A program made the position numbers and the translations under genes. Below the pieces are notes generated by a model, which had not been told where the DNA came from, did no database searches, and saw only the letters and a program-made list of their open reading frames with translations. A DNA stretch of 22,737 bases. It comes from a virus. Positions 1 to 22,737 of the stretch are shown one piece after another. Position 1 is the stretch's first letter, and each line of letters starts with the position of its first letter. The stretch is from positions 1-22,737 of IMG/VR virus record IMGVR_UViG_3300032213_000654; one strand, written 5' to 3'.

Positions 1-78
1 GATAGTAACTGTGCTAGTTGCTGGAGGGATACCTTGAACGATTTAAGAAAAGTTTACGAAACTCAACAGGATGCATAA
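1..78 (+). CDS. C-terminal end of an unidentified protein with a CxxC pair (partial)
   Basis: Frame 1 is open from the window edge to a TAA at 76-78 and encodes the last 25 residues of a protein whose start lies outside. The visible part contains CASC followed by Trp (residues 4-8 of the fragment) and then a charged, helix-prone end. A CxxC pair could be half of a zinc-binding site, but the other ligands are not in view. The stop overlaps the next gene, whose ATG lies at 71-73, the tight packing usual in a phage early operon. The function is unknown. Confidence 0.6.
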   Translation, partial: DSNCASCWRDTLNDLRKVYETQQDA

Positions 79-472
79 CTGGAATGAACAAGATCTATTT
101 CTTTTTTTAAAAGAGAATATCTACAAAGATTTGGTTAAATCTAAAAATCAAATGAGTCGATGGGATTGCTACTCACCACAATTCAAACACAGAATAGAAT
201 TGAAGTGTAGAACAACACACTACGATAATATGCTTTTAGAAAAAAAGAAGTATGATGCTATGATATCAGAATGTGAAAAGCATTTAGATATACCAGTTTA
301 TATTAATTCTACTCCAAGAGGTGTTTACTTTTGGAATTTATTAAAGATAAACCCTGATTGGGAAACTAATCACAAAAACCCAGCTTCAACACACTTTAGT
401 TTACGCTATAAAGTATCTAAAGAAGTAACTTATTTAAAAATACAACCTGAAAACATTTTAAAAGAAATATGA
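71..472 (+). CDS. Putative PD-(D/E)XK-like small nuclease
   Basis: A 133-residue soluble protein. The stretch around residues 32-60 has the spacing of a PD-(D/E)XK nuclease core: Asp32, then a beta-strand-like IELK carrying Glu43 and Lys45, then a helix rich in Lys. It is followed by a PVYINSTPRG segment (75-84) ending in aromatic residues, as in small phage nucleases of Holliday-junction-resolvase/VRR-NUC type. The nuclease reading is inference from motif layout only. The gene overlaps the upstream partial gene by 8 bases and the next gene by 4 (ATGA), so it is translated within an early operon. An alternative is a non-catalytic DNA-binding protein of the same fold. Confidence 0.6.
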   Translation: MHNWNEQDLFLFLKENIYKDLVKSKNQMSRWDCYSPQFKHRIELKCRTTHYDNMLLEKKKYDAMISECEKHLDIPVYINSTPRGVYFWNLLKINPDWETNHKNPASTHFSLRYKVSKEVTYLKIQPENILKEI

Positions 473-819
473 ATATAATACAACTAGAATATTTAAAGTC
501 AATTATCTTAGGGCAACTACTATTAGAAGCTAACGATAATTTAAAAACAACTACACAATATAGACAAAGTTTAAAAAATAGAATTAATAGTTTAAACAAG
601 GACTTAGAGCATATTGTAAGTGAAGAATATGTTAAGATGCATAAGTCAGAACCTGAAATGCTTTTAAACATAGAAAGAAAAATAGAAAGTTTAGTACACA
701 AACTAGCAACTAAAACTATTGATGAATTAGTAATGTTAGAAGCTATTATAGAAAAGTACGAAACTAACAAAGAATGGTTTTTAGAATACGCTGAATCTGA
801 ATTTTTAAAAATAGAATAA
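469..819 (+). CDS. Hypothetical helical / coiled-coil protein
   Basis: A 116-residue protein of almost entirely helical character, rich in Leu, Glu, Lys and Asn. Heptad-like spacing of Leu/Ile runs from about residue 25 to 95, suggesting a coiled coil or helical bundle. There are no Cys residues, membrane segments or recognisable catalytic motifs. It starts with an ATGA overlap on the upstream nuclease-like gene and ends with a TAATG overlap on the DUF3310 gene, so all three are likely translationally coupled. The family and function are not recognised. A role in early phage metabolism is suggested only by position. Confidence 0.7.
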   Translation: MNIIQLEYLKSIILGQLLLEANDNLKTTTQYRQSLKNRINSLNKDLEHIVSEEYVKMHKSEPEMLLNIERKIESLVHKLATKTIDELVMLEAIIEKYETNKEWFLEYAESEFLKIE

Positions 820-1061
820 TGGCAACAGTAGACACAAGAGCAACCCAGTTACATTACGAAAATAACAAAGGTTATGATGTAATAGATTTTATAAAAGATT
901 ATAACTTAAATTTCAATAGGGGTAATGTAGTTAAATACCTAGCAAGAGCTGGTAAAAAAGATAACGAACTACAAGATTTAAGAAAAGCTTTAGATTACTT
1001 AGAAAGGGAAATAGATCACTACGAAAAGTTACAAGCTGAATGGATTGAATCAATTAAATAA
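819..1061 (+). CDS. DUF3310 family protein (putative nucleotide kinase-related)
   Basis: An 80-residue protein matching the short DUF3310 domain across nearly its whole length. It has HYENNKGYDVIDFI (13-26), the signature RGNVVKYLARAGKK (34-47), and a helix DLRKALDYLEREIDHYEKL (53-71). DUF3310 domains are widespread in phages, and one family member, T7 gp1.7, has nucleotide kinase activity. Whether this short version is catalytic is unknown. Start and upstream stop share a base (TAATG). It is the last gene of the early run and is followed directly by a rho-independent terminator. Confidence 0.85.
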   Translation: MATVDTRATQLHYENNKGYDVIDFIKDYNLNFNRGNVVKYLARAGKKDNELQDLRKALDYLEREIDHYEKLQAEWIESIK

Positions 1062-1063
1062 TT

Positions 1064-1091
1064 AAGGGAAGCTAAGTGCTTCCTTTTTTTT
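1064..1091 (+). terminator. Rho-independent terminator after DUF3310 gene
   Basis: A GGAAGC / GCTTCC stem (1067-1072 and 1078-1083) with a 5-base loop is extended by A-T and G-T pairs at its base and followed by an uninterrupted T run (1084-1091). It lies just 3' of the stop codon at 1061 and immediately upstream of a promoter region, so it separates two transcription units. Confidence 0.85.
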
Positions 1092-1143
1092 TGTTAAATA
1101 TTTGTTAAGAAGTTTTTTTATTCAAACATAAGTTTTATATTTG
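1092..1143 (+). promoter_or_regulatory. Bacteroidota-type promoter with TGTTAA direct repeat (P1)
   Basis: A -7 element TATATTTG lies at 1136-1143 and fits the Bacteroidota consensus TAnnTTTG. The expected -33 position holds only a T tract (about 1113-1119), not a clear TTTG. Two copies of TGTTAA at 1092-1097 and 1103-1108 are exactly 11 bases apart, and the second ends 27 bases before the -7 element. The same repeat and the same 27-base gap occur at 4987-5038. The A-rich leader to the ATG at 1167 also resembles the leader at 5062. The repeat is probably an operator or activator site; this is inference. Confidence 0.7.
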
Positions 1144-1166
1144 CTTATAATTTAAAAACAAACACT

Positions 1167-1376
1167 ATGAACAAACAAGAAATTATTTTAAAACTACAGG
1201 AATTATTATCTGTATCACAAACAAGGGAAGATATTTACTTTACAGTTTATTTAACAGATGTTATAGACGCTTTAAAGCAAGAATTTGACTTAAGTGATAT
1301 GTATGCACAAGAAATTAGAAACGCTTTGCACATTGACGAAACATTAGAACTATTAAATAACATTAAAATAAGATAA
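1167..1376 (+). CDS. Hypothetical 69-aa protein
   Basis: A small acidic, helical protein and the first gene after promoter P1. It has three predicted helices (about 3-15, 25-36 and 42-65) and no Cys, membrane or metal motifs. It ends one base before the next ATG at 1378, consistent with co-transcription with the exonuclease gene. Its leader, AATTTAAAAACAAACACT before ATG, closely resembles that of the gene at 5062. The family is not recognised. Being first in a promoter-proximal position fits a regulatory or early accessory protein, but nothing in the sequence proves it. Confidence 0.65.
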   Translation: MNKQEIILKLQELLSVSQTREDIYFTVYLTDVIDALKQEFDLSDMYAQEIRNALHIDETLELLNNIKIR

Positions 1377-1377
1377 T

Positions 1378-2142
1378 ATGATAACTACATTTGACGGAAA
1401 ACATTGGGATAAACAAGAAATATTAGATAATATGTATGATGATAGTTTTTACTATAGTTACTTAGGGCAAAACGCTTTAAGTAGTTCAAGTATTAAAACT
1501 TTGTTATCTTCACCTAAAACTTATTACTTTACAACTAAATACGGTTCAGGCGAAACACAAGCTTTAAGAGATGGTAAACTATTCCACACAATGGTATTAG
1601 AGCCAAACAAATTAAATGATATGATATTTGTAGAAGCTGCAACTAAAGCAAGTAAAGAATACAAACTAGCTAAAGAAACAGGTAAAGAGGTTTACACCAA
1701 TACAGAGTTAAAAGCTGCTGAAAGATTAGTAGATGCTTTATTTAGAAACGAAGCAGTAAAAGAATACTTAATAAAAGCAGAATTTGAAGTACCACAAATA
1801 GCTATGATAGATGGAATACCAATTAGAGCAAAAGCAGATATAATACAAGGTAATACTATTATAGATTTAAAAACTACTACAGGTATAAAAGATTTTAGGT
1901 ACAGTGCTGACAAATATAGTTATGATTTACAAGCGTGGTTATATAGAAAAATGTTTAATGTAGATAACTTTATATTTATTGCAATAGATAAAGGTAGTTT
2001 AGATATAGCCATATTTGAATGTAGTGATGAATTTTACGCTAGAGGTGAAGAAAAGTTTAAGCAAGGTATTAGCAACTATAAATACTTCTTTCAAACTGAA
2101 GGAGTAGACCTGGACCAATATGTACTAAGAGGAATATTATAA
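1378..2142 (+). CDS. RecE-type PD-(D/E)XK exonuclease (DUF3799-like)
   Basis: A 254-residue protein with the ordered motifs of RecB/RecE-family PD-(D/E)XK nucleases. It has a leading SSSSIKTLLSSPKTYYF segment (35-51), a conserved His in GKLFHTMVLE (His70), an acidic strand near 135-137, and IRAKADII with Asp154. These are followed by IIDLKTT with Asp163 and Lys165, and YDLQAWLY with Gln185 and Tyr189. These correspond to the H, D...(D/E)xK and QxxxY motifs of the family. Such phage enzymes degrade one DNA strand during recombination or end processing, usually with an annealing protein; no annealase gene is visible in this window. The stop overlaps the next start (TAATG). The assignment by motif is firm, the exact substrate inferred. 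Confidence 0.85.
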   Translation: MITTFDGKHWDKQEILDNMYDDSFYYSYLGQNALSSSSIKTLLSSPKTYYFTTKYGSGETQALRDGKLFHTMVLEPNKLNDMIFVEAATKASKEYKLAKETGKEVYTNTELKAAERLVDALFRNEAVKEYLIKAEFEVPQIAMIDGIPIRAKADIIQGNTIIDLKTTTGIKDFRYSADKYSYDLQAWLYRKMFNVDNFIFIAIDKGSLDIAIFECSDEFYARGEEKFKQGISNYKYFFQTEGVDLDQYVLRGIL

Positions 2143-2366
2143 TGGATAAAGAAAGAATAGAAGAACACTTTAAAATAGCTTTGTATGAACTTGAAAACGG
2201 ATCTACAATAGATGAACTAAGAGAAATTATTACAGAATATGAAGCTGTAGAAGATTACGAAGTTTGTGCTGGTATTTACAGAGCTATTGAAATGGTGTCT
2301 TTTATAACTTTAACTGTATTTGCAAAACAATTAGGAAGTAAAATAAGATTAAGATTTAAGAAATGA
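2142..2366 (+). CDS. Hypothetical 74-aa protein
   Basis: A small protein with a strongly acidic first half (residues 1-40, including IDELREIITEYEAVEDYE), then a hydrophobic stretch (about 48-62, MVSFITLTVFA), and a basic end (KIRLRFKK). The hydrophobic segment is short for a transmembrane helix and may simply be a buried helix. It overlaps the exonuclease gene by one base and the DnaA-like gene by four, so it is embedded in a coupled operon. No family is recognised. Confidence 0.6.
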   Translation: MDKERIEEHFKIALYELENGSTIDELREIITEYEAVEDYEVCAGIYRAIEMVSFITLTVFAKQLGSKIRLRFKK

Positions 2367-2776
2367 TTAAAGAAGAAATAAAAACTAAGATATTAAATAC
2401 AATACAAAAAGTAACAGGAGTAGATATAACAACTAAAACAAGAAAGTATGAGTTTATAGAAGCTAGAATGATCTACTATAAACTATTAAGAGATAGAGGT
2501 TATTCTTTACAAGAGATAGGAGATACACTAGATAAAAACCACGCTACAGTATTACACGGAATTAATGTATTTAACGATATTAAAGATTACGATAAAGATT
2601 TAATGGAAAAGTATAGTGCAGCAATACAATTACTAGCAGGAGAAAAGATAAGTAAATATGTAACTACTGAAGAACTAACTGTAGGTTTTGGTAATTGGTT
2701 ACTTATGCTAGGAAAAGAATTACCAGTAACATTAGAAGTATACCAACAATTTAAAAAAGAAGCAGGATATGAATAA
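2363..2776 (+). CDS. DNA-binding protein with DnaA domain-IV-like helix-turn-helix
   Basis: A 137-residue protein. Residues 25-72 resemble the DNA-binding domain IV of the initiator DnaA: TRKYEFIEARMIYYKLLRD, then YSLQEIGDTL, then NHATVLHGINVF. The last piece matches the DnaA signature helix (DHSTVLHA-type) that contacts DnaA boxes, with Asn-His for Asp-His. There is no AAA+ domain, so it cannot be a full initiator. The C-terminal half (75-137) is helical and of unknown role. By inference it may mark the phage origin, act as a regulator, or interfere with host DnaA. It overlaps its neighbours by 4 and 8 bases. Confidence 0.75.
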   Translation: MIKEEIKTKILNTIQKVTGVDITTKTRKYEFIEARMIYYKLLRDRGYSLQEIGDTLDKNHATVLHGINVFNDIKDYDKDLMEKYSAAIQLLAGEKISKYVTTEELTVGFGNWLLMLGKELPVTLEVYQQFKKEAGYE

Positions 2777-3077
2777 ACAAAATATTTACGATGTAATAGA
2801 TATACTATATAAACAACCTAAGTGCTACCTTTGGGACAAACAATATAACCAATGGGAAGAAGATGACTTTAAATGTTTACAAACTATAGTAGATAATACT
2901 TACGATGGTAAGATAAAAACTAAGAAAAGAAAAACAATTACAATACTATCACCAGAAAAAGAGTTTTATACATTTGCTACCTATAAAGAAGCAGCTACCT
3001 TTTTAAAAGTTAAACTACCTGTAATATCTATAGCAGTAAAGAAAGGATATAATATTAACGGACACAAAATAGTTTAA
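2769..3077 (+). CDS. Small protein with NUMOD1-like DNA-binding segment
   Basis: A 102-residue protein. The N-terminal half (1-50) is a mixed segment with several Trp and Cys residues. The C-terminal part (about 66-102: FATYKEAATFLKV, VISIAVKKGYNINGHKIV) resembles NUMOD1, a small helix-turn-helix module usually found beside homing-endonuclease catalytic domains, in the pattern of KEAA..L, an Ile-rich recognition helix, and G-Y-x-x-x-G. No GIY-YIG or HNH catalytic domain is present. It could be a stand-alone DNA-binding protein or a remnant of a mobile endonuclease. It overlaps the DnaA-like gene by 8 bases. Confidence 0.6.
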   Translation: MNKQNIYDVIDILYKQPKCYLWDKQYNQWEEDDFKCLQTIVDNTYDGKIKTKKRKTITILSPEKEFYTFATYKEAATFLKVKLPVISIAVKKGYNINGHKIV

Positions 3078-3080
3078 GAT

Positions 3081-3173
3081 ATGAATAAAAAACAAGAAGA
3101 AATATTTGTAGAGGTTTGCTCCTGGAGTATAATAATAACAATAGTAGTAATGTTAATTAATGAAATAATATGA
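3081..3173 (+). CDS. 30-aa single-pass membrane peptide (candidate)
   Basis: A short ORF beginning four bases after the previous stop. The first 11 residues are charged. Residues 12-28 are hydrophobic (VCSWSIIITIVVMLI), long enough for one membrane-spanning helix. It ends in an ATGA overlap with the next small ORF, the same coupling seen elsewhere in the operon, which supports it being real. A holin-like or membrane-signalling peptide is conceivable, but no lysin gene is adjacent and no function is claimed. Confidence 0.5.
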   Translation: MNKKQEEIFVEVCSWSIIITIVVMLINEII

Positions 3174-3307
3174 AAGAAAAACAAAAGCAATCAGAGTTAA
3201 AAAGAATAAAAAGAGTAATAAACTTTTACTACAGTAGAGGATGTAATAAAGAATCAGTAAACGATTTATATAGAAAGATACTTGCTTCTAAATTTAACAA
3301 TAAATAA
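3170..3307 (+). CDS. 45-aa basic hypothetical protein
   Basis: A short ORF whose ATG overlaps the previous stop (ATGA). It is strongly basic (KEKQKQSELKRIKRVINFYY at the start) and helical, with one Cys at residue 25, consistent with a nucleic-acid-binding peptide. It is the last gene before the terminase transcription unit. No family is recognised. Support is the open frame, the overlap coupling and the absence of any alternative gene in this stretch. Confidence 0.5.
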   Translation: MKEKQKQSELKRIKRVINFYYSRGCNKESVNDLYRKILASKFNNK

Positions 3308-3313
3308 AACTTA

Positions 3314-3328
3314 TTATTTTTAAATAAA
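3314..3328 (+). promoter_or_regulatory. Late-unit leader element, copy 1 (TTATTTTTAAATAAA)
   Basis: This A/T-skewed element sits between the early operon and the terminase genes, 21 bases before the small-terminase ATG at 3350. Near-identical elements occur at 5726, 13532, 15906 and 18188, each at the head of a structural-gene unit. It may be a late promoter (TATTTTTA resembles a degenerate TAnnTTTG) or part of a translation-enhancing leader. The function is inferred from recurrence only. Confidence 0.45.
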
Positions 3329-3349
3329 CAATAGTTGATTTTTATTGAT

Positions 3350-3646
3350 ATGGAAAAGATAGATAAAAGAAAGTTCAATGGTGGTAACAGCACTAAGTCA
3401 AATGGAGCTGATAAAAGAAAGAATGAATATCGTAGCGCTTTAGAACAAGCTGCAACTGTAGAAGATGTAATATCAGTTATTAAAATGGTACATTCTAAAG
3501 CAGTAACTAAGCAAGATATAAAAGCAGCACAATTATTCTTAGAATACTATTTAGGAAAACCAAATCAAAGTATTGATATTAACTCTAGCGAAGGATTTAA
3601 TATTGACTTTAGAAATCTATTTACTTTTAATGATTCAAATAAATAA
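3350..3646 (+). CDS. terS: Terminase small subunit
   Basis: A 98-residue protein directly upstream of the large terminase. The N-terminus is basic and Gly/Asn-rich (RKFNGGNSTKSN). The central part reads ALEQAATVEDVISVIK then KQDIKAAQLFLEYYLGKPNQ, typical of phage small terminase/DNA-packaging proteins in which a helical domain is followed by the L-Y-x-x-G-K-P-x-Q motif. It recognises phage DNA and presents it to the ATPase. A longer frame begins at a TTG (3335), but the ATG at 3350 is preferred because it gives the usual basic start. It overlaps the large subunit by 17 bases. Confidence 0.8.
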   Translation: MEKIDKRKFNGGNSTKSNGADKRKNEYRSALEQAATVEDVISVIKMVHSKAVTKQDIKAAQLFLEYYLGKPNQSIDINSSEGFNIDFRNLFTFNDSNK

Positions 3647-4838
3647 CAAGTATCGAGTTATTGGTGAAGCCGATAGTAGATATTTTGTAGTTACAGGTGG
3701 TAGAGGATCTGGTAAATCTTACTCAGTGAATCTACTACTAACTATGCTTACTTATGAAGCAGGACACACAATACTATTTACAAGATATACTTTAACATCT
3801 GCTTATATTTCTATTATACCTGAGTTTATAGATAAGATAGATACTTTAGGTTTAAACAACGACTTCCATATAACGAAAGAAGAAATAGTAAACCTAAGAA
3901 CAGGTAGCAAGATATTATTTAAAGGAATTAAAACAAGTAGTGGAGATCAAACAGCTAACCTTAAATCTTTACAAGGTGTTACTACTTGGGTATTAGATGA
4001 AGCAGAAGAATTAGTAGATGAAGATACTTTCGATAAGATAGATTTGTCTATTAGAAGTAAAGAGAAACAGAATAGAGTTATCTTAATACTTAACCCAACT
4101 ACAAAAGAGCATTGGATATATAAACGCTTCTTTGAAAGTAAAGGAGTGCAAGAAGGTAGTAATACAACTAAACTAGATACTACTTACATACACACAACTT
4201 ACTTAGATAACTTAGATAATCTTTCGGAATCTTTTATAACTCAAATAGAAGATATAAAGAAACGCAGACCTGAAAAGTTTAAACATCAAATCGAGGGTGG
4301 CTGGTTACAAAAAGCAGATGGTGTTATCTTTAATAATTGGAGCATCGGTAAGTACGAACACGTAGGTAAAACTGTATGGGGCCAAGATTTCGGATTTTCA
4401 TCAGATCCGTCAACTTTGGTGGAATGCAATATAGACGTTTCTAACAAACGAATTTATATTAATGAATGCTTTTACTTACCTAACCTTACAACATCGCAGA
4501 TATTCAATTTAAATAAGCAATACGTTAACGATGGACTTATAATAGCAGATTCAGCAGAACCAAGATTAATAACTGAGTTAGCACAATCAGGTTTAAATAT
4601 TACTCCTGCAATTAAAGGACCAGGATCTGTTACTTATGGAATTAGTTTACTACAAGATTATGATTTAATAGTAACGCCGGAATCTGTTAACTTAATTAAA
4701 GAGTTAAATAACTATGTTTGGTTAGAAAAGAAATCTAATACTCCTATCGATAATCACAATCACTTACTTGATGCTTTACGATATGCTGTTAGTTATCAGT
4801 TAGAGAATAAGCACAAAGGTAACTATTACGTTTACTAG
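3630..4838 (+). CDS. terL: Terminase large subunit (packaging ATPase/nuclease)
   Basis: With the ATG at 3630 the protein has 402 residues. The ATPase domain has Walker A GGRGSGKS (23-30), Walker B TTWVLDEAEEL (118-128, Asp123 and Glu124) and a coupling-type ILNPTT (153-158). The C-terminal RNase-H-like nuclease domain has GQDFGFSSDP (251-260, Asp253), LIIADSAEP (303-311, Asp307) and NHLLDALRY (377-385, Asp381), giving the expected acidic triad. It cuts concatemeric DNA and pumps it through the portal. A TTG at 3573 would extend it by 19 residues out of frame over the small subunit and is less likely. The length fits compact phage TerL proteins. Confidence 0.93.
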   Translation: MIQINNKYRVIGEADSRYFVVTGGRGSGKSYSVNLLLTMLTYEAGHTILFTRYTLTSAYISIIPEFIDKIDTLGLNNDFHITKEEIVNLRTGSKILFKGIKTSSGDQTANLKSLQGVTTWVLDEAEELVDEDTFDKIDLSIRSKEKQNRVILILNPTTKEHWIYKRFFESKGVQEGSNTTKLDTTYIHTTYLDNLDNLSESFITQIEDIKKRRPEKFKHQIEGGWLQKADGVIFNNWSIGKYEHVGKTVWGQDFGFSSDPSTLVECNIDVSNKRIYINECFYLPNLTTSQIFNLNKQYVNDGLIIADSAEPRLITELAQSGLNITPAIKGPGSVTYGISLLQDYDLIVTPESVNLIKELNNYVWLEKKSNTPIDNHNHLLDALRYAVSYQLENKHKGNYYVY

Positions 4839-4839
4839 T

Positions 4840-4992
4840 ATGACTTATGGAGAAATAATAGCAGTTATACAATGCTACATACATCATAGTACAGGAAAAG
4901 AAGTACAAATCAATTTACCTAGAACTGTAGGTGAGATTAAGAAGATGAAAGCTATGTATCAAGTAGCTATCCAAATGTTAAAGTTTTGTTAA
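4840..4992 (+). CDS. 50-aa hypothetical protein after terminase
   Basis: A short ORF beginning one base after the large-terminase stop, so probably co-translated. It reads as a small alpha/beta protein (GEIIAVIQCYIH, then KEVQINLP, then a helix EIKKMKAMYQVAIQMLKF) with two Cys. No family is recognised. Its stop codon lies inside the first TGTTAA copy of the downstream promoter region, so the regulatory site and gene end overlap. Confidence 0.55.
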   Translation: MTYGEIIAVIQCYIHHSTGKEVQINLPRTVGEIKKMKAMYQVAIQMLKFC

Positions 4993-5038
4993 AGAAATGT
5001 TAAAGTTTTTTTTGGTTTAAATATTGTATATATATTTA
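4987..5038 (+). promoter_or_regulatory. Bacteroidota-type promoter with TGTTAA direct repeat (P2)
   Basis: TGTTAA occurs at 4987-4992 and 4998-5003, an 11-base period. It is followed by a T tract ending in TTTGG (5006-5015) and a -7 element TATATTTA at 5031-5038. The gap from the second TGTTAA to the -7 element is 27 bases, identical to promoter P1 at 1092-1143. The leader to the ATG at 5062 (AATTAAAAACACAAACT) also resembles that of P1. It probably drives the three small genes at 5062-5625 under the same control as the unit at 1167. Confidence 0.65.
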
Positions 5039-5061
5039 CACCATAATTAAAAACACAAACT

Positions 5062-5163
5062 ATGAAAACATTTATTAAATTCTTTTTACAAAACAAAAGA
5101 CCACAGCTTACATTTGCTTATTTAGTTTTAATCTATGTAATAATTCAAATAGCAAGAATATGA
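5062..5163 (+). CDS. 33-aa membrane peptide (candidate)
   Basis: A short ORF 23 bases after promoter P2. It has a basic N-terminus (MKTFIKFFLQNKRPQ) and a hydrophobic helix (about 16-31, LTFAYLVLIYVIIQIA), giving a likely single-pass membrane peptide with its positive end in the cytoplasm. It overlaps the next gene by ATGA, which supports real translation. It could be a small holin or inner-membrane effector (for instance exclusion), but there is no lysin nearby to argue for either. Confidence 0.6.
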   Translation: MKTFIKFFLQNKRPQLTFAYLVLIYVIIQIARI

Positions 5164-5402
5164 TAACATTTTATAGAGACCCTACAGAAGAACACGAAAT
5201 GATTTACGATCCAAGTAATGAAGATAGATTTTGGAATAACCAAGACAACGAATCAGATGCTGCTAAGTATTATGTTAAAGAACTAGAAGCTAAAATATCT
5301 AGCACTAGAAAAGAACTAACTAAGCTTAGAGATTATTTTAAAACAACCGATCAAATACTATTGACAAATGAAATTGAGGGAATACTTAAAGGACTACGAT
5401 AA
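5160..5402 (+). CDS. Hypothetical acidic coiled-coil protein
   Basis: An 80-residue protein. The first 35 residues are acidic and polar with several aromatic positions (FYRDP, MIYDPSNEDRFWNN). From about residue 38 a long helix with heptad spacing follows (YYVKELEAKISSTRKELTKL), likely a dimeric coiled coil. It overlaps the preceding membrane peptide by ATGA and is likely part of the P2 transcript. No family is recognised. Confidence 0.6.
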   Translation: MITFYRDPTEEHEMIYDPSNEDRFWNNQDNESDAAKYYVKELEAKISSTRKELTKLRDYFKTTDQILLTNEIEGILKGLR

Positions 5403-5625
5403 AAGAATGGAAGCTTTTAAATGGTGTGTAGAAAATGGTATTACAATATATCCTATCTGCTTACAAGATTTTTATATGCAAGGCAAAAGAAAGATTAACA
5501 AAGTAAAGATAGAAATAAATATAAACGGAAGCAAGATACAAGGTAAACAAATATATAAACAAGACCAAGAGTTAAACGATAAAATAAGCGAACTATATTT
5601 GCATTATAAAGAAAGAGTTTCATAA
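5368..5625 (+). CDS. Hypothetical 85-aa protein (start uncertain)
   Basis: The frame opens with an ATG at 5368 that overlaps the previous gene by 35 bases. A second ATG at 5407, five bases after the previous stop, would give 72 residues. The longer start adds an amphipathic helix that runs smoothly into AFKWCVENGITIYP (16-29), so it is kept here, but the shorter is equally possible. The rest alternates beta-strand-like and basic segments (KVKIEININGSKIQGKQIY). It is the last gene before a double terminator. The function is not recognised. Confidence 0.55.
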   Translation: MKLREYLKDYDKRMEAFKWCVENGITIYPICLQDFYMQGKRKINKVKIEININGSKIQGKQIYKQDQELNDKISELYLHYKERVS

Positions 5626-5651
5626 TTAGTTAGATTAAATTTTGTTTGGTT

Positions 5652-5680
5652 AGGGTAGTCAGAAATGGCTACCTTTTTTA
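5652..5680 (+). terminator. Rho-independent terminator with GAAA tetraloop
   Basis: An 8-bp stem, GGTAGTCA paired with TGGCTACC (one G-T wobble), closes on a GAAA tetraloop (5662-5665) and is followed by seven T residues. It ends the P2 small-gene unit and isolates the tail-gene unit downstream. Confidence 0.9.
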
Positions 5681-5684
5681 TTTT

Positions 5685-5705
5685 AAATGCTTCGCATTTT
5701 TACTT
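5685..5705 (+). terminator. Second, weaker hairpin in tandem
   Basis: AAATGC (5685-5690) pairs with GCATTT (5694-5699) around a TTC loop, with T runs on both sides. It is AT-rich and weaker than the hairpin just upstream, and probably a back-up terminator. Confidence 0.5.
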
Positions 5706-5725
5706 TATACAATTAACTTAAATAG

Positions 5726-5742
5726 TTATTTTTAAAATAAAA
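5726..5742 (+). promoter_or_regulatory. Late-unit leader element, copy 2 (TTATTTTTAAAATAAAA)
   Basis: This copy abuts the ATG at 5743 and follows the tandem terminators, so new transcription must start nearby. It matches the copies at 3314, 13532, 15906 and 18188. If it is the promoter itself, the transcript would be nearly leaderless. The A-rich 3' half could instead serve translation initiation, which in Bacteroidota does not depend on Shine-Dalgarno pairing. Confidence 0.5.
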
Positions 5743-6426
5743 ATGAAAGTAGAAATTAATGTACCTGAAAATCTATCTGAAGTAAGATTAGAGCAATACC
5801 AAAAGTATGTTAAACTTATTACTGACAATGAAGTTTCTGATTTTGTAAATCAAAAGACACTAGAGATATTTTGTAACTTACCTTTAACAGATGTTATTAA
5901 AATTAGTTATAACTCAGTTGATGAAATACTAAAACACTTAAACACTTTATTTACTAAAAAATACTTTCTTAAACCTACATTTGAATTGTACGGAAAAGAG
6001 TTTGGGTTTATACCTAAATTAGAAGATATTACTTTTGGTGAATATATAGATTTAGATACTTACTTAAAAGATACTTCTACTTGGCACAAAGCACTAGCTG
6101 TATTATACAGACCAGTTAAAAAGAAGATAAAGAATATGTATCTTATAGAAGATTACAACGGCTCGGAGCAATATGCTGAAGTAATGAAAGATGCACCTGT
6201 AGATATTATGTTAGGTGCTATGGTTTTTTTTTACACTTTAGGCAGCGAATTACTGAACGATACGATGGATTATTTACAAGCTCAGAAGCTGGAACGATTG
6301 GAGATTACTCAAGGGAGCAACAGTTCGCAAATAAATATGGATGGTATCAATCAATCTATGGAATCGCTAAAGGAGATCTCACAAAGTTTGATATGGTCAC
6401 CAAGCTTTCATTACACCAGTGTTTAA
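5743..6426 (+). CDS. Tail assembly chaperone, zero-frame product (gpG-like)
   Basis: A 227-residue cytoplasmic protein at the head of the tail gene block. Features include an acidic beta-rich start, a central ITFGEYIDLDTYLKD (96-110), HKALAVLYRPV (115-125), and MLGAMVFFYTLGSELL (156-171). These resemble tail-assembly chaperones of Bacteroidota phages that coat the tape measure during tail assembly. The last 60 residues (about 168-227) are Ser/Gln/Asn-rich and poorly structured, and overlap a second reading frame that carries the conserved extension. A T9 run at 6224-6232 falls inside VFF codons 161-163 and gives a -1 shift site. The termination product may be needed in excess over the shifted one, as lambda gpG is over gpGT. 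Confidence 0.75.
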   Translation: MKVEINVPENLSEVRLEQYQKYVKLITDNEVSDFVNQKTLEIFCNLPLTDVIKISYNSVDEILKHLNTLFTKKYFLKPTFELYGKEFGFIPKLEDITFGEYIDLDTYLKDTSTWHKALAVLYRPVKKKIKNMYLIEDYNGSEQYAEVMKDAPVDIMLGAMVFFYTLGSELLNDTMDYLQAQKLERLEITQGSNSSQINMDGINQSMESLKEISQSLIWSPSFHYTSV

Positions 6427-6494
6427 CTTGGCTAACATTTGAAAAAGAAAAAAACGAAATAGAAATAGCAAACATAAAAAGAAATGGTATATAA
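5743..6494 (+). CDS. Tail assembly chaperone, -1 frameshift product (gpGT-like)
   Basis: If ribosomes slip -1 on T TTT TTT (6225-6231), the first 163 residues are joined to 87 more read from 6231, ending at TAA 6492-6494, for about 250 residues in all. The -1 frame is open from about 6180 to 6494. It encodes a folded-looking segment: EQQFANKYGWYQSIYGIAKG, then DLTKFDMVTKLSLHQCLTWL, then a charged helix. This KYGWY...LAKGD...LTWL pattern is what separate or shifted T-domain ORFs of Bacteroidota phages carry. The next gene starts inside the -1 frame (ATG 6484, 11-base overlap), the usual spacing for coupled genes. The zero frame instead leaves a 57-base gap. The frame with KYGWY has no suitable start of its own upstream of that motif. 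Confidence 0.75.
6225..6231 (+). other. Predicted -1 ribosomal frameshift site, T TTT TTT
   Basis: A run of nine T residues (6224-6232) lies in the chaperone gene with zero-frame phasing GTT TTT TTT TAC, which is an X XXY YYZ heptamer of T. After slipping, reading continues TTA CAC TTT and stays open to 6494. Homopolymeric T runs are known slippery sites. Downstream, 6290-6410 is visibly richer in G and C than its surroundings, consistent with dual coding. Confidence 0.75.
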
Positions 6495-7200
6495 TTTAAT
6501 ACAAACAATTAAGAATGCTTTATTAGCAGAACCTTTTTGCAATACAGTAACTGAAGGAGATATATTCGAAGTTGATTTAAACAAACGAACTATATTTCCT
6601 TTAACACATATAATGATTAACTCATCTACACACCAAGGTAATGTTATTTCTTTTAATGTTACTATGCTTTGTATGGATGTTATCAATCAAAAAGAAAAAG
6701 ATAATAAAGTAGATATTTGGAACACACAACACTTATTAGCTACAAGGGTTTTAGATTTACTTAATAGGGGAGATTTAAGAGATGGCAACTATGAGTTATC
6801 AGGCAATCCAAGTTACGAACCATTTACTGAAAGATTTGAAAACGATTTAGCAGGATGGGCTGTTACATTTGATATAGTACTTGCAAACGATATGACTATA
6901 TGTGGTAATACAATTCCTGTTTATAGCCAAGTAGTTAGTTTTGCAACTCCAATGAATTCTATAGTTTATAGATGTGATGGTGATTTTTTAGCTGCATCTT
7001 ATGGTAACAACGAAAACAATCTAACAGATTTAATAGATATGTTTAATTCAAATCCACCTGTAGCAAATAACGCAACATTCTTAGAATATGGTGTTTGTTA
7101 TGATAATGGTGATGGTAGGGTAAGAATGGAGATGACACAGGAAGCTTATAATGCACTTTCTTGTAATGGAAGTTTAACACTTGATGTTATCTACGATTAA
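6484..7200 (+). CDS. Tail terminator-like protein
   Basis: A 238-residue protein. The first half has the order seen in phage tail-terminator proteins: a leading helix VYNLIQTIKNALL (2-14), NTVTEGDIFEVDLNKRTIFPL (20-40), then HIMINSS and a beta strand VISFNVTMLCMDV (54-66). This is the D-x-x-K-x-x-x-x-P-L signature of Bacteroidota tail-completion proteins that cap the tube. The second half (about 150-238) is a beta-rich extension with three Cys, perhaps a virion-exposed domain. It starts inside the chaperone's -1 frame and its stop overlaps the next ATG. Confidence 0.65.
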   Translation: MVYNLIQTIKNALLAEPFCNTVTEGDIFEVDLNKRTIFPLTHIMINSSTHQGNVISFNVTMLCMDVINQKEKDNKVDIWNTQHLLATRVLDLLNRGDLRDGNYELSGNPSYEPFTERFENDLAGWAVTFDIVLANDMTICGNTIPVYSQVVSFATPMNSIVYRCDGDFLAASYGNNENNLTDLIDMFNSNPPVANNATFLEYGVCYDNGDGRVRMEMTQEAYNALSCNGSLTLDVIYD

Positions 7201-7742
7201 TGAAAAACCAAAAAGAAACATACGATTATTTAAACAAGTTTGCCAAGTATGTAATACAACAAAGTAGAAGTAACTTAACTAGGCAAGGTAAAAGAAATCA
7301 AGGTGATTTATATAATAGCTTAGGAAGTCAAATTGAAGTAGGTAAAAATAGCTTTCGTTTAACCTTTTTAATGGAAGATTATGGTACATTTGTAGATAAA
7401 GGTGTTAAAGGCAAAACTAGTTCAACAAGAGCGCCTAAAAGCCCTTATAAATTTGGAAGTGGTACAGGTGGTACAGGTGGTTTAACAAAGGGAATAGATA
7501 AATGGGTTAAACAAAAAAGAATACAATTTAAACAAAAAGAGGGCAAGGGTGTTAAAGGGCAGTTTTTATCTTATAACCAAACTTCTTTTTTAATTAGAAG
7601 AGCAATTTGGAATAAAGGTATTAAATCAAGTTTGTTTTTTACTAAACCATTTGAAGCAGCATTTAAAAACCTACCAGATGAAATAGTAGAAGCGTTTGCT
7701 TTAGATATAGAAAACTTAATGAAACATAGTTTAAAAAAATAA
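7200..7742 (+). CDS. HK97 gp10-like head-tail closure / tail completion protein
   Basis: A 180-residue protein. It shows LMEDYGTFVDKGVKG (57-71), close to the L-x-x-Y-G-x-F-V-D-x-G-x-x-G hallmark of HK97-gp10-like minor tail or neck proteins. The N-terminal part is a helix plus strands (FAKYVIQQSRSNLTRQG, SFRLTFLM). A Gly-rich basic loop at 75-100 and a helical end follow. Family members join the connector to the tail tube. It sits directly after the tail-terminator-like gene with a one-base overlap. The pI appears high from Lys content. Confidence 0.75.
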   Translation: MKNQKETYDYLNKFAKYVIQQSRSNLTRQGKRNQGDLYNSLGSQIEVGKNSFRLTFLMEDYGTFVDKGVKGKTSSTRAPKSPYKFGSGTGGTGGLTKGIDKWVKQKRIQFKQKEGKGVKGQFLSYNQTSFLIRRAIWNKGIKSSLFFTKPFEAAFKNLPDEIVEAFALDIENLMKHSLKK

Positions 7743-7748
7743 AATAAA

Positions 7749-8882
7749 ATGAAAGTATTTAATTGTAGAAGTCCGTATATTATTAGCATAGATAATGGTA
7801 ATACACAAATAGCAACTAAATTAGAAATTAAAATTTGGAGAATAGGTAATGCAGAAAACACTGCTATAACTAAATCTATACAAAAAACTAAATTTGGACC
7901 AGATCAATATATAAATCATTATAATATAAGTCCTTTTGTTTATGACTTAATAGATACATTTAAAAATAATGTTTTATCATTTGCATATAATGTTAAAGTA
8001 ACTAAATATTCTGATACTGGAGAAGGTTTTGAAGATATAGGAAACGAATCTTTAGTATCTGTTAATGGTTATAATGATTACGAAAACCCTAATTATAATT
8101 ATACTGATTCTATAGCTATTTTAAATACAAATGGTACAATCTATAACGCTACAGGTTATGATGTTAATTATTACTATGATACAAACACAATACCTGAAAT
8201 AGATTTAATTATTGACTTTACAACTACAACAAGTGATTATAGAATTAAATATAGTACCACTGCTTTTGTAGACGATCATTACGAAACTTATAATAGTTTT
8301 GTTAATTATGATAATGATGATTCTATTTTCCAAGATAGACAACCAATGGTAGTAGCTCCTAATGATGGTGTAATAGTTAGTACAGTTTTTTCAATAGAAG
8401 AAATTATACCAGAATTTCCAAGAACTACAATTTATAGTTGTAAATTAATTGCAAACTGCGAACAAAAATATAATCCATTTGCTTTAGAATATGTAAATAG
8501 ATTAGGTGGTAAACAAACAATGACTTTATTTAAAAATAGTACACAAACTATTAATACAAAAGCTACTGATTATAATACAAATAATTTCACAAATAATTAT
8601 CCTACATATAATAGATATCTAGGTCAAAAAAGAATATTTAATAAAAACGGAAATAAAACTATTAAATGTAATACTGGTTGGCTAAATGAAAATGATAATA
8701 TAAATATACAAGATATATATTTAAGTGAAATGCTTTATTTAACTTCTGCTGATGGTACTATTGATGCAGCAGTTATTTTAAAAAATAGTTCACAACAAAT
8801 TAAAACGCATTTAAACGAAAAAGTAATTAACTACGAATTAGAGTTTGAAGTTGCAAGTTCATTAATAAATAATGTAGTATAA
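7749..8882 (+). CDS. Tail protein, probable tail tip / distal tail component
   Basis: A 377-residue protein, beta-rich and full of Asn, Tyr, Thr and Ile, with no membrane or catalytic motif. It begins MKVFNCRSPYIISID followed by TKLEIKIWRIG (about 24-34) and YNISPFVYDLI. This start resembles a widespread Bacteroidota phage tail protein that precedes a much larger tail protein, as here. The gene is preceded by TAAAATAAAATG and ends one base into the next ATG. A distal-tail or baseplate-hub role is inferred from position between tail completion genes and the tape measure. It carries no recognised enzymatic domain. Confidence 0.6.
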   Translation: MKVFNCRSPYIISIDNGNTQIATKLEIKIWRIGNAENTAITKSIQKTKFGPDQYINHYNISPFVYDLIDTFKNNVLSFAYNVKVTKYSDTGEGFEDIGNESLVSVNGYNDYENPNYNYTDSIAILNTNGTIYNATGYDVNYYYDTNTIPEIDLIIDFTTTTSDYRIKYSTTAFVDDHYETYNSFVNYDNDDSIFQDRQPMVVAPNDGVIVSTVFSIEEIIPEFPRTTIYSCKLIANCEQKYNPFALEYVNRLGGKQTMTLFKNSTQTINTKATDYNTNNFTNNYPTYNRYLGQKRIFNKNGNKTIKCNTGWLNENDNINIQDIYLSEMLYLTSADGTIDAAVILKNSSQQIKTHLNEKVINYELEFEVASSLINNVV

Positions 8883-11341
8883 TGGTAAGTGTAGAAATAT
8901 ATGTTAAAACCCCAGTTAATATTGTTAATACTGTTGCTTTTACTGCAGATACAACTATTTACACAGCAGATAGTGGTATTATTACAGCAGATAAAACTAT
9001 AGAGGTTACAAATATTAATGGTGATTATTATACTAGATTAGATTTATTTAAAGATGAAAAGATTAGTTTAAATTCATCTATACAAAATGTAAATGATTTG
9101 AGTAAAGTATTTACTGATTACACTCAAAGTTTTACTGTACCTGCTTCTAAAAATAATAATCAAATATTTAACTATTGGAATGAAAGCGGAGTTAACGATG
9201 GTTTCGATCAACGTATTAGATATGATGCTATTATAGAAATAAATTCAATACCATTTAAAAAAGGACAGGTACAAATAGAAAAAGCAAATGAGAAAGATAA
9301 TAGAGTTGAAAGTTTTTCAATTACTTTTTATGGTAAAGTAAAACAAATTAAGGATTTATTTAAAGAAGATAAATTAGATATTTTTAATTATAATAGTTTA
9401 AATCATCCTTATACTTTTGATGAAATTAGAAAAAGAATTGATGGTACTATAGTAGACAATGTTAGTTATCCTTTAGTAGGAAATAAAAATAAATACGAAT
9501 ATTTAACAGGTGGGACAAACGATGTTTCTGTAGGTGGTAGTATAGCTAAGTCAATAGTTTATACTGATTTATTCCCTGCAATTCCTGTAAGTAAAATATT
9601 TGATTTTATGCAATCTCATTATGATATAACTTTTACAAGTACATTATTTGACACTTCTTATTGGAAAGATTTATATTTATATGGTAAAAGAAAAGAGCAA
9701 CAATCTGTTTATACCGCACCTGTTAAAATAAATTATAATACAAAAACATTTGATACTTTTCCATTAACTGCTTTCGATGGTTTTAATTTGTCAACTGATA
9801 ATGTTACTATAAAAAAGTTATTATTAAACCCTTATTTTCCTACATATACAAATCAACAATATGTACCAAAATCACTTGAATCATATCAAATATTAATAAA
9901 TGTTAGTAATAACACTATCCCATATAGATTAAAAGTTAAAAATACAAATGGAACTTTAATACAGGTTTTTAATAACTTATTAGGTAACACAACCAATAAT
10001 ATTTCTGCAGATTTCAATTTAAATAATAATCAAAGTTTTTATTTTGAAATAGAAAGTGAATCACCTTTAACATTTTCGTCTGAACTTCGTATTTTTACTA
10101 CAATGTATGGACCACATTTAAATGCTTTTGGAATGTGGGTTAATACTGGTTATTGGAGCGCAAATCATTTTTATACTTCTCCTAATCAATCTACTACAGA
10201 AACAATAAATATAGGTGATTATATCCCTGATATGAAAATAGTAGATTTCTTTAATGGAATTATAAAGTTATTTAATTTAACTATAACTGCTACAAGTGAA
10301 ACTGAATTTAATTTAGAGCCATTAGAATTTTATTATGCTTATGGAAACTATATTGATATTAATGATTATGTAATTAATGATAGTGTAGATTTAGAAAGAA
10401 CTAAACTATTTAAAAAATTATCTTTTAGCCACGAAAAATCAGATAACATATTAAACAACTTTTTTAGAAATACCTTTCTAAGAAAATACGACTATGGTGA
10501 TTTAATTTATGAAGATGATTTAAGTAATGAAAGTACAACTTATGAAATAAAATCTCCTTTTGAAAATGTTATGTGGGAAAGATCTACAGCAGGTAATTTT
10601 CAAACTACTTCTATAATTGATAAAGATTTAAACCCTTATAAGCCAAAACCTATATTAATGTATAAAAATAATTTACAAAGTTTAAGCACTAGCATTAAAT
10701 TATATACAGGTTCATCTTATTATAATTTAAGTACATATCAAAGATTTTCAAATGAACTATTTATAAATAATGATATAGCTAGTTTAAATTTTGGAGAAGA
10801 AATATCTACTTGGCAAACATCATTACCAGCTTCAAATTCTTTATTTGAATTATGGTATAAAAACTATATTAGTGGTTTGTATGATATTCGCTGTAGGTTA
10901 GTTAAATTAAAAGCTATTATACCTATAACTAAATTAGTTGATATTAAATTAAACGATAAAATAATATATAAAGACAAAAAATATATTATAAATCAATTTA
11001 CAACTGATTTAACTACAGGTGAAGCTGACTTAGAATTAATATCTGATTTTAGAACTGTAATTAATTCTGCAGTTGGTGCTGGTAAATTTGCTTTAAAACA
11101 ACTATTTACAATAAATAACACAGCACAAGATTTAGAAGTTACTATTTTAAAATTAAATAGTGAGGAATACGATATAGAATACAATCCTACAGCGTTTGCT
11201 GATAGAGGTAATACCGCAGATGGTACTTTTATAGTACCTATTGATGCTAATACTACAGGTGATGTAGCTTATAAACAAATAGAAATTACATATCATAACC
11301 CTGATTCAAAACAATATATAGATATTATACAATATGCTTAA
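8882..11341 (+). CDS. Large tail protein (probable baseplate / tail tip hub)
   Basis: At 819 residues this is the largest gene in the window. The N-terminus carries three TAD triplets with exact seven-residue spacing (21-23, 28-30, 35-37). A region about 50-170 follows (RLDLFKDEKISLNSSIQNV, then FTDYTQSFTVPASKN, then IRYDAIIEIN and VESFSITFYGKVKQIKDLF) that is typical of large tail proteins of Flavobacterium-type phages. The middle is beta-rich. Near 720 come the strands KDKKYIINQFTTDLTTGEADLEL, as in phage tail hub domains, followed by a C-terminal beta domain. No lysozyme or peptidase motif is visible. It probably forms the tail tip with the 377-residue neighbour. Confidence 0.6.
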   Translation: MVSVEIYVKTPVNIVNTVAFTADTTIYTADSGIITADKTIEVTNINGDYYTRLDLFKDEKISLNSSIQNVNDLSKVFTDYTQSFTVPASKNNNQIFNYWNESGVNDGFDQRIRYDAIIEINSIPFKKGQVQIEKANEKDNRVESFSITFYGKVKQIKDLFKEDKLDIFNYNSLNHPYTFDEIRKRIDGTIVDNVSYPLVGNKNKYEYLTGGTNDVSVGGSIAKSIVYTDLFPAIPVSKIFDFMQSHYDITFTSTLFDTSYWKDLYLYGKRKEQQSVYTAPVKINYNTKTFDTFPLTAFDGFNLSTDNVTIKKLLLNPYFPTYTNQQYVPKSLESYQILINVSNNTIPYRLKVKNTNGTLIQVFNNLLGNTTNNISADFNLNNNQSFYFEIESESPLTFSSELRIFTTMYGPHLNAFGMWVNTGYWSANHFYTSPNQSTTETINIGDYIPDMKIVDFFNGIIKLFNLTITATSETEFNLEPLEFYYAYGNYIDINDYVINDSVDLERTKLFKKLSFSHEKSDNILNNFFRNTFLRKYDYGDLIYEDDLSNESTTYEIKSPFENVMWERSTAGNFQTTSIIDKDLNPYKPKPILMYKNNLQSLSTSIKLYTGSSYYNLSTYQRFSNELFINNDIASLNFGEEISTWQTSLPASNSLFELWYKNYISGLYDIRCRLVKLKAIIPITKLVDIKLNDKIIYKDKKYIINQFTTDLTTGEADLELISDFRTVINSAVGAGKFALKQLFTINNTAQDLEVTILKLNSEEYDIEYNPTAFADRGNTADGTFIVPIDANTTGDVAYKQIEITYHNPDSKQYIDIIQYA

Positions 11342-11483
11342 AAATATTTTAGATTTATTAAAACTGCAAAAAGGTTATGGTTCTACTGAATCAATAGCAA
11401 TAGCAAAAGGTATAAATAAAATACCAGAAACAACAAAAGAACTAAAACAATACTTTAAAAGATTAGCAAATGGCAATAACTAA
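11334..11483 (+). CDS. 49-aa hypothetical protein before the tape measure
   Basis: A short ORF overlapping the large tail gene by 8 bases and the tape measure gene by 14. It is basic and helical (NILDLLKLQKGYGSTESIAIAKGINKI, split at Gly14, then a second helix to residue 46). Its double overlap and the absence of a gap support translation. In many phages the gene just before the tape measure helps tail assembly, but here the chaperone is far upstream, so a helper role is only a guess. Confidence 0.55.
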   Translation: MLKNILDLLKLQKGYGSTESIAIAKGINKIPETTKELKQYFKRLANGNN

Positions 11484-13512
11484 GACAATAGAAATTGATG
11501 TAAATTCTAATAAAGCCGAAAGCGAAGTAAAAGACCTTATAAAAGGTTTTGAAAACCTAAACGACAGCGTAAAAGATTTAGGTAAAACTGGTGCTAAAGC
11601 TTTAGACAACATAGAAAAGAACACTAAAGAAGCAGAGAAATCTACAAAATCTTTATCTGAGGGTTTTAAAGCTACTGGTGTAGCTATGAAAGCTATGGGT
11701 GTTGGACTTATAATTTCAGCGTTTTCTACTTTGAAAGATGTATTTATGTCTAATCAAAAAGTAGCTGATACTTTTAGTGCTGTAATGGGTACTGTTACAA
11801 ATATATTTAGTCAAGTTACAAACGTAATAGTTTCTGTAATTGAAAAAGTAAACAGTGCTAGTGGCGGTTTTAAGGGTTTATCTGCTGTTATTAGTGGTTT
11901 GTTAACATTATCATTAACTCCATTAAAAGTAGCTTTCTACGGAATTAAATTAACTATTGATGAAGTTAGATTAGCTTGGGAAGAAAGTTTATTTGGTGAT
12001 GGTGATCCTAAAACTATTAAAGATTTAACTAAACGAATTGAAGAAACTAAAGGAAGTTTAAAAAAGGTAGGTACTGACGCTGTAGAAGCTGGAAAAAAAG
12101 TAGCTAGTAATATTGGAACTGCAATAGGTGAAGTAGGTGCTGTAGTTTCAGGTACTATTGAAGGTGTGAGTAAAATATCTATTGCTGGTGCTTATGAACA
12201 AGCTAAAGCAAATGTACAATTACAAAATACTGCAAAATTAGCAGAAGCAGAACAAGCTAGGTTAGTTGAACAATATGATAGACAAGCCGAAAAATTAAGA
12301 CAAGTAAGAGATGATGATAGAAATAGTATTGCTGATAGAATTGCTGCTAATGAAAAGTTAAAAAATGTTTTAAATAATCAACAAGCTGCGATGCTAGGAC
12401 AAGCTAATGCACAAATAGCAGCAGCACAATCTACATTAGCACAAAACAAAAGTATAGAAAATCAAGTAGCACTTACAAACGCTTTAGCAAATAGAGAGGG
12501 TGTACTTGCACAGGTAGAGGGTTTAAGATCAGAACAACAAGCAAACAATTTAGCGTTAAGTAAAGAAGCTTTAGATTTAACTAAAAGTAAAAACGAAGCA
12601 GAAACACAATTAGCTATTACGCAAAAACAATTTGATGCTGAAAGGTTAAAAGATGAAGAAGCTATATTATTAGCTCAAAAAGAGGCTTTAGAATATACTA
12701 AACAAGCTGAATTAGAAAGATTACAAAATGTAATTGATACAACTAAAGCAGGTACACAAGCTAGAGTAGATGCAGAAAACGAATACGCTGCTAAAAAGCA
12801 AGAAGTTGAAAATGCTATATTATTAAAAGAAGATGAAATAGCTGCATATAAATTAAACAAAAAAATAGAAGATCAACAATTAGTAGCAAATAACGATGCT
12901 TTAAATTTTCAAACTAGATTAGATGCTTTAACTGAGCAAGAAAGATTAATTACTGAAGCTACTAATATTTCTGAAGCTGAAAGAACTGCTTTATTAAAAG
13001 CTAATGCCGAAGCAAGAACTGAAATAGCTACAAAAGAAAAAGAAGCAAGATTAAAATTAATGGATGCAGTTTCTAGTGGTTTATCTATGGCTGCTGGTGA
13101 GTTAGGTGAAGCTACTGCTGCTGGTAAAGCTGCCGCCGTTGCTGCTGCTACAATATCTACTTATACTGCTATTGCAGGTCAGTTACAAGCGTTTTCTAAA
13201 GTACCTGTCCCAGGATATGCTATTGCACAAGCTATAGTTACTGGTGCTATGGGTTTACTACAAGTTAAAAAAATATTAGAAGTAAAAACACCTGAGGGAG
13301 GAGGTGGTGGTTCTGCACCTAGTATGGCAGGTGGTGGTGGTGCTGCAGCTATGCCATCTTTTAATGTAGTTGGTGCTGGTGGTACAAATCAAATAGCACA
13401 AGTAATGAGTGATCAAGGTGCTGCACCTGTCCAAGCTTATGTAGTTGCTAGTAATGTAACATCTGCACAAAGTTTAAATAGAAACATAGTAAACAACGCT
13501 ACATTAGGATAA
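11470..13512 (+). CDS. Tail tape measure protein
   Basis: A 680-residue protein setting tail length and lying inside the tail tube. It has an N-terminal charged helical region (15-65), hydrophobic helices around 68-88 and 135-160, and a long Ala/Glu/Gln/Lys coiled coil from about 240 to 525. An Ala-rich hydrophobic region (about 535-600) and a Gly-rich patch (about 610-630) follow, then a C-terminal tail. This layout is typical of tape measures. Using about 0.15 nm per residue, the tail would be near 100 nm. There is no transglycosylase or peptidase motif. Confidence 0.9.
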   Translation: MAITKTIEIDVNSNKAESEVKDLIKGFENLNDSVKDLGKTGAKALDNIEKNTKEAEKSTKSLSEGFKATGVAMKAMGVGLIISAFSTLKDVFMSNQKVADTFSAVMGTVTNIFSQVTNVIVSVIEKVNSASGGFKGLSAVISGLLTLSLTPLKVAFYGIKLTIDEVRLAWEESLFGDGDPKTIKDLTKRIEETKGSLKKVGTDAVEAGKKVASNIGTAIGEVGAVVSGTIEGVSKISIAGAYEQAKANVQLQNTAKLAEAEQARLVEQYDRQAEKLRQVRDDDRNSIADRIAANEKLKNVLNNQQAAMLGQANAQIAAAQSTLAQNKSIENQVALTNALANREGVLAQVEGLRSEQQANNLALSKEALDLTKSKNEAETQLAITQKQFDAERLKDEEAILLAQKEALEYTKQAELERLQNVIDTTKAGTQARVDAENEYAAKKQEVENAILLKEDEIAAYKLNKKIEDQQLVANNDALNFQTRLDALTEQERLITEATNISEAERTALLKANAEARTEIATKEKEARLKLMDAVSSGLSMAAGELGEATAAGKAAAVAAATISTYTAIAGQLQAFSKVPVPGYAIAQAIVTGAMGLLQVKKILEVKTPEGGGGGSAPSMAGGGGAAAMPSFNVVGAGGTNQIAQVMSDQGAAPVQAYVVASNVTSAQSLNRNIVNNATLG

Positions 13513-13531
13513 ATAACAATTTAATATAATA

Positions 13532-13549
13532 TTAATTTTTAAATAAAAA
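13532..13549 (+). promoter_or_regulatory. Late-unit leader element, copy 3 (TTAATTTTTAAATAAAAA)
   Basis: It lies in the 41-base gap between tape measure and prohead protease, four bases before the ATG at 13554. It aligns with the copies at 3314, 5726, 15906 and 18188. No terminator precedes it, so it may add transcription of the head genes or only aid translation. Confidence 0.45.
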
Positions 13550-13553
13550 GTAA

Positions 13554-14147
13554 ATGAACTTAATAGAATTAATTATAGACGATAACGAAGAATTGCAAGG
13601 TGTAGAAGCTATCAGTGTAGTAGAATCACCTGCAATAGAATCGGACTTTGTAGCTTTAAAAGCAGAAGAAGTTAAACTTGCTGAGGTATCTAAAGAAAAG
13701 CGGATCTTAATGGGTGCTGTATTAATACCAGAAAAACCTATTTATAGAAAAAGTGGAGATACTGAATATTACATTTACTTTTCAAAAGACACAGTAGTAA
13801 AAGCTTCACAATTATTTTTAAAGAAAGGTAACCAATCTAATAGTACTTTAGAACACCAAAAAGCTATTGAAGGATTAACTGTAGTTGAATCTTGGATTGT
13901 AGAAGATTTAACTAAAGACAAATCTGCTTTATATAATTTAAGTGTGCCAGTAGGTACTTGGATGGCTTCTATAAAAGTTGATAATGATGAAATTTGGAAT
14001 GACTTTGTAAAAACAGGTAAAGTTAAAGGGTTTTCACTTGAGGGTTACTTTGCCGACAAATTAGAATCAAAAAAAGAACTAAGCAAAGAACTAACAGAAG
14101 AAGAAACTTTAATAGAACAAATTAAACAAGTTTTAAGAAACATATAA
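13554..14147 (+). CDS. XkdF-like prohead protease
   Basis: A 197-residue protein with the XkdF/S78-type phage protease layout. The N-terminal segment is GVEAISVVESPAIESDFVAL (16-35). It is followed by KRILMGAVLIPEKPIYR (49-65), TLEHQKAIEGLTVVESWIVED (98-118), and GTWMASIKV then VKGFSLEGYF (157-166). His101 and Ser161 are the likely catalytic His and Ser. It matures the capsid by cleaving scaffold and capsid N-termini during assembly. A short helical, charged C-terminus may act as targeting tail. It is separated from the scaffold and capsid genes by four genes and a reverse-strand cassette. Confidence 0.82.
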   Translation: MNLIELIIDDNEELQGVEAISVVESPAIESDFVALKAEEVKLAEVSKEKRILMGAVLIPEKPIYRKSGDTEYYIYFSKDTVVKASQLFLKKGNQSNSTLEHQKAIEGLTVVESWIVEDLTKDKSALYNLSVPVGTWMASIKVDNDEIWNDFVKTGKVKGFSLEGYFADKLESKKELSKELTEEETLIEQIKQVLRNI

Positions 14148-14779
14148 TGGCTACAACTACTAATACAGCATACAAAGTACATATACAAGAGGCAACTCAA
14201 AACGAAGTAGATAGTGTAAACATCGAACAAGGTGCTATGTTAGTTACTGATGAAGCTTTATTTATGGGTTTCAATAATGAGCAAGTAATAGTATATCCAC
14301 CACAATCTGACAAAATGGGATTAGGTTGGGCAAGATATGATGACACACAATATACTTCTGCTTCACCTTATTCGTTTAATACAACTGCTTTTACTGTGCC
14401 TAATAATTCAGGTAATGTAATTAATTCACATATTCACTCTGATGCTGCATTTTATTCTAATAATAAATTAAGAGCTGAGTTTGAAAACGATGTATATATT
14501 ATTACAATAGCTTTTAAAGCTAAAATAAGTAATTCAAATGGATACGTAGAACTATATTTAGAAGGTGGTAATGGCACTCCTTACGATAGGCTTAGAGATA
14601 TTATTACTTTTCCTAAAGGTAATAACGTAGAGCATACTTATTGTAAAACTTTTCAATACTATTCCGATGAAGATGTAATAACAAATGGATTAAGCGTTAA
14701 AATGTTAGCTAACCACTCAGGTAGTATAAACGATGTAATTTATTTTATACAAAGAACTCAAAACCATAAATATCAATAA
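14147..14779 (+). CDS. Beta-rich protein, possible virion decoration or head fibre
   Basis: A 210-residue protein without membrane or catalytic motifs, rich in Asn, Thr, Tyr and Ser with alternating beta-strand patterns (IITIAFKAKIS, GYVELYLEGG, VEHTYCKTFQYYS). It has a Gly-x-Gly turn and looks like a jelly-roll or beta-sandwich domain of the kind found in virion surface proteins. The N-terminal 60 residues (ATQNEVDSVNIEQGAMLVTD...) resemble the leading segment of phage fibre/knob proteins. Its place between the protease and a conserved Cys-rich protein suggests a capsid decoration or head-fibre protein. It starts one base into the protease stop. Confidence 0.5.
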   Translation: MATTTNTAYKVHIQEATQNEVDSVNIEQGAMLVTDEALFMGFNNEQVIVYPPQSDKMGLGWARYDDTQYTSASPYSFNTTAFTVPNNSGNVINSHIHSDAAFYSNNKLRAEFENDVYIITIAFKAKISNSNGYVELYLEGGNGTPYDRLRDIITFPKGNNVEHTYCKTFQYYSDEDVITNGLSVKMLANHSGSINDVIYFIQRTQNHKYQ

Positions 14780-14781
14780 AA

Positions 14782-14973
14782 ATGAAAAAAACAAAAAGTA
14801 AAACAAGCCCAGAGGGTGGAAGAAAAGGTTGTCTATGTGATGACGGAACTTATAAATCAGAATGCTGTAATGGTGATCTACAAAATCAAGGTGTAGGTAC
14901 ATTAGTAAGTCAAGGTGTTAGTCAGGTAACTAATGCTAACCAAGCTAGAGTAATTGTAAACACTAGAGGATAA
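14782..14973 (+). CDS. Small Cys-rich conserved phage protein
   Basis: A 63-residue protein with a basic N-terminus and a compact motif GCLCDDGTYKSECCNGD (16-32) giving Cys at 17, 19, 28 and 29, followed by QGVGTLVSQG. I recall this C-x-C...CC pattern from Bacteroidota phage structural regions, where it has no assigned role. It may bind a metal ion or make disulfides. It begins two bases after the previous stop and is likely co-translated. Confidence 0.65.
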   Translation: MKKTKSKTSPEGGRKGCLCDDGTYKSECCNGDLQNQGVGTLVSQGVSQVTNANQARVIVNTRG

Positions 14974-14997
14974 TTAACAAATAAAAATTAATATAAA

Positions 14998-15345
14998 ATG
15001 AACGAATTAAAAAATGTAACTAATAAGTTATTTAAAACAGAATTAGAATCTCAAAAGGTAGATTTAAGCAGTATAGATTATTTAAATAAAATTATTTCAA
15101 GAGGTAAATCCATTTATGATAGAGGAGTTACTTTTATTAATAAAAAAACTGCATTACAAGAAGAAGCCAAAACTTTAAATGCTGATTCAAAAGCACTTTT
15201 AGATGGTGGTGAAAAAATAATAAATGACTTTATAAAAACTGCTAAAGATTTAGGTATTGATGTAAATACTATTAAAGAAGTAGAACAAGCTACAAATACA
15301 CTAGGAGTACTTAATACTGTATTTAAACAAAGTCAAAAATTTTAA
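14998..15345 (+). CDS. Helical hypothetical protein of the head region
   Basis: A 115-residue protein that is almost wholly helical and lysine-rich, with a central hinge around GGEKI (about 70). Two long helices (28-65 and 72-110) could form a coiled-coil dimer. It ends the forward gene run and is followed by a rho-independent terminator at 15353. No family is recognised. Head-assembly or minor structural roles fit its position. Confidence 0.6.
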   Translation: MNELKNVTNKLFKTELESQKVDLSSIDYLNKIISRGKSIYDRGVTFINKKTALQEEAKTLNADSKALLDGGEKIINDFIKTAKDLGIDVNTIKEVEQATNTLGVLNTVFKQSQKF

Positions 15346-15352
15346 TAAATTA

Positions 15353-15376
15353 GGGAGTTTTTACACTCCCTTTTTT
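15353..15376 (+). terminator. Terminator between convergent units
   Basis: A GGGAGT / ACTCCC stem (15353-15358 and 15365-15370) with a 6-base loop is followed by TTTTTT and further T-rich sequence. It lies between the forward gene ending at 15345 and the reverse gene ending at 15384, and ends the forward unit. On the reverse strand the sequence after the stem is a less regular T-rich tract. Confidence 0.85.
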
Positions 15377-15383
15377 ATTTTTT

Positions 15384-15605
15384 TTATTTTAAAATTACTA
15401 TATAAGATATTCCAACTCCTGCGTGTACATCAATCATTGATTTTTTATTTTTAAGTAAATCAATTCTTAATTCTTTTTCATAATAAATTTTGCTTTGATT
15501 TCTTATTCTTTTAATACAATCATTTATTAATTCTTCTAAATTATCACCAACTATAGTATATCTATTATACGATAGTTCTTTTGGAGTATGTGTTATAGTT
15601 ATCAT
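15384..15605 (-). CDS. Hypothetical 73-aa protein, second gene of reverse cassette
   Basis: A reverse-strand protein with a beta-strand start (MITITHTPKEL), a helix about 25-42 (LEELINDCIKRIRN), a charged region (YYEKELRIDLLKNKKS) and a C-terminal beta segment (GVGISYIVIL). No membrane segment or known motif is visible. Its start overlaps the stop of the upstream reverse gene (TAATG), so both are translated from one transcript starting near 15800. It is antisense to no forward gene. Opposite orientation inside the late region suggests an accessory (moron-type) gene. The function is unknown. Confidence 0.65.
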   Translation of the reverse strand: MITITHTPKELSYNRYTIVGDNLEELINDCIKRIRNQSKIYYEKELRIDLLKNKKSMIDVHAGVGISYIVILK

Positions 15606-15775
15606 TAAATAGCTACTTTATAAAATTTAGCCTCACTTTCAAAATGCACTCTTTTTTTACATTCCCAAATACCATTATCATATTTATTTGTTAATTTAAA
15701 TTCAAATCCTTCTGAACTTATTAATGTAGTTCCTATTTTAAAATCATTTACTGTTGATATTCTTAAATTTTTCAT
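15605..15775 (-). CDS. Hypothetical 56-aa protein, first gene of reverse cassette
   Basis: A reverse-strand ORF starting with ATG at 15775-15773 and ending TAA at 15607-15605, which overlaps the next start by one base. It looks like a small beta-barrel: FKIGTTLISSEGFEFKLTNKY then NGIWECKKRVHFESEAKFYKV (broken here for length at Tyr32). One Cys is at position 39. It lies about 38 bases after a good Bacteroidota -7 element, so it is the first gene of the reverse transcript. There is no recognised family. Small SH3-like beta proteins of this kind are often inhibitors or adaptors, but that is inference. Confidence 0.65.
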   Translation of the reverse strand: MKNLRISTVNDFKIGTTLISSEGFEFKLTNKYDNGIWECKKRVHFESEAKFYKVAI

Positions 15776-15813
15776 AATTTTTTGTTTTTAGTTGTTGTTA
15801 TATTTTGATAGAG

Positions 15814-15874
15814 CAAATATATAACTATAATTTAAACGTACAAAACTTTTTTAAATTTTAACAAAACATTAACA
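15814..15874 (-). promoter_or_regulatory. Reverse-strand Bacteroidota promoter with TGTTAA repeat (P3)
   Basis: Read on the reverse strand, TTTG (15844-15841) and TATATTTG (15821-15814) are separated by 19 bases, matching the TTTG / TAnnTTTG consensus and spacing. Farther upstream, two TGTTAA copies (complement of 15869-15874 and 15858-15863) again show an 11-base period. Here the gap from repeat to -7 is 36 bases, not 27 as in P1 and P2. It drives the cassette at 15775-15384. Confidence 0.8.
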
Positions 15875-15905
15875 TTTATAAAAATATAACAAACTATAAT
15901 AACTT

Positions 15906-15920
15906 TTATTTTAAAATAAA
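15906..15920 (+). promoter_or_regulatory. Late-unit leader element, copy 4 (TTATTTTAAAATAAA)
   Basis: It lies 25 bases before the scaffold ATG at 15946, in the gap shared with the divergent promoter P3. It aligns with the copies at 3314, 5726, 13532 and 18188 with one T fewer. The scaffold and capsid genes need strong expression, and no TAnnTTTG element is visible on this strand, so this element is the best available candidate for the start signal. Confidence 0.45.
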
Positions 15921-15945
15921 GTATTTAACTAAATTAAATATAAAT

Positions 15946-16524
15946 ATGTCAAATGTAATTAATCAAATCAAAACCATTTTGGGAATGGAAGTAAAACTAG
16001 CCCAAATGAAGTTAGATAACGGAACAGTTTTAGAAGCTGAAGCTTTTGAAGCTGGTATGCCTGTTTTTATCGTTAACGAAGAAGATCGTATCGCTTTACC
16101 AGTTGGAGAGTACAAACTAGAAGATGGTATGATGCTAATCGTTGTTGAAGAAGGTATTATCGCTGAAGTTAAAGAAGCAGAAATGCCTGAAGCTGAAGTA
16201 GAGGTTGAAGAGCCTGAAGTAGAAGTAGAAGTTGAACAAGAAATGTCAGAAACTGCTACTCCTAAAAAAGTTATCGAATCTACAATTAGAGAATCACACT
16301 TTTCGAAAGAAGAAGTAGACGCTTTAAAAGCAGAAATTGAAGCTTTAAAAACTGAATTAGCTTCTTTAAAAGAAGTAAAAGAAGAAGAAGGTGTAGAATT
16401 ATCTGCACAACCTTTAACCCACAACCCAGAAGCAAAATCTGAGGTTAAATTAAACTTATACTCACAATCAAGAACTAAAAATACTTTTGATACTGTGTTA
16501 AGTAAAATTTCAAAAATTAAATAA
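15946..16524 (+). CDS. Capsid scaffold-like protein
   Basis: A 192-residue acidic protein directly before the major capsid gene. Residues about 15-75 look like a small beta domain (DNGTVLEAEAF, GMPVFIV, LPVGEYKLEDGMMLIVVEEG). Residues 77-100 form a Glu/Val alternating stretch, 121-147 a coiled coil (SKEEVDALKAEIEALKTEL), and the C-terminus is basic (SRTKNTF, VLSKISKIK), as in scaffolds whose tail contacts the capsid protein. This head-core/scaffold assignment rests on position and layout. It uses more ATC and GAA codons than the early genes, suggesting high expression. Confidence 0.65.
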   Translation: MSNVINQIKTILGMEVKLAQMKLDNGTVLEAEAFEAGMPVFIVNEEDRIALPVGEYKLEDGMMLIVVEEGIIAEVKEAEMPEAEVEVEEPEVEVEVEQEMSETATPKKVIESTIRESHFSKEEVDALKAEIEALKTELASLKEVKEEEGVELSAQPLTHNPEAKSEVKLNLYSQSRTKNTFDTVLSKISKIK

Positions 16525-16549
16525 TAATTAAAATTAAACACTAAAAAAG

Positions 16550-17503
16550 ATGGCGACTACAACATCAATTACAACTACTTATGCTGGTGAATTTGCAGGG
16601 AAATATATTTCTGCTGCTTTATTATCAGCTTCTACTATCGAAAACGGTGGTATTGAAGTAAAACCAAATGTAAAATACAAAGAAGTAATTAAAAAACTTG
16701 CTACTGATGCAATCGTTAAAAACGCAACTTGTGATTTTGATGCTACTTCTACTGTAACTTTAACTGAAAGAATTCTTCAACCAGAGGAATTTCAAGTAAA
16801 TCTACAACTTTGCAAGAAGGACTTCCACTCGGATTGGGAAGCAGTACAAATGGGATACTCTGCATTTGACTCTTTACCTCCATCATTTGCTGATTATATT
16901 TTATCACACGTCGCAGCTAAAGTTGCTGAAAAAACAGAACAAAACATCTGGAGAGGTGTTACTGCTAATGCAGGTGAATTCAACGGATTTGCTACTTTGT
17001 TAGCTGCTGATGCTGCTTTACCTACTGCACAAGAAGTTGCTGGAACTACAGTTACTGCTGCAAATGTTATCGCTGAATTAGGAAAAATCGTTGATGCTTT
17101 ACCAGCTGCACTTTACGGAAAAGAAGATTTACATATCTATGTATCTCAAAATATTGCTAAAGCTTATGTAAGAGCATTAGGTGGTTTTGCTGCTTCTGGT
17201 TTAGGTGCTAATGGTACTAACTCTATGGGTACACAATGGTGGAATAATGGATCACTTTCTTTTGATGGTGTAAAAATATTCGTTTGTAATGGTATGGCTG
17301 CTAACACTGCAATCGCTACTTTAAAATCTAACTTATATTTCGGTACAGGTTTATTAAACGACCTTAACACTGTTAAATTAATTGATATGGCAGATTTGGA
17401 CGGATCTGAGAATGTTAGAGTGGTTGCCAGATTTACTGCTGGTGTACAATACGGAAACGTACAAGATATCGTAACTTACGGAATCACTAACTCTGCTAAC
17501 TAA
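16550..17503 (+). CDS. Major capsid protein
   Basis: A 317-residue protein flanked by scaffold and tail tube genes. It resembles Bacteroidota phage capsid proteins of HK97-like fold. Features are an N-terminal arm (TTYAGEFAGKYISAALLSAST), a KPNVKYKEVIKKLATD strand region, and LQPEEFQVNLQLCKKDFHSDW (about 75-95). A spine-helix region LSHVAAKVAEKTEQNIWRG (118-136) and a C-terminal beta segment ARFTAGVQYGNVQDIVTYG follow. Codon choice differs from neighbours: Ile is mostly ATC/ATT with hardly any ATA, typical of very highly expressed genes in AT-rich genomes. A strong terminator follows directly. Confidence 0.88.
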   Translation: MATTTSITTTYAGEFAGKYISAALLSASTIENGGIEVKPNVKYKEVIKKLATDAIVKNATCDFDATSTVTLTERILQPEEFQVNLQLCKKDFHSDWEAVQMGYSAFDSLPPSFADYILSHVAAKVAEKTEQNIWRGVTANAGEFNGFATLLAADAALPTAQEVAGTTVTAANVIAELGKIVDALPAALYGKEDLHIYVSQNIAKAYVRALGGFAASGLGANGTNSMGTQWWNNGSLSFDGVKIFVCNGMAANTAIATLKSNLYFGTGLLNDLNTVKLIDMADLDGSENVRVVARFTAGVQYGNVQDIVTYGITNSAN

Positions 17504-17527
17504 TAATTAGCAAAACTAAACTTAAAA

Positions 17528-17559
17528 GGGTGGTGGAAAAAACACCATCCTTTTTTTTT
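17528..17559 (+). terminator. Strong terminator after the capsid gene
   Basis: GGGTGGTG (17528-17535) pairs with CACCATCC (17543-17550) with one G-T wobble and a GAAAAAA loop, followed by nine T. It lies 24 bases after the capsid stop and could set the capsid to downstream expression ratio by partial termination. Confidence 0.9.
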
Positions 17560-17588
17560 ATTAATAACTCAAAATAAATATATAAATT

Positions 17589-18116
17589 ATGGCTTGTGAT
17601 ATTTCATTAGGTAGAATCGAACCTTGTAAGGATTCAGTAGGTGGATTGAAAGCTGTTTATTTCGTAAATTATGGTGATGCTACAGGTTACACTTACAATG
17701 GCACTAATACAGATGTTATTGATGATGTAGCAGGTACGCCTACAGCTTATAAATACGATTTAAAAGGTGCTTCTACATTTACACAAAATGTAAACAGCTC
17801 AAGAGAAAATGGAACTACATTTTTCGAGCAAGTATTAGAATTAACTTTCAAAAAATTATCTATTGTAGATAACAAACAACTTAAATTAATGGCTTATGGT
17901 CGTCCACAAGTTATTGTTGAAGATAACAATGGTAATTTCTTTTATGCAGGATTAAAACACGGAATGGATGTAACAGGTGGAACTATCGTAACAGGTGGTG
18001 CTATGGGAGATCTTTCTGGGTATACTTTAACTTTAACAGGTATGGAACCAGTACCAGCTAACTTTATCGGAGATACTTTAGCAGGGGCAGGGTTTACTGT
18101 TGTTGTTGGATCTTAA
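17589..18116 (+). CDS. Major tail tube protein
   Basis: A 175-residue protein with the start CDISLGRIEPCKDSVGGLKAV and strand FVNYGD, a hallmark opening of tail tube proteins in Bacteroidota phages. Beta strands alternate throughout (FEQVLELTFKKL, RPQVIVEDNNGNFFYAG, SGYTLTLTGME) with Gly-rich turns, as in the tube-subunit fold. It forms stacked hexameric rings around the tape measure. It sits alone between two terminators, separated from the other tail genes by the capsid block, which is unusual. Codon use resembles that of the capsid gene (ATC, AAC, TTC), fitting a high-copy protein. Confidence 0.75.
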   Translation: MACDISLGRIEPCKDSVGGLKAVYFVNYGDATGYTYNGTNTDVIDDVAGTPTAYKYDLKGASTFTQNVNSSRENGTTFFEQVLELTFKKLSIVDNKQLKLMAYGRPQVIVEDNNGNFFYAGLKHGMDVTGGTIVTGGAMGDLSGYTLTLTGMEPVPANFIGDTLAGAGFTVVVGS

Positions 18117-18139
18117 TATTTAATTATATTACTTTTAAA

Positions 18140-18165
18140 GGGTGGCTTTTTGCTACCCTTTTTTT
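18140..18165 (+). terminator. Terminator after the tail tube gene
   Basis: GGGTGGC (18140-18146) pairs with GCTACCC (18152-18158) with one G-T wobble and a T-rich loop, followed by seven T. It separates the tube gene from the portal unit. Confidence 0.9.
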
Positions 18166-18187
18166 GTTATAACAAATTTGTAGTTTT

Positions 18188-18205
18188 TTAATTTTTAAAA
18201 TAAAA
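18188..18205 (+). promoter_or_regulatory. Late-unit leader element, copy 5 (TTAATTTTTAAAATAAAA)
   Basis: It lies two bases before the ATG at 18208 and directly after a terminator, so transcription of the portal unit must begin close by or come from read-through. It differs from copy 2 by one inserted A after TTA. No TTTG is correctly spaced upstream. Confidence 0.5.
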
Positions 18206-18207
18206 CA

Positions 18208-18537
18208 ATGATAATACTAAAAGAACAAGTAGGTGTACAAACATTACAATTTGCTGTAAATGGTACTACTGCTACTTCTATAGTTTTGATTGATGAAGAA
18301 ACAAATGTAGAGACAGAAGTTAATTGCACGTTTACTGCTTCTAAATACTATATTCAAACTAGCGTAGCTTTAGATGTTTTACAAAATAAATACTATACTA
18401 TAAAAGTTAAAAATAATTCTAATGTAGTTTATACAGGTTTAGCTTTTTGTACTAACCAAACTATAGCAGATTACACTATAAACAAAGATGCTTATGTAGA
18501 GCATACTACAGATAACGAATTTATAATTTATGAATAA
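18208..18537 (+). CDS. Small beta-rich protein preceding the portal
   Basis: A 109-residue protein with alternating strand patterns (TLQFAVNGTTATSIVLIDEE, VNCTFTASKYYIQTSVAL, YYTIKVKNNSNVVYTGLAF), suggesting an immunoglobulin-like or other beta-sandwich fold. It overlaps the portal start by 8 bases and is thus coupled to it. In Bacteroidota phages a small beta protein at this place is common but has no assigned role. It might be a head or head-tail joining component. This is inference. Confidence 0.6.
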   Translation: MIILKEQVGVQTLQFAVNGTTATSIVLIDEETNVETEVNCTFTASKYYIQTSVALDVLQNKYYTIKVKNNSNVVYTGLAFCTNQTIADYTINKDAYVEHTTDNEFIIYE

Positions 18538-20338
18538 CATACACATTTTAAATTTAAGTGCTTATACATCTCCTATAATAGAAGAAAGCAAAAATAAAGA
18601 TTTTGTACAATATGGATCTGATAATAATTACTTTCAGTATTTAATTGATAGATATCTTTATTCTAATACTAACCACGCTATTATTACTGGTGTTACCAAT
18701 ATGATTTATGGTAAAGGTATTTCTGCAACTGATTCAAATAGAAAACCTGATCAGTATGCGCAAATGATGTCTATTATAAAAGGAGATTGCTTAAAGAAAG
18801 TAGCTTTAGAAAGAAAATTATTAGGAATGGCTGCTATGCAAGTTATTTACGGAAAAGGTAAAGTAACTAGAGTAGATCATTTTCCTATGCAAACTTTAAG
18901 AGCTGAAAAATGTAATGATAAAGGAGAAGTTGAAGCTTGGTACTATCACCACGATTGGACTAAATACAGAAATGGAGATGTTTTAAAACGTATTCCTGCT
19001 TTTGGTTTTGGTAATGGCAATGAAGTAGAAATTTATGTTATTAAACCTTATGTATCAGGTTATCATTATTACACTCCAATAGATTATTCAGGTGCTTTAC
19101 CATACGCTAAATTAGAAGAAGAAATTGCAGATTATTTGATTAATGATGTAATGAATGGTTTTAGTGGTACTAAAGTAATTAATTTTAATAACAATATACC
19201 ACCAGAAGAAAAAAGGCAAGAAATTGCAAATGATGTTAAGCGTAAATTAACAGGTGCTAAAGGAGATAAAGTGATTGTATCTTTTAATGCTTCACAAGAA
19301 AACAAAACTACTGTAGATGATATCCCTTTAAACGATGCACCTGCACACTACGAATATCTTTCTACTGAATGTTTTGAAAAGTTAATTGTAGGGCATAGGG
19401 TTACTTCACCTATGTTATTAGGAATTAGAGATACAGGCGGTGGTTTAAGTAATAATGCAGATGAAATTGAAACTGCAACTAGATTATTTGATAATATTGT
19501 TATCAGACCATACCAAATAGAAATAATAGATGCCTTAGATGTTATTTTAGCAGTTAATGGTATATCATTAAACTTATATTTTAAAACAATACAACCTTTA
19601 GATTTTATCGATGTTAATACTGCTAATGCTACAACTAACGAAGAAGAAACTGGTATCAAAATGTCTAAATTATGCTGTGCAAGTGATAAGGATACTTCTG
19701 TGGATATAGCAGATTTATTAATAAGCAAAGGCGAAGATTTAAGCGAAGAATGGTTTTTAATAGATGAAAACGAAGTAGATTATGATTTAGAAGATGAATT
19801 AGATGCTGAAATAGATTTTTTAAACCATAAAGACAAAAAAGAACAAAGTTTACTTTCTAAAGCTTGGAATTTTGTAAGAACAGGAACTGCTAAACCTTTA
19901 ACTAAGTCAGAAGATGATAAAGTAATAGATGGAGTTACATTTATTACTAGATATGTTTATAGTGGAAATGAAACAGGAGAAAGAGATTTTTGTAGTAAAA
20001 TGTTATCGGCTAATAAGGTTTATAGAAAAGAAGATATTATGGCTATGGAGAGAGAAGCAGTTAATGCTGGTTTCGGAAAAAATGGTTCTGATTTTTACTC
20101 AATCTGGTTTTATAAAGGCGGACCTAGATGCCGCCACGCTTGGTTGCGTAGAACTTATGCTAGTTTTGATACTAAAATAGATCCTACTAATCCAAACGCA
20201 AAGCCATTAAGTATTGCAAAAGCTGAAAGTTTTGGGTATAGAATTAGAAACGATAAAAAGGTTTCTATGAAGCCAAATGATATGCCTTATAAAGGATATA
20301 CAGAAGAATATTGGAACGAAAAAGGTTTTAAAAATTAA
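18530..20338 (+). CDS. Portal protein fused to MuF/SPP1-gp7-like minor head domain
   Basis: A 602-residue protein. Residues 1 to about 365 form the portal core: QYGSDNNYFQYLIDRYLYS (27-45), HAIITGVTNMIYGKG (49-63), LGMAAMQVIYGKGKV (98-112), and GHRVTSPMLLGIRDTGGGLSN (288-308), typical of portals. An acidic linker (about 366-440) is followed by a second domain (about 465-545). It reads ITRYVYSG, ERDFCSKML (484-492, Cys488), YRKEDIMAMEREA, and IWFYKGGPRCRHAWLRR (525-541, Cys534 and His536). The R-x-F-C ... C-x-H pattern resembles the minor head (SPP1 gp7/Mu F) domain. The portal forms the DNA entry ring; the fused domain may enter the capsid interior. Confidence 0.8.
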   Translation: MNNIHILNLSAYTSPIIEESKNKDFVQYGSDNNYFQYLIDRYLYSNTNHAIITGVTNMIYGKGISATDSNRKPDQYAQMMSIIKGDCLKKVALERKLLGMAAMQVIYGKGKVTRVDHFPMQTLRAEKCNDKGEVEAWYYHHDWTKYRNGDVLKRIPAFGFGNGNEVEIYVIKPYVSGYHYYTPIDYSGALPYAKLEEEIADYLINDVMNGFSGTKVINFNNNIPPEEKRQEIANDVKRKLTGAKGDKVIVSFNASQENKTTVDDIPLNDAPAHYEYLSTECFEKLIVGHRVTSPMLLGIRDTGGGLSNNADEIETATRLFDNIVIRPYQIEIIDALDVILAVNGISLNLYFKTIQPLDFIDVNTANATTNEEETGIKMSKLCCASDKDTSVDIADLLISKGEDLSEEWFLIDENEVDYDLEDELDAEIDFLNHKDKKEQSLLSKAWNFVRTGTAKPLTKSEDDKVIDGVTFITRYVYSGNETGERDFCSKMLSANKVYRKEDIMAMEREAVNAGFGKNGSDFYSIWFYKGGPRCRHAWLRRTYASFDTKIDPTNPNAKPLSIAKAESFGYRIRNDKKVSMKPNDMPYKGYTEEYWNEKGFKN

Positions 20339-20341
20339 GAT

Positions 20342-20854
20342 ATGGCTTACGCACTATTAATAAGTACAGAGGATGTAAAAAAGTTTACTATACTAAATGG
20401 CAATTTAGATGTAGACGATTTTATTCAATATATAAAAATAGCACAGGATATTACTATTCAAAATTATTTAGGAACTGATTTATACAATAAGTTTCAAACT
20501 TTAATTATTGATGGTGATATTAACGATGCAGAATTTTTAAAGTATAAAACGCTTTTAACTACCTATATTAAACCAATGTTAATTCATTGGAGTATGGTTC
20601 ACTATTTACCTTTTGCAGCTTATACAATAGCTAATAAAGGTGTTTACAAACATAACTCAGAAAACTCTACTAATGTAGAAAAAAACGAAATAGATTATTT
20701 AGTAGAAAAAGAAAGAGATATAGCAGAACACTATACACAACGCTTTATTGATTATATGTGTTTTCAGCAATCAGAGTTCCCAGAATATAATTCTAATTCA
20801 AATGATGATATGAACCCTGATACTAATAATTTTTATGGATCTTGGGTTTTGTAA
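20342..20854 (+). CDS. Head-tail connector / head completion protein
   Basis: A 170-residue, mostly helical protein directly after the portal. It begins YALLISTEDVKKFTILNGN and continues DFIQYIKIAQDITIQNYLGTDLYNKF (26-51), then YIKPMLIHWSMVHYLPFA (75-92). The length and pattern (leading strand, helix with I-x-x-A-Q-x-x-x-I-x-x-x-L-G-x-x-L-Y) are those of Bacteroidota phage connector proteins that bind below the portal. The Asn-rich C-terminus is probably flexible. It starts three bases after the portal stop. Confidence 0.7.
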   Translation: MAYALLISTEDVKKFTILNGNLDVDDFIQYIKIAQDITIQNYLGTDLYNKFQTLIIDGDINDAEFLKYKTLLTTYIKPMLIHWSMVHYLPFAAYTIANKGVYKHNSENSTNVEKNEIDYLVEKERDIAEHYTQRFIDYMCFQQSEFPEYNSNSNDDMNPDTNNFYGSWVL

Positions 20855-20953
20855 ATGGAGAAAAAAAGAAAAAAAGTAGGTAACTATAAACCTAAAGAAG
20901 AAAACAAGCAAAAGCTAGAATTATTTTTAAAAAAAATACAAAATAACAAATAA
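20855..20953 (+). CDS. 32-aa highly basic peptide
   Basis: A short ORF starting directly at the connector stop and sharing one base with the tail fibre start (TAATG). It is Lys-rich (MEKKRKKVGNYKPKEENKQ then a helix KLELFLKKIQ). The complete absence of gap on both sides supports translation as a coupled gene. The function is unknown. Confidence 0.5.
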   Translation: MEKKRKKVGNYKPKEENKQKLELFLKKIQNNK

Positions 20954-22641
20954 TGGCAACAATATTACCAATAGGAATAGGGTTTATACCAAATGATGGA
21001 GCTGGAGATACAATAAGAGATGCGTTTGATAAATGTAATCAAAATTTCAATGCGTTAAATGTAAATTCGGAAAATATAATGACACAAGAAGTAAAAGCAG
21101 CTGTTGCTTTAACTAAAGGTCAAGCTGTTTATATAAGTGGTGCTTCTAGTGGAACTGCTTTAGTGAATAAAGCTTCAAATGTATCTGATGCACTTTCGAA
21201 TAAAACATTAGGTCTTATTACTACAAATTTATCAATAAATGATGTTGGAACAGTAATTACAGAGGGTATTCTTTCTGGTTTAAATACTTCTAGTGCAACT
21301 GCTGGAGATCCTGTATGGTTAGGTGTCAATGGTGCTTTGCTTTATGGTATTGCAAATAAACCATTATCACCAAATAATTTAGTTCTTATTGGTTATGTAT
21401 TAAGAGTAAATGCAAGTACTGGTAGTATTTATGTAAAAGTTAAAGTTGGTTTTGAATTAGAAGAACTTGATAATGTATTAATAACAAGTCCTATATCGGA
21501 TCAATCTATTTTTTATAATTATGGTACTGGATTATGGACAAATAAAGATTTAGCAACTATAAATGGAAATTCAATAGTTGGTGGTGGAGAGATTGCTACT
21601 GGTACTGTTACTAGTGGTGGAAGTGGTAGTTATATAGCTAAATTTGATACTTCTGATAATATTGTTGATAGTCCTTTGTATGTAGATACTCCAAATGTTG
21701 GGTTAGGAACTAGTTCTGTGACTGCTAAATTTGATATTTTAGGTGATGGTAGTTCTGGAGATAGTTTAATGGCATTAAGAAATAACGATAGCTTTGATTT
21801 ATTTAGAGTTACAACAGATTTTGATTCACAAAATTTTGAAGTTAAATTTGGCGAAGTTGGTCAACAATTTAATTTGCCATATTTTAAAATGGATCAAACT
21901 ACAAGTTATTTTGATAAAACTTGGTTAGGTATTGGTCAAACTAATCCTAGTTGTGCGCTTGATGTAGCTGGAGATATAAAATCTAATTCAGTAATTTATG
22001 ATGGATATGGTGGAAATTCTAATATTTGGAATGCAAAACAAGACGCTTTAGTTAGTGGTACTAATATAAAAACTATAAACTCTGTTTCTGTTTTAGGTAG
22101 TGGAAACTTATTTGTAAGTAGTGGTGTTCATAGTCAAGTGGGTTTACCAAGTGGTCAAACTATAATACCAAGTACAAATGGAACAGCAACTACTGGTGTA
22201 ACTGCTGTAGCAAATAGAATACATTTATTACCTTTTATACCTTCAAAAACTTTTACAAGTACTTCTCTTACTATAGCTTGCAATGGACCAGTAGCTTCTG
22301 CTTTAGGTAGAATTTTAATTTATACTGATTCAAATGGTAGACCCGGTGGTAAACTTTATGAAAGCGCAAATATAGATTTTTCATCAAGTGGTTTAAAAAC
22401 TGTAACTACTACAATTACTTGGGCATCTGGAGTAACCTATTGGATTGGAACTTATTTTAATAATGCTCCGTTATTACAAGGTTTAACTATTGCAAATTTA
22501 ACTCCTATAGCTGTTGCTGGTTTTGTAAATATTAATACTTCAATTTATAATACTGTTACTTTTGGATCAGCACCAACTACATTTGGATCAACATTTACAT
22601 TAGCAAATATAACAACACCTTATGTTGGTATAGTAGCATAA
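20953..22641 (+). CDS. Tail fibre / receptor-binding protein
   Basis: A 562-residue beta-rich protein. Residues 15-35 (DGAGDTIRDAFDKCNQNFNAL) are a virion-anchor motif seen at the start of many tail fibres. Residues about 48-175 form a repeat-like beta domain with GQAVYISGAS, KTLGLITTNLSI, GDPVWLGVNGALL and NGFELEEL-type end (VGFELEELDNV). A shaft region follows, with SGSYIAKFDTS, VGLGTSS and IGQTNPSCALDVAGDI (327-342), the last a common fibre motif before a chaperone. No S74 autocleaving chaperone domain is present. The C-terminal 170 residues form a beta-sandwich-like receptor-binding domain. It probably decides host range, so it may vary between relatives. Confidence 0.8.
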   Translation: MATILPIGIGFIPNDGAGDTIRDAFDKCNQNFNALNVNSENIMTQEVKAAVALTKGQAVYISGASSGTALVNKASNVSDALSNKTLGLITTNLSINDVGTVITEGILSGLNTSSATAGDPVWLGVNGALLYGIANKPLSPNNLVLIGYVLRVNASTGSIYVKVKVGFELEELDNVLITSPISDQSIFYNYGTGLWTNKDLATINGNSIVGGGEIATGTVTSGGSGSYIAKFDTSDNIVDSPLYVDTPNVGLGTSSVTAKFDILGDGSSGDSLMALRNNDSFDLFRVTTDFDSQNFEVKFGEVGQQFNLPYFKMDQTTSYFDKTWLGIGQTNPSCALDVAGDIKSNSVIYDGYGGNSNIWNAKQDALVSGTNIKTINSVSVLGSGNLFVSSGVHSQVGLPSGQTIIPSTNGTATTGVTAVANRIHLLPFIPSKTFTSTSLTIACNGPVASALGRILIYTDSNGRPGGKLYESANIDFSSSGLKTVTTTITWASGVTYWIGTYFNNAPLLQGLTIANLTPIAVAGFVNINTSIYNTVTFGSAPTTFGSTFTLANITTPYVGIVA

Positions 22642-22654
22642 AATATATATAATT

Positions 22655-22737
22655 ATGGCACAATTAAGAAACGAAATTTATGACGATAATGGACTTGTTG
22701 AAGTTCAATATATAGAAGTAGAAGATACTCCTGTAGA
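22655..22737 (+). CDS. Start of a short fibre-associated protein (partial)
   Basis: An ATG follows the fibre stop by 13 bases after an A/T leader. The 27 visible residues read MAQLRNEIYDDNG then VEVQYIEVEDTPV, and the frame is open to the window edge. Short proteins with an L-R-N-E-I-Y-D start are common directly after tail fibre genes in Bacteroidota phages, so a fibre assembly or structural role is plausible. The rest is outside the window. Confidence 0.55.
   Translation, partial: MAQLRNEIYDDNGLVEVQYIEVEDTPV

Follow-up and report, generated by a model that had tools for sequence, protein, structure and literature searches.

The window, by which we mean the whole 22.7-kb (22,737-nucleotide) stretch of the virus record IMGVR_UViG_3300032213_000654 analysed here, carries on its plus strand an open reading frame (ORF) of 227 amino acids (positions 5743–6426; the ‘G’ part). 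Within it lies a run of nine thymines (T9; 6224–6232), the putative slippage site, which is read within codons 160–164, ATG GTT TTT TTT TAC. Positions 6225–6231 of the run form the heptamer T TTT TTT, in phase with the gene and of the general pattern X XXY YYZ. The –1 frame is open from 6180 to 6494 and, past the run (6231–6494, same strand), specifies 87 amino acids and a stop codon (the ‘T’ part): LHFRQRITERYDGLF...KYGWYQSIYGIAKGD...LTWLTFEKEKNEIE. Translation in this frame after a slip reads LHFRQRITERYDGLFTSSEAGTIGDYSREQQFANKYGWYQSIYGIAKGDLTKFDMVTKLSLHQCLTWLTFEKEKNEIEIANIKRNGI, and the virtual fusion of the zero frame with the –1 segment is 250 amino acids long, with ...GAMVFFLHFR... around the predicted joint. 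The third (+1) frame encounters a TAG stop codon 6 nt past the run (6239–6241), and so would end at once; a stop occurs at a similar distance in most relatives. In the 87-residue segment the sole start codon, an ATG, comes 160 nt after the T9, beyond the beginning of the conserved core and hence too late to include it. The next gene, which begins at an ATG (6484), shares 11 bases with the end of the –1 frame, whereas 57 bases separate it from the end of the zero frame. An initial annotation, made from the letters alone, had described the zero and –1 frames, the T run, the lack of a suitable start and the two spacings, all of which proved correct.

The two parts differ in character. Zero-frame residues 1 to ~163 make up a conserved domain, PHROG 32199, whereas those past the slip site arise for the most part as a side effect of the –1 frame that overlaps them: the ‘NGxGINQ’ of the zero-frame tail, for example, is ‘KWGWYQ’ read in the shifted frame. 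AlphaFold predicts a confident domain to about residue 188 of the zero-frame product, followed by disorder, and helices in the –1 segment, a predicted helical domain that contains the motifs KYGWYQS and FEKEKNEIE. Its motifs W/Y-G-W-Y, A-x-G-D and F-E-K-E-K-N-E-I-E are conserved above the level of the zero-frame tail. A search of IMG/VR with this one segment found 148 encoded relatives, and a profile found at least 536 on viral contigs; the domain occurs, too, in three bacterial bins, two of Bacteroidetes and one of Winogradskyella. Profile A1 proved too diverse for use in pattern scans. In every relative, entry into the domain is from the zero frame.

Substitutions follow the codon structure of the –1 frame. 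In the ~190 nt of two-frame overlap past the slip site, they occur at 0.13, 0.09 and 0.21 at –1 codon positions 1, 2 and 3, and upstream of the run at 0.08, 0.05 and 0.28 at the corresponding zero-frame positions. Over the whole overlap, the relative rate of non-synonymous to synonymous change is roughly 0.1–0.3 in the –1 frame versus 0.15–0.55 in the zero frame, ratios that vary widely from one sub-region to another and with the transition bias that is assumed. Judged from these comparisons, purifying selection acts on the –1 frame, and the overlap is constrained in both frames, most in the –1. The segment is a real, conserved protein domain, and its many relatives and their T runs (below) put it far beyond chance.

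In some phages the two parts are naturally joined. A viral fold search picked out Flavobacterium phage 6H, through which we reached single-ORF proteins in phages 23T, FPSV-F7, laban6-1, Ingeline and Leef and in Microcystis phages; further matches to such fused proteins came from Bacteroides phage BT-TP2 and a faecal phage. The G profile matches the single-ORF proteins at 97.2% (E 3.3e-11), and the T profile aligns directly after their G part (E 0.0023, with a probability of just 12%). Compared with the virtual 250-residue fusion, the single-ORF protein gives an hhalign match of 98.5% (E 2.4e-15) that spans the joint. The Duneviridae members (Flavobacterium 23T, FPSV-F7 and laban6-1, and Cellulophaga Ingeline; PHROG 25418, annotated as hypothetical) are collinear with the window gene across the joint and need no frameshift. 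Where the joint can be placed—in Leef it could not be reliably, and that phage stands outside this comparison—the fused genes retain Phe-Phe or Tyr-Phe there, on a run of T6 or less. This contrast with the T9 of the window gene supports both the fusion and a link between T9 and frameshifting. Viral-contig scans turned up no more fused relatives, except Ingeline itself. Ingeline genomes differ in length by a few bases (42624–42628), and the three records compared, Ingeline_1, _5 and _8 (L287, L291 and L288), encode an identical fused protein. In 6H (L281; 10040–10927, minus strand) the fused gene seems broken, into 191 amino acids and an unannotated gap. We considered this homologue as a second frameshift and set it aside, for the near-identical 23T and FPSV-F7 carry an intact ORF of 293 amino acids in its place; the break is due either to an error in sequencing or to a mutation that arose recently. 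Given the conservation of the –1 segment, the selection on its frame and the naturally fused homologues, the frameshifted fusion is very probably made, as the initial annotation had proposed.

Two other accounts of the frame break can be weighed at this point. The –1 domain might be a separate small protein, begun, through coupling or re-initiation, at a start of its own and not fused at all. Something of the kind is suggested by the cultured Nonlabens phages P12024L/S, which have the same gene order, the T9 run and the –1 domain at 26% identity: in P12024L there is an ATG across the stop codon of G, and genes 40 and 41 (PHROG 32199 and 38404) are annotated as two separate hypothetical proteins. 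The latter (P12024L_41; L096, 6528–6695), listed as a gene of 55 amino acids, is actually the end of gene 40’s –1 extension. In most relatives the conserved core of the –1 frame is not preceded by a start codon, the frame is conserved in its entirety back to the T run, and single-ORF fused homologues exist, all of which make a separate protein very improbable. The alternative that the gene is truly one ORF, broken by an assembly or sequencing error, draws on the proneness of homopolymers to such errors, on the existence of fused relatives and on the 6H record, which seems broken against near-identical phages. Against it, the same T9 and frames recur in 206 distinct sequences drawn from numerous metagenomes, as well as in two isolate genomes, and the overlap is constrained in both frames, most strongly in the –1; we consider this the least probable reading of all. 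As the initial annotation said of the last 87 residues, gene callers would miss this conserved hidden domain, and they would do so on hundreds of contigs.

How the frame is changed is a more delicate matter. Our census of the T run comprised 206 distinct relatives, representing 53 lineages below 70% DNA identity. At the homologous position the run is nine long in 202 of them, ten in four, and shorter in none, and it is kept in the cultured P12024L/S (26% identity) and in L015 (29%). In other genes of the same loci, runs of nine or more T’s occur twice in 738 kb. TTT TTT encodes 42% of the Phe-Phe pairs found elsewhere, and 38.5% of Val codons are GTT. Most relatives have the run in codon phase 1, with phase 2 in L072/L079 and L273–L275, two well-separated lineages, and phase 0 in L015 and L197; starred branches of the tree force at least two origins of phase 2. 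Altogether, phase has changed in at least three lineages, with length still nine or more. The T’s that flank the in-phase heptamer, itself found in all relatives, number (upstream, downstream) (1,1) in 196 cases, (0,2) in five, (1,2) in three, and (2,0) and (2,1) in one each. Their sum is never below two, and a T lost on one side accompanies a T gained on the other, a compensation seen in few lineages only. Residues at codon 161 (V, L, I, F, S, G, A) and at codon 164 (Y, W, S by a rare TCG, L, F) are chemically diverse. The outer two T’s are partly due to residue preferences, for a hydrophobic residue at 161 and for –1-frame Leu or Phe first after the slip. It looks, from these alignments, as though the conserved feature is a run length of nine, beyond the slippery heptamer alone. 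Two further T9 runs in the window (1084–1092 and 17551–17559) are both intergenic, and are probably parts of terminators.

For a ribosome to slip, seven T’s in phase suffice; for RNA polymerase to slip, nine are needed, in any phase. A large share of genomes show evident selection against slippage-prone A/T runs at a length of nine (PMC1088944), a threshold that the run in the window equals, and here a homopolymer of that length is retained within a gene while being rare in other genes. Insertions made in A/T runs during transcription are mostly of one nucleotide, and more numerous there than deletions (PMC5574713); a single-nucleotide insertion at the run leads to exactly the –1 frame. On T9, then, the RNA:DNA hybrid of RNA polymerase would be filled with weak rU:dA pairs and one U could be added, and on the resulting U10 mRNA ribosomes would pass directly into the –1 frame. 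One start would thus serve for two proteins: a zero-frame product of 227 amino acids (G-like) and a fusion of 250 (GT-like), which a portion of the transcripts would yield and of which the last 87 residues would be those of the –1 frame.

The competing explanation, and the one that the initial annotation favoured, is that the ribosome itself slips by –1 on U UUU UUU, in the programmed manner of lambda G/GT; tRNA-Phe would re-pair in both the P and the A site. This is the established route for G/GT pairs (PMC5009743), and the annotation was correct about the heptamer: one is present, in phase, in all relatives. Since any T9 holds an in-phase UUUUUUU, ribosomal slippage may contribute. Less easily accommodated is that the run is nine or ten long, and never seven or eight, in the 206 relatives, and that this length survives shifts of phase. 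Nor did we find the stimulators that usually, if not obligatorily, accompany ribosomal slippage. Among 53 diverse sequences no RNA structure is evident near the run (mean folding z-scores –0.01 and –0.11 downstream, 0.25 upstream), no RNA family emerged as a consistent stimulator, and no consistent Shine–Dalgarno (SD) element lies upstream; SD-like 5-mers are mildly enriched there (13 of 53 versus ~6 expected), which favours the ribosome a little, but Bacteroidia ribosomes do not recognize the SD (PMC9976891). We regard ribosomal frameshifting as a real possibility, somewhat short of an even chance. The retention of run length despite phase shifts, the lack of RNA structure and of a consistent SD element, and the rarity of T≥9 instead incline us, if modestly, towards transcriptional slippage. 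The phase-independent argument from length is strong but not decisive, because the outer T’s are partly explicable by residue preferences.

What the two products do is suggested by analogy. A tail assembly chaperone is the most likely role for the pair, and we think it a likely one, on account of the G/GT layout and of the position: terminase lies on one side and tail genes on the other, and the second gene downstream is tail-completion/neck-like. The conserved upstream neighbour is the terminase large subunit (3573–4838). Downstream come PHROG 30964, of unknown function but possibly tail terminator-like (6484–7200), and a Neck1/tail-completion-like gene (7200–7742; PHROG 29822), the P12024L homologue of which weakly matches phrog_5; farther on is a putative tape measure gene (11470–13512), whose P12024L homologue matches the tape measure family phrog_9483 (5.6e-12). 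All are on the plus strand, and the order of terminase, G/T, 6484 and 7200 is conserved. As in lambda gpG/gpGT, the sequences of the 206 relatives indicate that a single start gives two products, owing to a conserved frameshift close to where G ends: an N-terminal product and a minority –1 fusion, of comparable sizes. Both pairs belong to a terminase/neck/tail cluster ahead of the (here putative) tape measure gene, and both overlap the next gene briefly. By that likeness, the G-like and GT-like proteins would coat the tape measure and recruit the tail tube protein. Unlike the lambda genes, which rely on programmed –1 ribosomal frameshifting, those of the window have an invariant T9, no stimulator that we could find, ~190 nt of two-frame overlap, a probably transcriptional mechanism and no detectable sequence homology (hhalign probability 0.2 against lambda G/T). 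Searches by sequence and by fold gave no Pfam, PHROG-function or PDB match; the one match to an annotated chaperone is a weak fold match (E 0.31). Known tail assembly chaperone families are very diverse, and so the missing homology lowers the case that the pair is a member of one of them, not that it works like one. The chaperone assignment of the initial annotation is plausible, by architecture, size and neighbourhood, but unproven.

The pair also lies 5–8 kb before the tape measure gene, rather than adjacent to it as in lambda. The initial annotation put this distance at about 5 kb and thought it unusual. The distance is real—5.2 kb separate the run from the start of the putative tape measure gene downstream—but because it is conserved at 5–8 kb in the four measurable cases, it is a trait of the phage group rather than of this contig. 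In P12024L, gene 50 matches tape measure families; genes 48 and 49, just before it, were considered as an alternative chaperone pair, and no slippery run is seen in them. In Ingeline, two genes lie between the fused gene and a tape measure gene, annotated as such, that follows it.

Transcriptional slippage at A9 or T9 is known from bacteria: in Thermus thermophilus dnaX, in IS elements and in Shigella type III secretion genes. These share with the window gene a nine-base A/T homopolymer inside the gene that is rare in other genes, a conserved alternative frame and a quick stop in the third frame. They differ in being bacterial, whereas here the T9 belongs to phages of Bacteroidota. For a phage tail chaperone, we found no description of transcriptional slippage in the literature searched. 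The broadest reading, which we hold to be evenly balanced, is that in a large group of Bacteroidota siphophages the ratio of tail-chaperone-like proteins is set by RNA polymerase stuttering on a fixed T9, which replaces the ribosomal –1 frameshift of lambda-like phages. The findings suggest that the tail-chaperone frameshift may have been solved at the level of transcription in hosts whose ribosomes forgo SD pairing, and they provide a candidate function for two PHROG families without an assigned one, 32199 and 38404. The system lends itself to direct tests, both through the cultured P12024L/S and through the relatives that are naturally fused and carry T6 or less.

Downstream of the putative tape measure gene, the window shows one further peculiarity. 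PHROG 24921, a profile of 349 amino acids—the length of P12024L gene 01—is matched in two places: by 13554–14144 in its protease half (profile 9–183) and by 15946–16524 in its C-terminal half (214–332). Protease and scaffold-like part seem, then, to be split here by ~1.8 kb of other genes. The minus-strand ORF of 192 amino acids at 15963–16541, antisense to the equally long gene at 15946–16524, is probably a shadow ORF.
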